From: Streptomyces sp. NBC_00536
GTDB lineage: Bacteria; Actinomycetota; Actinomycetes; Streptomycetales; Streptomycetaceae
Assembly: GCF_036346295.1 (NCBI RefSeq)
Contig: NZ_CP107819.1
Span: 8,494,001 to 8,558,000, forward strand
Direction of reading: 5' to 3'
Length of the DNA stretch: 64,000 nucleotides
Positions 1 through 64,000 of this stretch are shown piece by piece (the first letter of the stretch is position 1; each line of letters opens with the position of its first letter). Made by a program: the position numbers and the translations under genes. The notes under the pieces are model-generated. The model ran no database searches. It was not told where the DNA came from and saw only the letters and a list, made by a program, of their open reading frames with translations.

Positions 1-110
1 CCGGGTCTGGATTCGGCCCAGCGAGCCACTGCCAGGGCGGCCTGCTCCGTACAGGCCAGGACGGCCACCAGGAACGCCACGAAGAACACGAGCGGACGCA
101 AGATACGCAA
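1..110 (-). CDS. N-terminus of a membrane or secreted protein (partial)
   Basis: Reading in from the left edge on the minus strand gives an open frame starting at TTG (110) with a purine-rich GGTGGGGG about 6 bases upstream. The first 36 residues begin LRILRPLVFFVAFLVAVLAC and continue into TEQAALAVARW, that is a short basic start followed by a hydrophobic stretch ending near a cysteine. This is what a signal anchor or signal peptide looks like. The rest of the gene is outside the window, so no family can be named. The call rests only on the open frame, start context and hydrophobicity. Confidence 0.3.
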   Translation of the reverse strand, partial: MRILRPLVFFVAFLVAVLACTEQAALAVARWAESRP

Positions 111-833
111 GGAAAGCCCCCACCAAGAACGATCAAGAGGAGGACATTCCTATCTAGGCAGTGGATCGCTGCACAAGAGTTACACAGGATCCCCATAGGA
201 GCGCGCTGACGCCTGATCAACCACCCAGAACCCATGATGGGGATATAAAGTCCGAGTAAATGGCGATCAGTCAGGTAGTAAGTCAAGGCCGCATCCGCCG
301 GGAATGTGAGAAAGGTCATTCATGTCGGACTCGCTTTCGGGCCGCCCTGGATAGTTTTTTCAGACGCAGCAGAGTCGAAGACGGTTCCACCTCATCACCC
401 CCGCGAGAAGTGGGGACCGATCTGCAGAGCCGACGACCTGAAGCGAAGGAAGGTGCGTGACGATATTGGACATGGCTCGCGAGGTGCACCGCTGACCCGA
501 AGGGGTAACCCCGCTGCCGCGTCGGCGCGGAGCGGTCACGACGTGGCCAGCCACATCGCGGCAGCAGCCCGCCCCCCATCAGCCCCGTCCGGGCGGTGCG
601 CTCGCCTCATGCAGGGTCCGGATCGACGGCGGGGGTACGGTCCGCGCGTATGGCGGGCCCGGAATGGGGCATCCGTCGCCCGCCACGTACCGGCCCTCCT
701 CCGCTGCTGGCTGTCTTTCACCTCCCGGACTGCCCGCGGTCGGCGGCGGCGCTGGCCACGCATGCCATGTGGCGGATGCCGGTCTGAACCTCAGCTGTCC
801 GGCGAGCAGTACCTGCCCTGGTGAACAGCAAGG
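111..833. other. No supported gene
   Basis: About 720 bases without a convincing gene. Open frames here lack start context and have no recognisable protein features. I see no RNA gene or repeat. Confidence 0.5.
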
Positions 834-1211
834 TCAGGCGTTGACGGGAGTCTGCACGGGAATCTCGGTGTCTGAGTTGCGCGCAGCGGCAGGGGCAGCC
901 TTGTCGATGGACTTGGACCGCCGGGTGCGGGGCCGCGGCGTCGGCTCGGTGGCACCGATCTCGGTCAGCTCGGCAGGGGAGCAGCCTGCCGCCGCCACGG
1001 CATAGGCCTTCCCGTACGGGACTTCGGTCTCGGCGAACTCGCTCTGCGAGCGGATCCGGGTGGCAAGGAGTTCCGCGAGCGGGGTGCGAAGTGCCGTTCG
1101 AGTGCGCTTGGTTGCGACAGCTCGGCAGACCACGCGCGTCAAAGCGACGGTCTCCCGGTGAACGAGCGCGACGGACCAATTGTCGTGCCGCTGGGGGACG
1201 TGGCGCCGTGT
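834..1211 (-). pseudogene. Possible ParA-like C-terminal remnant
   Basis: The minus-strand frame from about 1211 to the stop at 834 has coding-like composition. It contains ALTRVVCRAV, then LLATRIRSQSEFAETEVPYG about 30 residues later, and ends in a basic, Pro/Ala-rich tail. The pattern 'LTRV...vL.T.I....F..t..Py' resembles the last strand-helix units of ParA/MinD-type ATPases. No Walker A motif lies upstream in the same frame, so if the assignment is right this is a 5'-truncated remnant. The resemblance is weak and the piece could equally be an unrelated hypothetical protein. Confidence 0.25.
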
Positions 1212-1415
1212 GCGGCGCGTCGCCTGATCTGCCGCGTCGAGTTCAGTACTCTGGACCCTCCAGGCCAGGGACGGCCTGGAGGCGAGCGATCCGCCCGGGC
1301 GGAGGCGCAGATGTCTCAAGGGTGTGATGCCCAGTCCCGCAACAAGCGTTTCTCGGCGTCCGTGCGTAACTTCCTCCACGGCTGCCGCCCGGGGGGCAGC
1401 CGGAGCAGGAACCCT

Positions 1416-2249
1416 ATGCCGCACACGACCGACCAGCGGATCAGCAAGGAACTCGCGCGCCTTCTGTACCTGGGACGAATCCAGACAAAGAGCAGCCGTC
1501 CGACTCTAGATCCCACCGACTGCGGACAACTCGCCTTCCAGGCCATCCTCTTCGAGTGTCTGATGAGCACCCGTGAGCACCCGCACCTATTCGAGCAGCC
1601 GGGTAAGAGCGCGATGGCCAGCATCAGCGGATATCTGAACGCCATCTGCCACCAGCCCGGCCACCTGGAGATCCACACCAACACCGCCTGCCGCATCGCG
1701 AGCCGAATCCTGCCCTTCCTCCACGAAGACCACGGAGTGTGCGGGATCCCCGGCCTCCGAATGATCGACTACAACTGCCGACGGGTACGCCTGATCCACC
1801 TCTCCACAGGCGGACGCCTCGACCTTGTAGACGCGCACCGATGGCGCGGCATGGATATCGCCCGCATGATCTTCCGGCAGGAGACCAGCTGGCATCAGGA
1901 AGAAGGGCGTTCCCCGCTGTGGCGGCACGACGCTCTGACCAACGAAGAAGCCGCGCACTGTGAATGCTGGGGGTACACCGCAAGCACCCCGCTGCGCAGC
2001 GCACTCCTGATGCGCTCCATGCCACTGTGGTACCGCTTCGACCTCAGCCCTGCTTGGGTCACTGGTCACCCCACCCGCCCGCACCGGCTCGTCTGGGACG
2101 CCCGCTCCGACACTGAACACGATCAGGTGGTCGAGCTGCTGACGCGTTCCGCGGCCCGCATCCCGGCAGCCGTCTATCACGAGAAAACGCCTTCCTCAGG
2201 GACACTTCAGCTTGGCTCCGGCAGCGCCCAGCTGATCAGCAACTGCTAA
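1416..2249 (+). CDS. Hypothetical protein, 277 aa
   Basis: The ATG at 1416 is chosen because GGAGCAGGA lies just upstream; the frame is open further 5' but without a better start. The protein begins MPHTTDQRISKELARLLYLG and is soluble-looking, with no signal peptide or membrane segment. It has scattered Cys and His residues (for example HEDHGVCG, AAHCECWGY) but no recognisable metal-binding array. I do not recognise the family. The gene stands alone: remnants lie upstream and a truncated helicase-associated fragment lies immediately downstream. Codon use is typical of the window, so it is probably a real gene. Confidence 0.6.
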   Translation: MPHTTDQRISKELARLLYLGRIQTKSSRPTLDPTDCGQLAFQAILFECLMSTREHPHLFEQPGKSAMASISGYLNAICHQPGHLEIHTNTACRIASRILPFLHEDHGVCGIPGLRMIDYNCRRVRLIHLSTGGRLDLVDAHRWRGMDIARMIFRQETSWHQEEGRSPLWRHDALTNEEAAHCECWGYTASTPLRSALLMRSMPLWYRFDLSPAWVTGHPTRPHRLVWDARSDTEHDQVVELLTRSAARIPAAVYHEKTPSSGTLQLGSGSAQLISNC

Positions 2250-2329
2250 ACCCCCGGCCATCGGCGTCCGGCTGGTCGGGCTGACGATACCGGGGCGGGG
2301 GGTGGTGCTGGTGGCGGTGATGGGCGGCG

Positions 2330-2410
2330 CTCGGGTGGAGCGGCTGCGCCTGGTCGAGGCGGTCGCGGCGTTGCTTCTGGTTCACGACCCACACCCCAGT
2401 CCGGTGCGGT
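2330..2410 (-). pseudogene. Fragment of helicase-associated (HA) domain protein
   Basis: On the minus strand one frame reads GVWVVNQKQRRDRL, nearly identical to GVWIVNQKQRRDRL in the larger remnant at 32320-33252. That is the C-terminal 'gvW..NqKqRR..L' signature of HA-repeat helicases found on Streptomyces linear replicons. Only about 25 residues are recognisable and the normal C-terminus is lost. It is a decayed relic, not a gene. Confidence 0.5.
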
Positions 2411-2525
2411 CCGCTCGGTGTGCGTCATCGGCCGAATTGATCACTTCCGAGACGCACGGCAAGATCGTTTGCCAGGATGGGCCGGCGGCTCGAACGAGCT
2501 GTTCCCCTTCACCGGAAGGCCTACC

Positions 2526-2915
2526 TTGAGCACCTCCCTCAAAGAGACCCTGCTCGCGGCACTCGACCAGCTCGGCGCGGACACGTCCAGCTACCAGCTC
2601 GACGACCGGAGCAGCATCGCTCTGAGCTTCGACGACGTCGGTGACATCTTCTTCGACCCCCAGCCGAACGAGCGTGTCTGGCTGTGGGGCCTGCTTGACG
2701 ACATGGACAAGAACGCCCGTGACGCACTCGCCGCACCCCTCCTCTCGGAGCTCGTACGACCAGTGCGTCACTGGGAATCCGGAGCACTTGTGCTGCGCCA
2801 AGACGGGAGGGTCGGTGGCCTCCTCCACCCTGACGTCATCGCTGACGCTGCCCAACTCTCCGCAGCACTGAAGGACTTCCACGAGACCCTCGGCCGGCTG
2901 AAGTCGCTCAGGTAG
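2526..2915 (+). CDS. InvB/SpaK-like secretion-chaperone-family protein
   Basis: A 129-aa protein starting at TTG (2526), chosen because GGAAGG (2514-2519) is correctly spaced; no good ATG exists. Along its whole length it follows the pattern I remember for the type III secretion chaperones InvB (Salmonella) and Spa15/SpaK (Shigella). There is an N-terminal helix (LKETLLAALDQLG), LDDRSSIALSFDDV matching the 'iDsHStI.l' segment, RVWLWGLLDD matching 'vWiWa.l', a central helix, LLHPDVIADAAQLSAALKDF matching 'LvHPDfLsD...fs.aLn.F', and a C-terminal helix. Length also fits (InvB about 135 aa). No type III secretion genes are visible nearby. The fold assignment is an inference from remembered sequences. 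The role here is unknown and it could be a solitary immunity-like or chaperone-fold protein. Confidence 0.55.
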   Translation: MSTSLKETLLAALDQLGADTSSYQLDDRSSIALSFDDVGDIFFDPQPNERVWLWGLLDDMDKNARDALAAPLLSELVRPVRHWESGALVLRQDGRVGGLLHPDVIADAAQLSAALKDFHETLGRLKSLR

Positions 2916-2922
2916 TACGACA

Positions 2923-3153
2923 TCTACTGAGCTTGTCCTACCTTCCAAGCGTGGGTCTGAGGCGGTCATTCGTAAGATCGTCGGGCCCGGGGGTTCTGGG
3001 TATGGCTATGAGCTTGTGGAAGTTGCGGCGAGTGAACTGCTCTCTGGAGATGAGATCGGATTGCTCCGGCGAGCACTCCTGGAGTGGTCGGGTCCGGCCA
3101 GGTGCAGCGATCAGCTTGCTGTCGGTCCGAGGCAAGGGCCTGCGGGGCGATGA
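2923..3153 (+). pseudogene. Fragment of an unrecognised conserved actinobacterial protein
   Basis: An open frame without a start codon reads SEAVIRKIVGPGGSGYGYEL, then VEVAASELLSGDEIGLLRR and ALLEWSGPARCSDQLAVG, then a stop. Composition and third-position GC are clearly coding. The wording resembles a hypothetical protein common in Streptomyces, but both its start and the part after 'QLAVG' are missing. The next frame downstream (3116-3397) takes over with different sequence. I read this as an internal fragment left by a deletion. Confidence 0.45.
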
Positions 3154-3397
3154 CGTAGCCGCCTTCATGGAGGGCCACGGGACCGGGGTACGCGCCCGCC
3201 TGATCACGTACGACCCGGACGGGTACCGCTCGAAGCTCACCGGGTGGAAGGACGCCACCCCGGTGGGCGCAGCCCTGACCAAAGCGTCCCTCGTCGGCTG
3301 GACGTGGAGGGGCGGCAAGAAGTTCGCCCACGGCACGAAGCTGTGCGTCGAGTTCAACGTCGTGCAGGGGGAGCCGTGCGCGGTCATCCACCGCTAG
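3116..3397 (+). pseudogene. 3' part of an unrecognised gene
   Basis: A coding-like frame overlaps the end of the preceding fragment and runs to a stop at 3397. It contains RGKGLRGDDVAAFMEGHGTG, then LITYDPDGYRSKLTGWKDAT and ending KLCVEFNVVQGEPCAVIHR. A TTG at 3116 is available but without a ribosome binding site, so the true 5' end is probably lost at the same junction that cut the fragment before it. A small beta-rich domain is likely. The family is not recognised. Confidence 0.35.
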
Positions 3398-3519
3398 GGA
3401 ACCGTTCCTTGTCGCCCTGGGGATCTTTGGAGTGAACGGAGCGCGACTGTGCCGGACCGGGGCATACGCTGATCGTTCCGCGCCTGCGGTAGCCCTCTCA
3501 GATTGAATGGAGTGTCAGC

Positions 3520-3765
3520 GTGGCCTACTCCCAGGATCTCCTGACGGAACTGAACGTACCGGAGGATGCGTTCGCTGCCATGGTGGACAGGGACCGAGAC
3601 CTCAACCAGCTCTACAAGGAGTACCGGGCCAAGGAGCGTGAGGTGAGCGCGGCCGAGAGCAACGGAGCGGCCGACGGCGAGGTCGCCAGGCTTCGCAGGG
3701 AACGTCTCCTGATCAAGACCAAGATCGAGGAGATGGTCCGCCCGTCCCTGCCGGAAGGCGCCTGA
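3520..3765 (+). CDS. YdcH/DUF465-like small helical protein
   Basis: An 81-aa protein from GTG (3520) with GGAG seven bases upstream. It is almost entirely charged helix. FAAMVDRDRDLNQLYKEY is followed by a short loop and EVARLRRERLLIKTKIEEMV. This matches the YdcH/DUF465 layout 'F..L...h..Ld..I...E.....d.ei..LKkekL.lKD.I..ml', a two-helix antiparallel hairpin known mainly from proteobacteria, with no firmly established function. It is followed at once by a strong hairpin terminator. Assignment is from pattern only; any short coiled-coil protein could look similar. Confidence 0.5.
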   Translation: MAYSQDLLTELNVPEDAFAAMVDRDRDLNQLYKEYRAKEREVSAAESNGAADGEVARLRRERLLIKTKIEEMVRPSLPEGA

Positions 3766-3782
3766 CCCACAGCAGAATCGCG

Positions 3783-3810
3783 GGCCGCCACCCGGTAGAG
3801 GGTGGCGGCC
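3783..3810 (+). terminator. Hairpin terminator after the DUF465-like gene
   Basis: Perfect 11-bp stem GGCCGCCACCC / GGGTGGCGGCC with a 6-base loop, 17 bases after the stop codon at 3765. There is no T-run, as is usual in streptomycetes. Confidence 0.6.
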
Positions 3811-3892
3811 GCCCGCCACCACACGCTGCTCCCTGCCGGGAGGAGATCGCACATCGCGCAGGCGAGCGGGGCGTCCGCATGCGTCTGCGGGA

Positions 3893-4384
3893 TCACGAGG
3901 CGGCCCCGAGAGGAACCTCAGCGATGTGAGTCCACGTGATGCGCGCGCCGTCGTGTCGCTCGGACACCAGCACTGCCTTCTCCGCGCGCAGGGTCACCGG
4001 TCCCGGTCCGTGATCGCTCAACCACACTTTCATTAGAGTGGGGTTGGCCTTAGCGGCCGAACTGGGGCCGTATGCGATCGACATGTGAGGGGCGTGCTGT
4101 TCGGGGATGAGCGGCCACCGCTTCGGGGCCACCGCCTCGAATGCCGCCGTGGCAATCTCCCAGAGGCGTCGCGATGGCGCGCCGGGCCGTCCCGCCATCT
4201 CCAGGGCGACTTTGCCCACGGACGGGCGGGAAAGCTCGATATCGAACGGAGGTACCGAGGCGGCCCCGGCCCGTAACAGCTCGATGACCCTGGCGATCTC
4301 CTCGGGCGTGTACTGATCGTCGGGGCCGGCGTGAAGGAGCGTAAGGTGCGCCCACGCTGCGGGTACCGGCTCCAGGCCGGGCAT
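3893..4384 (-). CDS. 2H phosphoesterase (2'-5' RNA ligase family), 5'-truncated or frameshifted
   Basis: The protein carries both catalytic tetrapeptide motifs of the 2H superfamily, HLTLLH (residues 13-18) and HMSIAY (100-105), about 85 residues apart as expected for the two lobes. Family members act on cyclic phosphodiester or 2'-5' linked nucleotides in the cytoplasm. The ATG at 4384 is poor: coding sequence (YRELVT before MPGLEP) continues upstream in frame, and actinobacterial relatives have some 40 further N-terminal residues. A second frame from 4485 (MPRPSNETADKAQ) looks like a start, so a frameshift near 4400 is likely. Core fold and motifs are intact, yet expression is doubtful. Confidence 0.6.
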   Translation of the reverse strand: MPGLEPVPAAWAHLTLLHAGPDDQYTPEEIARVIELLRAGAASVPPFDIELSRPSVGKVALEMAGRPGAPSRRLWEIATAAFEAVAPKRWPLIPEQHAPHMSIAYGPSSAAKANPTLMKVWLSDHGPGPVTLRAEKAVLVSERHDGARITWTHIAEVPLGAAS

Positions 4385-4721
4385 CGTGACGAGCTCCCGA
4401 TACGGTGTAGGCCCGCATTCGGAATGGCCCGCTCCGCTGCGGTGACCTGGGCTTTATCCGCCGTCTCATTCGAGGGACGCGGCATTTCTGTCTCACGATC
4501 TTGTCCTTTGTACTGTCCGGCTCACAGAGTGGTGTGCATCGTGAAGTTGCGTCACGGGTGTGGCGTGAGGGGCGGGCGAGATACTCGCGCTGGTCGTTGG
4601 CCGGTGTCCACGGTGAAGATCGTCTGGCTTGTTGGCTGGAAGCTTTGGCGGGTTCTGCTGCGCCGACCGCCGTGTCGCTCTTACGGTCCGTGACCGGGCC
4701 GGCACGCCGGGAGAGTAGGAG

Positions 4722-4840
4722 CTGGAACGGATCACAGCTCGCCGGAGTGAACTGGACGCGCTCACCGAGGAGCTGGCCAAGCAGCTCAGCGAAATCCAGG
4801 CCGAGCGGGAGGAACTGGTGGTCGCCGAGAGGGGGCCGGC
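4722..4840 (+). pseudogene. Coiled-coil fragment of an IS-associated ORF
   Basis: A frame reads LERITARRSELDALTEELAK followed by heptad-rich QLSEIQAEREELVVAER, a strongly charged coiled coil of the kind that starts small accessory ORFs of some Streptomyces insertion sequences. It runs directly into the IS5-type remnant downstream in a changed frame. Too little remains to name a family. Confidence 0.3.
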
Positions 4841-4869
4841 TGGTATACGTCTCCGCGGTCAGACCCGGG

Positions 4870-5200
4870 CGGACCTCGGAGATCACCGCCTGCCGTCACG
4901 ACAAGCTCACGCAGAAGTTGCGGGCGGCCGGCCTCGGAGCGATCGCCGACCTGGGATTCGTCGGACTTGGCGACAGCGGCCCGGCATCGACCCGGCGGTG
5001 AACATAGGCTACAAGGCCGCCCGGAACCGGCCTCTGGCGCGAGGGCAGAAGCTGTCCAACAAGGCATTGGCGGCCGTCCGGGCACCGGTCGGGCACGGGG
5101 TTGCCCACCTGAAGAACTGGCACGTCCCCGGCAAGTGTGCACCGACCCGACGTGGGCGACCGTGCTGGCGAGGGCCGTGCTGGTCACCGGACTCGCAACC
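4870..5200 (+). pseudogene. Remnant of an IS5-family DDE transposase
   Basis: Pieces of a transposase C-terminal half appear in successive frames: RHDKLTQKLRAAGLGAIADL, then IGYKAARNRPLARGQKLSNK and VRAPVGHGVAHLKNWHV, then DPTWATVLARAVLV. This is the order seen in IS5-type DDE transposases, where the catalytic Glu sits in 'aPvEHgfAhLKnWr'. Here that Glu is Gly (PVGHG), and at least two frameshifts are present. It is inactive. Confidence 0.6.
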
Positions 5201-5530
5201 AAGGAGGGAACGCCTGCGTTGCAGCCTCTGGAGCAAGGTCAGGAGTCCGGGGCCGATGTGTGTAGCAGTCGCCTGCGGTCAGGAGTGCGTGGCGGGTACC
5301 ACCCAGCTCGGCCGCCGGACGTGCGTGCCGACCCAGAGCACCCAAACACATCGGGCTGTCGCAAGCGCGCGACGCCACCGTGGGTATGCACCGCCACCCC
5401 CGCTAGTGTCACGGAAAGCGACGGTTCGACTACACTTGGTATATGATTGGGCTCAGCGTCGCACTGATACCCGACCATGCGCGTAGGACAGTTTCGTTGT
5501 GTCGGCAGACTGTGGAGAGAGGGTGATGGG
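5201..5530. promoter_or_regulatory. Upstream region of the TfuA-YcaO gene set
   Basis: About 330 bases between an IS remnant and the first gene of the cluster. It holds no supported gene. AT-rich TATAT near 5440 is the only promoter-like element I see and would place a transcript start shortly before the GRDP-like gene. A 27-codon ORF (5443-5526) overlaps the next start but lacks a ribosome binding site. Confidence 0.3.
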
Positions 5531-6139
5531 ATGGGCACGGTCACGCCCTCGCGGGAGGACGTTGCCGCGGCGGTTGCCCTGGTGGACCAGGTTGACCTCA
5601 AGCCGATCAACCGCAAGCTGCAGGATGACGACCCGGAAACATGGACCGTGGAGGCCCTCGCCGAGGCCGAGCAGAGGTACCGCCGGTTCCTGGTGCTGAA
5701 CCTGCTGCACCCGCACACCACGCTCTCCGTCGACCACGCGCTCGACGAATACTGGCACCAGCACATCCTGGACACGCGCAAATACGCCGAGGACTGCCAG
5801 CTCCTCTTCGGTTACTTCCTTCACCACGACCCGTACTTCGGTCTCGACAAGGATGGCGACGAGTGGCTGGAGAACGTTGCGATGTTCTCGGCAACACAGG
5901 ACCTCTACGAGGAAGCATTCGGGGAGCCGTACTCGACGAAGAAGCGGCTCACCATCGACAAGGCGGTCGGCGGCGCCGGATCCACCGTCGATCCGGGGCG
6001 GGTTTACGCGTTTCCGCAGGCATGTAAAAGCGGGCAGCACTGCAACAAGATCATCAGTCCGGAAAGCTTCGACCCGGACATCCCGGACCTGCCGCGGAAG
6101 CCGATCACGCCCCTGTCGCTCGAGGAGCCGGGCGAGTAG
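5531..6139 (+). CDS. GRDP-like (glycine-rich domain-containing protein-like) protein
   Basis: A 202-aa protein; ATG 5531 is preferred to the in-frame 5477 start because GAGAGAGGG lies just upstream. The central motif DEYWHQHILDTRKYAEDC followed by FGYFLHHDPYFG is the hallmark of GRDP-like (DUF1399-type) proteins, whose conserved His, Asp and Cys suggest a metal site. The C-terminal tail is unusual: ACKSGQHCNK followed by a Pro/Asp-rich stretch. The stop is 29 bases before the next start, so it heads an operon with the TfuA-YcaO fusion. Its role is unknown. It may be a modifying or binding partner, or its Cys-containing tail might be a substrate, which is only a guess. Confidence 0.6.
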   Translation: MGTVTPSREDVAAAVALVDQVDLKPINRKLQDDDPETWTVEALAEAEQRYRRFLVLNLLHPHTTLSVDHALDEYWHQHILDTRKYAEDCQLLFGYFLHHDPYFGLDKDGDEWLENVAMFSATQDLYEEAFGEPYSTKKRLTIDKAVGGAGSTVDPGRVYAFPQACKSGQHCNKIISPESFDPDIPDLPRKPITPLSLEEPGE

Positions 6140-6154
6140 ACCGGCCACGAGCTT

Positions 6155-6171
6155 GGAAGGAAAAGACGCTG
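6155..6171 (+). promoter_or_regulatory. Ribosome binding site that points to a CTG start
   Basis: GGAAGGA (6155-6161) is followed after 7 bases by CTG (6169). The next possible start in frame, TTG at 6205, has no ribosome binding site and would remove the first strand (VIFLGPSLP) of the TfuA domain. Both facts favour CTG. Confidence 0.55.
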
Positions 6172-8868
6172 GACCGCCGACCTGTCATCTTCCTTGGTCC
6201 CTCGTTGCCCCGCTCGGTAGCCGAGCAGGTGCTCTCAGAGGCCGACTACCGACCGCCGATCCGGCGCGGTGACCTGGATGCTGTCGCGTCGGGGACGCTT
6301 GTCGGCATCATCGACGGCGTTTTCGCCGACGTGCTGGCGATCAGCCCGGGCGAGATCCGTGCCGCCCTCTCCCGCGGGGTGGTGGTCTTGGGAGCGGCCA
6401 GCATGGGCGCGCTGCGCGCCACCGAGATCCCGGCGGTGGTAGGCATCGGCCGGATCCACGAGATGTACCGCGACGGGGTGATCGAACGGGACGACGAGGT
6501 CGCGGTCCTGTTCGAGGAGGAAACGTACCGGGCGCTGACCGTGCCGCTGGTCAATGTCCGGTACGCGGTCGGACGCCTGGTGCGCACCGGCACCCTCGCC
6601 CCTCGTGCCGGCGACGACATCGTGGCGGCGGCCCAGATGTTGCACTTTACGGACCGGACATACGAGGCGATCTTCGATGCTCCGTCGCTGGCCGCCAAGG
6701 CCGACGCGGGCGAGACCATCGCTTTGCTGCGGCGGTTCGACCTCAAGCGGGAAGACGCCCAGCTGCTGCTTGAGTATGTGGCCGCCGGGCAGGTGCCGCG
6801 GGCCGTCCGCGCCGAGACCGGCGAGCTCGTCGTCGCCGACGCGCCCACGTACGAGACGACGAGGGTACGGGACCGCGAAGCCGCCGACGCGCGCCTGCAC
6901 GTGTGGGAGAGCGGCGACGCAGTGTCCTTCGCCGACCTCGTGCAGTTCCTGAAGGTGACCGGGCGGTTCGACGCCATGGCCCGTGCTGCGCTGCTGCGTC
7001 TGACGGCGGGCGGCGGACGGCTGTCGCTGTCGCTTTCGCCGGACGCGCTGGCCGACGGCGCGCGGGATCCGGCGCAGTCGCTGCTCGATTTCGTGCGGCT
7101 GCAGTGGGGCTGGGAATCGCCCGAGGAGACGCACGTGACCATGGGCGACCTCGGGCTGGGGCTGGAGGACGTGTCGGACTCGCTGCACGCCGAAGTCACG
7201 GTGGCCCGGCTGGTGGCGGCGGTCGGCAGGCACCCCACGGCAGCGATGAGTAAGGCGCTGCGGACTGGTCTGTGGATTGACGACCTCGCGCTCAAGCGGG
7301 AGGTCCTCCGGCTGGGTGCGGTCCGCCACTTCGCCCGCCAGGCGGCCGCTCACGGCGAGCCGACCGCCGCGGAGTACGAAGAGGCGCGGCGGTGCATCAC
7401 CCGGTTGCGTCCGGCAGTGTCCTGGCCGCAGGCGAGCTCGGACCTCGGTGTGCTCGGCGTTTCCCGCACCGCGCTCGACGGTGCTGCACGAGAGCTCGCG
7501 CTGGCTCGGCGTGCGACCGCACCGCTGGTCGAGGTCTTGGAACGCCCGGAAGTCCCGGTCTGCCTGGCGGGGCCGTGGAGCGGTCTGGGGATCGGGCTGG
7601 TGCCGACCCCGAAGGCGAGTGGATCTCGCCGGTTCTCCTGCGACCCGGACAAAGTCCGCGTCATCGCTGACGATATTGCCCGGCAGTTGGGCGTGGTGCG
7701 CGTCGGCATGGTCGGAGAGCTGACCACGCTGGGCGTACATATCGCCCAGGCGTTCGCGCAGCGCAGCGGCTGGTCGGCGAGCTTCGCGAGCGGTAAGGCG
7801 GAGACGGTCGACGCCGCGAAGACGGGCGCCATCATGGAGGAAGCGGAGATTCAGGCGCAGGACGCTTTCCGTCCGCCGACGGCGCTACGGGCCTCTTATG
7901 AGCGCGCGGTGGCAGAAGGCGCCACAGTCGTGGCGCCGGACCAGCTGGGGCTGCCTTTCGACAGCCGGTGGACCTCTCAGGCTGAGCTGGAGTGGGCGGA
8001 GACGGTCGATTTGGTCAGCGGGCGGACGGTGCTGGTCCCGACCGCTGTCCTGGTCGGTGGCAGGCTGCCGGGGGACATCCTCTACTCGCCGCGGCTGGGA
8101 GGAAAGGTCTTTTCCTCCAATGGTCTGGGATCCGGCTTTAGCCTGGCGGAGGCGGCCACCCACGCGGTCGCCGAGTTGGTTGAGCGGCACGCCACCCGCC
8201 TCGCCGAGCTGGAGATCGACAACCCGGGCGGAGTCGGCTGCCGGGAGTTCCGGTTCCTTGACCTTGAGTCCCTGCCGGATGTTCCGCGCCGGATCGTGAC
8301 CAAGTACGAGCGTGGCGGGATGAGTGTGCGCCTGCTCGATATCACCTCCGAGGTTCGGGTGCCGACGTTCTACGCCCGGGTGTTCGAGGACCCCTTCTCG
8401 GGTGGGCGCAGCACGGTGTCCGACGGGTTCGCGACTCATCCGGACCCCGAGGTCGCAGCGACGATGGCGCTTCTGGAGGCCGCGCAAACCAAGGCCGGAT
8501 ACATCGCCGGAGGTCGGGAGGACTACTCGCTGCAGGCGCGGAGCCTCGGCCGCCACGAGCGGCCGCGAACCGGGCGTCTTGCCGCGCATGCGTTCTGGTT
8601 CGGCAACGACCGGCCGACCCAGGGCTTCGACGCAGTCACTGGGTACGTGGTGGACGACATTCTCGACGAGCTGCGATGGATGGTGGGCGCCATCGAGGCC
8701 GCTGGCTTTGGCCAGGTCCTCCTCGTGGACCTCACGGTCGACAAGATCGCACCGGCGTACGCCGTACGGGCCGTGATCCCTGGCTCGGAGACGACGAACC
8801 CGCTCTGCACCGGCGACCGCGGGCGCGTCACCTGTATCCGGGACCTGTTGCCCAGGGGGAGACGATGA
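6169..8868 (+). CDS. TfuA-YcaO fusion protein (peptide backbone modification)
   Basis: A protein of about 899 aa joining two domains usually encoded separately. Residues 1-200 are TfuA: VIFLGPSLP at the start, IIDGVF (47-52), GAASMGALRATEI (75-87) and MYRDGVIERDDEVAV. A helical linker region of unknown fold follows. The C-terminal part is YcaO: FSSNGLGSGFSLAEA near 648, AVAELVERH, and SDGFATHPDPE near 751 with AATMALLEAAQTK. YcaO enzymes activate peptide amides with ATP; with TfuA they are known to install thioamides. There is no C-terminal PxPxP motif. The stop overlaps the radical SAM start (ATGA), so the two are translationally coupled. Function as a thioamide or azoline synthetase is inferred. 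Confidence 0.85.
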   Translation: MDRRPVIFLGPSLPRSVAEQVLSEADYRPPIRRGDLDAVASGTLVGIIDGVFADVLAISPGEIRAALSRGVVVLGAASMGALRATEIPAVVGIGRIHEMYRDGVIERDDEVAVLFEEETYRALTVPLVNVRYAVGRLVRTGTLAPRAGDDIVAAAQMLHFTDRTYEAIFDAPSLAAKADAGETIALLRRFDLKREDAQLLLEYVAAGQVPRAVRAETGELVVADAPTYETTRVRDREAADARLHVWESGDAVSFADLVQFLKVTGRFDAMARAALLRLTAGGGRLSLSLSPDALADGARDPAQSLLDFVRLQWGWESPEETHVTMGDLGLGLEDVSDSLHAEVTVARLVAAVGRHPTAAMSKALRTGLWIDDLALKREVLRLGAVRHFARQAAAHGEPTAAEYEEARRCITRLRPAVSWPQASSDLGVLGVSRTALDGAARELALARRATAPLVEVLERPEVPVCLAGPWSGLGIGLVPTPKASGSRRFSCDPDKVRVIADDIARQLGVVRVGMVGELTTLGVHIAQAFAQRSGWSASFASGKAETVDAAKTGAIMEEAEIQAQDAFRPPTALRASYERAVAEGATVVAPDQLGLPFDSRWTSQAELEWAETVDLVSGRTVLVPTAVLVGGRLPGDILYSPRLGGKVFSSNGLGSGFSLAEAATHAVAELVERHATRLAELEIDNPGGVGCREFRFLDLESLPDVPRRIVTKYERGGMSVRLLDITSEVRVPTFYARVFEDPFSGGRSTVSDGFATHPDPEVAATMALLEAAQTKAGYIAGGREDYSLQARSLGRHERPRTGRLAAHAFWFGNDRPTQGFDAVTGYVVDDILDELRWMVGAIEAAGFGQVLLVDLTVDKIAPAYAVRAVIPGSETTNPLCTGDRGRVTCIRDLLPRGRR

Positions 8869-9863
8869 CCGCTCCGGCGGCGGTGGTCTGGGACATGACC
8901 TACGCATGCCCGCTGCGCTGCGAGCACTGTTACTCCGAGTCCGGCCGTCGCCCCTCGCGACAGTTGAGCTGGCCCGACCTCGCCCGGGTGGTCGACGCCC
9001 TGGTCGAACTGAACCCGCGCACCGTAGTGCTGTCGGGCGGTGAGCCGCTGGTGGTGCCGGAGATCTTCCAAGTGGCTGAGCGGCTGCGGAGCGGCGGCGT
9101 GTCGGTTCATCTGTACACGTCCGGCTGGCATCTCCCCGACCGGAGCGTGGCCGCGGTTGTGGAGGTGATGTCCAACGTCACAGTCAGCATCGACGGGGCG
9201 ATCGCCGCGACGCACGACCGGCTGCGCGGCCGGGCCGGATCGTTCGACCGTGCCGTGGACGCCGCCGCGCGCCTGTCCGCCGCGGCGGCCGGGCAGCCTG
9301 AGCTGGCGGTCGGCGTGGACTACACGGTGACGCGGTCGAACTTCGACGAGATGCCGGATTTCTGCCGCCTGGTGGCCATGCGACTTCCGTCCCTGGACTA
9401 CGTGTTCTTCGGCGCGGCGATGCCGATCGGACTCGCCAGCCGCGAAGGCTTCGTCGCCCATGAGATCGTGACATCCCGGCAACTCATGCTGCTCCGGGAT
9501 GAGTCCTACGCAGACATGCTGCGAGCCCACGGACCGGCCGACCTCGTGGTGAGCGACAACGAGATGTTCCAGATGCGCCCAGACCGGCTCGTCCGGGGCG
9601 AGATCCCGGCGATGCAGGTGGAGCCCGACGGGCGGGTGCGGGCGATGCCGGTGTACGAGGGTACCGTGGGCAGCCTGTTGGACGAGCCCGGCACTACGCT
9701 GTGGCGGCGGGCGATGGCCCGCTGGACCGACCCGCGCGTCACTGGCCTGCTCGGGCCTGCACGGACGATGGAGGCATGGGCGGACGCCACCCGACAGCTC
9801 GACCTGATGTTCGGCGATGCGGACGACCAGCGGCGCATCGAGCGCCGACCAGCCTTCCCGTGA
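8865..9863 (+). CDS. Radical SAM enzyme
   Basis: A 332-aa protein with the 4Fe-4S cluster motif CPLRCEHC (Cys 15, 19 and 22, CxxxCxxC) and the SAM-binding SGGEPL (57-62). The C-terminal third (QVEPDGRVRAMPVYEGTVGS, then RRIERRPAFP) resembles PqqE-like peptide-modifying enzymes, but I see no cluster of SPASM cysteines. It therefore probably carries only the radical SAM cluster. The start overlaps the YcaO stop (ATGA) and its stop overlaps the next start (GTGA). Such enzymes make C-C, C-S or epimerised products on ribosomal peptides. The exact reaction here cannot be read from sequence. Confidence 0.85.
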   Translation: MTAPAAVVWDMTYACPLRCEHCYSESGRRPSRQLSWPDLARVVDALVELNPRTVVLSGGEPLVVPEIFQVAERLRSGGVSVHLYTSGWHLPDRSVAAVVEVMSNVTVSIDGAIAATHDRLRGRAGSFDRAVDAAARLSAAAAGQPELAVGVDYTVTRSNFDEMPDFCRLVAMRLPSLDYVFFGAAMPIGLASREGFVAHEIVTSRQLMLLRDESYADMLRAHGPADLVVSDNEMFQMRPDRLVRGEIPAMQVEPDGRVRAMPVYEGTVGSLLDEPGTTLWRRAMARWTDPRVTGLLGPARTMEAWADATRQLDLMFGDADDQRRIERRPAFP

Positions 9864-10876
9864 GCACTCCGCTGGTCATTTCGCCGCTGGCGAGGGTTCG
9901 CTGGGTGAGCGGGCGGCTGGAGATCTCGGCCGCTGGCCACGTCGTGACGCTATCCACCTCGGAAGCCGAAGTCCTCGCGTTGATGCACGCCTTCGCCCGA
10001 CCCAGCACCGCATCTGAGGTACGGGCGCAGTTCCCCCTGATCGACGTGGATCCGCTGGTCTCGCAACTACGGTCGGCCGCCGTCCTGGTGGCGCCCGCAC
10101 AGGTCGCCGCGATCGAGTCCGCACGGTGGGACGTCGACTCGTTCACGTTCCACCGCCGCTCCCGAGCAGTGGTCCGCAGCGGAGCACCGCCGGTGTCACC
10201 ACCTGTCGTACCGGCCCGGCCGGAGAGCGCGGTGTTGCGGCTCGAACGGCCCACGGAGCCGATGTCGCAGAACTTGCCGTGCCTCCTGAACGCCCGCAGG
10301 TCCCGGCGGTCGTGGCCGGACGGGCTCATGCACGATCTCGGCCGCCTCCTGTGGCTCACCGCCCGCAACCGTGCTGCTGGACCCGATGTGGTCTCCCGCC
10401 CGTACCCCTCCGGCGGCGCCGCCTACAGCCTCGAGCTATATCCCGTCGTCGCGCCGGACACGGTGGCTGGCGTGCCGGCTGGGATCTACCGGTACCTGCC
10501 GGACACGCACGCACTCGAACTCATCTCACCGGACGCGCACAAGCCGGTGCTCGCCAGGGCAGCGGCGGCTGCGGGTGCCGAGCGGGCACCCGTCGCGATC
10601 GTGGTCACCAGCCGCTTCGAGCGGGCGAGCAGTACGTACGGCGAACTCGCCTACAGCCTGGTACTCAAGGAAGTAGGCGGGCTGTTCCAGACGTTCTACC
10701 TGGTGGCCGAGTACCTGGGCCTAGCGATGTGCGCGCTCGGCGGCGGCTGCCCGGATCATCTGTTCGCCGAGGTGATCGGAGCGGACGACCTGATCGAGCC
10801 CGTGGTCGGAGAGCTGGTCGTCGGGCCGGCTAGCCCACCACGGGCGCGCCCTCCAGGTCGAACAACTCGCGACTGA
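9860..10876 (+). CDS. SagB-type nitroreductase-fold dehydrogenase
   Basis: A 338-aa protein starting at GTG (9860) in a GTGA overlap with the radical SAM gene. Residues 1-75 form a small helical, winged-helix-like domain (VVTLSTSEAEVLALMHAF). The flavin nitroreductase domain follows: LNARRSRRSWPDG, PYPSGGAAYSLELYPVV, and TFYLVAEYLGLAMCALGG. SagB/ThcOx enzymes oxidise azolines made by YcaO proteins to azoles using FMN. Its place directly after TfuA-YcaO and radical SAM genes supports a RiPP pathway. The last 47 bases overlap the convergent gene on the other strand. Confidence 0.8.
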   Translation: MSTPLVISPLARVRWVSGRLEISAAGHVVTLSTSEAEVLALMHAFARPSTASEVRAQFPLIDVDPLVSQLRSAAVLVAPAQVAAIESARWDVDSFTFHRRSRAVVRSGAPPVSPPVVPARPESAVLRLERPTEPMSQNLPCLLNARRSRRSWPDGLMHDLGRLLWLTARNRAAGPDVVSRPYPSGGAAYSLELYPVVAPDTVAGVPAGIYRYLPDTHALELISPDAHKPVLARAAAAAGAERAPVAIVVTSRFERASSTYGELAYSLVLKEVGGLFQTFYLVAEYLGLAMCALGGGCPDHLFAEVIGADDLIEPVVGELVVGPASPPRARPPGRTTRD

Positions 10877-11483
10877 CCTGGGTGGGGAAATGATCGTTGC
10901 TCGGCCGCCGCTCGAACGACTCCGCGTCGACTTCGAAGGACTCCTGGTCGAACTCGACCGAGAGGCCCCCCCTGTCGTCGAGGCGGTAGCGGTAGCGGCA
11001 GTCCAGCGCCTGCGGCTTGCGGCCGCCGCCAGGCGCCGGGAAGTCGCCGTATCCGACCTGGCGTTCAGTGACGAGCAAGGCGCCACCGTCAACCCGCATC
11101 TGGACCAGGAAGATGGTCCCCGCGAGCGGGTCGAAGTGTGTGTTCGTTGAGCTGATGTACCGGGCGAAGCCCAGGAGCCGGCCAGTGCTCAGGCGCTCGG
11201 TCATCTCATACCGGTACACCCGGACCGCGTCCAAGGTTCCAGCAGGCTCACCGGGGTGGTCGTTAGCGTCGAGGTCGAACCGGCGACCGCGCGTGATCAC
11301 CGTCAAGTCGAAGTCGAATCCGTTCGTACGTTGGACGAAGTTGCTGAAAAAGGTCTGGTCTGCGTATGTCGTCTCCACACGGCCCTCGTGGGTGCGCGTG
11401 CTGATCGGCTCGGAGGTCAGAGTTCTGCCAACGAGGTTCCGCCCGATGAACTCAACCACGTCCTTGGACGCCGCACTCTGCAT
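10830..11483 (-). CDS. Hypothetical beta-rich protein in the RiPP-like cluster
   Basis: A 217-aa protein; ATG 11483 is chosen over 11504 because GGAAGGGAG ends 5 bases before it. It starts MQSAASKDVVEFIGRNLVGR and continues with many alternating hydrophobic strands (YADQTFFSNF, FDFDLTVITRG, TIFLVQMRV, RYRYRLDD), suggesting a lipocalin-like barrel that could bind a small molecule or peptide. There is no signal peptide. It is convergent with the SagB-type gene (47-base 3' overlap) and lies 65 bases downstream of the 43-aa ORF on the same strand, likely in one transcript. I do not recognise the family. Confidence 0.7.
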   Translation of the reverse strand: MQSAASKDVVEFIGRNLVGRTLTSEPISTRTHEGRVETTYADQTFFSNFVQRTNGFDFDLTVITRGRRFDLDANDHPGEPAGTLDAVRVYRYEMTERLSTGRLLGFARYISSTNTHFDPLAGTIFLVQMRVDGGALLVTERQVGYGDFPAPGGGRKPQALDCRYRYRLDDRGGLSVEFDQESFEVDAESFERRPSNDHFPTQVSRELFDLEGAPVVG

Positions 11484-11548
11484 CGGACTCCCTTCCTGGG
11501 CCACGGGCTGTGTTCAAGAACTGTAGCCCGCGAGCATGTCGAAGCCCC

Positions 11549-11680
11549 TCAGGCTGAACGGGCCGTGTCGGACTCGGAAGCGCGAGCGAGGAGTTCGGAC
11601 GAAGCCCAGCCATACATTGCTGTGCGACGTGAGGGCGCACGCTCTGAAGTGAGGTCCGTCTTGTGGAGAGGTTCAGGCAT
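11549..11680 (-). CDS. 43-aa peptide, candidate RiPP precursor
   Basis: A short minus-strand ORF with an ideal start: GGAGGA, 6 bases, ATG (11680). The peptide begins MPEPLHKTDLTSERAPSRR and ends in TAMYGWASSELLARAS plus a Ser/Thr-rich tail (ESDTARSA). The charged N-terminal half and Ser/Thr/Gly/Trp-containing C-terminal half have the layout of a leader and core. It contains no Cys. It precedes the beta-rich gene in the same direction and sits within 700 bases of the TfuA-YcaO/SagB genes. Precursor function is inferred from size, start quality and neighbours. A small regulatory protein is possible. Confidence 0.45.
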   Translation of the reverse strand: MPEPLHKTDLTSERAPSRRTAMYGWASSELLARASESDTARSA

Positions 11681-12290
11681 GACAATTCCTCCGGATTAGT
11701 GTCTCGAATTCGTCCCCGCGCTCACATGCGTCGCTGGCAACGGCGGGGTGTGGAGCTGAGCGTTCACGCCCAAGGGCATCTCGGCCATCGAGACGTCACA
11801 GGCAAGGGGAAGGCCGGACGGGCGAACGCGTGTGAACCCCTGGTCAATGTCTCGTCATATCAACCCTGTAGATGGTCCGTACTCGACAGGGAGTGGCCCG
11901 TGCTGCGAGGCGCAGACGGCATCCGGTGCAAGCAACATCGGTTGTGGGACACCGTCGGTCACGGGACAGAGGGGGCGCCCACCCCGGCCGCATCTTCAGC
12001 GTGTGGAACACGGAAACCCTGTCGGGGTCCGGAATCGTCCGGTAAGTCGACCGTAAGGGAGGCCCAAGTCCCCGGCAGGAACAGGATGGTCCAAGAAGCG
12101 AATGCCGGTAGGCCGAAAGGCCAGGGGAAAACGAGAGGGCGGCCCTCTCCGCCCGCTCTCGCGTATAACCCGCCGGATACGGGCTCTCGTGGCCTGGCCC
12201 GAAAGGGCGCCCACGTGGACCAGGTGAGCCTTTGAAGCCCCAAAGCAAAGACACCGGAACCGAAGGACAAGTTGGACGCCGGAGGCGCGT

Positions 12291-14057
12291 ATGAGTACCA
12301 CAGCGGCAGCAGCCACTGCCCGTGCGCCCGAGGTGAACGGACCGGAGGGCGGGAAACTCGACTGGCACAGCATCGACTGGGCCACGTGTGAGGAGAACGT
12401 ACGGCAGCTGAGGCAGCGGATCTTCAAGGCATCGCAGGAAAAAGGCCACAAAAGGGTCCGTAACTTGCAGAAGCTCATGCTGCGCAGCCGCAGCAACACG
12501 CTTGCCAGCGTGAAGCGGGTGACACAGCAGAGCAGTGGCCGCAAGACCGCTGGAATCGACGGGGAACGAGCCCTCACCCCTGTGGCGAGGGCCCGGCTGG
12601 CGGACGATATCCATCGCTCGCCAGGTCCCCGGACGGCCCAGCCGGTCAAGCGCGTGTACATCCCCAAGGCCAACGGGAAGCAGCGCCCGCTCGGCATCCC
12701 GGTCATCCGTGACCGGGTGCTCCAGGCCCGCGTGAAAAACGCGCTGGAGCCCGAATGGGAGGCCCGGTTCGAGTCGAAATCCTACGGATTCAGGCCCGGA
12801 CGAAGCTGCCAGGACGCCATCGCAGCCATCCGGGTCACGGCCCGGGGACGGCTGGCCAAGCGCCGCTGGGCGCTGGATGCGGACCTGGAAGGGGCCTTCG
12901 ACCGCATCAGTCACGACCACCTGAACGCCATGATCGGGCAGTTCCCCGCCAGGGACCTGATCCGGCAATGGCTGCGGGCCGGCGTGATGGAACGCGGCCG
13001 ATGGACGCCGACCGAGGAGGGAACTCCCCAGGGCGGCGTCATCAGCCCCTTGCTGCTGAACATTGCCCTTCACGGGATGGAACAGGCCGCGGGATTCCGC
13101 CTCGACGGGCGGAAGGGGCACGAGAACAAGACTGTGCCCGGAACTCCCGTGTTGATCCGATATGCCGACGACTTCGTGGTCTTGTGCCGCAGTGAAGGAG
13201 AGGCATACCAGGTCAAAGAGAAGCTGATGGGCTGGCTGGAACCCAGAGGTCTTCGCTTCAATGAGGCAAAGACCCGAGTTGTCCACCTCGACGAGGGGTT
13301 CGACTTTCTGGGATTCACTGTGCAGCGGCACGGCGACAGTCTGACCATCAGGCCGAGCAGGGAAGCGTGCAACAGACTCCGGAAACGGCTCCGAGAGGAG
13401 ATGCTCCGACATCGGGGCACCAGCACCGTTGCCGTGCTGGTGAAGTTCTCCCCGATTGTGAGGGGTTGGACAGCCTATTACCGGGGTGCGGCGTGCAATC
13501 GGGCGTTCTGCTCGATGGATCACTATCTGTTCAAGCTCCTGTACAAGTGGGCGAAACGTGGCCACGAGAACCGCTCGGGGCTGTGGATCAAGAACCTCTA
13601 TTTCGGCAGGTTCAACAAGGCCCGACAGGACAACTGGGTTTTCGGCGACCGTCATTCGGGCGCCTATCTCCCGAAGTTCGCCTGGGTCCGACACGCCAGA
13701 TACATTCCGGTCAAGGGTGCTGCGTCGCCCGACGATCCGGCCCTCACGGGGTACTGGCGCGGCCGCCGCCGCCGGAAAACGCCACCGCCGATGGACAAGA
13801 CCAGCTTGTACCTGGCGGCCCGGCAAAGGGGCTTGTGCCCTCTTTGTCGACAGGCGCTCATCAGCGGAGCCGAATACGAGCCCGACAGTCCACGCGAGTG
13901 GATCGAGTGGTTCGCAGCGTCGAAGAAGATGCTGAACAAGCATCACTTCGTTTACCGCAGAGACGGCGGCACGGATCAACGAACCAACCTTCGCCTGGTA
14001 CACGCCGAGTGCCACCGCCAGCATCATGCGGGTGACAGCAAGCGGACCCCGGGGTAG
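12291..14057 (+). CDS. ltrA: Group II intron reverse transcriptase/maturase with HNH endonuclease
   Basis: A 588-aa intron-encoded protein from ATG 12291 (GGAGG five bases upstream). The RT fingers-palm domain includes YIPKANGKQRPLGIPVIRD, SYGFRPGRSCQDA, EGTPQGGVISPLL and the catalytic YADDF (291-295). A maturase domain X follows (LVKFSPIVRGWTAYYRG). The C-terminus carries a complete HNH endonuclease: CPLC near 516, HHFVYRRDGG, and LVHAECHRQHH. Such proteins splice their intron and insert it by retrohoming into DNA. All catalytic residues are present, so the intron may be mobile. Confidence 0.9.
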   Translation: MSTTAAAATARAPEVNGPEGGKLDWHSIDWATCEENVRQLRQRIFKASQEKGHKRVRNLQKLMLRSRSNTLASVKRVTQQSSGRKTAGIDGERALTPVARARLADDIHRSPGPRTAQPVKRVYIPKANGKQRPLGIPVIRDRVLQARVKNALEPEWEARFESKSYGFRPGRSCQDAIAAIRVTARGRLAKRRWALDADLEGAFDRISHDHLNAMIGQFPARDLIRQWLRAGVMERGRWTPTEEGTPQGGVISPLLLNIALHGMEQAAGFRLDGRKGHENKTVPGTPVLIRYADDFVVLCRSEGEAYQVKEKLMGWLEPRGLRFNEAKTRVVHLDEGFDFLGFTVQRHGDSLTIRPSREACNRLRKRLREEMLRHRGTSTVAVLVKFSPIVRGWTAYYRGAACNRAFCSMDHYLFKLLYKWAKRGHENRSGLWIKNLYFGRFNKARQDNWVFGDRHSGAYLPKFAWVRHARYIPVKGAASPDDPALTGYWRGRRRRKTPPPMDKTSLYLAARQRGLCPLCRQALISGAEYEPDSPREWIEWFAASKKMLNKHHFVYRRDGGTDQRTNLRLVHAECHRQHHAGDSKRTPG

Positions 14058-14088
14058 TCCGTCCGGGTGATGCCCTCGTGGCTTGCTT

Positions 14089-14122
14089 GAGCCGGATGCG
14101 TTGAAAGGCGCACGTCCGGTTC
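14089..14122 (+). ncRNA. Group II intron 1 domain V
   Basis: A 34-nt hairpin of the conserved domain V form: GAGCCGGATGCG pairs with CGCACGTCCGGTTC across GAAA, with the usual bulge. It is the catalytic core of the ribozyme. Confidence 0.75.
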
Positions 14123-14374
14123 TGAGGGGGCCGGGGCCCAGCGATGGGCTCCGGCTACCCGACCTCTCGAGCGTTTCCCCCTGTTTCCGCGTACCTCGCG
14201 CATAGATCGCGACCGGGATCAGCACTACTACGGGCGAACCATCAGACAGGAGTTCGTCTCACTGCCCTGTCCCTCGGGCCAGAAAAAGGCCACCGTCAAC
14301 GAGAATCGCCCCTGCTGTGAAGCCGATTCAGTCGATTGCCCACAGACGTCGCTCGGGTGCGAGATCGTCTAACC

Positions 14375-15016
14375 ATGGGCGGGGATCCCGCCCATGGTGC
14401 GGTGTGGGAGGTGCTGGTGAAGGAAGACGAGACCTGGACGTCTGAGGAGTACGGCAAGTCGCACGAGGGCCGGGTCGGGACGCTCCTGGAAGACGGAAGC
14501 AGCCCCAAGGCGGTGTACTTCGACTCGAACTCCGGCGGCTTCGGGTGGGAGGTCAGCCACTGGTCCGTCTACGACGGCGGCACCTACCCGCAGCGTCCCC
14601 AGGCGCACGCTCTGCAGGGGGAGTGCTCGTGCGGCTGGCGGGGCGAGCCCCGCATCGTGGACCGGACTACGGCCGACGATCTGCCCTTCCGCGAGTACGG
14701 CTGGGAGACAGCCGGGGAGTGCCAGGACGGCTGGGACGAGCACATCCAAGCCGTCGCCGACACCACTGTCCCCCTGCCCGCCGAACTGGAGACCCTCCTC
14801 CATGACGTCGGCGAGGCGATCGAGCGACTCGGCCAGGACGCACCGACAGCCGCCCTGAAAGCCGCCCGCTCCCTGGAACTCATCGCCGCCCGCACCGCGC
14901 ACGGGCCCGCCCACGACGCCCGTGGGCAGGATCCGGAGAAGGTGGCCGCTGCCTTGGGGCTGAACATCGACGACTCCCGGGCTCTCCTGGCCCGCTACGG
15001 CGGCTGGATCTACTAG
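14375..15016 (+). CDS. Hypothetical protein, about 213 aa
   Basis: A soluble protein of a kind common in actinobacteria, not recognised as to function. From ATG 14375 it starts MGGDPAHGAVWEVLVKEDE. It has an ECSCGWRGEPR segment that could bind zinc, a Trp-rich middle (YGWETAGECQDGWDEH), and a helical C-terminus ending LLARYGGWIY. An alternative start is GTG 14402. No obvious ribosome binding site decides between them, because the region just upstream is the exon boundary of the group II intron and may be rearranged. The gene stands alone. Confidence 0.55.
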   Translation: MGGDPAHGAVWEVLVKEDETWTSEEYGKSHEGRVGTLLEDGSSPKAVYFDSNSGGFGWEVSHWSVYDGGTYPQRPQAHALQGECSCGWRGEPRIVDRTTADDLPFREYGWETAGECQDGWDEHIQAVADTTVPLPAELETLLHDVGEAIERLGQDAPTAALKAARSLELIAARTAHGPAHDARGQDPEKVAAALGLNIDDSRALLARYGGWIY

Positions 15017-15084
15017 GGCTGATCACGGGCAGGCGGCTGGTGGGCAGGCGTATCCAAGCTCAGCCCGCCACGGAGGGGCGGTTA

Positions 15085-15484
15085 CGGACGCTGCCGTGAC
15101 CACGGCAGCCAGCAGCAAACCGAGGGTGTCCACCACGATGTGGCGCTTTCGTCCGTTGACCTTCTTGCCGCCGTCGAAGCCCCTGGTCGCGGCTGGCACC
15201 GACGCAGTCGCCTTCACCGACTGGGCGTCGATGACGCCCGCGGTCGGCTCCCGGTCGCGGCCGGCTGCTTCACGGACCCGGTCCCGTAGCCGGTCGTGGA
15301 ACTCGGCCGTCCAGCCTTTGTCGCACCAGCGTCGGAAGAAGGCGTAGATGCGGTCCCAGGCGGGGAAGTCCGCGGGCATCGACCGCCACGTGATACCGCC
15401 CGCGACCAGGTAGCGGACCGCGCCGACCATCTGACGGTGGCAGTAGCCCTCCGGCTGTCCGCCCCGGCCCTCCAGCCAACAAGT
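15085..15484 (-). pseudogene. Truncated IS5-family transposase
   Basis: The minus-strand frame contains WLEGRGGQPEGYCHRQMVGA, ITWRSMPADFPAWDRIYAFF, TAGVIDAQSVKATASV and GFDGGKKVNGRKRHIVVDTL, the N-terminal and first catalytic (ID) part of an IS5-group DDE transposase. After LLLAAVVTAASV the frame runs into unrelated sequence (stop 15023), so the second Asp and the Glu are missing. The element sits inside an epimerase gene and is joined to it in frame. Confidence 0.75.
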
Positions 15485-15745
15485 TTTGACGTTGTGTTCG
15501 AACCCGCCGACCTCGAACGAGGCGGGGACGGACTTGAGCGCGGCCAGGGGAACGACCGTGTCCACGCCGTCCAGGTCCCGTGCGGTCAGCGAACGGACGT
15601 CGCGGACCTGGAGGTCTTGTGGGCGCGGGCGCGTGGAGGTAACTGACAGGTTGTCGAGCGGGCTGACCGTGTGCCCGGCGATGCGCAGGGCCTGGCTGAG
15701 GGCTGACCCGATGAAGCCGGCGCCGCCGGTGATCACGATCTTCAA
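15485..15745 (-). pseudogene. N-terminus of an NAD-dependent epimerase/dehydratase, cut by an IS
   Basis: From TTG 15745 (GGAGG five bases upstream) the frame reads LKIVITGGAGFIGSALSQAL, the glycine-rich NAD-binding motif of extended short-chain dehydrogenases, then SPLDNLSV and VVPLAALKSVPASFE. After about 87 residues the sequence becomes an IS5 transposase in the same frame. The catalytic YxxxK part is absent, and no matching 3' piece is found elsewhere in the window. Sugar-nucleotide epimerase activity is therefore lost. Confidence 0.8.
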
Positions 15746-16227
15746 GGGTGCCTCCGGGGAGGTGCGGGCAGCGTAACGGCCCTGTGCCGTCCGCCTGCTG
15801 CCGTCACCGTCCCGCACGGCGCCCCCGTGCGGGAGTGGGTTCGGCCCTGCTCGCACGCCCTGTCGCCGTGCGACGACAGGCAGTAGTGTCGCGCGTCCCC
15901 GTCAGTGCGCAGGAGTGCGCCGCGTCGAGCAAGAGGCTGCTCAAGAAGTCCGGCGCCCGGCGCTGCGGGCGCTGACGTCGAGCCTGCTCTACAGTCCGGC
16001 ACGCCTGCCAGGCCTTCGGGAGTTCGCCCTGCGTACCGGAGCCGTACCCGCCTGAGCCACCCGAAGCCCTCCCAGCGCCCGGGCACCGGCGCCGCACCGG
16101 CCCTGCGGGGTCGTGACCGCGGCCCCGCCACGTCCCGCATATCCCGTTGGAGGACGGGGCGGGGGTGCTGGTAGCGTCCGTCTGCTGATCGCCAGTCGGC
16201 GACACAGCAGTGTACAAGGGGGGAACA

Positions 16228-17553
16228 ATGGCAACTCGTCGTGCCCTGCTGGCCTGTGCCGCAGCGCTGGCCGCCGGGAGGCTCGTACTGGGCGGCACCA
16301 CGGCCGCGCACGCGGACAGCGGAGTCACCGGCATCACGGTCCAGGAAGCTCACAACGACTGGACCAACAACGGCAAGATCGTCCTGTCCTTGACCGCGCC
16401 GAGCGCCGTCAAGAACGTCAAGGTCAGCCTGTACTCGATGGAAACCCAGCAGACCGTGGCCACGGTGGGGAACTTCGATCTGACCTCCGGCACTGCCGAG
16501 AACGGTACGTGGAAGAACCGCGGGCGCATCCAGTTGCCGGACCTGGGCAGCTACCGCATCGACGTGTCGGCCTCCGACGAGGGCGGCGACACGCTTTCCG
16601 CCGCCGGCGTGGGCTATTTCTACTACGCCGTGCAGACGAACATGAAGGACACGAAGGTCGACCGCACCACGGTCGACTACCAGCACCGCAGCGTCACCAT
16701 CAGCGGTCACCTGATGGGCCAGTGGCCGGGTTCCGGCGCCATCACCCCGATGGGCGGGCTGACCGTGGCGGTCAACTCGTACATGGAGTACGCGGAGGTG
16801 ACGACCGCGGCGGACGGCAGCTTCTCCGCCACGCTCCCGGTCACCGACCAATACCAGAACCGCATCGAGGCGGCCTTCCAGTACGACCCGAACCACGTCT
16901 TCTACAACCAGTCCTCCTCGAAGACCTTCCCGATCACTGTGAAGAAGACCGCCACCAAGATCGTCGAGACCCCGAGCGAGCGGAAGGTCCCGTTCAAGGG
17001 CACGGTGAACTCGACCAGCGCCACCCTGCTCTGGAACTCGCCCACCGGCTGGCAGCCGCTGGCCGGCAAGACGATGGGCTCCAACTCCTTCGGCGACTTC
17101 GTCCAGCGCACCACGGACGCCGGCGGCAACGCGCTCTTCCCGGCGACCCAGCCGCTCTGGAGCAACTCCTCGATCGCGGTCGGCTGGCACAGCGACGACC
17201 TGTTCCTGGCCGACGCCCAGGCGAGCGTCGACATCATGGTCGTGCAGCCCGCCGTGTTCCGGTCTCTCACCGCGACCCGCTCCGATGCCGCGACCGTGGA
17301 GGTCGGCGGCAGCGTGAGGTTCGAAGGCAACTCGACGCCGGGCACGATCCCAGTGAACATCCAGTACTCCGCCACAGGCAAGGGCAGCTGGACCACCGTT
17401 GCCACCGTGCCGGACGCCAGGTGGAACGGTGAGGGCTACGCCTTCTCCACCACCGCCCCGCAGGCAGGGGCGGGTTACTGGCGTGCGACCTACACCGGCG
17501 CGCCGCAGTTCGAGAACGCCGTGAGCCAGGTCGTGTACGTCGCCGCTCCCTGA
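16228..17553 (+). CDS. Secreted beta-sandwich protein
   Basis: A 441-aa protein from ATG 16228 with AAGGGGGGAAC just upstream. It has a signal peptide: MATRRALLACAAALAAGRLV, cleavage likely after AHA. The mature part is made of repeated Ig-like or calcium-dependent-adhesin-like beta domains (GSYRIDVSASDEGGDTLS, TVDYQHRSVTISGHLMG, TRSDAATVEVGGSVRFEG). No catalytic motif or sortase signal is visible. It is probably an extracellular or cell-surface protein of unknown role. A perfect terminator follows. It stands alone between IS-damaged genes. Confidence 0.75.
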   Translation: MATRRALLACAAALAAGRLVLGGTTAAHADSGVTGITVQEAHNDWTNNGKIVLSLTAPSAVKNVKVSLYSMETQQTVATVGNFDLTSGTAENGTWKNRGRIQLPDLGSYRIDVSASDEGGDTLSAAGVGYFYYAVQTNMKDTKVDRTTVDYQHRSVTISGHLMGQWPGSGAITPMGGLTVAVNSYMEYAEVTTAADGSFSATLPVTDQYQNRIEAAFQYDPNHVFYNQSSSKTFPITVKKTATKIVETPSERKVPFKGTVNSTSATLLWNSPTGWQPLAGKTMGSNSFGDFVQRTTDAGGNALFPATQPLWSNSSIAVGWHSDDLFLADAQASVDIMVVQPAVFRSLTATRSDAATVEVGGSVRFEGNSTPGTIPVNIQYSATGKGSWTTVATVPDARWNGEGYAFSTTAPQAGAGYWRATYTGAPQFENAVSQVVYVAAP

Positions 17554-17615
17554 CGGCCCCGCGCGCCGGTCCGCAGCCCCCGCGGCCGGGGCCCGGTCCG
17601 CGAGCACGGCATGAC

Positions 17616-17654
17616 GAAGGCCCCGCCTGCGGTTGGGTTGCAGGCGGGGCCTTC
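17616..17654. terminator. Strong hairpin terminator
   Basis: Perfect 15-bp stem GAAGGCCCCGCCTGC / GCAGGCGGGGCCTTC with a 9-base loop, 62 bases after the secreted-protein gene. It also stands just beyond the convergent gene end at 17692, so it may serve both strands. Confidence 0.8.
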
Positions 17655-17691
17655 GCGTGTCGCGCTGGCCGGGGGGCGGCGGCGCAGGACC

Positions 17692-17745
17692 TCAGAGGCC
17701 GAGGTCGGTGAAGAACTGGTAGCCGGTGGGGTCGCCAACATTTGC
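17692..17745 (-). pseudogene. 3' end of a lost minus-strand gene
   Basis: The minus frame ends ANVGDPTGYQFFTDLGL and a stop, right before the terminator. This is a plausible protein C-terminus, but the gene upstream of it has been replaced by transposase sequence. Family unknown. Confidence 0.3.
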
Positions 17746-17801
17746 CAGGCGAAGCCCTGGAGGAAGAAGCAGGCGATCAGACGTGGGGAGAGGTGGCGGT
17801 A

Positions 17802-18298
17802 GTGAACGTGACCGACACCGAGCGGTACGGGACGGCGACCGCGCAGGCCTGGGACCGGCTACACCCCCGGCTGACCCGCCGGGCGGCATGGGGTGATCAC
17901 GACGGTCCCTTGCCCATCATCGTGGGCACCGTGATCAGGTTGACGGTCGCGAAACTTCCCGGCGCCGGGGTGAACAAGCCCGTCTGGCTCTGGTGGTCCG
18001 GCACCAGAGCCCGCCCCGAGGACGTCGACCGATGCTGGCAGGCCTTCCTGCGAAGGTTCGACGTGGAGCACACCTTCCGCCCGCTCAAGCAGACGCTCGG
18101 CTGGACCCGACCCAAGCTCCGGAACTCCGCCGCGGCCGACCGCTGGACCTGGCTCATCCTGGCCGCCCACGCCCAACTCCGGCTCGCCCGGCCACTCGCG
18201 CGCGACCTCCGTCGGCCGTGGGAACGGCCAGCAGAACCGAACAGACTCACCCCCGCCCGAGTCCGCCGGGGGTTTAGGAATCTCCGCGTGAAGACGGG
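17802..18298 (+). pseudogene. Transposase (IS701/NF041680-like), middle part, interrupted
   Basis: The frame contains DTERYGTATAQAWDRLHPRL, VNKPVWLWWSG, FDVEHTFRPLKQTLGWTRPK and TPARVRRGFRNLRVKTG, the C-terminal half of a putative transposase family common in Streptomyces (from memory NCBIfam NF041680, IS701-like). The N-terminal half is missing. The gene is broken at 18298 by an IS1182-type insertion; its last 51 codons reappear at 21312-21465. Confidence 0.7.
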
Positions 18299-18330
18299 GA
18301 GGCTGTCGCACAACTGCCGCCCGGCAGCGT

Positions 18331-18930
18331 TCAAGACCTTGTTCTGGCCTTGTGATCGAAGAGTTTGTTGAGGTTGTGGACCGCACCGAGGAGTTTGATC
18401 TCGGTGTCCACGCCGTCGTGGCCGCGGTAGTTCAGCCGACGTCCGAACCTCTGGAAGAGTTGGGCGAACCCGGGCTCGATCAGGGCACCCCGTTGTCTGT
18501 ACTGCTCCTTGCCCAGTGGTGTGGCGAGGCGGGCTGCCATCTCGTGCTGGCCACCCCGTGGACCTTCGAGTTTCGCCTCGAAGCCTGCCTGGTGGGCCTC
18601 ACTGGTCACCGAGACAAGGAGTGGAAAGTCAGAGAGTGCCTCGAAGGCTGAGGTCGAGGCATATCCACTGTCGGCGAGCCAGAGCTGGATCGGCTGCTCT
18701 ATCCCGGCGGCAAGGCAGTTGACCTGCGTCTTGTTCACCATGGGGACGAGGGCGGTCATGTCGGACGGGTTGTCTTGAACCTCGATCGCCAGGAGAAGCT
18801 GGCGGCGGGCGCAGGCGATCTGGATGTTGTAGCCCTGGACGAACCCGCCGCGCTTGCAAAGCATCATCCGAGAATCAGGATCGCTGAGCGAGGCCTGAGC
18901 AGTTGAGGAAGGAGCCGGGGCCTTCCCCCG
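18331..18930 (-). pseudogene. IS1182 transposase, C-terminal part
   Basis: The frame reads SLSDPDSRMMLCKRGGFVQG, YNIQIACARRQLLLAIEVQD, then LWLADSGYASTSAFEAL and ends in FQRFGRRLNYRGHDGVDTE and LLGAVHNLNKLFDHKAR. This is the typical C-terminal half of IS1182 DDE transposases (D-G-Y after 'LADSGY', 'NYRG' and 'HNLnKL'). The N-terminal part lies at 20253-21221, beyond the inserted IS3. Confidence 0.75.
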
Positions 18931-18954
18931 TGAAGGTGGGCACGCGGTTATTGA

Positions 18955-19851
18955 TCACGCGGCGAGTGTGAGTTTAGCGGCGTGGTGTCGGCGTTCGTAT
19001 TCGTCGGGGCTGAGGTGGCCGTTGGTGGAGTGTCGGCGGCGGGTGTTGTAGCGGGTCAGCCAGGCGAAGACGGTCCGGCGGCACCTGTCGGCGTCGCCGT
19101 AGTCGGGGCCTCCTTGGAGGGTCTCGCGTTTCAGGGAGGCGTGGAAGCTTTCGCAGGCGGCGTTGTCGGCGCTGGTGCCGACCGCGCCCATCGACCGGGT
19201 GACCTTGAGCTGGTCGCAGATGCTGGCGTAGGCCCGTGATCCGTACTGGGCTCCGTGGTCGGAGTGGAACACCGCTCCTGCCAGCGAGCCGCGGGTGCGG
19301 GCGGCCATCCGCAGGGCGTCGGCGACCAGATCAGTGCGCATGTGGCCGGCGATGGACCAGCCGACGATCTTGCGGCTGAAGCAGTCCAGTACCGTCGCGA
19401 GATAGAGGAACGTCCCGTCCTGGAGCGGGAGATACGTGATGTCGCCCATGAGCTTGCGCCCGGGTTCGGTGGCGGTGAAGTCCCGGCCGAACAGGTCCGC
19501 GACCTGCCCCGATGCCGGATCGGGGACAGTCGTTCGGACGCGTCTGCGCAGACGGATACCCGTGATGGAGAACGTCCGCATGATCCGTGCGACCCGCTTC
19601 TCGTTGACCCGGTGTCCCATCTCGCGGAGCTCTGCGGTCACCCGCGGGGAGCCGTAGGCGCCGCCGGACTCGCCGTGGACCCGGCGGATCTCGTCGGCCA
19701 GGACTCGGTCCTGGCGCTTCCGGGCGGCCCGGGCCTCGGCGCCGGCGAGCCACTTGTAGTAACTGGACCGGTTGACGTCCATGACCTGGCAGAGCCGCTT
19801 CACCTCGTAGGTGGCCCGGTGGTCGTCAACGAACTGGAAGCGGCTGGTCAC
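18955..19851 (-). CDS. IS3 transposase OrfB
   Basis: A 298-aa integrase-fold transposase starting at GTG 19851 in a GTGA overlap with the orfA stop. It has the HTH_21 region (SYYKWLAGAEARAARKRQ, GGAYGSPRVTAELREMGH) and the rve catalytic core: LMGDITYLPLQDGTF (first Asp), AVFHSDHGAQYGSRAY (second Asp), and DNAACESFHASLKRE (Glu). All three catalytic residues are present. Normally OrfAB is made by frameshifting. Here the GTGA overlap would allow translational coupling. Confidence 0.9.
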   Translation of the reverse strand: MTSRFQFVDDHRATYEVKRLCQVMDVNRSSYYKWLAGAEARAARKRQDRVLADEIRRVHGESGGAYGSPRVTAELREMGHRVNEKRVARIMRTFSITGIRLRRRVRTTVPDPASGQVADLFGRDFTATEPGRKLMGDITYLPLQDGTFLYLATVLDCFSRKIVGWSIAGHMRTDLVADALRMAARTRGSLAGAVFHSDHGAQYGSRAYASICDQLKVTRSMGAVGTSADNAACESFHASLKRETLQGGPDYGDADRCRRTVFAWLTRYNTRRRHSTNGHLSPDEYERRHHAAKLTLAA

Positions 19852-20192
19852 CAGTTCGTCTCTCCCGCGAAATACTTGGCCGCCTTGCGGAGAATGTCCC
19901 GCTCGGTGGCGAGCTTGCGCTCACTGGCCTCGAGTTCCGCCACCCTCGCCTCCAGCCGCCGGACCCGCTCGTCCGGATCTTCGGACGGCGCCGCCGCCCG
20001 GTGGACGGCAGCCGGCTTCGTACCCGAGGCGCTGACGCCACGGCGTTCGCGGTCCCGCAGCACCCACTCCCGCAGAGTCGCCCGGTTGATGCCCAGGTCA
20101 GCGGCGATGCTCTTGTACGTCGCCCCGGGTGTGGACTCGTACAGGGCCACAGCATCGGCCTTGAACTCGTCCGAATAGTCCTTCAGCGCCAT
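19848..20192 (-). CDS. IS3 transposase OrfA
   Basis: A 114-aa DNA-binding subunit. ATG 20192 (MALKDYSDEFKADAVALYES) is the family's usual start; an upstream in-frame start at 20249 would lie in the terminal repeat. It has an HTH (IAADLGINRATLREWVLRDR) and a C-terminal leucine-zipper coiled coil (RRLEARVAELEASERKLATE) for multimerisation with OrfB. The stop overlaps the orfB start. Confidence 0.9.
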   Translation of the reverse strand: MALKDYSDEFKADAVALYESTPGATYKSIAADLGINRATLREWVLRDRERRGVSASGTKPAAVHRAAAPSEDPDERVRRLEARVAELEASERKLATERDILRKAAKYFAGETNW

Positions 20193-20252
20193 CGGCGGTC
20201 TTCTCGCTTCCTCCGGATCAAGCAGATCCAGTATCAGCGTGTCCACCACTCA

Positions 20253-21221
20253 GGGGGAGGCCCCCCGGCCTCGGGCTGCGGGCCCGCTCAAGCCATGCCT
20301 GGGCGTTGACCAGCCGTTTCCGTTGCCGGATCAGTACAGTCTTGTGCTCCATCGGCACCGGTGGCCGGCCGTTGGCCCCGCGAAGCCCCGCCGCCAGGTC
20401 CGCACGGGTCCGTTCGGCGTACTTCTCCAGCTTCTTCCTGTGGGCCTCAGATTCTGAGTTCAGTCGCCTCTCCGCCCGAGCCACCATGCGCTCGGCCGCC
20501 TCCACCTTGAGCCGAATCTCCCCAGCCGAGGGAAGAACACGCTCGAAGAGCTTCTGTCTGGCCGCGACCGCCCGGTTGAACCGGTCCAACAAACGCGAAA
20601 ACCGCGGCCACTCATTCGGCACCACGTCGCTGTCCGAGCCTGTTCCCTTTGCCCCCCGTCCCGGCCCACGTCAGGTTGCAGGGATCCGGCCACCATGTTG
20701 TCGATCTCGGCTTCACACTCCGAGATCACACGGTCAATCCGCTGCAGGCGCTGGTTCGAATCACGTGAGGCATTCGCCTCCATCGGAGAGCCGTCCACTG
20801 CAACGGCCGCGAGGTTAAGCAGTCCTTTTTGACGACTGCACATCGCCAGGACCTGCACAAACAACAGCTTTAAAGCCTCCCGATGACGTCGGACGAAGCG
20901 AGCGAGGGTGGAGTGGTCGACTCTTCGGTTCGCGGTGATGATTCGGCATCCCACGTCATCGAAGCAGGCCTGTTCGATCTTGCGGGAAGAGCGGATTCCC
21001 TTGCTGTAGCAGTACAGAAGCAGCGCGATCAGAGCCTGCGGAGGATAGGCCGCTCGTCCCTGACGGTCATCGCGGTAGCTGTCCACGAACTCCGACAAAT
21101 CAAGGTGATCAACGACGTCGAGCACCTTCCAGCACAGGTGGTCGGGTGGCAGCCACTCCCGCACGTCCTGCGGCATCTCAAGCACACGGTTACGGTCACA
21201 CAGGAGAAAGTTCCGCCCCAC
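20253..21221 (-). pseudogene. IS1182 transposase, N-terminal part, frameshifted
   Basis: From GTG 21221 the frame reads VGRNFLLCDRNRVLEMPQDV, REWLPPDHLCWKVLDVVDHL, RAAYPPQALIALLLYCYSKG and VDGSPMEANASRDSN, the N-terminal domain and first catalytic Asp of IS1182 transposases. Between about 20625 and 20690 the frame changes, and coding continues as PNEWPRFSRLLDRFNRAVAA to the IS3 junction at 20253. The gene is thus dead twice: by frameshift and by insertion. Confidence 0.75.
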
Positions 21222-21311
21222 AGATCCAGGCTCAGACGCCCCACAGAAGACCGGAACCGAACATCGGCTCGCACTTGACCACCAGTGGGCGGCAGTTGTG
21301 CGACAGCCTCC

Positions 21312-21465
21312 GGACCGCCCGGCAGCCGCACCGAAACCGTCGCGACCCGAGCCCGGACGACGACCCCCGGGCACGAAGAACAAGCACCGAGCCGAGCACC
21401 ACAACGTCGGCAAAACCGTCAAACGAGCCAAATCGATCAAGGAACACCAAGCCCGCAGAGATTGA
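21312..21465 (+). pseudogene. C-terminal end of the interrupted transposase
   Basis: In frame the sequence reads DRPAAAPKPSRPEPGRRPPG, TKNKHRAEHHNVGKTVKRAK, SIKEHQARRD and stop, the basic tail that normally follows 'RGFRNLR.K.G' in this transposase family. It completes the piece at 17802-18298 across the IS1182 insertion. Confidence 0.7.
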
Positions 21466-21476
21466 ATTTCAAGCTT

Positions 21477-21533
21477 AGGAGTGGTACCTCTTCGCATGAT
21501 GTTGGAGAAGGGCGTGTCGCCTCTACCACTCCT
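21477..21533. repeat. Inverted repeat
   Basis: AGGAGTGGTA (21477-21486) and TACCACTCCT (21524-21533) are perfect inverted copies with a 37-base spacer, just past the interrupted transposase. They may be an IS end or a stem-loop. The rest of 21466-21760 shows no gene. Confidence 0.35.
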
Positions 21534-21760
21534 GCGGTCACCGGGCGGCAGGGGCTGTCCACCGGAATGGGGTTTTCCCCTGGCCGTCCGGACTGGTCGC
21601 CCGGTTGGCGTACGTCGTCGCGGAGGCCAACAGTGAAATCCGGGCTCGGCGCACGGATTGAATCGCGGTTCCGCAGGCACCGGGACGCGGAGTGGCCCCG
21701 ACCTTCCCGGCAGGCGCCGTCCTCGGCGCCGAGTTGATCGCCGCGTCGGGCGGGTTGTGG

Positions 21761-22561
21761 TCAGGCGTTTTTGCGGTTGCCCTGGTCGTCGCAGGGCACC
21801 TCGGAGGCCGGATGGTTCACGGTGTAGTCACGGATTGCCTGGCGTTCGGTCTCCGCGATGGCTGTGGGCTGCACGCTGATGAGGCCGTTGAACGGGCGGT
21901 CGACGTCCCGGATGATGCACAGCGTCGTCGTCAGCAACGCGGTGATCACGACGAGCGTCAGCAGCTGCCCGCGGTTGTTGCGGCGGGGCAGGCAGATACC
22001 GAGGGCGATCACGGTGATGGCAAGGGTGGCGAGGAGGAACCAGAAGATGGTGCTCGGGATGCTGGCGGTGGCCTGGGTGAGCCGTTCCTCCCGCTCGTCG
22101 GAGCGCTTGTTGTCGGCGGCGATCAGCATGCCGAAGACCGGCTTGCCCTCCAGATCGCGGAACGTGTGCCGGAAGTCCGTCGACCACACACTCGGCGCGG
22201 CAGAGCCCTTGCCGTCGACCATGGCCGGCCATTCCTGCGTGCGGACGGCGCGTGCGTAGCAGACGGCGTCGGCCTGGATGCGGCCACGCTCGGCTGCGGG
22301 CGCGTACTCGGCGGTCTCCACGAGCTGGTCCAGGGCGCGTGCCTCACCGCGCGCGGAGACTTCGGCTTTGCCGTAGGAGCCGTTGGCGGTGACCAGGACG
22401 AAAGCGAGCAGTAGCACGGTCAGCGTGAGCAGGGGGCCGACCAGGTCTTTGACGGCCATGCCCGTGTCGTCGTCCTCGTTGAGGAGACGGGGACGGAGGA
22501 AGCGGTTCGCGGCGAGGCCGACGAGCAGGGCGAGTACGGCGACGACGATGACGAGGACCAC
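21761..22561 (-). CDS. DUF4239 (bestrophin-like domain) membrane protein
   Basis: A 266-aa protein with the DUF4239 layout: an N-terminal membrane helix (VLVIVVAVLALLVGLAANRF), a second after a short cytoplasmic stretch (LVGPLLTLTVLLLAFVLVTA), a central soluble helical domain with EVSARGEARALDQLVE, then two C-terminal helices (TIFWFLLATLAITVIALGIC and LLTLVVITALLTTTLCIIRD) and FNGLISVQPTA. Members are widespread in Streptomyces; structure is related to bestrophin channels, function unproven. Monocistronic, with a GGAGGTG-type ribosome binding site. It is unaffected by the neighbouring IS cluster. Confidence 0.85.
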   Translation of the reverse strand: MVLVIVVAVLALLVGLAANRFLRPRLLNEDDDTGMAVKDLVGPLLTLTVLLLAFVLVTANGSYGKAEVSARGEARALDQLVETAEYAPAAERGRIQADAVCYARAVRTQEWPAMVDGKGSAAPSVWSTDFRHTFRDLEGKPVFGMLIAADNKRSDEREERLTQATASIPSTIFWFLLATLAITVIALGICLPRRNNRGQLLTLVVITALLTTTLCIIRDVDRPFNGLISVQPTAIAETERQAIRDYTVNHPASEVPCDDQGNRKNA

Positions 22562-22881
22562 GGCGGGACACCTCCGGGGGAGACACAGGGGAAGACCCCG
22601 GGGTACGGGGCGCCGGGGTCATGTCCCGCGCTGCGCACCGCCCCGAACAGAGGAAACGTCCCCTCGCCCCCGAACGAGTGACGCCCCGTGTGCCAGAAGG
22701 CCCCACACCCCAATGGCCGCCGGCCCCCGGCCGCCCACGCAGCCCCGCTTGCCCAAGCCCACGCGACCGAACACGGCGGGACCGCGCCGGCTGCCCCGGC
22801 CACGTGCCGAGCCGCGCCGGTCGCCGGTCGGAGGGATGGCGGCGAGCCACTCGGCGGGTCCGTCGTGCCGCCTCCTGGGCC
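22562..22881. other. Intergenic, no gene seen
   Basis: About 320 very GC-rich bases between the DUF4239 gene start and the end of the oxygenase gene. No supported ORF, repeat or RNA gene. Confidence 0.4.
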
Positions 22882-23604
22882 TCAGTCGTAGAGGAGGAAG
22901 GCGGAGGACGTGGTCGCTCCCTGGCGGTCGGGTGTGGTGTACGCGAAGTTGAGTACGGTGCGCCGTACCCCGGGACGCTCCAGTGGGGTGACGCGGTGGG
23001 CGGTGAGGTCGCTGCGCAGGAGATATCCGTCGGCCGGCCGGTGGTGCACACGCCGGGTGCCGGGTGCGTCGAGGGCGGCGAGATCACTGCGGCCTGGGTG
23101 GAATTCGAGGAGTCCGCCGTCGGTGGGGCGGGGCGGGGCTTCGAGGAAGAGGACCAGGGCGAGGGGGTAGTCGTCGGTGTGTGCGCCATGGGTGTCGCCG
23201 GGCCGGTGCAGGACGTTCAGGACGTGCCGTTCAACGGGGTCGTGCACGGCGACGACCGTTTCGTCCAACAGCGAGGAGAGCAGCCGCATCAGGTTCAGGT
23301 CCTGGTACGCCTGTGTGATGAGGGGTGAGGTGCGGGCGATGTGGTCTCCGCCGAGGGTGGTCATGTGGCGGGGGCTGTCGTCCATGCACGGCATGCGGAA
23401 GTCCCGCCGCACGGCGTCGGCCTGGAGTCGGCGTGCTTCGCTTCCGAGGTCGGCGAGCCCGGCGGGGCTGATGAGCGAGGGCAGGGGGAGGTAGCCGTCG
23501 GCGGTGAACTGCCGGCGCAGGGATTCCCAGCCTGGGGACGTGGGCAACGAGAACACGGCCGATGCATCCCTCTGGTCCGGGGGGACAAACCCGGCCTCGA
23601 CCAT
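22882..23604 (-). CDS. HalD/BesD-like Fe(II)/2-oxoglutarate oxygenase
   Basis: A 240-aa protein resembling the HalD/BesD family of amino-acid-modifying non-heme iron enzymes. The segment GDTHGAHTDDYPLALVLFLE with GGLLEF matches BesD 'gDtHgwHwGD'. In BesD halogenases the iron ligand Asp is Gly (HxG) to make room for chloride. Here the motif is HTD, so the Asp ligand is present, predicting hydroxylation rather than halogenation. The distal His (LTAHRVTPL) and the 2-oxoglutarate Arg (GVRRTVLNFAYTTP) are visible. The start at ATG 23604 lacks a clear ribosome binding site. Substrate unknown, probably a free amino acid. Confidence 0.75.
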   Translation of the reverse strand: MVEAGFVPPDQRDASAVFSLPTSPGWESLRRQFTADGYLPLPSLISPAGLADLGSEARRLQADAVRRDFRMPCMDDSPRHMTTLGGDHIARTSPLITQAYQDLNLMRLLSSLLDETVVAVHDPVERHVLNVLHRPGDTHGAHTDDYPLALVLFLEAPPRPTDGGLLEFHPGRSDLAALDAPGTRRVHHRPADGYLLRSDLTAHRVTPLERPGVRRTVLNFAYTTPDRQGATTSSAFLLYD

Positions 23605-24221
23605 CTGGACGCCGTGTGCTTCGCCTACCGAAGCGGAGCCAGAGTTCCCACCGCGGACCGCGTCGCCGGCCCGGGAACCCGCGAGCGCACGCGATGGGCG
23701 GTGCGGGTCCGAGGGCCGTACGGGGCGTCCGTACCGCCTCGCCCGCCGAGCCGTCGCGGCGGGCGCTGGTCCCCGCCTTCTTGGCGAAGAGGTCCCGCAC
23801 GCCCGAGCAAGCGGAGGTCAGCGCGCACCCGGCGGAGGAGTGGGGTGTTCGCCGAACCCCCGCAGGATCCGCTTGGCCTGGATTGAGCTGGCACCGCGTG
23901 TCAGAGCGTCGCCTGGAAGTGCAGGGCGTAAACGCCGTCGTACACGGGGCTTGCTCTCCCCGGGTTCCCTGAGGCTCCACTACTCACTCCCGTTCGAGGT
24001 GGGCCGGGGCGCGGCCGACGCCCCGCCGGGGCTGATCCGCCACGAGGTTGTGCGCTCCGGCCTGGAGGGGGGCACCAGTACGCCGGCGGTGGCATCCTCC
24101 CGTTCCACCCAATCGGGTGATCTTGTGTCCTGTGGGGGCTTGGAGCGTCGCCTGGGGGCAGGGTGACCGGTATCGGTCCGTGCCGTGTGGTGGGGCTGTC
24201 CGTGTCGTTGGAGGGAGCGTC
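23605..24221. other. Intergenic with a possible gene tail
   Basis: About 615 bases without an intact gene. At its centre a minus-strand frame ends RASPVYDGVYALHFQATL and a stop at 23901, which looks like a genuine protein C-terminus whose upstream part is gone. Nothing else is supported. The last bases contain GGAGGGAG for the next gene. Confidence 0.3.
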
Positions 24222-24440
24222 ATGAAGGCTGGCAGGGTGTACGTGCTCAAGACGGGGTTCGGCATCATCGAGGAGGACGACACCGAGCTGCACGCGGTGT
24301 TTCGCTTTGCCGATGAGCCGCAGGTCGCCGACAAGCTCAAGGAGGGCGACAGGGTTCGGTACCACGTGGTGGAGTCCAAGGGTTCGCTTCAGGCAAAGAA
24401 CATCGCCTTGGCCGATGCTCCGGGCATGGCCGGTCTGTGA
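24222..24440 (+). CDS. Cold-shock-domain-like small protein
   Basis: A 72-aa protein from ATG 24222 with GGAGGGAG six bases upstream. The sequence MKAGRVYVLKTGFGIIEEDD, then LKEGDRVRYHVVESKGSLQA and KNIAL, follows the cold-shock OB-fold pattern: a turn with GFGxI, an acidic loop, and a strand 'gd.V.y.v......A.nI'. Typical CspA residues K-W-F and the second RNP motif (VFVH) are altered (LHAVFRF), so nucleic acid binding is uncertain. Possibly a divergent CSD protein acting on RNA. Confidence 0.5.
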   Translation: MKAGRVYVLKTGFGIIEEDDTELHAVFRFADEPQVADKLKEGDRVRYHVVESKGSLQAKNIALADAPGMAGL

Positions 24441-24868
24441 GGACGGCAGCGCCCGGATGAAAGCAGGTCACCCGACCCGCTGGGAATTCGGCGCCGAGGC
24501 GCGCGACTACCGCCCACCGGCGCCTCCTTGGCCGGCGATACGAAGTAGGCCGAGTGCGAGGCCAGCCGCTTCCTCGGCTCCCCGCTGTGGGAGTCCGGCA
24601 ACGACCGGTGGCAGAGCACTGGGCTTGACCTGGCGTGGGGCCGCCGAGACCGACAAGGAAGCGCGCGGCGGGCTCTCCCGCTCCCGTCCGGGCAAGCTCC
24701 ATGTCTGGTCCCCGGACCCCTGGCCGGCCGGCTGGCCGCGCGCGCGGTGCGGCCCCTTCCGGAGCGGGAGCCGTCCATGTCTGGGGTGGTGACTCTGCGA
24801 TCGCCTCTTTCGGCTGAAGATCACGGAGGACGCCTGATCCATCAGGCCCGGGCACCGATACTGCGGTC
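24441..24868. other. Intergenic, remnants only
   Basis: About 430 bases with short coding-like stretches (for example AAETDKEARGGLSR) but no frame with a start, ribosome binding site and stop. Probably decayed sequence. Confidence 0.35.
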
Positions 24869-25762
24869 ATGGCAACGTTTCCCGACGGTAACTTCACGAT
24901 CGTCAACAACGAGACCGGCCGCTGTATCCGCGTACGGCTGGGTTGGACGGAGGACGTCAGTAAGTGGAAGGCGGGCACCAAATACCTTCAGTCCGTCACT
25001 GGTGAGCCGGATCTGGAGCTGGGTGAGCCGGATGGCAGTGCGGCGACCGCCTGGTGGTTCAGCACCATCCACGACGGCGTTGAGCGCCGGTCGTTCAACC
25101 AGATCGTCAGCCACGCCGTCGGCGAGTACCAGAACATCGGCGACTACTGCGTGTGGCTGGACATCAACTGGTTCCCCACGGCCGAGGACCGCAACCGCGC
25201 AGCCGACGAGTTCCGACGCACGCTGGACGACATGCCCCCGGACCTCAAGGAGAAGCTCGCCGTACTGCCGCCCGAAGCATTCTGGGAGGAGGCGAACGCC
25301 CAGCTGGGAGCTGGCGCGAGCTTGTCGAAGAAGCTGGAACTCTGGCACGTCTACTGCGCCTCCGTCACCTTCCCCGAGCACCATGTCGAGGAGGATCACG
25401 ACGGGGTCGAGGCCGCGCAGTCCTACATGGACGCGGCCGCCGAGGCAGGGTTTCACCGGCCGCAGGTTGAGGCGGGCAGGACGTCGACGAGGATGTACGG
25501 CTGCGGCGCGCGCCGTGAGAAGGACAGCACCTACCGGTGGGCGTACGACGGCACCCACATCTACGGCGCGGACAGCAAGACGGTGCCGGCCGAGCGGACC
25601 TACTGGACCGACGAGGGCGGCTCCCTGATCGGCAGGAGCAAGGGCGGCCCCGGCCAGACCTGGACCCTCGCCGCTTGGAAGCCCAGCCAGGCCCAGCCCG
25701 ACCCGGTGAAGGCCGTCGCGCTCACCGGCCTGTTCGGACCCATCGCCGGCCTCCTCGGCTGA
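24869..25762 (+). CDS. Hypothetical protein with ricin-like end segments
   Basis: A 297-aa protein. The N-terminus (FTIVNNETGRCIRVRLGW) and the region GGSLIGRSKGGPGQTWTLAA have the 'i.n..tGrCl.v' and 'Q.W.l' wording of ricin-type beta-trefoil repeats. Between them is a helical stretch (LKEKLAVLPPEAFWEEANAQ). The C-terminus is mildly hydrophobic (ALTGLFGPIAGLLG). There is no signal peptide and no strong ribosome binding site before ATG 24869. The family is not recognised; a carbohydrate-binding or structural role is only a guess. A strong terminator follows. Confidence 0.55.
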   Translation: MATFPDGNFTIVNNETGRCIRVRLGWTEDVSKWKAGTKYLQSVTGEPDLELGEPDGSAATAWWFSTIHDGVERRSFNQIVSHAVGEYQNIGDYCVWLDINWFPTAEDRNRAADEFRRTLDDMPPDLKEKLAVLPPEAFWEEANAQLGAGASLSKKLELWHVYCASVTFPEHHVEEDHDGVEAAQSYMDAAAEAGFHRPQVEAGRTSTRMYGCGARREKDSTYRWAYDGTHIYGADSKTVPAERTYWTDEGGSLIGRSKGGPGQTWTLAAWKPSQAQPDPVKAVALTGLFGPIAGLLG

Positions 25763-25791
25763 CACCGGGACGATGCTCGCCCGCCCCGCAG

Positions 25792-25829
25792 CGGAGCTGC
25801 CAGGCGCCGGCCGGTGCCTGGCAGCTCCG
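25792..25829 (+). terminator. Hairpin terminator
   Basis: Perfect 14-bp stem CGGAGCTGCCAGGC / GCCTGGCAGCTCCG with a 10-base loop, 30 bases after the stop at 25762. Confidence 0.8.
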
Positions 25830-25902
25830 TTCGTACTGGGCAGTGGGACCCGTTCCGTGTTCGACCGCGTGGCCGCCACGACGTCGTCGTCGACGTCGGC
25901 CC

Positions 25903-26043
25903 ATCACCGCTGGTCTTGTGCCTCGCGAACGCCGCGGGGTTCCAGCGGATCGCCCGCACCTGGCGTACGAGCGGACCGGCGCGCAGCCGGCCGACCGGGG
26001 AGAGAGGCAGGGTCTTCCCCTCGGTGTCAACAAGGGCGAACTA
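25903..26043 (-). pseudogene. Fragment of an unknown coding region
   Basis: The minus frame reads FALVDTEGKTLPLSPVGRLR, then AGPLVRQVRAIRWNPAAFAR before losing coding character. There is no start; a stop codon precedes it. It looks like a real internal protein segment, truncated by the IS481 insertion next to it. Confidence 0.25.
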
Positions 26044-26066
26044 GAGGGTGGTGGTCTGGCGCTAGG

Positions 26067-26918
26067 TGTATTGGTCACGAGCGTTGTTGACACTGGGCAG
26101 GTCTTGAACATGGCGAAGACCTCCGGTGTGGTGGGAGCTGTCTAGGAACTCACCGCACGGAGGTCTTCGTGACCCACCGTAATGCCCGGCTGACGGTCTT
26201 CGGTAAGCGGCTGCTCGTCGAACGGGTCGCATCGGGACGTCCGGTCGCTCACGTGGCTGCTGAGATGGGCATATCGCGGGCCACTGCCCATAAGCGGGTC
26301 CGCCGGTGGCGGGCCGAGGGCGAGACGGGCCTCCATGACCGATCCAGCCGACCCTGCAGCACACCCCATCGCACTCCGGCCGCGATGGAGGCGAGGGTCT
26401 GCGAACTGCGGCGGGCCCGCAAGCTCGGCCCGGCCCGCATCGGCCCGATCCTGGGACTGCCCGCCTCGACCGTCCACCGCATCCTGACCAGGCACGGCCT
26501 CAACCGCCTCGCCTGGCTCGACCGTCCGACCGGCACCGTAATCCGCCGCTACGAACGCGAACGTCCCGGCGAACTGATCCACGTCGACGTGAAGAAACTC
26601 GGCCGGATCCCCGACGGCGGCGGCCACAAGGCTCTGGGCCGCCAGGCCGGCCGGGCCACCCGCTCCGCCATGGGATTCGACTACGTTCACTCCGCCGTGG
26701 ATGACCACTCCCGCCTCGCCTACAGCGAGATTCACGCGGACGAGAAGGTCGCGACCTTCTCGGGCCTCCTCGGCCGCGCGGCCGCGTTCTTCCACAGCCA
26801 GGGCATCACCCGCATCGAACGGGTCCTGACGGACAACGCCTGGGCCTATCGCAAGGGCCTCGCCTGGAAGGCCGTCCTTGCCGACCTCGGCGCGGCCGGC
26901 AAGCTCACCCGCGCCTAC
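26067..26918 (+). mobile_element. IS481-family element, 3'-truncated
   Basis: The left end is near TGTATTGGTCACGAGCG (26067), 102 bases before the transposase start, as in IS481. The element stops abruptly at 26918 where GGGTTGTCCCGTAA, an end of an IS5-type element, begins. The right terminal repeat is missing. Confidence 0.6.
26169..26918 (+). pseudogene. IS481 transposase lacking its C-terminal Glu region
   Basis: From GTG 26169 the protein has the helix-turn-helix part (VAHVAAEMGISRATAHKRVR) and the integrase core up to the second Asp: ELIHVDVKKLGRIPDGGG, YVHSAVDDHSRLAYSEIH and ERVLTDNAWAYRKG. Coding ends at GAAGKLTRAY, where the normal 'RPQTNGKVERFNRTL' with the catalytic Glu should follow. 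Instead the frame continues into foreign sequence to 26987. It is therefore inactive. Confidence 0.85.
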
Positions 26919-26933
26919 GGGTTGTCCCGTAAC
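26919..26933 (+). repeat. Solitary IS5-type terminal repeat
   Basis: GGGTTGTCCCGTAAC at the broken edge of the IS481 copy matches, in inverse orientation, TTACGGGACAGCCCT at 28401-28415. It looks like the surviving end of a related IS5-type element. Confidence 0.5.
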
Positions 26934-27101
26934 TGTTCTTCGACAGCACGGGAGTGGCCGGCCAGGTTCCCGCTGGGGAGGCGCTGACCTCGGTCCACCC
27001 TTGCGACCGCACGACACGACAGCGGGTAGCAGCCCTCCTCCCGACAACGTGCGGACCTCCTGACCTGGGGAGATGAGCAGGTCCCCTGTTATCGTGCGCC
27101 A

Positions 27102-27533
27102 ATGTCAACGATCAAACAGTTCCAAGTGGCCTTCGACTGCGCGGAGCCCGTGCGCCTCGCCGCCTTCTGGTGCGAGGTGCTCGGGTACGTCATGCCGGCG
27201 GTCCCAGAGGGCTTCGCCACGTGGGAGGAGTGCTACCGCTCACTGCCGCCCGAGGATGCGATCTACTTCGCGTGCACTGATCCCTCGGGTGTGGCCCCGC
27301 GCCTGCTCTTCCAGCGAGTTCCCGAAGGCAAGGTCGTCAAGAACCGAGTGCATCTCGATGTGCGGGCCGGCGTCGGGCTCGTGGGTGACGAGCGCCTGGC
27401 CACACTCGAGGCCGAATGCGCACGGCTGACGGAGCTCGGCGCAAAACACGTGCTGACGCAGCGCGCCGACGGCGTCAACGAGTCGTGCATCACGATGCAG
27501 GACATCGAGGGCAACGAGTTCTGCCTCGCCTGA
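27102..27533 (+). CDS. VOC (glyoxalase/bleomycin-resistance-like) family protein
   Basis: A 143-aa protein of the vicinal oxygen chelate superfamily, Glyoxalase_6-like: FQVAFDCAEPVRLAAFWCEV and LGY at the start, ACTDPSGVAPRLLFQRVPEG, NRVHLDVRAGVG, and QDIEGNEFCLA at the end. The final Glu and the His of HLDV are the usual metal ligands. Substrate unknown; family members include resistance proteins and dioxygenases. A similar protein is encoded at 34610-35047. The gene sits between an IS481 remnant and an IS5 element, suggesting transfer. Confidence 0.8.
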   Translation: MSTIKQFQVAFDCAEPVRLAAFWCEVLGYVMPAVPEGFATWEECYRSLPPEDAIYFACTDPSGVAPRLLFQRVPEGKVVKNRVHLDVRAGVGLVGDERLATLEAECARLTELGAKHVLTQRADGVNESCITMQDIEGNEFCLA

Positions 27534-27597
27534 TTTCCCCTCCGAGACTGCGAGGTGGGGAGCCCTCTCCCGGGAACCTTTCAGGTCCCGCACGTGG

Positions 27598-28415
27598 CGG
27601 GAGTCATCCCGTGAGAGCGAGGTTGTACAGACGGGCAACGCCGTGCATCGCGTGGCGCACACCGTCGCCTCTCAGGCGGCAGTCGCGCGGGATCTTCCAG
27701 GTCTTCATCCGGGCGAAGGCGTGTTCGACGCGGGCGCGAACCCGTTTGTGGTCGTGGTTGTGTTCGGCCTGCCAATCAGTCAGTTCGCCGCCTCGGGGTC
27801 GGCGGTGCGGGATGACAAGGCCGGTTCCAGGAGAGCCGCCGTCGGCGATCGTGGCTGTCCGGCCGACGGCGGCCTTGGCCCCGGATTCCTCCCATGCCGT
27901 GCAGTCGTTGCGGTTGCCGGGGCAGGGGCCGGCCCACCACCACAACCAGGCGAGTGTCGGCGTCGATGACCACCTGATGGTTCGTCGAGTAGCGATAGTT
28001 CTTCGACTGCTCGGCGACCTGGTGGTCGCGAGTGGGTACCAGTGTCCCGTCCACGATCAGCACCGCGTCCTTGGCGAATCGCCTACGGGGGGCAAGCGCG
28101 AGCCTGGGGCCGAGATGGTCGATGACGCGATCGGCGGTGGACTTCGACACTCCGAAGAGTGGTGCGAGTTGGCGCAGAGTCAAGTTGGTGTGCCAGTAAG
28201 CGGCCACCAGTAGCACCCGGTCTTCCAGGGACAGCTTCCACGGTCGGCCACGGCCCGGCGCGTAGCCGCCCTCGCGGCGCAGCTGCCTCATCAACTTGCC
28301 GAAGGCGCGCGGGCTCAGTCCGGCGAACGGGGCTATCCAGGACGGCTCAGACGCCGTGATCACACCAGCCACGGCCGAGATCATTCCACGGCAAGATCAC
28401 TTACGGGACAGCCCT
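27598..28415 (-). mobile_element. IS5-family (IS427-type) element
   Basis: About 820 bp, with imperfect ends GGGAGTCATCCCGTGAG (left) and AGGGCTGTCCCGTAAG (right, minus strand). It is filled by a transposase reading frame on the minus strand. Size and ends fit the IS427 group. Confidence 0.65.
27604..28384 (-). pseudogene. IS5-family transposase with a one-base frameshift
   Basis: Frame one (start 28384) gives PSWIAPFAGLSPRAFGKLMR, TLRQLAPLFGVSKSTADRVI and the first Asp in AVLIVDGTLVPTRD. It runs to VVVVGRPLP, then leaves the family pattern. The next frame continues at once with GNRNDCTAWEESGAKAAVGR, TIADGGSPGTGLVIPHRR (second Asp) and RARVEHAFARMKTWKI (Glu) to the stop at 27604. At the junction the minus strand reads CTGCCCCGGCAAC; one C fewer restores a single frame. 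Either a mutation or a site of frameshifting. All catalytic residues survive. Confidence 0.75.
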
Positions 28416-28710
28416 AGCGCTGCGCGGGGGCTTTCATGGAGCGGGAGCTCTCACCGGTGCTGTTCATCGCGGCACGGGCCCACTGGAGTCCAGTTCCGTT
28501 CGGCGAGATGTCGCCCACCTCGTGGAGCACCAGGAGATGACTGCCGGGAAGAGCCGCTGTCGACGTCATGGCGGACAGCAGCCTGTCGGCCAGCGCGGTG
28601 CCGTCCTTCTCGGTGAGTGGCCGGGCGTCCGAACTGTACGGGCGCGCCTGATGGTGGACCTCGTCGCCGCCTTTGACGACGAGCCCTGAGGTCAGGTACG
28701 TGGACGGAGG
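28416..28710 (-). pseudogene. C-terminal fragment of an unrecognised protein
   Basis: A minus-strand frame reads TYLTSGLVVKGGDEVHHQAR, PYSSDARPLTEKDGTALADR, LLVLHEVGDISPNGTGLQWA and ends SSRSMKAPAQR. Composition is clearly coding. The start is not found, and the gene ends immediately beside the IS5 element. Family unknown. Confidence 0.4.
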
Positions 28711-28958
28711 AGGACAGATGGAACCTCGACCACCCGCAGTTCTCGACCGCGATCCACATCTGGCTCGACCGCCTGGGCTCCACGTGCTCTTCCGCTCGTT
28801 GGCAGATGCTGCTCGTCAAGGTCGAAGGCCACATCGGCGCCCGGGCATCAGGTTCCCGGGGCTGGACGGAAACGAGTGGCTTCCGACGGAGCGACATTGA
28901 CCGGGCGTCGCGGTGTGGTGAGCGCGCCCACCGCACCGACGGTGAGTTTCTTCGGTGA
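28698..28958 (+). pseudogene. C-terminal fragment of an unrecognised protein
   Basis: A plus-strand frame reads TWTEEDRWNLDHPQFSTAIH, IWLDRLGSTCSSARWQMLLV, then a basic tail to a stop at 28958. It overlaps the preceding minus-strand fragment slightly and has no start. Probably a remnant of a small accessory gene. Confidence 0.3.
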
Positions 28959-29002
28959 CCGTCCTCCAAGTGACCAAGTGATAAGCCCTGCAAGGATGTT
29001 CC

Positions 29003-31222
29003 GTGCTCGCTATCATCCGCGTCGTGAATCCAACTGCGGCGCGATGGCTCGTGGGTCTGGCAAGTACCGTCGGCGCGTTCGCGGCGGCCGCCGCCGGATG
29101 GCAGGCGTTCGGGGAGGTCGGACCGGCGCAGTATGCGTTCGCCGGGGTGACCGCGCTCGTGGGCGGATCACTCGCCTGGATGCAAGCCGGCCGCCCCCCG
29201 CAAGCCCCGGAGTTGCCGCACCATCCGGTGCCGCGTGAACTGCCCCGCGACATAGCCGATTTCACCGGCCGCAGCGAGGAACTCGTCCGGATACAAGCCC
29301 TACTGGGCCCGCCAGACCGGGTGACCGGTCCGCTCGTGGCCATCGCAGGCAAGGGAGGCCTGGGAAAGACGACCCTCGCGGTGCGGGCGGCCCAGCGCTC
29401 GGCGTCCGAGTTCCCCGACGGGCAGCTCTTCGCGAACTTACGGGGGTACGACCCCCTGCCCGCCGACCCGAACGAGGTCCTTGCCACCTTCCTGCGGTCC
29501 CTGGGCGCCGACCCGCGGACGATTCCGGACGCCGGCCCCGACCGCGAGCAGATGCTGCGTACCCTGACAGCTGGGCGACGCCTGCTCATCGTCCTGGACA
29601 ACGCCAACGGGCCCGGGCAAGTACGTCCGCTCCTGCCAGGCGCCTCGGACGTCGCGGTAATCGTCACCAGCCGCAGTCCGTTGAGTACCCTCGAAGGAGC
29701 CCAGACGATTGTGCTCGACCTCTTGGAGCCCGAAGAAGCGATCGAGTTGCTGGGCCGGGTTGCCGGCGCGGACCGGGTGGCTGGCGACCCCGCCGCCGCA
29801 TTGCGGCTGGTGGCGCTGTGCGGGCACCTGCCGCTCTCCGTACGCATCGCCGGGGCCAGGTTGGCCGAGCGTCCGGACATTCCAGTGGCGGACCTCGCCG
29901 ACCGACTCGCAGACGAGCGTGAACGGCTGGATCACCTCGAAATCGGAGACCTCGATGTCCGGTCCACCTTCATGATCAGCTACCGAGGGCTGCCGGAGGC
30001 GGAGCAGCGGGCCTTCCGACTACTCGGGCTCTTTCCCGGCGCCGACTTCGCGGCCTGGCCGCTCGCCGCGCTGATGGATGTGTCCCTACGCGTCGCCGAG
30101 CGCCACATCGGCGCGCTGGTGTCGGCCCAGATGCTCGACGCCATCGGGCCCGACGAGACAGGCACCGCCCGCTACCGTTTCCACGACCTGCTCCGCGCGC
30201 TCGCCCGCGAGCAGCCGGAACCCGAGTCCGCGACGGCGACGGGTCGGCTCCTGGGCGCGTACCTCACCCTCGCGGCCACGGCGGAAGACCGGTTCCAGCC
30301 CGGCGAGGTGCGCAAGATCAGCACCCACCCGCGGCACGAGGTCGATGACGTCCATCTCGACGCGCTCCTGCGCGACCCGGTCACCTGGTTCATCACCGAG
30401 CAGCACAACGTCGTGGCGTGCGTGCGGCTCGCGAACGCGCGGGAATTCTGGGACGCCTCCTGGGAACTCACCCACATCGGCGCGCCGTTCTTCGAGATGT
30501 TGGCCACCTGGGATGACTGGGGGACCGCGGTCGAATTGGCGCTGGACGCGGCTCGACGCTCCAACAATCGCTGGGCTGAGGCCATCACGCGTTTCGATAC
30601 CGGTGCGCTCCGGCGAGACCTGGGCCGCCTCGACGATGCAATGGTTCTGTACGGCGAAGCGCTGACCGGCTACGAAGCGTCCGGCGACCAGCACGGCACG
30701 GGCGCCGTCATGCTGCTCCAAGGCATCATCCACCGCAACCGGCGGGATTGGGAGCCGGCCGCGGAGCGGCTGATAGAGGCGGCCGAGCATCTGAGGAACG
30801 CCGGGGACCGTCGACTCACCGCTCAGGCCCTGCGGAGCCTCGCGGTAGTCCGGGGCGGCCAGCGGCGGGTCGGCGAGGCCATCCCTTTGTTCCAGGAGGC
30901 GCTGGCCGAGTTCCAGAACCTCGGGGACCGGCGGGCCGAGGCGTACGCCTGGCGCGGCCTCGCTCAGGCCGAGCTGGACAACGGGGACACGGACGCCGCG
31001 GGCCGTTCGTTCGGCAGGAGCCTCGACATGACGAGGCAGCTGCGGGACCGCAGGGGCGAGGGCAGAGCGCTGCAAGGGCTGGGGCGAGTGAGCGCCGAAT
31101 CCGGTGCCACGGCGGTGGCACTGCGACGGTTCGCACAGGCTCGGGGGATCGCCGAGGAGATCCACGACGAGGTGCTCACCCGGGAACTGGACCGCGACGT
31201 CGCCGCCGCGAACCGGAGGTAG
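29003..31222 (+). CDS. Membrane-anchored NB-ARC/TPR (STAND) ATPase
   Basis: A 739-aa protein from GTG 29003 (AAGGA seven bases upstream). Two hydrophobic segments near the N-terminus (residues about 12-30 and 40-57) suggest membrane attachment. The NB-ARC domain has Walker A GKGGLGKTT (116-124), Walker B RRLLIVLDN and sensor-like VAVIVTSRSPLS, then a winged-helix region (YRFHDLLRALARE). From about residue 520 to the end TPR repeats follow (GALRRDLGRLDDAMVLYGEA, AEAYAWRGLAQAELDNGDTD). STAND ATPases act as ligand-triggered switches. It resembles AfsR without the SARP domain. Ligand and output are unknown. It could be a regulator or a defence sensor. Confidence 0.8.
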   Translation: MLAIIRVVNPTAARWLVGLASTVGAFAAAAAGWQAFGEVGPAQYAFAGVTALVGGSLAWMQAGRPPQAPELPHHPVPRELPRDIADFTGRSEELVRIQALLGPPDRVTGPLVAIAGKGGLGKTTLAVRAAQRSASEFPDGQLFANLRGYDPLPADPNEVLATFLRSLGADPRTIPDAGPDREQMLRTLTAGRRLLIVLDNANGPGQVRPLLPGASDVAVIVTSRSPLSTLEGAQTIVLDLLEPEEAIELLGRVAGADRVAGDPAAALRLVALCGHLPLSVRIAGARLAERPDIPVADLADRLADERERLDHLEIGDLDVRSTFMISYRGLPEAEQRAFRLLGLFPGADFAAWPLAALMDVSLRVAERHIGALVSAQMLDAIGPDETGTARYRFHDLLRALAREQPEPESATATGRLLGAYLTLAATAEDRFQPGEVRKISTHPRHEVDDVHLDALLRDPVTWFITEQHNVVACVRLANAREFWDASWELTHIGAPFFEMLATWDDWGTAVELALDAARRSNNRWAEAITRFDTGALRRDLGRLDDAMVLYGEALTGYEASGDQHGTGAVMLLQGIIHRNRRDWEPAAERLIEAAEHLRNAGDRRLTAQALRSLAVVRGGQRRVGEAIPLFQEALAEFQNLGDRRAEAYAWRGLAQAELDNGDTDAAGRSFGRSLDMTRQLRDRRGEGRALQGLGRVSAESGATAVALRRFAQARGIAEEIHDEVLTRELDRDVAAANRR

Positions 31223-31532
31223 CCAGTGTCACTCGGAGCACCCGCGTGTGCGTTCTCGTTCATGTTGCGGTGTGGCCGTTGAAAGGTTGTCTCTTTGGCC
31301 TGTGGTGCTGCGGGGCGATGAGGCGGTCGGTGATGGTTGTTTCCGGTGTCGGAGGGGTCTTGACCTGCGGTGCCGCAAGTTGGATGAGAGTCCCGCAGGC
31401 GTATTGAGAATTGTGGTGGGCGGTTGGGGCTGTCTGCGGGCAGTCCCGGCATCCGGTCCGAATGCCCGCAGACCACGGCCGGTCTGCCCCGGCCGTCCTT
31501 GGCGCGGACCATGGCGGACCGGGAGCCGGTCG
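31223..31532. other. Intergenic, no gene seen
   Basis: About 310 bases after the ATPase gene without a supported frame, terminator or repeat. Confidence 0.35.
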
Positions 31533-31685
31533 ATGCGGCTGTTGAAGGCGATCGACGAAGCCGCCGACGACGGCCTCGGGCGGGGCGGGGAGCTGTCGGA
31601 GTTCGAGTGGATCGTCCTCTACGGCGTCGCCGAACTCCCCGGCCAGGAGTACCCGCCGCCCGGCCACGAATACCCGCGTGTGTGA
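31533..31685 (+). CDS. Small acidic hypothetical protein, 50 aa
   Basis: An ATG ORF with GGGAG seven bases upstream and coding-like codon use. The peptide begins MRLLKAIDEAADDGLGRGGE, continues LSEFEWIVLYGVAELPGQEY and ends PPPGHEYPRV. It has no signal or membrane segment. It could be a genuine small protein or the tail of a decayed gene. Family unknown. Confidence 0.35.
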   Translation: MRLLKAIDEAADDGLGRGGELSEFEWIVLYGVAELPGQEYPPPGHEYPRV

Positions 31686-31830
31686 ACCGGACGCCTTCTC
31701 GGGGCTGCCTGTCTGCAGCTGTGCGTCGATGCAGGTGTCGAGGACGTACCGCGGCTCGGGCGGGGGGCGTCCTGTCCGCCGGGTGACCGGCTGTTGCGGG
31801 GTGGGGTGCCGGTGGGGGCTCTCGCTGGTT

Positions 31831-31865
31831 CACCCGCCTCGTGGAGGGTTGTCCGGAGGCGGGTG
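31831..31865 (-). terminator. Hairpin terminator
   Basis: Perfect 10-bp stem CACCCGCCTC / GAGGCGGGTG with a 15-base loop, 38 bases beyond the stop of the minus-strand secreted protein. Confidence 0.55.
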
Positions 31866-31902
31866 ATGGTCCGGGCTGTATCGGCCCTCGGGCTGAGGGG
31901 CC

Positions 31903-32187
31903 CTATGCGTGCTCTTCGGAAGGGCGGGGGCCTAGGAGGGAGTCCAGGCAGCGGACGTAGCCGAGCCTCAGGCAGGGGAGAACGATGCCGTATTCGGCGA
32001 TGTCGGTGGGGTACTCGCCGTAATACCGCGTGCACTGCGCACGGGGAACGCAGGGGATCGCGGTGTCCGTGCGGCATGGTGCGGCGGCAGGCGCCGGGGA
32101 GGCGGCTGCGGGGCTGATCATGGCCGCTGTGGCGGCTACGGCAAGAAGTAGTCCCTGGGTCAGGGTGGTGGTTTTCAAGGCGCGCAT
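31903..32187 (-). CDS. Small secreted cysteine-containing protein
   Basis: A 94-aa protein. ATG 32187 is chosen because GAAGGAAAG lies just upstream and the sequence from it is a classical signal peptide: MRALKTTTLTQGLLLAVAAT, AAMISPAAA, cleavage after AAA or ASA. The mature part of about 63 residues has five Cys (CRTDTAIPC, AQC, PCLRLGYVRC) plus YYGEY, suggesting disulfides. No known toxin or inhibitor motif is recognised. A terminator follows. It is next to a decayed helicase gene on the same strand, with which it need not be related. Confidence 0.65.
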   Translation of the reverse strand: MRALKTTTLTQGLLLAVAATAAMISPAAASPAPAAAPCRTDTAIPCVPRAQCTRYYGEYPTDIAEYGIVLPCLRLGYVRCLDSLLGPRPSEEHA

Positions 32188-32319
32188 GGATGGCTTTCCT
32201 TCGGCGATGTGACGGCAGACCCCGTGTCGGCCTGTCCCCACCTTCGACGGGCACCCCTTGCCCCGCACGGGAAGCTAGACCGTTTGGCTGCGGCAGGCTG
32301 CGGTGCCCGGCCGGCCCGG

Positions 32320-33252
32320 TTACCGGGCCCAGTCCACGCCCAGCTCGGCGAGCGCGGCGAGCTGCGAGGGGTCGAGCCGGTCGCGGCGCTGCTTCTGGTT
32401 GACGATCCACACCCCCGTGCGGTGTTCACTGCCGTCTGGGAGCAGCTCGACGTGCCCGCGCCCCGGCAGACCTCCGCCCTCCCGCTCCACGTACTGCGCA
32501 AGGGCCTCAACGCCCGCCTGGAAGGCCGCTGCACCCCGCCCGGACGTGGAAGGCCGCAGGCGCCTCCGGGGCGGTCTTGCGGGCCCGTACGGCAGCCTTG
32601 ACGCCGAGCGCGCCGGGCCGTTCGCGCTGCTCGTTGCCGAGCCCGCTGAAGTCCCGGCGCTGGGTGGTGAGCCACCGTCCGATGTCCTCTCCGTGCGGGT
32701 CACCCCGGGGACGATCGCGCTGAGGCGGCGCCGTCGACGAGGAGCTTGGCGAAGTAGACGAGGTGGCGTTGCCAGTCCACCGTCCAGCCGCGCGCGCCGG
32801 GGTTCCAGTCCTCGTCGATCGCCGCGAGCGCTTCGGCCCGCCGGCGGGCGCGTCCGGGGTCGGTGCCGAGTCCGCCGGGGCGGCGCACGTTGGTGAGCCA
32901 TTGTCCGACCGGGCGGTCGAGGGCGGTGGCGTGCCGCGGGGCCGCCAGGGTCCCGTGCAGCTCGTAGTAGGCGCGGGCGGCGAGGTTCTCGGCGAAGGCC
33001 TGGTCGGCGGTATCCCAGACGATGCCCAGTTCCTCCAGCTCGCCCGCGTGCTCGCCGGTCATGGTCCCGGCCCGGAAGGCGCGCCGCTGGTCGGACAGCC
33101 ACCGGCCGAGCGGGTACGGGCCCTCGGCGTGCCCGTACGGCACGTCGAGGTCGCCCTCGCGTTCCCGGTACCGGAAGGCTGCCTCGATGCCCCGGCGCCA
33201 GTCCTGGCGCTCGGTGTTGAAGACCTGGTTGCGCCGGGCGGATTTCGCCCAT
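32320..33252 (-). pseudogene. Helicase-associated-domain (HA repeat) helicase, C-terminal remnant
   Basis: Two minus-strand frames together show HA repeats: LGRWLSDQRRAFRAGTMTGE, HAGELEELGIVWD, VGQWLTNVRRPGG, DWQRHLVYFAKLLVD, then after a frame change AAFQAGVEALAQYVEREGG, GVWIVNQKQRRDRL and ALAELGVDWA with stop. This is the tail of the DEAD-box plus HA-domain helicases found near telomeres of Streptomyces linear replicons (TtrA-like). The helicase core is absent and the frame is broken. A shorter copy lies at 2330-2410. Confidence 0.65.
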
Positions 33253-33288
33253 GTGGTTCGCCTCGGCTGGATCTTTGAGGTTGCCAGG

Positions 33289-33665
33289 GTGTGGGTGGAC
33301 TGGGGGAAGGCGAACGGCGGTGCCGTGGAAGTCCCGCTCTACTCGGCCCGCCAGGTAGCCCTACTCCCGGTGGTGCGGCCCGAGGTGGACTGGGCAGCAA
33401 TCCGCCGCACCGCCCCGGGCCGGCGTTCCCTCCTCGCCGCCCTGACCCCGGCCGCCCCGGGGCAGGACGTGGTGTCCCTGGACGACGTCGCCCGGATCGC
33501 CGGAGTGCGGCGCGCGTCAGTCGTCTCCTGGCGCCGTACCTTGCCCGGCGCCCCGCCCCTGACCGCCGGCACCTCCACGCGCCCGCTGTTCGGTCGCGGC
33601 GCGGTCGCGGCGTGGCTCCTGGCCACGGCAAACTCACCATCCCGACCACCGCTTTGGAGAGCTGA
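33289..33665 (+). pseudogene. HTH DNA-binding protein, truncated and frameshifted
   Basis: From GTG 33289 the frame reads DWGKANGGAVEVPLYSARQV, VDWAAIRRTAPGRRSLLAAL, then an HTH segment VVSLDDVARIAGVRRASVVS with WRRTLPGAPPL and RGAVAAWLLA. The family pattern would continue 'hGKl.iP', which appears in the next frame (GHGKLTIPTTALES, stop 33663-33665) if one base is missing near 33622. Without that shift the frame fuses to the following gene. The N-terminus is probably cut where the helicase remnant begins. Confidence 0.45.
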
Positions 33666-33666
33666 G

Positions 33667-34005
33667 ATGTACATCGAGGACCCCGAGATCCACATGTACG
33701 ACTGCCCGGGGACCCTGCCCGGAGGCGGCTGCGAGGAGTGCAAGGGCTGGGAGGGCCGCACCTTCGCGGACATCCGGGCCGAACTCGCCGGCACTCCAGC
33801 GGCGGCTACCGTGCCCGCCTCGCGCAGGGACTCTCCTGCGCTGGAGGCGGCCCGCGCTCCCCACCACGGCGACCACTGCGAACGCGTCGTCTACGAGGGC
33901 GGCACCTGCACGTGCGACGGCGTGGACGATTACGACCGGGAACCGGCGAACATGATCGACCTGGAGGACGGAGTCCACTCCTGGTGGTGCCACCGTTCCG
34001 GATGA
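33667..34005 (+). CDS. Hypothetical Cys-rich protein, 112 aa
   Basis: ATG 33667 follows GGAGAGCTGAG directly. The protein starts MYIEDPEIHMYDCPGTLPGG and has CEECKGWEGR, HHGDHCERVVYEGGTCTCDG, and ends HSWWCHRSG. Seven Cys and several His suggest one or two zinc sites. It was probably translated in tandem with the HTH gene upstream. Such paired small genes are common on Streptomyces mobile elements. No function is known. Confidence 0.6.
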   Translation: MYIEDPEIHMYDCPGTLPGGGCEECKGWEGRTFADIRAELAGTPAAATVPASRRDSPALEAARAPHHGDHCERVVYEGGTCTCDGVDDYDREPANMIDLEDGVHSWWCHRSG

Positions 34006-34084
34006 CGGTGGCTCCTGTCAGTGGCGTCGGCCGGCCCTGACGTTCCTTGGGCCCCGTCGTCAGCAGCGCCGCAGTGGCCTGTGT

Positions 34085-34312
34085 TCACTCCTCGTCGCCG
34101 CCCGGACTCCAGACGGCCGGCCCGCCGCCGCGCCACTCGATCAGCAGGGGATCGTCCAGGCGGACGTTGTCCGGGTCCAGGCCGGCCCGCCGCAGGAACT
34201 CCAGGAGATCGGCGGGGCCGAGGGCGCGGCCGAGTATCTCGCCGTCGCAGCGCACCCGGCGCCCGCCCTCGGCGTCCGGCGGATAGATGACCACGCGTAG
34301 AGCAGGGCTCAT
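34085..34312 (-). CDS. Hypothetical protein, 75 aa
   Basis: From ATG 34312, right after GGTGGAGGG, the protein reads MSPALRVVIYPPDAEGGRRV, RCDGEILGRALGPADLLEFL, RRAGLDPDNVRLDDPLLIEW and ends acidic. The order strand-strand-helix-strand with RVV(I)YPP and LIEWRGGGP suggests a small alpha/beta domain. I have seen similar short proteins in Streptomyces accessory regions but know no function. It is convergent with the Cys-rich gene. Confidence 0.6.
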   Translation of the reverse strand: MSPALRVVIYPPDAEGGRRVRCDGEILGRALGPADLLEFLRRAGLDPDNVRLDDPLLIEWRGGGPAVWSPGGDEE

Positions 34313-34609
34313 CCCTCCACCCTGCCGCTACTCGCTCATTCCAGCACTCCGAGGGCGGCCGGTCGCCTGAGCACCCACGTTGTCGGCCGGGCGTTCCGGT
34401 TCGCGGGGGGACGTCGTTGACCCGGCGTGATCCGTACCCCGCGCATTGCGCTCGCGGCCGCCATTGGCGTCGCGGCTGACCCGTCTCAACTTTGACGAGT
34501 TTCAAAGATTCCTGATGCTGTTCGTCAAGCCGCGGCGCACGCTTGAGGTAGCGGGCAGGATGTGTCGGAGGTGCGCGGTACAGTCCGTTCATCCGACTGG
34601 GGAGGGCTC
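34313..34609. other. Intergenic with a possible remnant
   Basis: About 300 bases. One plus frame contains LTRLNFDEFQRFLMLFVKPR without a start, perhaps a fragment. Nothing else is supported. Confidence 0.3.
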
Positions 34610-35047
34610 ATGGGGACCAAGTGGAGCTTGACGATCGACTGCGCGTACCCGGCGAAACTGGCCGCGTTCTGGGCGCTGGCGTTGGGCTACGAGGAGAAGC
34701 CCGCGCCCGCGGGGTTCGGGAGCTGGGAGGAGTGGTTCTCGCATCATGAGGTTCCGGAGGACGAGTGGGATGACGGGGCGTACCTCTCAGATCCGGACGG
34801 CGTGGGCCCCACCTTGTCCTTCCTGAAGGTGCCGGAGCCGAAGGTGGCGAAGAACCGGCTGCATATCGACGTGCAAGTTGGTGGCGGCCGTGAAACCCCG
34901 TGGGAGGTGCGCTGGCCGCGCGTGGTCGAGGCGGTGGAGCGGTTGACCGTTGCGGGCGCGACCGTGGTCCGCGAGGACGAGTTGCAGGGCAGGCCGGATC
35001 ACGTGGTGATGGCAGACCCGGAAGGTAACGAGTTTTGCCTGGTCTGA
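34610..35047 (+). CDS. VOC (Glyoxalase_6-like) family protein
   Basis: A 145-aa protein from ATG 34610 with GGGGAGGG upstream. It shows the same pattern as the protein at 27102: LTIDCAYPAKLAAFWALALG, YLSDPDGVGPTLSFLKVPEP, NRLHIDVQVGGG, and VMADPEGNEFCLV. The metal-binding His and Glu positions are kept. Between strands it carries EVPEDEWDDGAYLSDPDG, a variant with extra acidic residues. Substrate unknown. It lies next to an intact IS110, so may have travelled with mobile DNA. Confidence 0.8.
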   Translation: MGTKWSLTIDCAYPAKLAAFWALALGYEEKPAPAGFGSWEEWFSHHEVPEDEWDDGAYLSDPDGVGPTLSFLKVPEPKVAKNRLHIDVQVGGGRETPWEVRWPRVVEAVERLTVAGATVVREDELQGRPDHVVMADPEGNEFCLV

Positions 35048-35095
35048 CGGGGTCGGTCGGACCAACTGGCCGCGCGCAGTGTGTCGCGTCCCTTC

Positions 35096-36286
35096 CTATG
35101 CGGCAGCCCTTGCCGGCGGAGCTGGCTCGTAGCGCCGTCCGTCGCGCAGAAGCGCCCAGATGACGTTGACGCGACGCCGGGCCAGGGCGAGGACGGCCTG
35201 GGTATGGCGTTTGCCCTCGGCGCGCTTGCGGTCGTAGAGGCGCCGCGATTCCTCGCAACAGCGGATGCTGATCAACGCGGAGGTGTAGAAGACGCGCTGG
35301 AGCTTGCGGTTGTAGCGTTGCGGGCGGCGGAGGTTGCCGCTGATCTTGCCGGAGTCACGGGGTGCGGGCGCGACTCCACCGAAGCCGGTGAGGCGATCGG
35401 GAGTGGCGAAGGCGTCCATGTTCCCGCCGGTGGCGGCCAGGAACTCGGCCCCGAGGATGGGACCCAGGCCCGGCAGGCTGGCGAGGATCTCTGCATCGCG
35501 GTGCTCGCGGAACCGGGCCGCGATGAGCTTGTCCATCTCGGCTACCTGCTGCTTGAGGGCTATCGCCTGGGCGGCCAAGGTGTGGACCATCCAGGCTGCC
35601 GTCCTCTCGCCCGGGACGCTCGTGTGCTGGCTGCCGGTGGCCTCCAGCGCAGCCTCGGCGATCTGGCCGGCGCCACGAACGCCGCGGTTCCGCAGCCAGC
35701 TCTCCAGCCGCTTGGTGCCCAGGCGCCGCAGGGCGGCCGGGGTCTGATAGCCGGTCAGCAGCGTCAGCGGCCCGGCATTGGTGAGGTCCAGGGCCCGGTC
35801 CAGCGCGGGGAAGATGCCGGTCAGGAGGGCGTGGAGGCGGTTGACGGTGCGGGTGCGGTCGGTGACCAGGTCCGAGCGGTGGGCGGTGAGGATCTTGAGG
35901 TCAGTGGCGACCTCGTCGCCGGTCCGCAGGAGCTGCAGGTCGCGGCGGATGCGGGTCTGGTCGGCGATCACCGCCGCGTCGTTGGCGTTGGTCTTGCCCT
36001 CGCCGCGGTAGCCCTCGGAGGCGCGGTTGATGGCCCGTCCGGAGATGTAGAAGGCGCGCTGGCCGTGGCCCATGAGCACTGCGATCACCAGGGCGGCTCC
36101 GCCGTCGGCCAGGTCGATGCCCCAGGTCACCTCGTCGCCCAGGTCCAGGACGTCGGCGAGGAGTTGGAGGAGCTCCGGCTCGTCGTTGGCGACTCGTCGC
36201 GAGAGCAGCCGGCGGCCGTTCTCGTCGATGACCACGCAGTGGTGGTGGGTCTGGCCTGCGTCGATACCGGCCCAGATGGCGGCCAC
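35096..36286 (-). CDS. IS110 DEDD transposase (recombinase)
   Basis: A 396-aa protein with the RuvC-like N-terminal domain: WAGIDAGQTHHHCVVIDENG (first Asp), VTWGIDLADGGAALVI and KTNANDAAVIADQTR. A coiled-coil middle and the C-terminal Tnp_20 domain follow (ILASLPGLGPILGAEFLAAT, LTGFGGVAPAPRDSGKISG). IS110 recombinases use a bridge RNA transcribed from the element end to choose target and donor. Length and motifs are complete, so the element may be active. It starts at ATG 36286 next to GGAGGAACC. Confidence 0.9.
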   Translation of the reverse strand: MAAIWAGIDAGQTHHHCVVIDENGRRLLSRRVANDEPELLQLLADVLDLGDEVTWGIDLADGGAALVIAVLMGHGQRAFYISGRAINRASEGYRGEGKTNANDAAVIADQTRIRRDLQLLRTGDEVATDLKILTAHRSDLVTDRTRTVNRLHALLTGIFPALDRALDLTNAGPLTLLTGYQTPAALRRLGTKRLESWLRNRGVRGAGQIAEAALEATGSQHTSVPGERTAAWMVHTLAAQAIALKQQVAEMDKLIAARFREHRDAEILASLPGLGPILGAEFLAATGGNMDAFATPDRLTGFGGVAPAPRDSGKISGNLRRPQRYNRKLQRVFYTSALISIRCCEESRRLYDRKRAEGKRHTQAVLALARRRVNVIWALLRDGRRYEPAPPARAAA

Positions 36287-36394
36287 TTGGTTCCTCCGTG
36301 CGTCGGACTGTGCGGACGTACCACGGACGACGTCGCTGTCGATTCCCTACCGAGCGATCGAGTCGCAATTCCTAATTGGCAGCCGAGTCGTCGT

Positions 36395-36462
36395 GGGGCG
36401 TCGGGCGGCCAATCGTTGGTAGCCACAAGCGGCAGAAGTCTGAAAGCCACACCCGACGCCCC
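36395..36462 (-). ncRNA. Candidate bridge RNA stem-loop of IS110 element 1
   Basis: GGGGCGTCGGG (36395-36405) and CCCGACGCCCC (36452-36462) are perfect inverted copies separated by 46 bases, within the non-coding end upstream of the transposase. IS110-group bridge RNAs lie there and consist of stems holding internal binding loops. Structure fits; expression is not shown. Confidence 0.45.
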
Positions 36463-36568
36463 TGGGTGGGAGAACCATACGAAGGGCTCGCCCGGTCCCG
36501 CAGAACAACGTAGGGAAGTCTGAGCGACGCAGGTGCTGCGCCGGCGCTCGCGCAGATGGCGATGCGGC

Positions 36569-36967
36569 TCAGCTGTCCGGACCGCAGACGGTGCCACCGG
36601 GCTGTTGGCGGGAGTACCGGACGATGGCTTCCTGCGAGCTCGAAGATGCGCTGCCATCGGCGGGGGTGAGGGTGTAGAAGGCGATGATGGAGCCCTCGGT
36701 GACGGCATCCAGGACCCCGTCCCAGGGGATGGTGTAGCTGACAGAGGTGGTGTCGGCGGTGACGGTCACGGCGCCCTGGGTCTGCGCGACCAAGGTCTGC
36801 CCGGCGGTGTCGCTGCAGACCGTGACTTCAAAAGTGACTTGGTCGCCGGTCGTGAACGGTATGTGGTCCACCACGACGAGGACGCCATTCCAAGGCTTCT
36901 GCAGACAGCCGATCCAGCCGGGGGGCTCCTCAAAGGGGAACTCCGGGAAGTCGAGTTCGATTGACAT
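36569..36967 (-). CDS. Hypothetical beta-rich protein, 132 aa
   Basis: The in-frame ATG at 36967 (CAGGAGCC upstream) is preferred to 37219, whose extra N-terminal part has no coding character. The protein starts MSIELDFPEFPFEEPPGWIG and continues with strands LVVVDHIPFTTGDQVTFEVT, GAVTVTADTTSVSYTIPWDG, and VTEGSIIAFYTLTPADGS, ending VCGPDS. It looks like a single Ig-like beta-sandwich without signal peptide. Similar modules occur in surface or toxin-associated proteins of other bacteria, but I cannot name the family. Confidence 0.5.
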   Translation of the reverse strand: MSIELDFPEFPFEEPPGWIGCLQKPWNGVLVVVDHIPFTTGDQVTFEVTVCSDTAGQTLVAQTQGAVTVTADTTSVSYTIPWDGVLDAVTEGSIIAFYTLTPADGSASSSSQEAIVRYSRQQPGGTVCGPDS

Positions 36968-37733
36968 GCAGGCTCCTGGTTGTCGGAGAGGCAGGCCGGA
37001 GGTCGCACCCCCGCAGCACCCATGCCGCTCAAACTTCGATGGCACGAACCTACTGATCATCAAGCTTCGATGGCAAAGATCGATCTTCGCTGTCACGGGA
37101 GTGCGCCACGAGGCGCTACGCAATCGAGTGGAGGTGGAAGACCTTCTCTGCCGGGCCGTCGCAGCGGTCTGGTGAAGCAGGGGGCAGCCTGATCCGGGGA
37201 ACGCCGGGGAGGGTGGCAAGCAGCCCCCGACAACGGCGGGACGTGCCGGGACTACCGGACGGTGCGGGCCCGTCTAGCGAGGTCAGAAGGTGTAGCGAAA
37301 GCGAACCAGTGGTTGAAGCTCCGTAAGCAGCGAGCCGGCTCAAACCTGGTGGATACGGGCCGGTATGCAGCGCGTGACCTGCTTGTCCTCGGACGGGTGG
37401 GTCAACTCCGAAGCCGGATTTCCTGTTCCGGTGGGGAGGCCATGTTGAAAGCCTGCGGCGTAGGCGTGGCGATGTTGCCGGAGTAGAGCTGGGCGTCTCC
37501 CTGACCGATCGATTGTGTGGTGAACGTGGGAACCATCCGCGGTCGCCCGAGCCGCCGGACAGCCGGTTCGGTGGTGGGCAGGTCCGTTGCCGACTGATGG
37601 CCGTGGGTGGGGCGGAGGCCCCGTAGTAGTCGCGGGAGTAACGACCCGTCGTGGAGACCGGGAACGCCGGTCGCAGGGCAAAGGGGGCCAGCAAGTCAGT
37701 GGCCGAAGCACTGGAATGTCGGGAGGGGCGCCG

Positions 37734-39164
37734 GTGAATACCGACGAGCTGGAGCGCGCCTTGTATGAGGCGGAGCGTCAGGTACTGAAGATCCAGACCA
37801 AGCTGCACCGTTGGGCTCGTGATGATCCTCATCGCAGGTTCGACGACCTGTTCAATCTCGTTGCCGATCCCGGCTTCCTGCTGGTGGCCTGGGATCGGGT
37901 GCGGGGTAACAAGGGTGCACGCACGGCCGGGGTGGACGGACGCACGGCGTCGTCCATCGCGCTGTGGGTCGGCGTCGAGGAGTTCCTCGACGTACTGCGG
38001 TCGCAGATCAAGGACCGCAGTTTCCAGCCCATGCCGGTGCGGGAGCGGATGATCCCCAAGGCGGGCGGCAAGCTCCGCCGTCTGGGGATCGCGACGATCA
38101 CCGACCGGGTGGTGCAGGCGTCCTTGAAGCTGGTGCTGGAGCCGATCTTCGAGGCGGACTTCCTCCCGTGTTCCTACGGGTTCCGCCCGAACCGCCGGGC
38201 TCATGACGCGGTGGCCGAGGTGCGTCTGCTCACGTCCAAGAAGTACGAGTGGATCGTGGAAGGCGACATCAAAGCCTGCTTCGACGAGATCTCACACACC
38301 GCTCTCATGGAGCGGGTGCGGGCACGAGTCGGGGACAAACGCGTCCTGGCCCTGGTGAAGGCGTTCCTCAAGGCGGGCATCCTCAGCGAGGACGGCCAGC
38401 TGCGGGACAACGACACCGGCACCCCGCAGGGCTCGATCCTCTCGCCGTTGCTCAGCAACGTCGCTCTCTCGGTCCTGGACGAGCACATCGCCCAGGCGTC
38501 GGGAGGCGCCGGAACTGACCTCAACGAGCGCCGCAGGCGTCGACGCCGAGGTCTGCCCAACTACCGGCTGGTCCGGTACGCGGACGACTGGTGCCTGATG
38601 GTTCACGGCACCAAGGCAGACGCCGAAACGCTTCGCGAAGAGATCGCGGAAGTCCTCACCACGATGGGCTTGCGCCTGTCGCCGGAGAAGACTCTGATCA
38701 CCCATATCGAGCAGGGCCTGGACTTCCTCGGCTGGCACATCCAGCGCCACCGGAAACCAGGCACCAACCGGCACTACGTCTATACCTACCCGGCCAAGAA
38801 GGCCCTGCGGGCCGTCATGGCCAAGGTCAAGACACTGTGCCGGGAGGTCGGCACGAACCAGCCGCTCGACGCCCTGCTTGTCCGGATCAAGCCGGCAGTA
38901 CGGGGCTGGTGCGCCTACTTCCGGCCCGGGGTGTCCTTCGCGACCTTCTCCTACCTGCGCAACTACATGTGGCACACGGTTTGGAGATGGGCCCAGCGCA
39001 AGCACCCCAAGACGGGCCGGAAGAAGATCTTCCGCCGCTACTGCGGTCGCAGATCATGGTGGACCGGGGAGACCCGGGAGTTGTTCAACCCGATCACGGT
39101 AGGCACCACTCGCTACCGCTACCGGGGACTGACGATTCCCACTCCCTGGGACGCCACGGGATGA
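37734..39164 (+). CDS. ltrA: Group II intron reverse transcriptase/maturase
   Basis: A 476-aa protein. GTG 37734 is chosen because GGAGGGG is properly spaced (ATG 37716 lacks one). RT motifs: ARTAGVDGRTASSI, RMIPKAGGKLRRLGIATITD, SYGFRPNRRAHDAVAEV, DIKACFDEISHT, TGTPQGSILSPLLSN and the catalytic YADDW (282-286). Domain X follows (LVRIKPAVRGWCAYFRPGVS). It ends in a basic region (RRYCGRRSWWTGETRELFNP) without an HNH nuclease, so reinsertion would use a replication-fork route. Catalytic residues are all present. Confidence 0.9.
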   Translation: MNTDELERALYEAERQVLKIQTKLHRWARDDPHRRFDDLFNLVADPGFLLVAWDRVRGNKGARTAGVDGRTASSIALWVGVEEFLDVLRSQIKDRSFQPMPVRERMIPKAGGKLRRLGIATITDRVVQASLKLVLEPIFEADFLPCSYGFRPNRRAHDAVAEVRLLTSKKYEWIVEGDIKACFDEISHTALMERVRARVGDKRVLALVKAFLKAGILSEDGQLRDNDTGTPQGSILSPLLSNVALSVLDEHIAQASGGAGTDLNERRRRRRRGLPNYRLVRYADDWCLMVHGTKADAETLREEIAEVLTTMGLRLSPEKTLITHIEQGLDFLGWHIQRHRKPGTNRHYVYTYPAKKALRAVMAKVKTLCREVGTNQPLDALLVRIKPAVRGWCAYFRPGVSFATFSYLRNYMWHTVWRWAQRKHPKTGRKKIFRRYCGRRSWWTGETRELFNPITVGTTRYRYRGLTIPTPWDATG

Positions 39165-39198
39165 GAACAACCACCACGAAGCCCTCGGGGCTTGTGGA

Positions 39199-39233
39199 GA
39201 GCCGGGTGCGGTGCCAAGTCGCATGCCCGGTTC
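39199..39233 (+). ncRNA. Group II intron 2 domain V
   Basis: Hairpin GAGCCGGGTGCG...CGCATGCCCGGTTC with the domain V shape, 35 bases after the reverse transcriptase stop. This is the ribozyme core. Confidence 0.7.
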
Positions 39234-39322
39234 GGGAAGCGGCTCCGGGGAAACGGGCCGGTCGAAAGACCGGAACCGCGCCCCGGGCCGACTTCACCAC
39301 CGACCGCACGTGCTGTGACTCA

Positions 39323-39357
39323 GCGCCGTAGTTGGCCCCTCCGGCCAACTACGGCGC
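39323..39357. terminator. Hairpin terminator
   Basis: Perfect 15-bp stem GCGCCGTAGTTGGCC / GGCCAACTACGGCGC with a 5-base loop, 96 bases beyond the end of the minus-strand SMI1/KNR4 gene and just outside the intron. Confidence 0.7.
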
Positions 39358-39452
39358 ACAGCGGGAAGACCGGTTCGGGGCTGGCAGCGGTCCCCTGGTC
39401 GGATGGTCGGCGGCCGGGGTACGTTCTTGCGACCAGTTGCTTGCCCTCCTGG

Positions 39453-40853
39453 CTACGCCAGCGGTCCGAGATCTCCTTCGAGGACCGTCTGGATGATCTG
39501 GGGCCGGTCCCAAAGGGCCAGGATCTCGTTCGCGATGGCCACGATCGGCACGGGGGCCTGGTCGCCGTGCACCTCGATGGCTGCGGCCGACAGGCTGCGC
39601 GGTACGGCTCCAGCGTCCAGGAGAACCCTCCACTCCTCTGGGCCGAGCTCCAGGAACTCCAGCCCCGTGAGCTCGGCGATCTCCAACGGGTCGGCCAGGG
39701 TGCCGGGGTAAGCGGTGAGGGTGCGTAGGCGGGGCAGCCCGGCGACGAGGGCGAGACTGAGCGGCGCATCGTCCCACACGCCTATGGACAGGGCCTCCAG
39801 GCCAGGGTGCGCGGCGGCCTGGATGCTGGTCAGGCTTGCGATGTTGACCCTGGCAACGGCAGGAGGCCGCTTCTCTCGGGGTCTGGGCTCCGCGCCGAGT
39901 CGGCCCAGCACCAGGTCAGTGAGGGAGTGGGCAACGAGTTCGGCGCCGATACTTTCCTCGTGGGAGAGCATGATGACTTGGCCCGTGTGTCCGCGGGGGC
40001 CGGGCGTCAGATCCACGGCCAGCCGGTCTCCGCCCCCGTTGTCGCCGAAGGCGATCCAGCCCGGTGAGCCGACGAGGCCCTGCACCATGGCGTCGGGCCG
40101 AGTGACGACCGCCTTCGTCGCCGCGAACTCCCAGCGACAGTCACGCGACGCCGCGTCGGCGACGTACAAGCTGTCGAGATCGAACAGTTCGCATCCGACC
40201 GCTTCGCACTCGCTTATCGCTGCTTCGTAGTCGTCACCCAGGTCCTCCCACCGTGCCCGCGTCACCCGGTAGAGGGTCTTGAGCTCGTCGGGGAGCGCGA
40301 CGCCCAGGCGTGATTCGGCGGCGGATATCTCTTCCTCCGTCGCGCCGATGGCGTGCGGCAAGCGTTCACGCAGTGTCCGCTCCAGCAACGCCAGGTCCGC
40401 CGAAGGGGCAGGCGCTGCCCCAGGAGCCGGTTCAGGGAGACGGCGCCAGGGCTCGGGGAGAGCACCGTCGACCAGGATGAGCGCCCCCGGGTGCGGGGTA
40501 CCTATGCCGGGTTCGACGGCGGGGCTGGGACCCAGCAGGCGGAGCATGGTCTTCCCGGTCGGGTGTATCTCCGCCGTGAACGAGACGTCGTCGACTCCAG
40601 TGGCCGCAAGCGCGCCCTGCACCCGCTCCACCGCGTCGAGCTCCTCCCGCATGTCCTCTACCTGAGCGGCCCGACCGGGCGGCGGCATCCGTCGCGTCAG
40701 AGCCAGACTCCAGCCCCCTCGCCCTATACGCCCGGCCACTCGAACGGGCCTGGCAACGTGCCCCCGCGCCTGTTCGGCCAGAAGGAGCCGCAGCACCGGC
40801 TCCCATGTCGCGAAGTCGCCTATCGATGCAGTGGAGAGCCTCTGATCAACCAT
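39453..40853 (-). CDS. SMI1/KNR4 family protein, long form
   Basis: A 466-aa protein. ATG 40853 (MVDQRL) is chosen because the same 26-base segment spans the start of the neighbouring paralogue. The SMI1/KNR4 domain is central: AIGATEEEISAAESRLGVAL, PDELKTLYRVTRARW, and later WIAFGDNGGGDRLAVDL. The N-terminal 140 residues are a separate domain and the C-terminal part has leucine-rich repeat-like spacing (LEALSIGVWDDAPLSLAL, LTGLEFLELGPEEW). SMI1/KNR4 proteins in bacteria are often immunity proteins of polymorphic toxins. No toxin gene is visible beside it. Confidence 0.8.
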   Translation of the reverse strand: MVDQRLSTASIGDFATWEPVLRLLLAEQARGHVARPVRVAGRIGRGGWSLALTRRMPPPGRAAQVEDMREELDAVERVQGALAATGVDDVSFTAEIHPTGKTMLRLLGPSPAVEPGIGTPHPGALILVDGALPEPWRRLPEPAPGAAPAPSADLALLERTLRERLPHAIGATEEEISAAESRLGVALPDELKTLYRVTRARWEDLGDDYEAAISECEAVGCELFDLDSLYVADAASRDCRWEFAATKAVVTRPDAMVQGLVGSPGWIAFGDNGGGDRLAVDLTPGPRGHTGQVIMLSHEESIGAELVAHSLTDLVLGRLGAEPRPREKRPPAVARVNIASLTSIQAAAHPGLEALSIGVWDDAPLSLALVAGLPRLRTLTAYPGTLADPLEIAELTGLEFLELGPEEWRVLLDAGAVPRSLSAAAIEVHGDQAPVPIVAIANEILALWDRPQIIQTVLEGDLGPLA

Positions 40854-40867
40854 GCGCAGACCGTACG
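40842..40867. repeat. 26-bp direct repeat spanning the SMI1 gene start, copy 1
   Basis: Identical to 41707-41732. It covers the start codon and about 14 bases upstream of each of two SMI1/KNR4 genes; similarity fades further upstream. Confidence 0.7.
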
Positions 40868-41028
40868 CGGGGCCGCTGACATCAGAAGGCACCGGCCCCA
40901 CATGCCGCGGGCAGGCCACTGAACAGTACGTGCCAGCGAGCGTGCATACGTCGGGCCAACCATGGCGCTCAAGGCCAACTACGGCACTCATCGTGTCGAC
41001 GGCGAAGTGCCGTGCCCGCCATCGGGCG

Positions 41029-41718
41029 TCAGGCGTTCGGATCTCGTTGGTGTGCGGTGAGCTCCGCTTCCTGCAGCCAGTCGGTGTACCAGCGGGTGAA
41101 GGTGACCGGCTTCCCGCCCTGGTCGAGGAGCGGGACGAGGTCTACGTCGTCTGCCCGGCGGTCGGACCAGATAGTGCCGCGGTGGGCGCCGCTGATGATC
41201 AGCCACTCCCACTGGGCGCAGCCGAGGTGGGAGATCACGATGGCGCCAGCGGTGCGCTCGGGGGCGAACATCAGAGGTTCCCAGCGTTCGTCCCACGCCT
41301 CGATGGCGTCGTCGAAGTCCTCGATCTCCTCGAAGTCTCCCTCTTCTGGACGCGCGGCGAGAAGTGCGTCGAGGGCTTCGGGGTCCGGGCCGTGTTGAGG
41401 AAAGGGCTGAGCGAGCATGGCCAGGTCGGCCAGGTCGGCGCTGTCCCCTTCCCAGCGCCAGCGGCCCTGCACGCGTCGAACGGGAAAGAGGCCGTATGCG
41501 GGACCCGCGCCGCCGGCGCCCACGCAGGTGAGGAAGCTCCGGTAGTCATCCGGCAACCGCACTCCTACCTGCGCTTCGAGGTCGGCGAGCCCGTCATCGG
41601 GCAGTGGGTCTTCCAGGACCCACTGATGCCCGTGAGAGCCGAACACCTCGCCGCTCGGCGGCTGTGCACCCAACGCGACCACACGCTGACGGACACCATT
41701 CCACTGCTGATCAACCAT
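41029..41718 (-). CDS. SMI1/KNR4 family protein
   Basis: A 229-aa protein from ATG 41718 (MVDQQWNGVRQRVVALGAQP). The SMI1/KNR4 domain is evident: LPDDGLADLEAQVGVRLPDD, YRSFLTCVGAGGAGPAYGLF, and AGAIVISHLGCAQWEWLIIS. It ends FTRWYTDWLQEAELTAHQRD. It shares its first codons and the sequence just upstream with the gene at 39453-40853, as expected for an immunity-type gene family spread by recombination. Probably cytoplasmic. Toxin partner unknown. Confidence 0.8.
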   Translation of the reverse strand: MVDQQWNGVRQRVVALGAQPPSGEVFGSHGHQWVLEDPLPDDGLADLEAQVGVRLPDDYRSFLTCVGAGGAGPAYGLFPVRRVQGRWRWEGDSADLADLAMLAQPFPQHGPDPEALDALLAARPEEGDFEEIEDFDDAIEAWDERWEPLMFAPERTAGAIVISHLGCAQWEWLIISGAHRGTIWSDRRADDVDLVPLLDQGGKPVTFTRWYTDWLQEAELTAHQRDPNA

Positions 41719-41732
41719 GCGCAGACCGTACG
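41707..41732. repeat. 26-bp direct repeat spanning the SMI1 gene start, copy 2
   Basis: Identical to 40842-40867 (core TGATCAACCATGCGCAGACC). Confidence 0.7.
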
Positions 41733-41910
41733 GGGAGCCACCGACATCGGACCGGCCCTGCGCGGACGTTGAGAGGTCTGAGCCGCTGAGTGCGCTGGCT
41801 GCCACGAACGCCGTTGTCAGAGGCCTGTTGGACAATCCGGTCCGTGACCGCAGCAGGGGGACCCGCAGTGGCAGGTTCGGTGCGGTCTGAAGGATCACAA
41901 GGAGGATGGA

Positions 41911-42741
41911 TTGGAAGATCAACGGGCAGGGGATGATCTCACCCTGCGCCTTGATGAGCTGGCGGCCGGACTCACGGATCCGGACTGCGACCTCGACGAC
42001 CTTGCAGAAATCGAAGAGGAGCTCGTAGCCGCCCGGCGGCGGGAGCTGATTCCGCACCTCGAACGGCATCTCGCGGCAGCCGTGGAAGCGGGCAACTGGT
42101 ACGCCCGTCATGTGCTCGCCCGGCTTCTGGCCGAGACCGCCAGCCACACGTCCCTTGCCGCCCTGTTGCGGGCCTACTCCCGCAATCTGGGTGACGACCA
42201 GGACTCCCTCTCGACGAGGCTCCATGTACTCGCGCAGGAGGACCCCGCCGCCGCGCGCGAAATCCTCCTGCCGTGCGCCGTTGGCAACGATGAGGACCTT
42301 CGCAGGGCGGCAATCTGGCTGCTCGGCTTCGTCCCCGAAGCAGCCGATCTCAACCTGCTGGCCCACGCTGCGCAGGACTCGGACGAAGGAGTCCGCAGCG
42401 CGGTCGTGGGCACGCTCGGTAGCCACGGGACAGAGCCGGCGGCCATCGACCTGCTATTGAACCTGCTGGACGACCCTTCCCCGCAGGTGCGCATCTCCGC
42501 CCTCAGCTCCCTCGGCTTCCTTCAGCAACCCAGAACCCTGCCGAAGATCCGCTTGCTCGCGAACGACGACAACCCCCGCGTTCGAGCCTGGGTCGCAATC
42601 GCCTTGGGCCGCTTTCCCACCCCAGAGCCCGTAGACGCCGCGACTTCAGCTGTGCTCGACCAACTGGCAGCAGACGCCGACCCGTACGTTCGCGACCAGG
42701 CAGCCGAAGCCCGTCAGCGCAAGCCCCTCCGCAGCTACTGA
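41911..42741 (+). CDS. HEAT-repeat protein
   Basis: A 276-aa protein starting at TTG 41911 (GGAGG six bases upstream). It consists of helical HEAT-like repeats: NWYARHVLARLLAETASHTS, NDEDLRRAAIWLLGFVPEAA, SDEGVRSAVVGTLGSHGTEP, SPQVRISALSSLGFLQQPRT, and NPRVRAWVAIALGRFPTPEP. Such solenoids mediate protein contacts. A highly charged N-terminus (DCDLDDLAEIEEELVAARRR) precedes them. It is divergent from the SMI1 genes, and in this setting may also be an immunity-type protein, which is inference. The IS630 remnant starts 5 bases after its stop. Confidence 0.8.
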   Translation: MEDQRAGDDLTLRLDELAAGLTDPDCDLDDLAEIEEELVAARRRELIPHLERHLAAAVEAGNWYARHVLARLLAETASHTSLAALLRAYSRNLGDDQDSLSTRLHVLAQEDPAAAREILLPCAVGNDEDLRRAAIWLLGFVPEAADLNLLAHAAQDSDEGVRSAVVGTLGSHGTEPAAIDLLLNLLDDPSPQVRISALSSLGFLQQPRTLPKIRLLANDDNPRVRAWVAIALGRFPTPEPVDAATSAVLDQLAADADPYVRDQAAEARQRKPLRSY

Positions 42742-42746
42742 GGTTT

Positions 42747-43352
42747 TCAGGGTGTGGTCGGTGGGTCGATGGTCAGGTCTGTGGCGGTGAGGCAGCCGTC
42801 GATCAGGTGGGGCCGGAGCTGGATCCTGCGTAACTCGCGGCGGAGTGTGCGGTCGAGGTCGTCGGGTGTGTCGAAAGCGGTGTTGGCCATCGCTCTGCGC
42901 ACGAGTGACCAGACGGCCTCGACGGGATTCAGGTCGGGTGCATACGGCGGGAGCCGGACGGTAGTGAGCCAGTCGTGCTCGGCCTCATACTGCTTCAGCC
43001 CGGCGGCCAGGTGGGTGTTGAGGTTGTCCCAGACGACCACGATGGGGCCGCCGAGCTGGGTGTGTGCCCTCACCAGCAGGTCGCGGTAGTCCGGCCAGGA
43101 GAAGCTCTTGCGGGCGCCCTTGAGCAGGAGGTGGGTGCGGGGCCGGTGGATGAGACGGCTCGGCTCGCCGGGTTTGTAGCAGCACAGGGCGGCGACCGAG
43201 GTCCGGCGGCGGGACCTGCCTCTCACCCGGATGACGGGGGTGTGTCCGCGCTGGCCCCAGGTGCGGGCGCGGGGCGGCGTCATCGAGAATCCGGCTTCGT
43301 CCTCGAAGACGATCCAGCCGTCACACGCCGCCGCGAGCCTTACCTGGGGCCA
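42747..43352 (-). pseudogene. IS630 transposase, catalytic part
   Basis: The frame reads WPQVRLAAACDGWIVFEDEA (first Asp), ARTWGQRGHTPVIRVRGRSR, PIVVVWDNLNTHLAAG (second Asp), and LPPYAPDLNPVEAVWSLVRR (Glu). All DDE residues are present, but the helix-turn-helix N-terminus is missing here and is found at 46987-47451. Confidence 0.85.
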
Positions 43353-43750
43353 CACCTAATGGGCAGCGAAGTGAGGCACCGCCAGGCCATACCAGGCTCC
43401 TCGAAGCCTTGAAGGAGACAGCGGGTCCCGCTTCACCTCGGGAGCGGGCTGGTAGCCCTGGCTCCACCCGGCGCCTTGAGCGCTAGCAATAGAGCGGGAG
43501 CCGGTCCGCTCCCGGGGGGTGCTTCCGGTCGGGGATCAGATCTCTCCGCCACCGCACCCAGGTCTTCGGTCCTGTACTGAGACGGATCCGGTCCCTGTCC
43601 GGGCAGAATCTCCCCTCCGGACGACAGGAATGTCCTGCTGTGATCCCAGAGGGGGCAGTTCCGACCGTCGCTCACTTGCTGCTGACCTGCACGGATTCGA
43701 TGTCCGTGGCCTGAGCCATCTGCACGGATCACCTCTCATCCCATCGCGGG

Positions 43751-43813
43751 CCCACCAGCCCTTGGGAAGACCGAGGGCCGTGCAGCTCGCTGGGGTTGCG
43801 AACGGCTGGTGGG
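43751..43813 (+). ncRNA. Candidate bridge RNA stem-loop of IS110 element 2
   Basis: CCCACCAGCC (43751-43760) and GGCTGGTGGG (43804-43813) form a perfect 10-bp stem enclosing 43 bases, 90 bases upstream of the transposase start, inside the non-coding left end. This is where IS110 bridge RNAs reside, with binding loops held by such stems. Confidence 0.5.
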
Positions 43814-43902
43814 ATGTCGTGCCTTGAGCACTTCCATTAGGGAGCACGCGCACCCTGCACAGGCTCTGGCCTGCACAAACGTTGTGATGGAAGGAGTGCT
43901 GG

Positions 43903-45063
43903 ATGGAGATCGTCGGGCTGCCGACACCCGTGTTCTGCGGCATCGACTGGGCCGAAGACCACCACGACATCGCCCTGGTCGACTCAGGCGGCAAGCAACT
44001 GGCCAAACTGCGGATCAGTGACGACGCTGCCGGGTTCACCCAGCTCACCGGGCTGCTGGCCGAGCACGGCGACACGGAGAAGGATCCAATCCCTGTCGCG
44101 ATCGAGACCTCCCGCGGACTGCTCGTCGCCCGCTTGCGGGCCACCGGCCGACGGGTCTTCGCGATCAACCCCCTGGCGGTCGCCCGCTACCGCGACCGGC
44201 ATTCCGTCGCCCGGAAGAAGTCCGACGCCGTCGATGCCGCGGCCCTGGCCAACATTCTGCGAGTCGACATGGCCGCCCACCGCACACTGCCTGCGGATTC
44301 TGAGCTGGCCCAGGCAGTTGCGGTGCTCGCCCGGGCTCAGCAGGACGCGGTCTGGGACCGCGGCCAGGCCCACAACAAACTCCGCTCCCAGCTTCGGGAG
44401 TTCTACCCGAGCGTCCTCGCAGCATTCGCCGACAAGCGCGACGGGTTGTGTTCGCGCGAAGCCCGCACCATCCTCGCCGCGGCTCCCACACCCACCGCGG
44501 CAGCGAAACTCACGCGCCGACGGCTCCAGTCCCTCCTACGGCAAGCCGGCCGGCTCCGCGGGATCGAAGCGGAAGCTGGCCGACTCCACGAGGTCTTCCA
44601 ACGCGAGTACCTCCACCAGCTCCCGCAGGTCGAAGCCGCCCTCGGCCAGCAGACGTCGGCGCTGCTGCGACAGCTCGACACCACCTGCCGCAACGCCGAC
44701 CAGCTGGAAGAAGCCGCGGCCGAGGCCTTCGAGCAGCATCCGGACGCGCCGATCATCCGCAGTTTTCCCGGCCTCGGATCCCTCACCGGTGCCCGGGTCC
44801 TCGCGGAGATCGGCGACGACCGGACCCGTTTCGCGAACGCTGGCTCACTCAAGGCCTACGCCGGAAGCGCACCCGTCACCCGTGCCAGCGGCAAGAGCTG
44901 CGTTGTCATGAGCCGCAGGGTCAAGAACCAGCGACTAGCAGCAGTCGGCTACGTGTGGGCCTTCGTCTCCCTCACAAGGTCACCAGGGGCCCGGGCCCAC
45001 TACGACCGCCGCAAAGAAGCCGGAGACCGCCACGTCGCCGCCCAGCGGAACCTCTTCAACCGC
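43903..45063 (+). pseudogene. IS110 transposase, interrupted near its C-terminus
   Basis: From ATG 43903 the protein has the DEDD domain (VFCGIDWAEDHHDIALVDSG, VAIETSRGLLVARLRATG, ARKKSDAVDAAALANILR) and the C-terminal domain (IIRSFPGLGSLTGARVLAEI, LKAYAGSAPVTRASGKS). At codon 387 (NLFNR) it is broken by IS4. The missing end is at 46864-46968: FMGMLFHCLQNGTTYDETKA and FPHQPSGEVCTEAA. Joined, it would be a normal 421-aa IS110 protein. Confidence 0.85.
45054..45063 (+). repeat. IS4 target site duplication, left copy
   Basis: CTTCAACCGC, repeated exactly at 46854-46863 on the other side of the IS4 element. Confidence 0.9.
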
Positions 45064-46853
45064 CAATGCCACGAAGTTAGCGCTGCGGCCGCCGCGTCAA
45101 GGGCGGGTCCGAGATGGGTGGTTCTGGCAGTGCAGAGCGTGATCCCCGGGTAGGAGGAAGTTGACCAAGACATTCCTGGCCAGGGGATCCGTTGCCGAGT
45201 CAGTTCTCCACGTGCACCATGACACGCACTACGACAGTTGCCGCGGGCGCCTTCGCGCCGGGCCACCTCGGTGGGCTGACTCAGCACATACCGTTCGAGC
45301 TCGTCGATGACGTTCTCGATGAGACCAGAACCGTTCAGGCTCGCGTGCGTACGCTTCCGTCGCGAGTCGGCATCTACTTCGTCCTGGCCCTGGGACTGTT
45401 CCCCACCCTGGGATACCGGCGTGTGTGGGACAAGCTCGTAGCCGGCCTGTCGGACCTGAACCTGTGCACTCCCTCGGAAGCCGCCCTGCGACAGCTGCGC
45501 CGACGTCTCGGGCCCGAGCCGATGAAAGCTCTGTTCGACGTTCTGGCGGTGCCGCTGGCGCGGCCGTCAACGCCCGGCGTCAGCTACCGGCGCTGGCGGA
45601 CAGTGGCGTTTGATGGCTGCAGTTCCCTCAAGGCTCCTGACCTGCCACGCGTCCGGGCTCTGCTGGGCAAGGTCCGACACCACTGGGGCATGTCCGGCTA
45701 CCCGTCCTTGAGGCTGACCGTCCTGTGCGAGACCGGGACCCGCGGGCTGCTCGGTGCGGTCTTCGGCCCGTCCGAGAACGGGGAAACCGTCCAGGCAACC
45801 CAGCTGCTGCCCAGGCTGACCCCACAGATGCTCCTCCTGGCAGACCGGGCCTTCGACGGCGACGACTTCCTTCGCGGCGTCGCCGGCACCGGCTCTCAGT
45901 TCCTGGTCCGACTGTGTGCTCATCGACGCCCTGCGGTTCTGGCGGTCCTTCCCGATGGGTCCTACCTCACCCTCTTCCACGGTCTGCGTGTCCGCGTCAT
46001 CGATGCCGACATCACCCTCACCACCAGCAGCGGACAGCGCATCACGGGTCGCTACGGGCTCGCGACAACCCTCTTGGACCACCGCCACGACCCGGCCGAG
46101 GTCCTGGTCCGTCTCTACCACGAGCGCTGGGAGATCGAGTCCGCCTTCTATTCACTGCGACACACGCTGCTGACCGGACGGGTCCTGCGTTCCCAAGAAC
46201 CGCGCGGACTCGAGCAGGAAGTATGGGCTCTGCTCACTCTCTATCAAGCGCTCCGCATGGCGATGGCCGAGGCCGTCGAGTCCGTGCCCGGGGCCGACCC
46301 GGACCGGGCAAGCTTCACCGTCGCCCTTCAGGCCGTCCGCGACCAGGTGATCCGCGCAGACCACGTCCTGCCGGCCCCGTCGAACCACACCGCCAGCGGC
46401 ATTTCCACTGCCGTCTTGTCCGCTCTGCTGCCACCCAGGCGCTCACGCACCAGCGCCCGGAAGGTCAAATGTCCGACCTCCCGATATCCGGCGAATCCAA
46501 CCAGTGAGCATCCCCTGACCAGCCAAAACATCACCATCCTCGCCATCGAGATCCACACCCAGCCCCCGTCATCCGCAGCACCCGGCCGCAGCGGTCAACG
46601 CAATCAAGTCCTCCAGCACATGCGAACCGCACCCCACCGGTCTTGGCATGCGCGCGAGCTGGCCACAGTCCTCGACTTCACCCACTACGACAGCTTCTGC
46701 GTCCAGCTGAGCCGCTGGACGAAGGAAGGTCTCCTCGAAAAGGTCTCGAACGCGACCTACAAGATCGCCCCCGCTTGCCTACCCCCTCAGCCTTCCCCGA
46801 CCGACAGACACCGCCCTTGACGCGGCGGCCGCAGCGCTAACTTCGTGGCATTG
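45064..46853 (+). mobile_element. IS4-family element
   Basis: A 1790-bp element with perfect 43-bp terminal inverted repeats (45064-45106 and 46811-46853, beginning CAATGCCACGAAGTTAGCGC) and a 10-bp target duplication. One complete transposase gene. The perfect ends and duplication suggest a recent insertion. Confidence 0.9.
45219..46820 (+). CDS. IS4-family transposase
   Basis: A 533-aa DDE transposase; ATG 45219 is chosen, an in-frame TTG at 45192 is possible. N-terminal domain DUF4372-like (VGIYFVLALGLFPTLGYRRV). Catalytic core: WRTVAFDGCSSLKAPDLPRV (first Asp), QMLLLADRAFDGDDFLRGV (second Asp), and the long insertion then VLVRLYHERWEIESAFYSLR with the Y-(2)-R-(3)-E-(6)-K/R-like signature containing the Glu. 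The C-terminus is extended by a winged-helix-like tail (ELATVLDFTHYDSFCVQLSR). Probably active. Confidence 0.85.
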   Translation: MTRTTTVAAGAFAPGHLGGLTQHIPFELVDDVLDETRTVQARVRTLPSRVGIYFVLALGLFPTLGYRRVWDKLVAGLSDLNLCTPSEAALRQLRRRLGPEPMKALFDVLAVPLARPSTPGVSYRRWRTVAFDGCSSLKAPDLPRVRALLGKVRHHWGMSGYPSLRLTVLCETGTRGLLGAVFGPSENGETVQATQLLPRLTPQMLLLADRAFDGDDFLRGVAGTGSQFLVRLCAHRRPAVLAVLPDGSYLTLFHGLRVRVIDADITLTTSSGQRITGRYGLATTLLDHRHDPAEVLVRLYHERWEIESAFYSLRHTLLTGRVLRSQEPRGLEQEVWALLTLYQALRMAMAEAVESVPGADPDRASFTVALQAVRDQVIRADHVLPAPSNHTASGISTAVLSALLPPRRSRTSARKVKCPTSRYPANPTSEHPLTSQNITILAIEIHTQPPSSAAPGRSGQRNQVLQHMRTAPHRSWHARELATVLDFTHYDSFCVQLSRWTKEGLLEKVSNATYKIAPACLPPQPSPTDRHRP

Positions 46854-46863
46854 CTTCAACCGC
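46854..46863 (+). repeat. IS4 target site duplication, right copy
   Basis: CTTCAACCGC, identical to 45054-45063. Confidence 0.9.
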
Positions 46864-46968
46864 TTCATGGGAATGCTCTTCCACTGCCTCCAGAACGGAA
46901 CGACCTACGACGAGACGAAGGCCTTCCCCCACCAGCCCTCGGGAGAGGTCTGCACCGAAGCGGCTTGA
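46864..46968 (+). pseudogene. C-terminal end of the IS110 transposase
   Basis: FMGMLFHCLQNGTTYDETKA then FPHQPSGEVCTEAA and stop, the normal ending of this IS110 protein, displaced by the IS4 insertion. Confidence 0.8.
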
Positions 46969-46986
46969 CTCCTTGTCCGCGTGGGA

Positions 46987-47451
46987 TGTCTCCTTCTTCC
47001 ACAGCTCCACCGCGTGCTCGTCGCGTTCGAGTGCTCTGCGGGCGGGTGCCTGCCAGGACCAGCCGTGCCGTTTCAGTAGCCGCCACACCGTCGCCAATGA
47101 CAGGCTCATCCGCAGACGGCGGCGGATCACCGTCTGGACCCGGGCCAGGGTCCACCGCTGATCGTCGAAGCCGTGCGCTGACGGCCCCTTGCCGAGTTCC
47201 TCCTCAAGCGCGGCGAACTGGGCCTCGGTGACGGTCGGGGAGTTGGCCGGGCCCGCGGAGCGCAGGGCCTCCATGCCACCGTCGCGCCAGGCACGGCGCC
47301 AGCGTTCCACCGACCGCACACTCACCCGCAGATCCTTCGCGATCACCGCGGACTTCTCACCCACCGCGAACCGTTCCCCGGCCTGGAGCCGGATCCTCTC
47401 CCGAGACGCCCGATGCTCAGCAGTCAGGCCCCCACCCTCCGGATAGCGCAT
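46987..47451 (-). pseudogene. IS630 transposase, N-terminal DNA-binding part
   Basis: From ATG 47451: MRYPEGGGLTAEHRASRERI, FAVGEKSAVIAKDLRVSVRS and VERWRRAWRDGGMEALRSAG form the helix-turn-helix. RWTLARVQTVIRRRLRMSLS and WRLLKRHGWSWQAPARRALE form the winged helix. After AVELWKKE the IS110 end begins. The catalytic half is at 42747-43352. Confidence 0.85.
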
Positions 47452-47468
47452 ACCACCGGAGTACCGCA

Positions 47469-49388
47469 GGGAACACCCCCGCGTCGGCGGGGAGGACTCG
47501 ACGTAGCCATGGGAGTAGGTCAGCCGGACCGGAACACCCTCGCGTCGGCGGGGAGGACGACATCCTGAGGCGGGCTGCCGACTCGGGCTGCGGAACACCC
47601 CCGCGTCGGCGGGGAGGACGACGTCCCCGCGTCGTACTCGTCCGCCAGCTGCGGAACACCCCCGCGTCGGCGGGGAGGACCGGCAGGCGACGAGGCCCGT
47701 TGCGTCATCCGACGGAACACCCCCGCGTCGGCGGGGAGGACGGTCAGCCGCGAAGAGTAGACGGAGGCTTCTTCGGAACACCCCCGCGTCGGCGGGGAGG
47801 ACGTTACCTCCGGCGTCGCGGGCGACGCAGCGATCGGAACACCCCCGCGTCGGCGGGGAGGACAGCACCACGAAGGTCACCGCGAACTCGCGGATCGGAA
47901 CACCCCCGCGTCGGCGGGGAGGACATCCGTTCAGTCACGAGGGGGGACATCACTGGCGGAACACCCCCGCGTCGGCGGGGAGGACTCGTCCTCCCTCAAC
48001 CCGCACCTCCTCAACGCCGGAACACCCCCGCGTCGGCGGGGAGGACTCGTCCTCCCTCAACCCGCACCTCCTCAACGCCGGAACACCCCCGCGTCGGCGG
48101 GGAGGACACGTTCACCGCGGCCTGTGCGATCGCGTAGGCCGGAACACCCCCGCGTCGGCGGGGAGGACGTCGGCGAGATCGACGTACTTGCCTGCCGCGC
48201 CGGAACACCCCCGCGTCGGCGGGGAGGACAACCCACAGCTGTCCGCCGCGGCGATCTCCACCGGAACACCCCCGCGTCGGCGGGGAGGACGGCCCCCGCT
48301 GACCGCGGTCACCCGCCCCGACCGGAACACCCCCGCGTCGGCGGGGAGGACTTCGAGGCGTACTGGGTCCACTGGGAGTTCGTCGGAACACCCCCGCGTC
48401 GGCGGGGAGGACGGAATCCAGTCCAGCCCGTTGCCCAGGCCGTCCGGAACACCCCCGCGTCGGCGGGGAGGACGTGCCCCCGGGCTACAAGATGGGCGCC
48501 TCCGACGGAACACCCCCGCGTCGGCGGGGAGGACTCCAGGGTGTCCCGCGCGCTGTCCAGCGCATCCGGAACACCCCCGCGTCGGCGGGGAGGACGCGCG
48601 GCACGGCAGGCCGTACGGCGGCAGCGCCGGAACACCCCCGCGTCGGCGGGGAGGACTGGACGAAGCTTGGAACCTTTGGCGGACTCGACGGAACACCCCC
48701 GCGTCGGCGGGGAGGACCGACCTGTCGGGGGTGGACCGGGTAGAAGCGCCGGAACACCCCCGCGTCGGCGGGGAGGACGCGAAGAGCGCCCTCATCCGAT
48801 CATTGTGGATCGGAACACCCCCGCGTCGGCGGGGAGGACAGGAAGCCCTGTCCGACATGCTCATCCTGATTCGGAACACCCCCGCGTCGGCGGGGAGGAC
48901 CTCGGACGCCGGGTGATGGTCACGGGTGTCGACGGAACACCCCCGCGTCGGCGGGGAGGACGTCCGTGAGCCCAGCAAGACGCTCCACTACATCGGAACA
49001 CCCCCGCGTCGGCGGGGAGGACGAACCGGGGCGGAACGCACGGTTCTTGCGCGACGGAACACCCCCGCGTCGGCGGGGAGGACAACCCCTCCGACCGGCC
49101 TCGCGAGGCTGACGGCGGAACACCCCCGCGTCGGCGGGGAGGACGCCAGTGCCAGAGCGACCAGGTCGTACAGGGCCGGAACACCCCCGCGTCGGCGGGG
49201 AGGACTCGGGCACGGGGGCGCGTTCCGCGGCGGGTGGCGGAACACCCCCGCGTCGGCGGGGAGGACCTGTTCGCCTCGCTGCGCCCGTTCATGCGGGCCG
49301 GAACACCCCCGCGTCGGCGGGGAGGACGCGAGCGTGGCCATGGCGTCGAGGGTGAGGGCCGGAACACCCCCGCGTCGGCGGGGAGGAC
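47469..49388 (-). CRISPR. Type I-E CRISPR array 1, 32 repeats
   Basis: Thirty-two 29-nt repeats at an unbroken 61-nt period (32-nt spacers). In transcript orientation (minus strand) the repeat starts GTCCTCCCCGCCGACG and ends CGGGGGTGTTCCG; the palindromic CCCCGC/GCGGGG stem is typical of I-E. The left-most repeat (47469) has a changed last base and the second (47530) a C-to-T, which marks the left as the old, leader-distal end. The leader is on the right next to cas3. The spacers at 47986-48017 and 48047-48078 are identical. Confidence 0.97.
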
Positions 49389-49559
49389 CCTTCGTCACCT
49401 GCGTCTTTCTAGCTGGTTTGCCGTTGCTTTACCAGGTACGGGTCGGCAGGGGTGAAGGACATGGGCGAATCCTAGCGGTCTGGCTGCGGGGAGTGTTGTC
49501 AGTGGTCTCTGATTGAGTCGGTGCCAGTTGGGCGGTCGCTGTGTCGGAGGAGTTCAGCT
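49389..49559 (-). promoter_or_regulatory. CRISPR leader 1 and divergent cas3 promoter region
   Basis: The 171 bases between array 1 and cas3. Two blocks are conserved with leader 2: 49399-49421 next to the first repeat (minus strand GCAAACCAGCTAGAAAG), and 49494-49519 nearer cas3 (minus strand GACTCAATCAGAG...ACTGACAACA). The first is likely the integration-anchoring part of the leader, the second a promoter or regulator site shared with cas3. Confidence 0.75.
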
Positions 49560-52460
49560 GTGGTGCGGGAACCGGGATGTGAGCCGGACCAGACTTTGTG
49601 GGGGAAGGCGCGTGGGTTGGAGGAAGCGCTGCCGCCGTACCCGGTGGTGCGGCATCTTCTCGACGCTGCTGCTATGGCCCTGTTTCTCTGGGACCGGTAT
49701 CTGTCCGTGAATCAACGGTGTTGCATCGCTGTCGGGTTCGGCCTTGGTGCCGAGCAGGAGCGGGCGCGGGTGCTGGTGGGTCTGTGTGCTGGTTTGCATG
49801 ACATTGGTAAGATTTCCGGGTTTCAGTTCTGTGACCGTCGTGCTGCCGGTTACCTGAGTGGGGAACTCGTCGGTGACCTGGGTGCGATCGGGGCCGAGCG
49901 TGTGGGGCATGATGTGGCCGGGATGCGGGCAGCGTCGGCTGTTCTCGCCGCGCTGGGGTTCGGTGAGGGGCCCGGCCAGGACGGTGCTGCCGAGGCCATC
50001 GATCGGATTGCCGAGGTGATCGGCGGCCATCATGGGCGCTTCCACCGTCACGAGGATCTGTACGCGGGGGCGGAGTACCGGGACTTGCTGGGCGGGGCGG
50101 CGTGGGCCGAGCAGCGTGCCGTGCACGCCGCGGCTGTTTTCGCTGCTGTGGGCGGGCCGCTGCCGCCGGGGGAATTCAGGGCTGACGCTGCGGTCTTGGT
50201 AACAGGTGTGGTGATCCTTGCCGACTGGCTGGTCAGCCAGGAGGGGTACGTCAGGCTGCGCCAGCGCTGCTCGCCCGGGACGAGCCTGGATGACCACTTC
50301 ACGCGGTCGTGTGCCGATGCGGAGGCGCTGGTGCGGGAGGCCGGTCTGTTGCCGGTGGAGTTGGTGCGCGGGGGGTTTTCGAAGGCCTATGGCATCGATG
50401 GGGAACCGAATGCCTTGCAGCGGTCGCTCGCGTCCGGGCTGAGGGCCGCGCTCGCGAAGTGCCGGCCGGAGGGTGGGTACAGGGATGGCGGGGCGGGGAT
50501 CTTGGTGGTCACCGCGGCTCCCGGTGACGGGAAGACCGAGGCTGCTCTGGAAGCCGAGCGTGTGTTCTCGGAGGCGTTCGGCACGGGTGGGTTCGCTTTT
50601 CTGCTGCCGACGATGGCCACCAGCGACCAGATGCATGGCCGTGTCGCGGGTGTCCTTGCCCGCCAGAGCGGTGTCGGGGCCAGCCTGACCCTTACCCACA
50701 GCATGGCCTGGCTCAGCCGTGCCTATGGAGAGGACGAGCTCTCGGAGGGTGAGCGGGTGCTGGTCTGTGACGGCGATGAGGCGGCGGGAGGCCCAAGCGC
50801 TGCGCGTCATCGGGCGGATATGCGCCCTACGCGCTGGCTGAGGGGTGCCAAGCGGCCGCTCCTGGCCCAGTATGCGGTGGGGACCATCGACCAAGCGCTG
50901 ATGGCAGTGCTCCCGGTGCGCCACAATGCGCTGCGGCTTCTCGCCCTTTCGGGCAAGACGTTCATTGTCGATGAGGCGCATGCCTATGACCCGTATATGC
51001 AGGTGTTGCTGGGCCGTCTGCTGAATTGGCTCGGGGCGTATGGGGTTCCTGTGGTTCTGCTTTCGGCGACGTTGCCCGCTTCCGTCAGTGACCGGCTGGT
51101 CAGGGAGTATCTCCAGGGGGCGGGGCACAAGAAGAGCGCTTTGCGGGGCATGACGTTCCCGGTGCCGTATCCGGGTTGGCTGTACGTGGACGCGGGCAGC
51201 GGGGAGTGCGCGCAGATCGGTGAGGCCGACAGGGAAGAGCAGGCTCGTCAGCGCCGGATGGAGCTGACGGTGCAGGTGGAGCCCGTGGTCCACGGCGAGA
51301 TGGAGGGCGACCGGTCACGTCTCGCAGTGATCGGAAGGCTCCTGCAGCCGGTGCTCGAGGGGGGTGAGGGTTGTGTTCTCGTCGTGTGCAACACCGTCGG
51401 TGAGGCGCAGGACACCTACACGTACGTGCGCGCCCTGATGGCGGAGCAGGGTAGCGGTGGGGATCTGGAGCTGCTGCATGCGCGGTTCCCGGCTGATGTC
51501 CGGGAGGAACGGACGGGGCGTGTGACGTCCGGGATGGGGCGTTCGGGGCCGCGGCCGGTGCGTCGTGTCATTGTCGCGACGCAGGTAGTCGAGCAGTCTC
51601 TCGATCTTGATGCGGATCTGGTCATCAGTGATCTCGCGCCGTTGGCGTTGTTGTTGCAGCGAGCGGGCCGCTGCTGGCGGCACGAGAACTGGTGGGCAGA
51701 GCGGGGGAGGCCGGGCGGGCGGGAGCGGCCCGCGTGGGCGCGGGAGGCGGGCCCGCGGCTGGTTGTCCTGGACCCGCTGGCTGATGGAGGGTCGGTTCCA
51801 CAGCAGTGGGGGACGGTGTATCACGAGGCGCTGCTGCGGGAGACCTCCGAGGTGTTGGCTGAGCGTGGCGGGGATCCCGTGGTGGTTCCGGATGATGTTC
51901 AGGGCCTGGTGGAGCGTGTGCACGGGGACCGTCCTGACCGTTTTGACTGGCAGAACCCTAATAAGTCCGCGGTGTGGACGGCGTTCTTGGGAGACGAGGC
52001 GGCGCAGCGCGGTGCCGGGCACATGAGCGTCATCCCCAAAGCCAGGAGTGTGGCCCAGCTGCACCTGCTTCACCAGCAGCCCGGTACGGAGGATGAGTGG
52101 GAGGCGGCGACCCGGCTGGGAGCGGACTCTGTACGGCTTTTGTGCGTGTACAGGCAGGAAGATGGCCAGGAGACCCTGGATGTGGAGGGCCGTTGGCCGC
52201 TGCCCACCGCGGCGGTCGGCGGCAAGCTGGCGGTCTCCGATGTACGACAGGTGATGGGGCGCACCGTTCCGGTGAGCGAGGACTGGTTCCGGGATGCGGA
52301 CAGGGCTGATCTGGACCCGCCTGCCAGCTGGGCTGATCATCCACTGCTTGGTGATCTCGTTGTGCTGCGGCAGCCGGCACTCGATGGCCAGACAGGGAGC
52401 GTTGCCATCGGCAAGCACCGTATCTGGCTGGACGAAGAACTGGGCCTGCGGCGCGAGTGA
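49560..52460 (+). CDS. cas3: Cas3 nuclease-helicase (type I-E)
   Basis: A 966-aa protein starting at GTG 49560 (GGAGGAG seven bases upstream); the second cas3 relic starts at the same point, which supports this choice. The N-terminal HD nuclease has VVRHLLDAAAMALFLWDRYL, LHDIGK (79-84) and GGHHGRFH (His 157-158). The SF2 helicase has Walker A APGDGKTEAA (lysine near 325), IVDEAHAYDPY (DEAH 471-474), LLSATLP, and VATQVVEQSLDLDADLVISD with LLQRAGRCWRH (about 700). The C-terminal domain is complete. Cas3 unwinds and degrades DNA marked by Cascade. All motifs are intact. It is transcribed away from array 1. Confidence 0.96.
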   Translation: MVREPGCEPDQTLWGKARGLEEALPPYPVVRHLLDAAAMALFLWDRYLSVNQRCCIAVGFGLGAEQERARVLVGLCAGLHDIGKISGFQFCDRRAAGYLSGELVGDLGAIGAERVGHDVAGMRAASAVLAALGFGEGPGQDGAAEAIDRIAEVIGGHHGRFHRHEDLYAGAEYRDLLGGAAWAEQRAVHAAAVFAAVGGPLPPGEFRADAAVLVTGVVILADWLVSQEGYVRLRQRCSPGTSLDDHFTRSCADAEALVREAGLLPVELVRGGFSKAYGIDGEPNALQRSLASGLRAALAKCRPEGGYRDGGAGILVVTAAPGDGKTEAALEAERVFSEAFGTGGFAFLLPTMATSDQMHGRVAGVLARQSGVGASLTLTHSMAWLSRAYGEDELSEGERVLVCDGDEAAGGPSAARHRADMRPTRWLRGAKRPLLAQYAVGTIDQALMAVLPVRHNALRLLALSGKTFIVDEAHAYDPYMQVLLGRLLNWLGAYGVPVVLLSATLPASVSDRLVREYLQGAGHKKSALRGMTFPVPYPGWLYVDAGSGECAQIGEADREEQARQRRMELTVQVEPVVHGEMEGDRSRLAVIGRLLQPVLEGGEGCVLVVCNTVGEAQDTYTYVRALMAEQGSGGDLELLHARFPADVREERTGRVTSGMGRSGPRPVRRVIVATQVVEQSLDLDADLVISDLAPLALLLQRAGRCWRHENWWAERGRPGGRERPAWAREAGPRLVVLDPLADGGSVPQQWGTVYHEALLRETSEVLAERGGDPVVVPDDVQGLVERVHGDRPDRFDWQNPNKSAVWTAFLGDEAAQRGAGHMSVIPKARSVAQLHLLHQQPGTEDEWEAATRLGADSVRLLCVYRQEDGQETLDVEGRWPLPTAAVGGKLAVSDVRQVMGRTVPVSEDWFRDADRADLDPPASWADHPLLGDLVVLRQPALDGQTGSVAIGKHRIWLDEELGLRRE

Positions 52461-52921
52461 GTGCCCCACAGCCCGGTAGCGGGCCCTGTACCGGCAGAGA
52501 GTTCGGGTATCTCCATCCAGTGGGCGAGTTCACCGGCCGCGCCCCCGCGTCGGCGGGGAGTCTTGAGGCAGGTTGAGCCACCTCAATCTGCTCCACGGCA
52601 CACCCTCACATCAGCGAGGAACGCTCCGAACCGCTTTCCCGAGGTGCCACTGGCGCGGGTCGCCGGTTGGGCTGGGGCCACGCCGCGGCAGGCTACACGA
52701 ACCTAGGCCCTGGCTCAGGGCGTTCGCCATAAATCTTCTCCACTTCTCACAACATGAAGACGGAAAGGCTGGAGCACTGCTGAGGTGGCTGCGCACACGA
52801 GGGCAGGCTCGTTGTCAGTGGTGGCTGTCACTATCGGTGCGAACAAGCGAAGCCTGCTTGTGATGGGGCGGAGCTGTGCCCTGGGGGCTGTGCAGGCCAA
52901 AAAGAGAGAGGAGGGGAGGCC
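52461..52921. other. Interval between cas3 and casA with decayed CRISPR repeats
   Basis: A 461-base gene-free stretch. The first part holds two degenerate repeats (52535-52563 and 52596-52624). The rest is the likely promoter region of the Cascade operon, ending in GAGAGGAGGGGAGG before casA. No ORF is supported. Confidence 0.7.
52535..52624 (-). CRISPR. Relic of a CRISPR array: two degenerate repeats
   Basis: At 52535-52563 the core CCCCCGCGTCGGCGGGGAG of the array 1 repeat is kept while both ends are lost. At 52596-52624 a second copy (ACACCCTCACATCAGCGAGG) differs in its core almost only by C-to-T and G-to-A changes. The starts are exactly 61 bases apart, the repeat-spacer period of both arrays, and the orientation is that of array 1. 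Confidence 0.7.
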
Positions 52922-54550
52922 ATGGCCGACGGGTTCGATTTACGGGATATGCCGTGGATCCCGGTGGCGCTGAAAGGCGGGAGTTCGGCTTCGGTTGGGC
53001 TACGGGATCTGTTCCACCGGGCTCATGAGATCGAGGACCTGGAGTTACCGGTACCGCCGGCGGCGTCCGGGCTGCTGCGGATTCTCGCCTCGATGACGGC
53101 CAGGATTGCAGTGGGCCGTGATGGGGTCCGGCTTGATGACGAGGACCTTGCTGAAGACGCGCGAGACTGGCTCAACCAGCGAGACCAGGTGCTGGAGCAG
53201 GGTCGTTTCGATCCTCGGTTGGTGGATGCGTACCTGGACGAGGAAGTGCCCGACGGCCACCTCGACCTGTTCCATCCCACGCGTCCTTTTCTGCAGGACC
53301 CGCGGCTGCGCACAGAGTGTGTAGACCCGAAGGGCCGGCCGAACCCTTCCGGTGTGAACAAGCTAGTTCTCGGCCGGCCGACGGGCGTCAACGGAGCGGT
53401 TCTCTTCGGGCATTTCACCGACACCGAACCGGTTCCGGTGCCTGCGGCGGTGGCGGCCTGGCATCTGATCGCGCAGTTGTACTACGGGCCCGCCGGGCAG
53501 TGCACCCCGCGCAAGATCACGTCCGTCAAGCCCGGCAACGGCGATGCGGGTCCGCTGCGTAAATCGGTGTCCTACCACCCGTGGGCGGACGACCTGTTCA
53601 CCACGCTGGTGCTCGGTGTCCCGCAGCCCGGTATCTGCGGGGACCCCGACGTCGACGACGCGTGCCCCTGGGAAGCGGAGGCTCTGCCCGACCCGCTGGG
53701 GCCAGCTGCGCCGCCGAGCTGGCCGGGGCGCCTGCTGACCGGCCGGGCCCGCCACGCGGCCCTCCTGGAGCCTTCGGCGGACGGCACGATGGTCACCGAC
53801 GCCTACCTCACCTGGTCCACGCATCAGCCGGCCGCGGCGGCCCGGGACCCGTACGTCATTCTCGACATGCCCAAGGCGGGTGGAGGGCTGCCCTTCGCCC
53901 GCCCCGCCGACGGCAACCGGGCATTGTGGCGCGACTTGGATGCCCTGCTTCTCAAAGGCGGGGGGCAGAGTCAACGGCCGCCGGCTTTCGAGAGTCTGCC
54001 GCGCACGGTGCGAACCGGGCTGCGGGTGCGTGCGTACGGCTTTGATCAGGACGGGCAGCAGCGGGACAGTTCCTGGTTCGAGGCGACGACTCCCCCCGTG
54101 CTGCAGTGGCGGGAGGACGGGCCCCAGCCCCGCATGGCCATACGGGTGGGGCAGTGCCGGGAGTTCGCGGAGCAGGTCGGCGACAGGCTGTATTACGCGG
54201 CGCGGCTGGCGTGGAGGCTGGCTACGGATGCCGGGATCGACTCGACGGCGAAGGTCAAGCTGGATCTCAAGAAGCCCGGGCCCTGGGCACAGGTGGCCCA
54301 GGCCGGTTACTGGGCGGCGGCGGAGCGGGAGTTCTGGATGCTGCTCACCCCGGAAAAGAGCGGTGATCCGTTGCGGCTGCCGTTCGTGGAGGCGGCTCTC
54401 GAAGCGTTGGATGCGGCGATAGGGGCCAGGAGTGCCGATATCCGGGTCGCCCGGGCGCGGGTGAGGGCCCGCGGCACGCTCCGGGCTCTGCTTCGCCGGG
54501 CGGGCACAGTACCGCAGCCTGCCGAGGCGTCCTCAGGGAGGAACACATGA
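52922..54550 (+). CDS. casA: Cascade large subunit CasA/Cse1 (Cas8e)
   Basis: A 542-aa protein from ATG 52922 (GGGGAGG upstream). It begins with the family's signature FDLRDMPWIPV, then VGLRDLFHRAHEIEDLELPV, LDLFHPTRPFLQDPRL, NGAVLFGHFTDTEP and LYYGPAGQCTPRK. The C-terminal four-helix part follows (REFAEQVGDRLYYAARLAWR). Cse1 recognises the PAM, and recruits Cas3 to the R-loop. First gene of the Cascade operon; its stop overlaps casB (ATGA). Length is typical. Confidence 0.95.
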   Translation: MADGFDLRDMPWIPVALKGGSSASVGLRDLFHRAHEIEDLELPVPPAASGLLRILASMTARIAVGRDGVRLDDEDLAEDARDWLNQRDQVLEQGRFDPRLVDAYLDEEVPDGHLDLFHPTRPFLQDPRLRTECVDPKGRPNPSGVNKLVLGRPTGVNGAVLFGHFTDTEPVPVPAAVAAWHLIAQLYYGPAGQCTPRKITSVKPGNGDAGPLRKSVSYHPWADDLFTTLVLGVPQPGICGDPDVDDACPWEAEALPDPLGPAAPPSWPGRLLTGRARHAALLEPSADGTMVTDAYLTWSTHQPAAAARDPYVILDMPKAGGGLPFARPADGNRALWRDLDALLLKGGGQSQRPPAFESLPRTVRTGLRVRAYGFDQDGQQRDSSWFEATTPPVLQWREDGPQPRMAIRVGQCREFAEQVGDRLYYAARLAWRLATDAGIDSTAKVKLDLKKPGPWAQVAQAGYWAAAEREFWMLLTPEKSGDPLRLPFVEAALEALDAAIGARSADIRVARARVRARGTLRALLRRAGTVPQPAEASSGRNT

Positions 54551-55248
54551 CCACCATCGAATCGTCGGGCGTCGCCAGGACAGACTCTGCGGGCCAGTCC
54601 AAGCCCCGGCCCTCAGAGGAGTTCGTCGCCGGGGTGCTGTCCTTGTGCGCGCGGGACAAGGGCGCTCAGGCCGATCTGCGCAGCGGGCTCGCGCTGCCGT
54701 ATGACCGCTGCCACCGGCTGCACCGCCATCTCACGCGTCTGGTCCCGCGCGAGGTGGGCCGCCACCCGGATGCACGCCGGCCGTACTACGCTCTCGCCGC
54801 GCTGATCGCCGCCCGCTCCCGCACCGCCCGCCAGAGCGATCAGGACCGGGACGAGGTACGCGCGACGGATACCGCCCCGGATGTTGCAGCAAGCGCACCG
54901 GTACGGGCGTGGTGGGATCGGCCCAATCTGGGGGCCGCGCTGGCCGAAGCCGTCAACAAGGGTGTGCTGAAACCGAACTCGGCCGAGTCGGAACTCCACC
55001 TGATGGCACGGGTCGGCAGCGATGCCCTGCACACCCGGCTTCCGGCCCTCACCCGCCAGCTCACCGGCGCCGGCGTGCACCTCGACTGGGCCGTGCTCCT
55101 GGAAGACCTCTCCTGGTGGGACAACGACCAGGACCGCATCGCGACGCGCTGGCTGGAGAGCTACTTCCGCCTGCGCAGCCTCGAAGACCGCGCCCCGGAC
55201 AGCGGCGCTGACGAGCTGACCACCGAAGTTCTTGAGGAGAATCAGTGA
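54547..55248 (+). CDS. casB: Cascade small subunit CasB/Cse2 (Cas11e)
   Basis: A 233-aa protein, ATG 54547 in an ATGA overlap with casA. Helical, with AQADLRSGLALPYDRCHRLH near the N-terminus matching Cse2 'g..a.LRrg....', RPYYALAALIAARSR, and LHTRLPALTRQLTGAGVHLD, WAVLLEDLSWWDND, ATRWLESYF at the end. Two copies line the belly of Cascade and hold the non-target strand. It is longer than the E. coli protein (about 160 aa), as usual in actinobacteria. Confidence 0.93.
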   Translation: MTTIESSGVARTDSAGQSKPRPSEEFVAGVLSLCARDKGAQADLRSGLALPYDRCHRLHRHLTRLVPREVGRHPDARRPYYALAALIAARSRTARQSDQDRDEVRATDTAPDVAASAPVRAWWDRPNLGAALAEAVNKGVLKPNSAESELHLMARVGSDALHTRLPALTRQLTGAGVHLDWAVLLEDLSWWDNDQDRIATRWLESYFRLRSLEDRAPDSGADELTTEVLEENQ

Positions 55249-56375
55249 CCTCCCTGTTCCTGGACATGAACGCCATCCAGTCGGTTCCCGCAGCGAACCT
55301 GAACCGGGATGATCTTGGATCGCCCAAGAGCGTCCGGTACGGCAACGTCAACCGTATCCGCGTCTCCAGCCAGTCCTGGAAGCGCGTGATGCGCCACGGC
55401 GTGGAGCAGGACCTCGGAGAGAAGGCCGCCCGGACCCGCCAGGTGCCCATCAAGGTGAAGGAAACCCTCATGCGGGCCGGCTGGCCCGAAGACCTCGCGG
55501 CGTTCGCCGGAGCCCAGGTCGCCGCCAGCGCCAACAAGAAGGGCCTGGCCCTTGAGAAGGCAGGACACACCTCCGTGCTCCTGTTCCTTCCCGAAACCGG
55601 AATCGACGAACTCGCAGCTGTGTGCACCGAGCTGCGCGCGGAGCTGGAGGCGGCTCTAGGCAAGGCAAAGCCCGCGGCGGTGCTGCCCACCGACCGGATC
55701 GAGGCGATCCTCAAGCGGCGCACGGCCTCCATTAGTCTCCTCGGCCGGATGCTGGCCGAGCTACCCGGCGCGAACGTGGACGGTGCGGCGCAGGTCGCAC
55801 ACGCGTTCACCACGCATGCCAGTGAGCCGCAGCGGGATTACTTCACCGCAGTCGACGACTGGCTGGGCGATTCGGACACCGGCAGCGGTCACCTGAGCAC
55901 CGCCGAGTTCAGCGCCGGGGTCTTCTACCGTTTCGCGACGGTCAACGTCACCGACCTCCTGAAGAACCTTGAAGGAGACGCAAAGGCCGCGAGGACCGTC
56001 CTCGGGTCGTTCGCCGAGCACTTCGTAATGTCGCTGCCTCAGGCCAAGCGCAACAGCACCGCCCCGCACACGATCCCCGACCTCGCCTACCTCGCAGTCC
56101 GCTCACACCGTCCGCTCTCGCTGGCCGCGGCGTTCGAGACCCCGGTCAGTGCGAACCGAGGCGGCGGGTTCTCCGGGCCCTCCCGTGACGCACTGGCCGC
56201 CTACGCGGGCCAGGTGCACCGGCTGACCGGGGACCGCAACCGGTCCTTCCACGGGCACGCCGGAGTGAACGCTGACGCGTACGAAAACCTGGGCGGGATG
56301 CACCAGTCCTACAGCGAGCTGATCAGCGCCGCCGTGGACACGGCGCTGCCCGAGACCGGGGACGGCGGCCAGTGA
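55245..56375 (+). CDS. cas7: Cascade backbone subunit Cas7e (CasC)
   Basis: A 376-aa RAMP protein, GTG 55245 in a GTGA overlap with casB. It starts with the family's typical LFLDMNAIQSVPAANLNRDD and SPKSVRYGNVNRIRVSSQSW (KR). Further signatures are TASISLLGRMLAELPG, FSAGVFYRFATVNVTDLLKN, and SLAAAFETPVSANRGGGFSG. Six copies bind the crRNA spacer. Intact and of normal length. Confidence 0.95.
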   Translation: MTSLFLDMNAIQSVPAANLNRDDLGSPKSVRYGNVNRIRVSSQSWKRVMRHGVEQDLGEKAARTRQVPIKVKETLMRAGWPEDLAAFAGAQVAASANKKGLALEKAGHTSVLLFLPETGIDELAAVCTELRAELEAALGKAKPAAVLPTDRIEAILKRRTASISLLGRMLAELPGANVDGAAQVAHAFTTHASEPQRDYFTAVDDWLGDSDTGSGHLSTAEFSAGVFYRFATVNVTDLLKNLEGDAKAARTVLGSFAEHFVMSLPQAKRNSTAPHTIPDLAYLAVRSHRPLSLAAAFETPVSANRGGGFSGPSRDALAAYAGQVHRLTGDRNRSFHGHAGVNADAYENLGGMHQSYSELISAAVDTALPETGDGGQ

Positions 56376-57175
56376 CGGGGCTGCTGCTGCGCCTGGCGGG
56401 GCCACTGCAGTCCTGGGGGGAGCGCTCGGTGTTCTCCGCTGTACGGGACACCGCGCGTTTCCCCACCCGTTCAGGGATCATCGGGATCCTCGCCGCCGCC
56501 CAGGGGCTGGCCCGCGGTGATTCCCTCGCCCGATACGACGACCTCGAATTCACGATCCGCATCGACCGGCCGGGCATCCTGCTCAGCGACTTCCACACCG
56601 TCGGCGGGGGTCTGCCCACACATCTCACCGCCGCCACCAGCGGAGGGAAGAACAAGGGCGACGCCGTGATCACCCGGCGCCACTACCTTGCCGACGCCGT
56701 CTTCGTGGCCGCCGTCAGCGGCCACGAAGACCAGATCGAACAGCTCGCCCGAGCCCTTCAGTACCCGCACTGGGCGCCCTACCTGGGGCGCCGGTCCTGC
56801 CTTCCGGACGAGCCGTTCCTGCTGCGGTCCGCCGTCGCAGATCCGGTCGCAGAGCTGCTGACCGCCGTCCCGCTGAGCAGCCCGTACACCGACGAACGCC
56901 GCCCCAGCCGAGCCTCGCAGCACGCGCCGCGGGTGGAATTCCTGTGGGAGCAGCCCCCCACGGATGAGAGAGAAGCGGTCCGCCTCACCATCAACGACCA
57001 CCCGGTCACCTTCGCCCCGCATGCCCGCAGCCACGCGAAGCGTCACCTGTACCGGACGGTGGAGGAGCTGCCCGTCCAGCTCCTGGAGACGAACCAGCGC
57101 ACCCTGCACCAGCGCCTCATCGACTACGCCACCGGCAGTGCACCGAACACGGAGAGCACGGAGATCCCCGCATGA
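56372..57175 (+). CDS. cas5: Cascade subunit Cas5e (CasD)
   Basis: A 267-aa RAMP protein, GTG 56372 overlapping cas7 (GTGA). Starts GLLLRLAGPLQSWGERSVFS and RDTARFPTRSGIIGILAAAQ, the Cas5 signature ('l.GplqsWG.....r.T...PtkSgvlGlL'). Later LLSDFHTVGGG, RRHYLADAVFVAAVSG and YPHWAPYLGRRSCLPDEP. Cas5e holds the 5' handle of the crRNA. The stop overlaps cas6e (ATGA). Confidence 0.95.
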   Translation: MTGLLLRLAGPLQSWGERSVFSAVRDTARFPTRSGIIGILAAAQGLARGDSLARYDDLEFTIRIDRPGILLSDFHTVGGGLPTHLTAATSGGKNKGDAVITRRHYLADAVFVAAVSGHEDQIEQLARALQYPHWAPYLGRRSCLPDEPFLLRSAVADPVAELLTAVPLSSPYTDERRPSRASQHAPRVEFLWEQPPTDEREAVRLTINDHPVTFAPHARSHAKRHLYRTVEELPVQLLETNQRTLHQRLIDYATGSAPNTESTEIPA

Positions 57176-57822
57176 ACCAGCGCGTCGCCCTCGCCCGCAT
57201 CCGCCTCAACCCGGACAACCGCGCTGCGGAAAGGGACTTGCGTGATGCCACCCAGATGCACCGGACCCTGATGCGTCTGGTCCCGGACGGCCTGGGGGAC
57301 AGCCCTCGGCTGCGCAGCGGGCTGCTCTACCGGGTGGAGATCACCGAGGACGCCACCACGCTTCTCGTGCAGGCTCACTCGGTGCTCGACGGGCGGGGCC
57401 TGCCCGCCGGGTACGGGCAGATGGAGGTCAAAGACCTCAGCCCGATGTTCGCCGCGCTCCGGCCGGGCCTGGGTGTCCGCTACCGGATCGCCGTCAACCC
57501 CGTCAAACGTGAGCGGCTGCCGCTGGAGCAGAAGAGCCAGCGGGGCAAGGTGATACCGCTCGCGGGGCCGGAGGCCGACCAGTGGTGGACGCGCCGCGCC
57601 ACCGAGGCCGGACTGCACCTCAACTCGCTTCTGCCCACACCCATGGAGCCGGCCCGCCGACGGGGCAAGGACGCCGCGCCTCTACGCCACAGCCTGGTCC
57701 GCTACGACGGCACCGCCACTGTCACCGACCCGGAGACCCTGACGGCCGCGCTGCTGTCCGGGATCGGACGCGGCAAACCGTACGGTGCCGGGCTGCTGAC
57801 CCTTGCCCCGGCCGCGGCATGA
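57172..57822 (+). CDS. cas6e: crRNA endoribonuclease Cas6e (CasE)
   Basis: A 216-aa protein, ATG 57172 overlapping cas5. The catalytic His is probably H30 in RDLRDATQMHRTLMRLVP, as in E. coli CasE (H20 region). The C-terminal glycine-rich loop is GIGRGKPYGAGLLTLAP. Cas6e cuts the repeat hairpin of the pre-crRNA and stays bound to the 3' handle. The two arrays' repeats share the same stem and differ at two outside positions, so one Cas6e could process both. Confidence 0.95.
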   Translation: MNQRVALARIRLNPDNRAAERDLRDATQMHRTLMRLVPDGLGDSPRLRSGLLYRVEITEDATTLLVQAHSVLDGRGLPAGYGQMEVKDLSPMFAALRPGLGVRYRIAVNPVKRERLPLEQKSQRGKVIPLAGPEADQWWTRRATEAGLHLNSLLPTPMEPARRRGKDAAPLRHSLVRYDGTATVTDPETLTAALLSGIGRGKPYGAGLLTLAPAAA

Positions 57823-58811
57823 CAGGAGCCTCCGGCAAGGGCGGCCAGGCACGACGGCGCCTGGCCGCCCCCACCCTAGCCATGCTCCCGCGCGTAGCCG
57901 ACTCCCTGTCATTCCTCTACCTCGACATGGTCCGCGTCGTACAGGACGACACCGGGGTATGCGCGCAGATCCGAGTAGACGACAACCGCACCGACCTCGT
58001 CTACCTCCCGACCGCCGCACTGTCCTGCCTCCTGCTGGGCCCTGGAGTCTCCATCACCACCCGCGCGATGGCAACGCTCGCCCGCCATGGCACCAGCGTC
58101 GTGGTGACCGGAGCCGGAGGCGTCCGCGCCTACGCGGCAGTGCTGCCGGACTCCCTCACCACCACCTGGCTCGAGCACCAGGTCCACGCCGTCTCAGACA
58201 CCGACCGCCGTCTTGCGGTCGCGGTACGCATGTACAAGATGCGCTTCGACAACGAAGTACCCGCGGGCGTGGACCTGGACAAGCTCCGCGGTATGGAAGG
58301 GCAGCGGATGAAGGCCCTGTACCGCCTCCTGGCACAGAAGCACGGCATCGGCCGATTCCGCCGCAACTACCACCCCGACCAGTGGCACGAACAGGACCCG
58401 GTCAACCTCGCACTGTCAGCCGCCAATACGTGCCTGTACGGGATCGTGCACGCGGCCCTCCTCGCGCTGGGCTGCTCACCTGCACTCGGCTTCGTCCACA
58501 GTGGAACGCAGCACGCCTTCGTCTACGACGTCGCCGATCTCTACAAGGCGCAGACGACCCTCCCGCTGGCCTTCTCCCTGCATGACTCCCCGGATCCGGA
58601 ACGGGGGGCTCGCCGTAAATTCCGTGAGGACCTCCGGCTCCTTCGGCTGCTGCCCCGCATCGTGCACGACGTGCAGTCCCTTCTGAAACCGGACTCGATA
58701 CTCCCGGACGAGGACCCGTCCGAGCGCCACCACGTCGACATGGTCCACCTGTGGGACCCCAAGGGCGGCATTCTGCCCGCAGGCGTCAACTACGGCTCGG
58801 AATCAGGCTGA
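57819..58811 (+). CDS. cas1: CRISPR integrase Cas1e
   Basis: A 330-aa protein, ATG 57819 overlapping cas6e (ATGA). The metal-binding residues of Cas1 are visible: Glu about 160 in LRGMEGQRMKALYRLLAQ, His about 227 in ALGFVHSGTQHAF, and Asp 237/240 in VYDVADLYKAQTTLPLAF. The N-terminal beta domain starts after SLSFLYLDMVRVVQDDTG. With Cas2 it inserts new spacers at the leader. Complete. Confidence 0.95.
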   Translation: MTGASGKGGQARRRLAAPTLAMLPRVADSLSFLYLDMVRVVQDDTGVCAQIRVDDNRTDLVYLPTAALSCLLLGPGVSITTRAMATLARHGTSVVVTGAGGVRAYAAVLPDSLTTTWLEHQVHAVSDTDRRLAVAVRMYKMRFDNEVPAGVDLDKLRGMEGQRMKALYRLLAQKHGIGRFRRNYHPDQWHEQDPVNLALSAANTCLYGIVHAALLALGCSPALGFVHSGTQHAFVYDVADLYKAQTTLPLAFSLHDSPDPERGARRKFREDLRLLRLLPRIVHDVQSLLKPDSILPDEDPSERHHVDMVHLWDPKGGILPAGVNYGSESG

Positions 58812-58812
58812 C

Positions 58813-59133
58813 ATGCCATCAATGGCTGTCATCGCGACCACCGCAGTCCCCGATCACCTTCGGGGTGCCCTGAGCCGGTGGACAGCAGAAGTCGTCCCCG
58901 GGATCTTCGTCGGCACCATCTCCGCCCGCGTCCGCGACGAGCTGTGGACCGCAGTCTCAGCTGTGGTCGGCGACGGCCAGGCGGTCCTTGTCCACACCGC
59001 CCCCACAGAACAGGGCTACGCCCTCCGCACCGCTGGAACCCGGCGTCGGGTCCCAACGGACTTCGACGGGCTCACCTTGATTCGAATGACGGGGGCAGCG
59101 ACCCAGCAGAAGCCGGGGCCAGAGCACCTGTAG
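58813..59133 (+). CDS. cas2: CRISPR adaptation protein Cas2e
   Basis: A 106-aa protein starting 2 bases after cas1. The E. coli-type Cas2 pattern is clear: MAVIATTAVPDHLRGALSRW, TAEVVPGIFVGTISARVRDE, LWTAVSAVVGDGQAVLVHTA, PTEQGYALRTAGTRRRVPTD and FDGLTLIRM. The true start may be ATG 58822. Last gene of the operon. No array follows directly; an IS481-type element begins about 55 bases on. Confidence 0.93.
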   Translation: MPSMAVIATTAVPDHLRGALSRWTAEVVPGIFVGTISARVRDELWTAVSAVVGDGQAVLVHTAPTEQGYALRTAGTRRRVPTDFDGLTLIRMTGAATQQKPGPEHL

Positions 59134-59188
59134 GTGCCCGGCTCCGCGACCTCATCAAAGAGCCATCAGACACTGCCTAGCTATAAAA

Positions 59189-60236
59189 CTGCCGGATGTT
59201 GGTTACACATGGGTCTCCGAATAAACGGAGATCTGCCATGCCCCCTTCGCTGCAACAGCAGCAGGACCGCCAGGCCCAGCATCGCCTGGCGGTCCTGCGC
59301 CATGCCGAGGAAGTCACGGGAACGTCGCGCTGACCTGTCGCTACTACGGCATCAGCCGCACGTGCTTCTACAAGTGGTTGCGCCGGTACCAAGACGAGGG
59401 CCTCGACGGCCTGCGGGGTCGCTCCAGCAAGCCGCATCATTGCCCGCACGCCACCGAGGACGACGTCGTCAACAAGATCGTCTACCTCTGGCAGCACTAC
59501 CACTTCGGTCCGATGAAGATCAAGATGTACCTGAAGCGGTACCACGACATCGACATCGCCTGCTCCGCCGTCTACTACATCCTCAAGAGGCTCGGGATGA
59601 ACCGTCTGCCGGCCTCCCAGCGCTACAAACGGCACGACAAGCGCTACACCCGCTATGAGAAGCAGCAGCCCGGCAACCGAGTCCAGATCGACGTAAAATT
59701 CTCCGAACCGATCGGCCTCCCAGCCCAGAACCCAGCCGCAGCGCCAGTCACCGCCACCCTGCCCAAGCGACGGCGGCGGGCGAAGTGCTACCAGTTCACC
59801 GCCACCGACGACTGCACCCGGCTGCGGGACCTGCGGATCTACCCGCGGTGCGTCCAGAAGACCGCTGTGCAGTTCCTCGACTACGTCCTGGAGAGTCTGC
59901 CCTTTCGCGTCGAGGTGATCCAGACAGACAACGGAGCCGAGTTCCAGTCCGCCTTCCACTGGAACGTCCTCGACAAGGGCATCGCCCACACCTACATCAA
60001 ACCGGCATCCCCGCACCTCAATGGCAAGGTTGAACGGTCCCACCGCATCGACGCCGAGGAACTCTACCGCATGCTCGACGGCGTCGTCATCGATGACACC
60101 GGCGTCTTCAACGACAAGCTCCGCGAGTGGGAGGACTACTACAACTATCACCGCCCCCACGGCGCCCTCGGCGGCCAAACGCCATACGAACGACTCAAGC
60201 AGAAGACCCAGACCCGCTGTAATCAAGCTCCGGCAA
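59189..60236 (+). mobile_element. IS481-type element between cas2 and the second cas3 relic
   Basis: Ends carry imperfect inverted repeats GCCGGATGTTGGTTACA (59191) and, on the minus strand, GCCGGAGCTTGATTACA (near 60219-60234). Length about 1.05 kb. It separates the cas operon from the second array and cuts into the second cas3. Confidence 0.65.
59238..60225 (+). pseudogene. IS481-type integrase-fold transposase with N-terminal frameshift
   Basis: From ATG 59238 the frame starts PPSLQQQQDRQAQHRLAVLR and HAEEVTG, then shifts near 59320. The following frame continues VALTCRYYGISRTCFYKWLR (HTH), KRYTRYEKQQPGNRVQIDVK (first Asp), YQFTATDDCTRLRDLRIYPR, RVEVIQTDNGAEFQSAFHWN (second Asp) and PASPHLNGKVERSHRIDAEE (Glu). 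The catalytic triad is intact but the first 27 codons are out of frame. The reading frame has no stop before the IS end and runs on into neighbouring DNA. Confidence 0.75.
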
Positions 60237-60237
60237 A

Positions 60238-60461
60238 TGCACACCTAGCGTCCGGGCCCGCTCCGGCTCGTCTCCGAGATCGAACGCGACAGCGATGCAC
60301 CTCCGTTGATTCCCGGAGAGACCGCGGTCCCAGAGGAATAGGGTCATAGCAGCGGCGTCGAGGAGATGCCTCACCACCGGATACGGCGGCAGCACCTCCG
60401 CCAACCTGCGCGCCTTCTCCCACAGGGTCTGGTCCGGCTCATATCCCGGTTTCTTCATCAC
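60238..60461 (-). pseudogene. cas3: Second cas3, N-terminal relic
   Basis: From GTG 60461 the minus frame reads KKPGYEPDQTLWEKARRLAE, VLPPYPVVRHLLDAAAMTLF and LWDRGLSGNQRRCIAVAFDL, then GDEPERARTLGVH, where the IS begins. Over some 66 residues it is about 80 percent identical to the start of the intact cas3, clearly a diverged homologue rather than a recent copy. The HD 'LHDIGK' and everything after are gone. Confidence 0.85.
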
Positions 60462-60627
60462 GGCTGGACTCTTCCAGCAGACCGACTGCCTGACACGGAC
60501 TCAATCAGAGGTAACTGACAACACCTGTCGCGGTACAGCCTTACGCTTCCTTCATGACAGTCATCCCTGCTGATCCTTATCTGGCAAAGCAATTGCAAAC
60601 CGGCTAGAAAGGTGCAGGTGGCGAAGT
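60462..60627 (+). promoter_or_regulatory. CRISPR leader 2
   Basis: The 166 bases between the cas3 relic and array 2. They share with leader 1 the block 60498-60523 (GACTCAATCAGAG then ACTGACAACA) and the repeat-proximal block 60595-60617 (GCAAACCGGCTAGAAAG) followed by GCAGGTGGCGAAG against the first repeat. Confidence 0.75.
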
Positions 60628-61388
60628 GTGCTCCCCGCCGACGCGGGGGTGATCCGTCCTCACGGAGCTGTTCCCTCTGGATCGGCCCGTGCTCCCCGCC
60701 GACGCGGGGGTGATCCGGCAGCGGGCCGGAAGGCCTGGGACACCGCCGCGTGCTCCCCGCCGACGCGGGGGTGATCCGTGGTGGCAGTGAGCGACGAGGA
60801 GCGGCGGGCCGTGCTCCCCGCCGACGCGGGGGTGATCCGGTCTGCGCGCCACTGCTTCCACATCTGCCAGGGTGCTCCCCGCCGACGCGGGGGTGATCCG
60901 TCTGCCCGTCGTCCTGGGGTTCCCCGCCGAGGGTGCTCCCCGCCGACGCGGGGGTGATCCGGCGGGCAGGTTGGTGGAGTCGTTCGCTGTAATGTGCTCC
61001 CCGCCGACGCGGGGGTGATCCGGCTAGCCCTGTTGACAATACGGCGCGAGACCCGTGCTCCCCGCCGACGCGGGGGTGATCCGATGCCGATGAGGAGGAA
61101 AACGGCGCCCAGCACGTGCTCCCCGCCGACGCGGGGGTGATCCGGCGTGGGGCGTTTCGCCCAACACCCTGGTGGAGTGCTCCCCGCCGACGCGGGGGTG
61201 ATCCGGTCTCCGCCCACAAGTCCGGGCCGTGCACCCCGTGCTCCCCGCCGACGCGGGGGTGATCCGGAGTACGAGTGGGAGCAGTACCGCGCCCGGCAGT
61301 GTTCCCCGCCGACGCGGGGGTGATCCGCATGCGGTCGGTGTCGGGGTGGGGCCGGCGCGGTGTTCCCCGCCGACGCGGGGGTGATCCG
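60628..61388 (+). CRISPR. Type I-E CRISPR array 2, 13 repeats
   Basis: Thirteen 29-nt repeats at a 61-nt period with 12 spacers of 32 nt. The repeat starts GTGCTCCCCGCCGACG and ends GGGGGTGATCCG, differing from the array 1 repeat at two positions. The last two repeats (61299 and 61360) start GTGTTCC instead of GTGCTCC, marking the right as the leader-distal end. It would be transcribed on the plus strand from leader 2. No cas genes lie beside it except the cas3 relic. Confidence 0.97.
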
Positions 61389-61455
61389 GGCCAGGTAGCG
61401 GCGGGTGCCCCGGGGTAGCCGGGAGCCGTATGTCCCCGCAGTCGCCACGGCCCTG

Positions 61456-62187
61456 TTATCGGAAGTCGTTCAGCCAGTCGCCTGGGAGCAGGTCGCGTAG
61501 TGCGTCGAGGGCTGCTTCGGTGCGGGCACGGGCCAGGAGAGCCATGCCGTCGTCGTCACGCAGGAGAACGTCATGGCCGAGGAACCAGCGGGTGCTGTGT
61601 TCTTCCTCGCCCATCGGATAGGCGGGGAACGGCAGCTGAGTACAGTTTTGTTCCAGCACTTCGATGCCATGGTCGTCGAAGTCGATCAGGAAGTCGCAGC
61701 GCTCGCCATTGGTCTGCAGGGATTCCGACAGCACGATTTCGATGAAGCACAGGGATAGCCGCTCCAGCCAGATTTCCCAGCGTTCGGCAGCCTTGTCGGC
61801 CAAGTCGGCCCTGATGAAGACGGCGGGGTCTTCGTCCACGAGGGTGTCGAGGAGGATTCCCCAGGAGGCGGCCCCCTGGTTCTCATGCCGGAAGACGAGC
61901 GCTTCCTTGGCCTCGTCGACATACAGCTCGGACGGGCTGAGCAGGTCGTCATGGTTGCTGGTCAGGTCCCGGCGACGGCCGAACAGCACATACGCCTCTC
62001 GAAGCGCCAGTGGCAGCCGGATACCGAGTCTCTCCTCCGCGGCCACGAGGTCTGCCTCGCTCCAGCCGTCGTCATCGCCGAGCGCCTCCGACCAGTTCGC
62101 AACGAACCCTCGGATGAACTCCCAGGCATCCCTGCTGCCTTCAATACCCGCAGCGAGCGACCGCTTCATATCGAACTCATGTGTCAT
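61456..62187 (-). CDS. SMI1/KNR4 family protein
   Basis: A 243-aa protein from ATG 62187 (or ATG 62169). The SMI1/KNR4 pattern is SEADLVAAEERLGIRLPLAL, REAYVLFGRRRDLTSNHDDL, LSPSELYVDEAKEALVFRHE and NQGAASWGILLDTL. The C-terminal part is acidic. Third member of the family in the window, and not closely similar to the other two. It probably acts in the cytoplasm as an immunity or binding protein. It is convergent with array 2. Confidence 0.8.
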   Translation of the reverse strand: MTHEFDMKRSLAAGIEGSRDAWEFIRGFVANWSEALGDDDGWSEADLVAAEERLGIRLPLALREAYVLFGRRRDLTSNHDDLLSPSELYVDEAKEALVFRHENQGAASWGILLDTLVDEDPAVFIRADLADKAAERWEIWLERLSLCFIEIVLSESLQTNGERCDFLIDFDDHGIEVLEQNCTQLPFPAYPMGEEEHSTRWFLGHDVLLRDDDGMALLARARTEAALDALRDLLPGDWLNDFR

Positions 62188-62263
62188 GGAAGGACGATAT
62201 CGGCTCCGTCTACGCAGTCCTTTGGCGCCAGCAGCGTCGAAGTCCGTTGAGGCGCGGGGGAGG

Positions 62264-64000
62264 TCAGGTGTGTGTGGTGCCTGCTGCTGTACGCGGTGGT
62301 GTGCCGGTGAGGGCGTGGCTGATTGCGGTTTCGGTGGTGTCGGTGAGGGTGATGTCGTAGGTCCGGGCCATCTGCTGGAGCCGGGCCACTGTCCGGCGGA
62401 TGGCTGCCTGGTCGTCGGTGGCGGCTTCGATCCGGAGCAGGTCCTGGTAGAGGACTTCCGAGGTCTCCTCGACGGTGAGGGCTTTGTGGACGGTGCGGCG
62501 GGCGGCGTCGAGGTCGGGTGTGCTGCTGTCGGCGTGCCAGCGGGCGAGGGTGTGTGCGATGTCGGTGATCCTGGACAGCATCACCTGGATGTCGGGCTCG
62601 GCCCAGGGCAGCGTGCGCCCTTCGAAGGGGCGGCCGCGGACCAGGGCCAGCGCGGCCTCAAGGTCGGCGGTCCCGGCTCCCGCTCCGGCCGCAAGACCAC
62701 GCGAGGCGAGGTCTTTGAAGACACGCCAGTCCGAACTGACTGAGGGGTCCAGGGTGTACCCGGCGCCGTTTTTCGGGCGGGGCAGGAGCGGGCGGCCGTC
62801 GCTGGTGAGGCCCAGGGCCGAGCGCAGCTCTGACAGGCGGGAGTGCATGGTGCGCGGGGACCAGGGCGTGACCGGGTCCATGGCCTGGCACAGGTACTCG
62901 ATCCCCCGTCCGGGCCGCTGACACAGGAGCGCGGCGATGGCGGCGGTGCGGGGGCTGTGAGCGGTCGTCGCGGTACCGGTGATCTGCAGGGGCCCCAAGA
63001 CGTCGATGCGCACCCCGGGGCCTTCGGCAGCAGGACGCGGAAGAACAGCGGGGGCGCGCTCCGGGGTTCGGGCCTGTGCGGTGGCCGGGGCGTCAGCGCC
63101 GGACTCGCCCTCCGACTCCTCCTCTTGAGGCACCTCCTGACCAGTTTTGGTCTCGGGCTCGGGCTCGGGCTCGGGCTGGGGGGTGGTGGCAGGCCCGTGC
63201 CCGGTTCCTGTGAGGAGTGCGGGGAAGGGGTTGCCCGGGTCCTGGGCTTCGGCGGTGGTGGCATGGACCGTTAGGGGATGCCCGGCCGCGGCCGTCTGGT
63301 CGTGGCCTTCCGCGAACCCCCATGCGCCGGTGGCCGGCTGTGCTTCCTGGGTGGAGACCTGCAGAGCGTGGAGGTACTGCTGGTACTGCTCGTCCGTGAT
63401 CCGCTGCAGGGTGACCGGCAGGCCGATCGGCTCCAGCGTGGGCTCCGCACTGGTGGTGACGTCCAGGATTTCGGCGTGTGGGAAGGCCTGCCGGGCGGTG
63501 TCGCTGGCGGGCAGGACAACCGCCGTGGTCAGGGTGCGGGCGGCGGCCAGGGCGTCGGCAAGCTGCATCAGGTGCTCGCTGTCGTGTTCGCCTGCGGCGA
63601 TCAGCATCCAGGGCAGGGCCTGTTCACCGCTCTGATGGGTTTCCAGCAGCAGTTCGCCGAGGTCGGCGGCGACGGCGGGTAGGTGCGGCATCGTCCGGAC
63701 GCGGCCCTGGGGCAGGAGCTGGGCCAGGCGGGTACCGAGACCCGCGGTCAGGATTTCGCTGTAACCGCCCCACCCGCACGTTCCCAGCTCCAGGGCCAGG
63801 GCGCGGGTGACTTCGAGGATGTCGTCGGGGGTGCCGTCCAGGAGCAGGACACCGCAGGTGGACAGGTCGGCCATGAGCAGCCCGTCCTGGTGGGCGCCGA
63901 GCGTCACGAGGTGCGGGTAGGGCGCCGGCACCTCGTGCAGGTCTACGGCGTTAGCGAGGATGGCGCCGGGGTCCAGGACCCACGTCCGGGCATCGTCCGG
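62264..64000 (-). CDS. BTAD-containing regulator-like protein (partial, 3' part)
   Basis: The minus frame is open to the window edge, so the N-terminus is missing. The visible 578 residues have an alpha/beta region (MADLSTCGVLLLDGTPDDIL), a long Pro/Glu/Thr-rich linker, and at the C-terminus a winged-helix-like domain (VRIDVLGPLQITGTATTAHS, AIAALLCQRPGRGIEYLCQA, MHSRLSELRSALGL) followed by a bacterial transcriptional activator (BTAD) domain (AARRTVHKALTVEETSEVLY, QDLLRIEAATDDQAAIRRTV). Proteins of this layout in Streptomyces usually have membrane helices and LysM in the missing part. Role unproven. Confidence 0.75.
   Translation of the reverse strand, partial: PDDARTWVLDPGAILANAVDLHEVPAPYPHLVTLGAHQDGLLMADLSTCGVLLLDGTPDDILEVTRALALELGTCGWGGYSEILTAGLGTRLAQLLPQGRVRTMPHLPAVAADLGELLLETHQSGEQALPWMLIAAGEHDSEHLMQLADALAAARTLTTAVVLPASDTARQAFPHAEILDVTTSAEPTLEPIGLPVTLQRITDEQYQQYLHALQVSTQEAQPATGAWGFAEGHDQTAAAGHPLTVHATTAEAQDPGNPFPALLTGTGHGPATTPQPEPEPEPETKTGQEVPQEEESEGESGADAPATAQARTPERAPAVLPRPAAEGPGVRIDVLGPLQITGTATTAHSPRTAAIAALLCQRPGRGIEYLCQAMDPVTPWSPRTMHSRLSELRSALGLTSDGRPLLPRPKNGAGYTLDPSVSSDWRVFKDLASRGLAAGAGAGTADLEAALALVRGRPFEGRTLPWAEPDIQVMLSRITDIAHTLARWHADSSTPDLDAARRTVHKALTVEETSEVLYQDLLRIEAATDDQAAIRRTVARLQQMARTYDITLTDTTETAISHALTGTPPRTAAGTTHT

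Follow-up and report, generated by a model that had tools for sequence, protein, structure and literature searches.

A Streptomyces gene cassette around a TfuA-YcaO fusion, with a GRDP-like protein as candidate peptide precursor

The cassette and its genes

The window, by which we mean the whole analysed stretch of 64,000 nucleotides from the 9.15-Mb genome of Streptomyces sp. NBC_00536, contains a compact block of five genes (Table 1). As evidenced by open reading frames and by Pfam and NCBIfam matches, the gene order given in the first-pass annotation is correct: genes for a GRDP-like protein, a TfuA-YcaO fusion, a radical SAM enzyme and a SagB-type dehydrogenase follow each other on the plus strand and face a convergent gene for a beta-rich protein. 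The start-stop overlaps described there are likewise present, ATGA at 8865-8868 between the fusion and radical SAM genes and GTGA at 9860-9863 between the radical SAM and SagB genes. A 43-residue ORF at 11549-11680 on the minus strand, which had been proposed as a further member, was rejected as a cassette gene, as it straddles the boundary of the conserved block and lacks an equivalent in Streptomyces luteolifulvus.

Table 1. Features of the cassette in window coordinates.
Feature	Position	Strand	Remarks
Upstream region of operon	5420..5530	+	about 72% identity to S. luteolifulvus; left edge of conserved block
GRDP-like protein, 202 aa, proposed precursor	5531..6139	+	helical domain and C-terminal tail; D72, W75, H76, Y85 and H99 kept
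Proposed core YAFPQACKSGQHCNKII, residues 159-175, with Cys165 and Cys171	6005..6055	+	identical in L023 except A164S; putative role
Proposed follower, residues 176-202	6056..6136	+	acidic and Pro-rich; predicted from sequence
TfuA-YcaO fusion, 899 aa, CTG start	6169..8868	+	TfuA about 1-210, middle region 211-500, YcaO about 500-890
Radical SAM enzyme	8865..9863	+	PF04055, 3.5e-17; C15-x3-C19-x2-C22
SagB-type dehydrogenase, GTG start	9860..10876	+	TIGR03605, 135.4 bits, cut-off 78.4
Orphan beta-rich protein, 217 aa, convergent	10830..11483	-	overlaps 3' end of SagB gene

A second copy of this 6.15-kb block is found in S. luteolifulvus HIT-DPA4 (locus L023), with 88% DNA identity. In a blastn comparison, window positions 5409-11579 gave the sole match at E ≤ 1e-8 within 22.7 kb of that locus, again at 88%, and the edges of the block are sharp, with windowed identity collapsing at about 5420 and 11565. 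Purifying selection acts on each of the five genes, the dN/dS ratios between the two copies being 0.14 for the fusion, 0.19 for the beta-rich protein, 0.20 for the radical SAM enzyme, 0.21 for the GRDP-like protein and 0.26 for the SagB-type dehydrogenase. The single intergenic gap measures 29 nt, the remaining non-genic DNA being the two block ends. The cassette was seen in only two genomes, both of Streptomyces, and the block from about 5420 to 11565 is apparently a self-contained, mobile cassette.

Relatives of the fusion were sought by scanning 84,980 species, represented by one genome each, with two peptide patterns derived from the alignment of two fusions, a procedure that yielded 25 relative-encoding loci and misses fusions lacking those patterns. 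In order-level genomes, a match at E ≤ 1e-30 was present in 9 of 391, a full-length fusion being limited to G000 and G374, and among 346 phylum-level genomes no fusion beyond the window's own was found at E ≤ 1e-60. The viral contigs searched held no match to the fusion or to the GRDP-like protein.

Both parts of the fusion are recognized by Pfam (YcaO, 8.4e-53; TfuA, 7.3e-33); the YcaO half aligns to MJ1094 (6pe3) and the TfuA half to the solved TfuA 6xp8. Relative to MJ1094 the YcaO motifs E669-x-x-E-R and E770-x-x-Q, which we take to be the ATP/Mg motifs, are intact. At the position where TfuA proteins begin, the fusion has no ATG, GTG or TTG codon. A CTG located 8 nt 3' of GGAAGG, at 6169, is kept in S. 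luteolifulvus, and the homologue from S. wedmorensis has a GTG start at the equivalent place; this CTG is very probably where translation of the fusion starts.

The radical SAM protein has four cysteines in total, three in its CxxxCxxC motif and one other, Cys167, and with this single extra residue it has no auxiliary cluster of the SPASM type, in contrast to the enzymes of SPASM radical SAM peptides such as sactipeptides and ranthipeptides. The SagB-type protein groups with azoline oxidases, e.g. CyaGox and McbC; by eye, its N-terminal 100 or so residues have the look of a winged-helix or RRE domain, a region with no Pfam match at E ≤ 0.01. For the beta-rich protein there was no match on plasmids at E ≤ 1 and nothing significant among PDB sequences (best E 1.3), and the search of 296 genomes of the class returned its own genome and one weak match (E 0.007). 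Its structure model has a mean pLDDT of 52.6, with a streptavidin-like fold as the best Foldseek match (E 0.035). In the five cassette proteins Pfam and NCBIfam identified no exporter or protease domains, and neither an E1-like C protein nor an ocin-ThiF domain. This last partner is a feature of linear azol(in)e peptides (TOMMs), with which the window shares YcaO and a SagB-type dehydrogenase scoring over the TIGR03605 cut-off.

The label GRDP-like, given to the first gene product from its sequence, stands in a weakened form: the match to Pfam PF07173 reaches 14.1 bits and thus stays below the cut-off of 22.7, and the assignment runs via intermediates such as the homologue from Azospirillum ramasamyi (L084), which scores 23.9 bits and aligns to the window protein. 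A profile search for solved relatives of the domain returned none, and the structure model (pLDDT 41) is too poor for use. A wHTH-like end is absent from the protein, which retains a Cys tail, YAFPQACKSGQHCNKIISPESFDPDIPDLPRKPITPLSLEEPGE; of this tail, the stretches CKSGQHCNKII and IPDLPRKPITPL recur unchanged in S. luteolifulvus.

Precursor search and related fusion clusters

With all five genes under purifying selection, a precursor gene that overlaps none of them finds no place in the block. The search behind this covered the ORFs in the gaps of the block. The L023 counterpart of the left block end holds no ORF of at least 12 residues. At the right edge, two short plus-strand ORFs, one at 11446-11526 and running antisense to where the beta gene starts, the other at 11536-11652, share their first residues with ORFs in L023; as the sequences diverge from there on, both were judged not to be conserved genes. 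Between the flanks, blastp of ORFs with at least 25 residues, 675 from the window and 198 from L023, gave no match at E ≤ 1e-3, a comparison that very short peptides could escape. As there is no non-overlapping precursor ORF in the block, the GRDP-like protein is the best candidate and its tail the sole good one for a linked precursor; the only other candidate in the block is the orphan beta-rich protein. The first-pass annotation had named homologous clusters without a conserved short peptide or tail as an outcome that would speak against peptide production; this did not occur, the GRDP tail being kept in the second copy. Just to the right of the cassette a reverse transcriptase/maturase gene (12291-14057) precedes the first of two group II intron matches in the window (14087-14163 and 39197-39297, both on the plus strand).

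Single-frame TfuA-YcaO fusions are encoded at six of 30 loci: L023, L024 (Streptomyces wedmorensis NRRL 3426), L025, L026, L037 and L078 (plasmid pSCAT of Streptantibioticus cattleyicolor), while at L027 a contig end cuts the gene and the fusion state cannot be judged. The window fusion has 41-43% identity to those of the five loci other than L023 and the same layout. All five clusters contain a short precursor ORF ending in NQS[FY]GM..A.TGC.SN.[GS]GP[SG]C. As a short conserved precursor thus accompanies the closest fusions that are not of the window type, the fusion is tied to peptides, and the RiPP-like character that had been proposed for the window is supported. The five clusters come from Actinobacteria and a Rhodobacteraceae genome, the one at L024 occupying 5060-13373 on the plus strand.

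A radical SAM gene was recognised in the clusters of L024, L026, L037 and L078; none was identified in L025, where the ORF calls have a gap. In L024 and L037 Pfam found PhyH, JmjC_2 (joined in L024 by a 2OG oxygenase domain) and radical SAM proteins, the radical SAM proteins having a SPASM match just under the cut-off. The genes of L025, L026 and L078 were recognised by eye or by sequence comparison, and no PhyH-like gene was seen downstream of the fusion in L026. The short precursor, the JmjC/2OG and PhyH-type oxygenases and the near-cut-off SPASM match thus distinguish these clusters from the window, whose own features are the GRDP-like, SagB-type and beta-rich proteins. None of the other 29 TfuA/YcaO loci, the five fused ones included, has a GRDP match.

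Fusions of this kind are already in print and the fusion itself is therefore not new: in the accessible text of two reports, a Burkholderia thailandensis cluster with fused tfuA-ycaO has two radical SAM genes and is drawn in a figure with a phytanoyl-CoA dioxygenase in its key (PMC8120280), and three fused proteins were set aside from an actinobacterial set of 229 TfuA proteins (PMC6511847). The L024-type clusters resemble the one from B. thailandensis, a likeness taken from the published description (PMC8120280) rather than from sequence comparison of the genes. New, as far as found, is the gene set of GRDP-like protein, fusion, radical SAM, SagB-type and orphan beta-rich proteins with no separate precursor. 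The first impression of a content unlike known RiPP classes accordingly holds in part: the full set was seen only in two Streptomyces, but a fusion with radical SAM genes has been published and unfused TfuA and YcaO occur together with SagB-like genes at L034 and L035.

Thioamidated RiPPs of the YcaO-TfuA type, among them thioviridamide-like peptides, thiovarsolins and thioamidated thiopeptides, combine a YcaO-TfuA pair with a small precursor, and we know of no GRDP-type precursor in this group. The window shares YcaO, TfuA and the peptide context with them, in that a YcaO with its ATP/Mg motifs is present and TfuA is present in fused form. As far as the accessible part of its description goes, the std cluster, another member of this group, also consists of a YcaO-TfuA pair with a small precursor (PMC13174530).

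GRDP-like proteins in other genomes

Matches to the GRDP-like protein at E ≤ 1e-3, nearly all of them weak, are present in 71 of 246 Streptomyces genomes. From the listed matches 34 neighbourhoods were taken, a non-random set with several closely related members. At least two cysteines are found in the last 40 residues of 24 of 33 Streptomyces homologues (L093 was left out, its GRDP gene having been missed in ORF calling), compared with 10.6% of a control set of 388 neighbouring ORFs, called in the same simple way; examples of Streptomyces GRDP tails are ...AAKCQHAPDCTIRPMPKP, ...DCSQCHANCSDSPNH and ...AECNPPACCGDGGGCGGG. At E ≤ 1e-3 the 34 neighbourhoods contain no relative of the TfuA, YcaO, radical SAM, SagB or beta proteins of the window, and none of the JmjC, radical SAM or PhyH proteins of L024. 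The commonest neighbour shared by these loci, present at 16 of them, looks by eye like a helix-turn-helix regulator. Small ORFs lie upstream of the GRDP gene at L130 (5336-5593, +), L097 (7569-7757, -) and L111 (7564-7839, -); the ORF is common to L097 and L111 and similar in L130, and it ends in CEC-x2-C in L097 and L130.

Outside Streptomyces the tails take other forms. Tandem repeats of AAYCAR- and AAWCSLEA-like units occur in Cupriavidus and Variovorax, and the repeat in Rhodococcus reads N(N/D)GNCGGQ...DACGG. Note that in Cupriavidus (L079, 2486-6549, +; L123, 2565-6579, +) and Variovorax (L085, 2470-6495, +) the tail-repeat GRDP gene directly follows that of a large GGDEF/EAL-type protein, identified by Pfam in L079, from an EAL annotation in L123 and by eye in L085. 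An E. coli plasmid operon encodes a GRDP protein with a Cys/Gly tail ending in ...NGSVCGCSGKGCGAGCSCNSR; next in the row come an ABC transporter (PF00664, PF00005) and a protein matching JmjC_2 (3.3e-21). Among 5,426 E. coli genomes, 36 have a match to this GRDP protein, always on plasmids. On plasmid pHUSEC41-3 (L136), one of the mobilizable 7.9-kb plasmids, the row lies at 4339-7540 on the minus strand and has the look of an operon for an uncharacterised microcin-like peptide. In one case among the E. coli plasmids the gene is apparently split. Agrobacterium CFBP6625 (L142, 5827-10172, +) has a tandem pair of GRDP proteins with near-identical domains and differing N-termini and tails (ACKGCSACSSCGGGGSCTVH and ACRGCSGCNSCSGQSCTVH), followed by an annotated glycosyltransferase (Pfam just under the cut-off) and an ABC transporter, an arrangement that may be described as glycocin-like. 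Rhizobium gallicum has a tail similar to those of Agrobacterium, again adjoined by an annotated glycosyltransferase. In A. ramasamyi (L084, 5893-12086, +) a GRDP protein with the Cys tail GCKSQNCP is accompanied by a methyltransferase, a TauD/TfdA dioxygenase and a protein that looks UvrA-like by eye and may serve self-resistance.

With a fixed domain and a varying Cys tail beside tailoring enzymes and transporters, the GRDP relatives look like RiPP precursors. We tentatively suggest, with slightly less than even confidence, that GRDP proteins with Cys tails form a broad RiPP precursor class that has gone unrecognised and whose leader is folded and possibly catalytic. Their cores would be changed by nearby enzymes: YcaO-TfuA, radical SAM and SagB in the window, JmjC with an ABC transporter on E. 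coli plasmids, and in Agrobacterium a glycosyltransferase, again with an ABC transporter. Of the types seen, that of the window alone would combine such a precursor with YcaO chemistry. By title and start of abstract, the open-access literature on GRDP-like, PF07173 or DUF1399 proteins holds nothing on RiPPs, UCP032817 and PIRSF032817 are absent from it, and the term 'glycine-rich domain-containing protein' never appears with RiPP; subscription papers and preprints are mostly outside this scope.

Not all members conform to this pattern. GRDP proteins that end in a wHTH-like region and lack a Cys tail stand beside a separate small protein at five loci, four from Streptomyces and one from another actinobacterium: L106 (6713-7879, -), L107 (5308-7546, +), L119 (6632-7822, -), L128 (4277-6579, +) and L133 (5806-6648, +). 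The small protein is Cys-rich in all but L107, where it has no Cys tail; those of L106, L119 and L128 have a GRLRI motif and a Cys-rich tail in common, and that of L133 is a short peptide with GRLTI and three cysteines. L107 and L128 additionally encode a third protein whose end is similarly wHTH-like. Fewer than two cysteines in the last 40 residues were counted in 12 of 25 tabulated GRDP proteins, the window and L023 included (the Rhizobium protein L125, with a Cys/Gly tail, is outside this table), and the domain therefore works without such a tail. Residues D72, W75, H76, Y85 and H99 are invariant in all 47 aligned GRDP domains, a pattern that points to an active site more than to a simple leader. 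Considering these residues and the tail-less proteins beside small partners, the domain may well function as an enzyme or as a partner, either in cis or in trans.

Proposed pathway and alternative explanations

We hold it to be fairly probable (about 0.6) that the block is a RiPP cassette with the GRDP-like protein as its precursor, the folded N-terminal domain serving as leader and the Cys-bearing tail as substrate of the enzymes. Weighing against it are the low number of cassette copies (two), the 12 tabulated GRDP proteins with fewer than two cysteines near their ends, the invariant residues of the domain, the 34 Streptomyces neighbourhoods devoid of relatives of the window's TfuA, YcaO, radical SAM or SagB at E ≤ 1e-3, the exporter or protease domains missing from the five proteins, and the two right-edge ORFs with starts shared by L023. 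In the proposed order, and in analogy to the respective enzyme families, the TfuA-YcaO fusion would use ATP to activate a backbone amide; sulfur delivered by TfuA would then give a thioamide, and/or YcaO would close Cys165 and Cys171 to thiazolines that SagB could oxidise to thiazoles. The radical SAM enzyme, having no auxiliary Fe-S domain, would make one further change, and as the last step the tail would be cut from the leader, to be exported. For the beta-rich protein a role in tailoring, binding or immunity could fit. As the proposed core has two cysteines, one or two thiazoles and possibly a thioamide are to be expected. In NHLP and Nif11 precursors a folded, enzyme-like domain likewise acts as leader to a Gly/Cys tail; the domain itself differs, that of the window being GRDP-like and related to PF07173.

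Alternatively, the GRDP-like protein might be a maturation enzyme or partner, perhaps metal-dependent, of a peptide substrate encoded elsewhere in the genome. The invariant D-x-x-W-H, Y and H residues, the tabulated proteins without a Cys tail and the tail-less GRDP-wHTH proteins next to separate small proteins would all be in line with such a role. The window protein, however, does not have the wHTH-like end and keeps its Cys tail, the block contains no non-overlapping ORF that is conserved over its length, and the flanks share none of at least 25 residues at E ≤ 1e-3. We regard this explanation as unlikely. We consider it quite improbable that the precursor is self-modifying, in the manner of fused borosins, where an enzyme is joined to its own core, with YcaO, radical SAM and SagB adding further changes to the product of the GRDP domain. 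The invariant residues and the occurrence of Cys tails in cis and of separate small proteins in trans fit this arrangement, but we know of no catalysis for PF07173, the profile search found no solved relative, and many members have no Cys tail. Both cis readings, the folded leader and the self-modifying precursor, place the substrate in the GRDP tail. That the enzymes act on a cellular protein, in the way the YcaO-TfuA of methanogens acts on McrA, with the GRDP-like protein as unrelated baggage, is very improbable: both fusion halves match McrA thioamidation models best in NCBIfam, yet they score below the cut-offs, the cassette is rare and sharply bounded, SagB and radical SAM genes belong to the operon, related fusions adjoin short precursors, and the GRDP gene is conserved with the rest.

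Judged by its genes, the cassette thus probably makes a small modified peptide by chemical remodelling of the Cys-bearing tail of the protein that its first gene encodes. If the GRDP-like protein is indeed the precursor, YcaO-TfuA chemistry would gain a precursor unlike those known to us, and this would be one way for a YcaO cassette to do without an evident precursor gene. In this case the widespread and little-studied family annotated as 'glycine-rich domain-containing protein' or 'UCP032817 domain-containing protein' would also provide a genome-mining handle for peptides. Precursor finders may miss GRDP genes, because these are about 135-350 codons long and not short ORFs.
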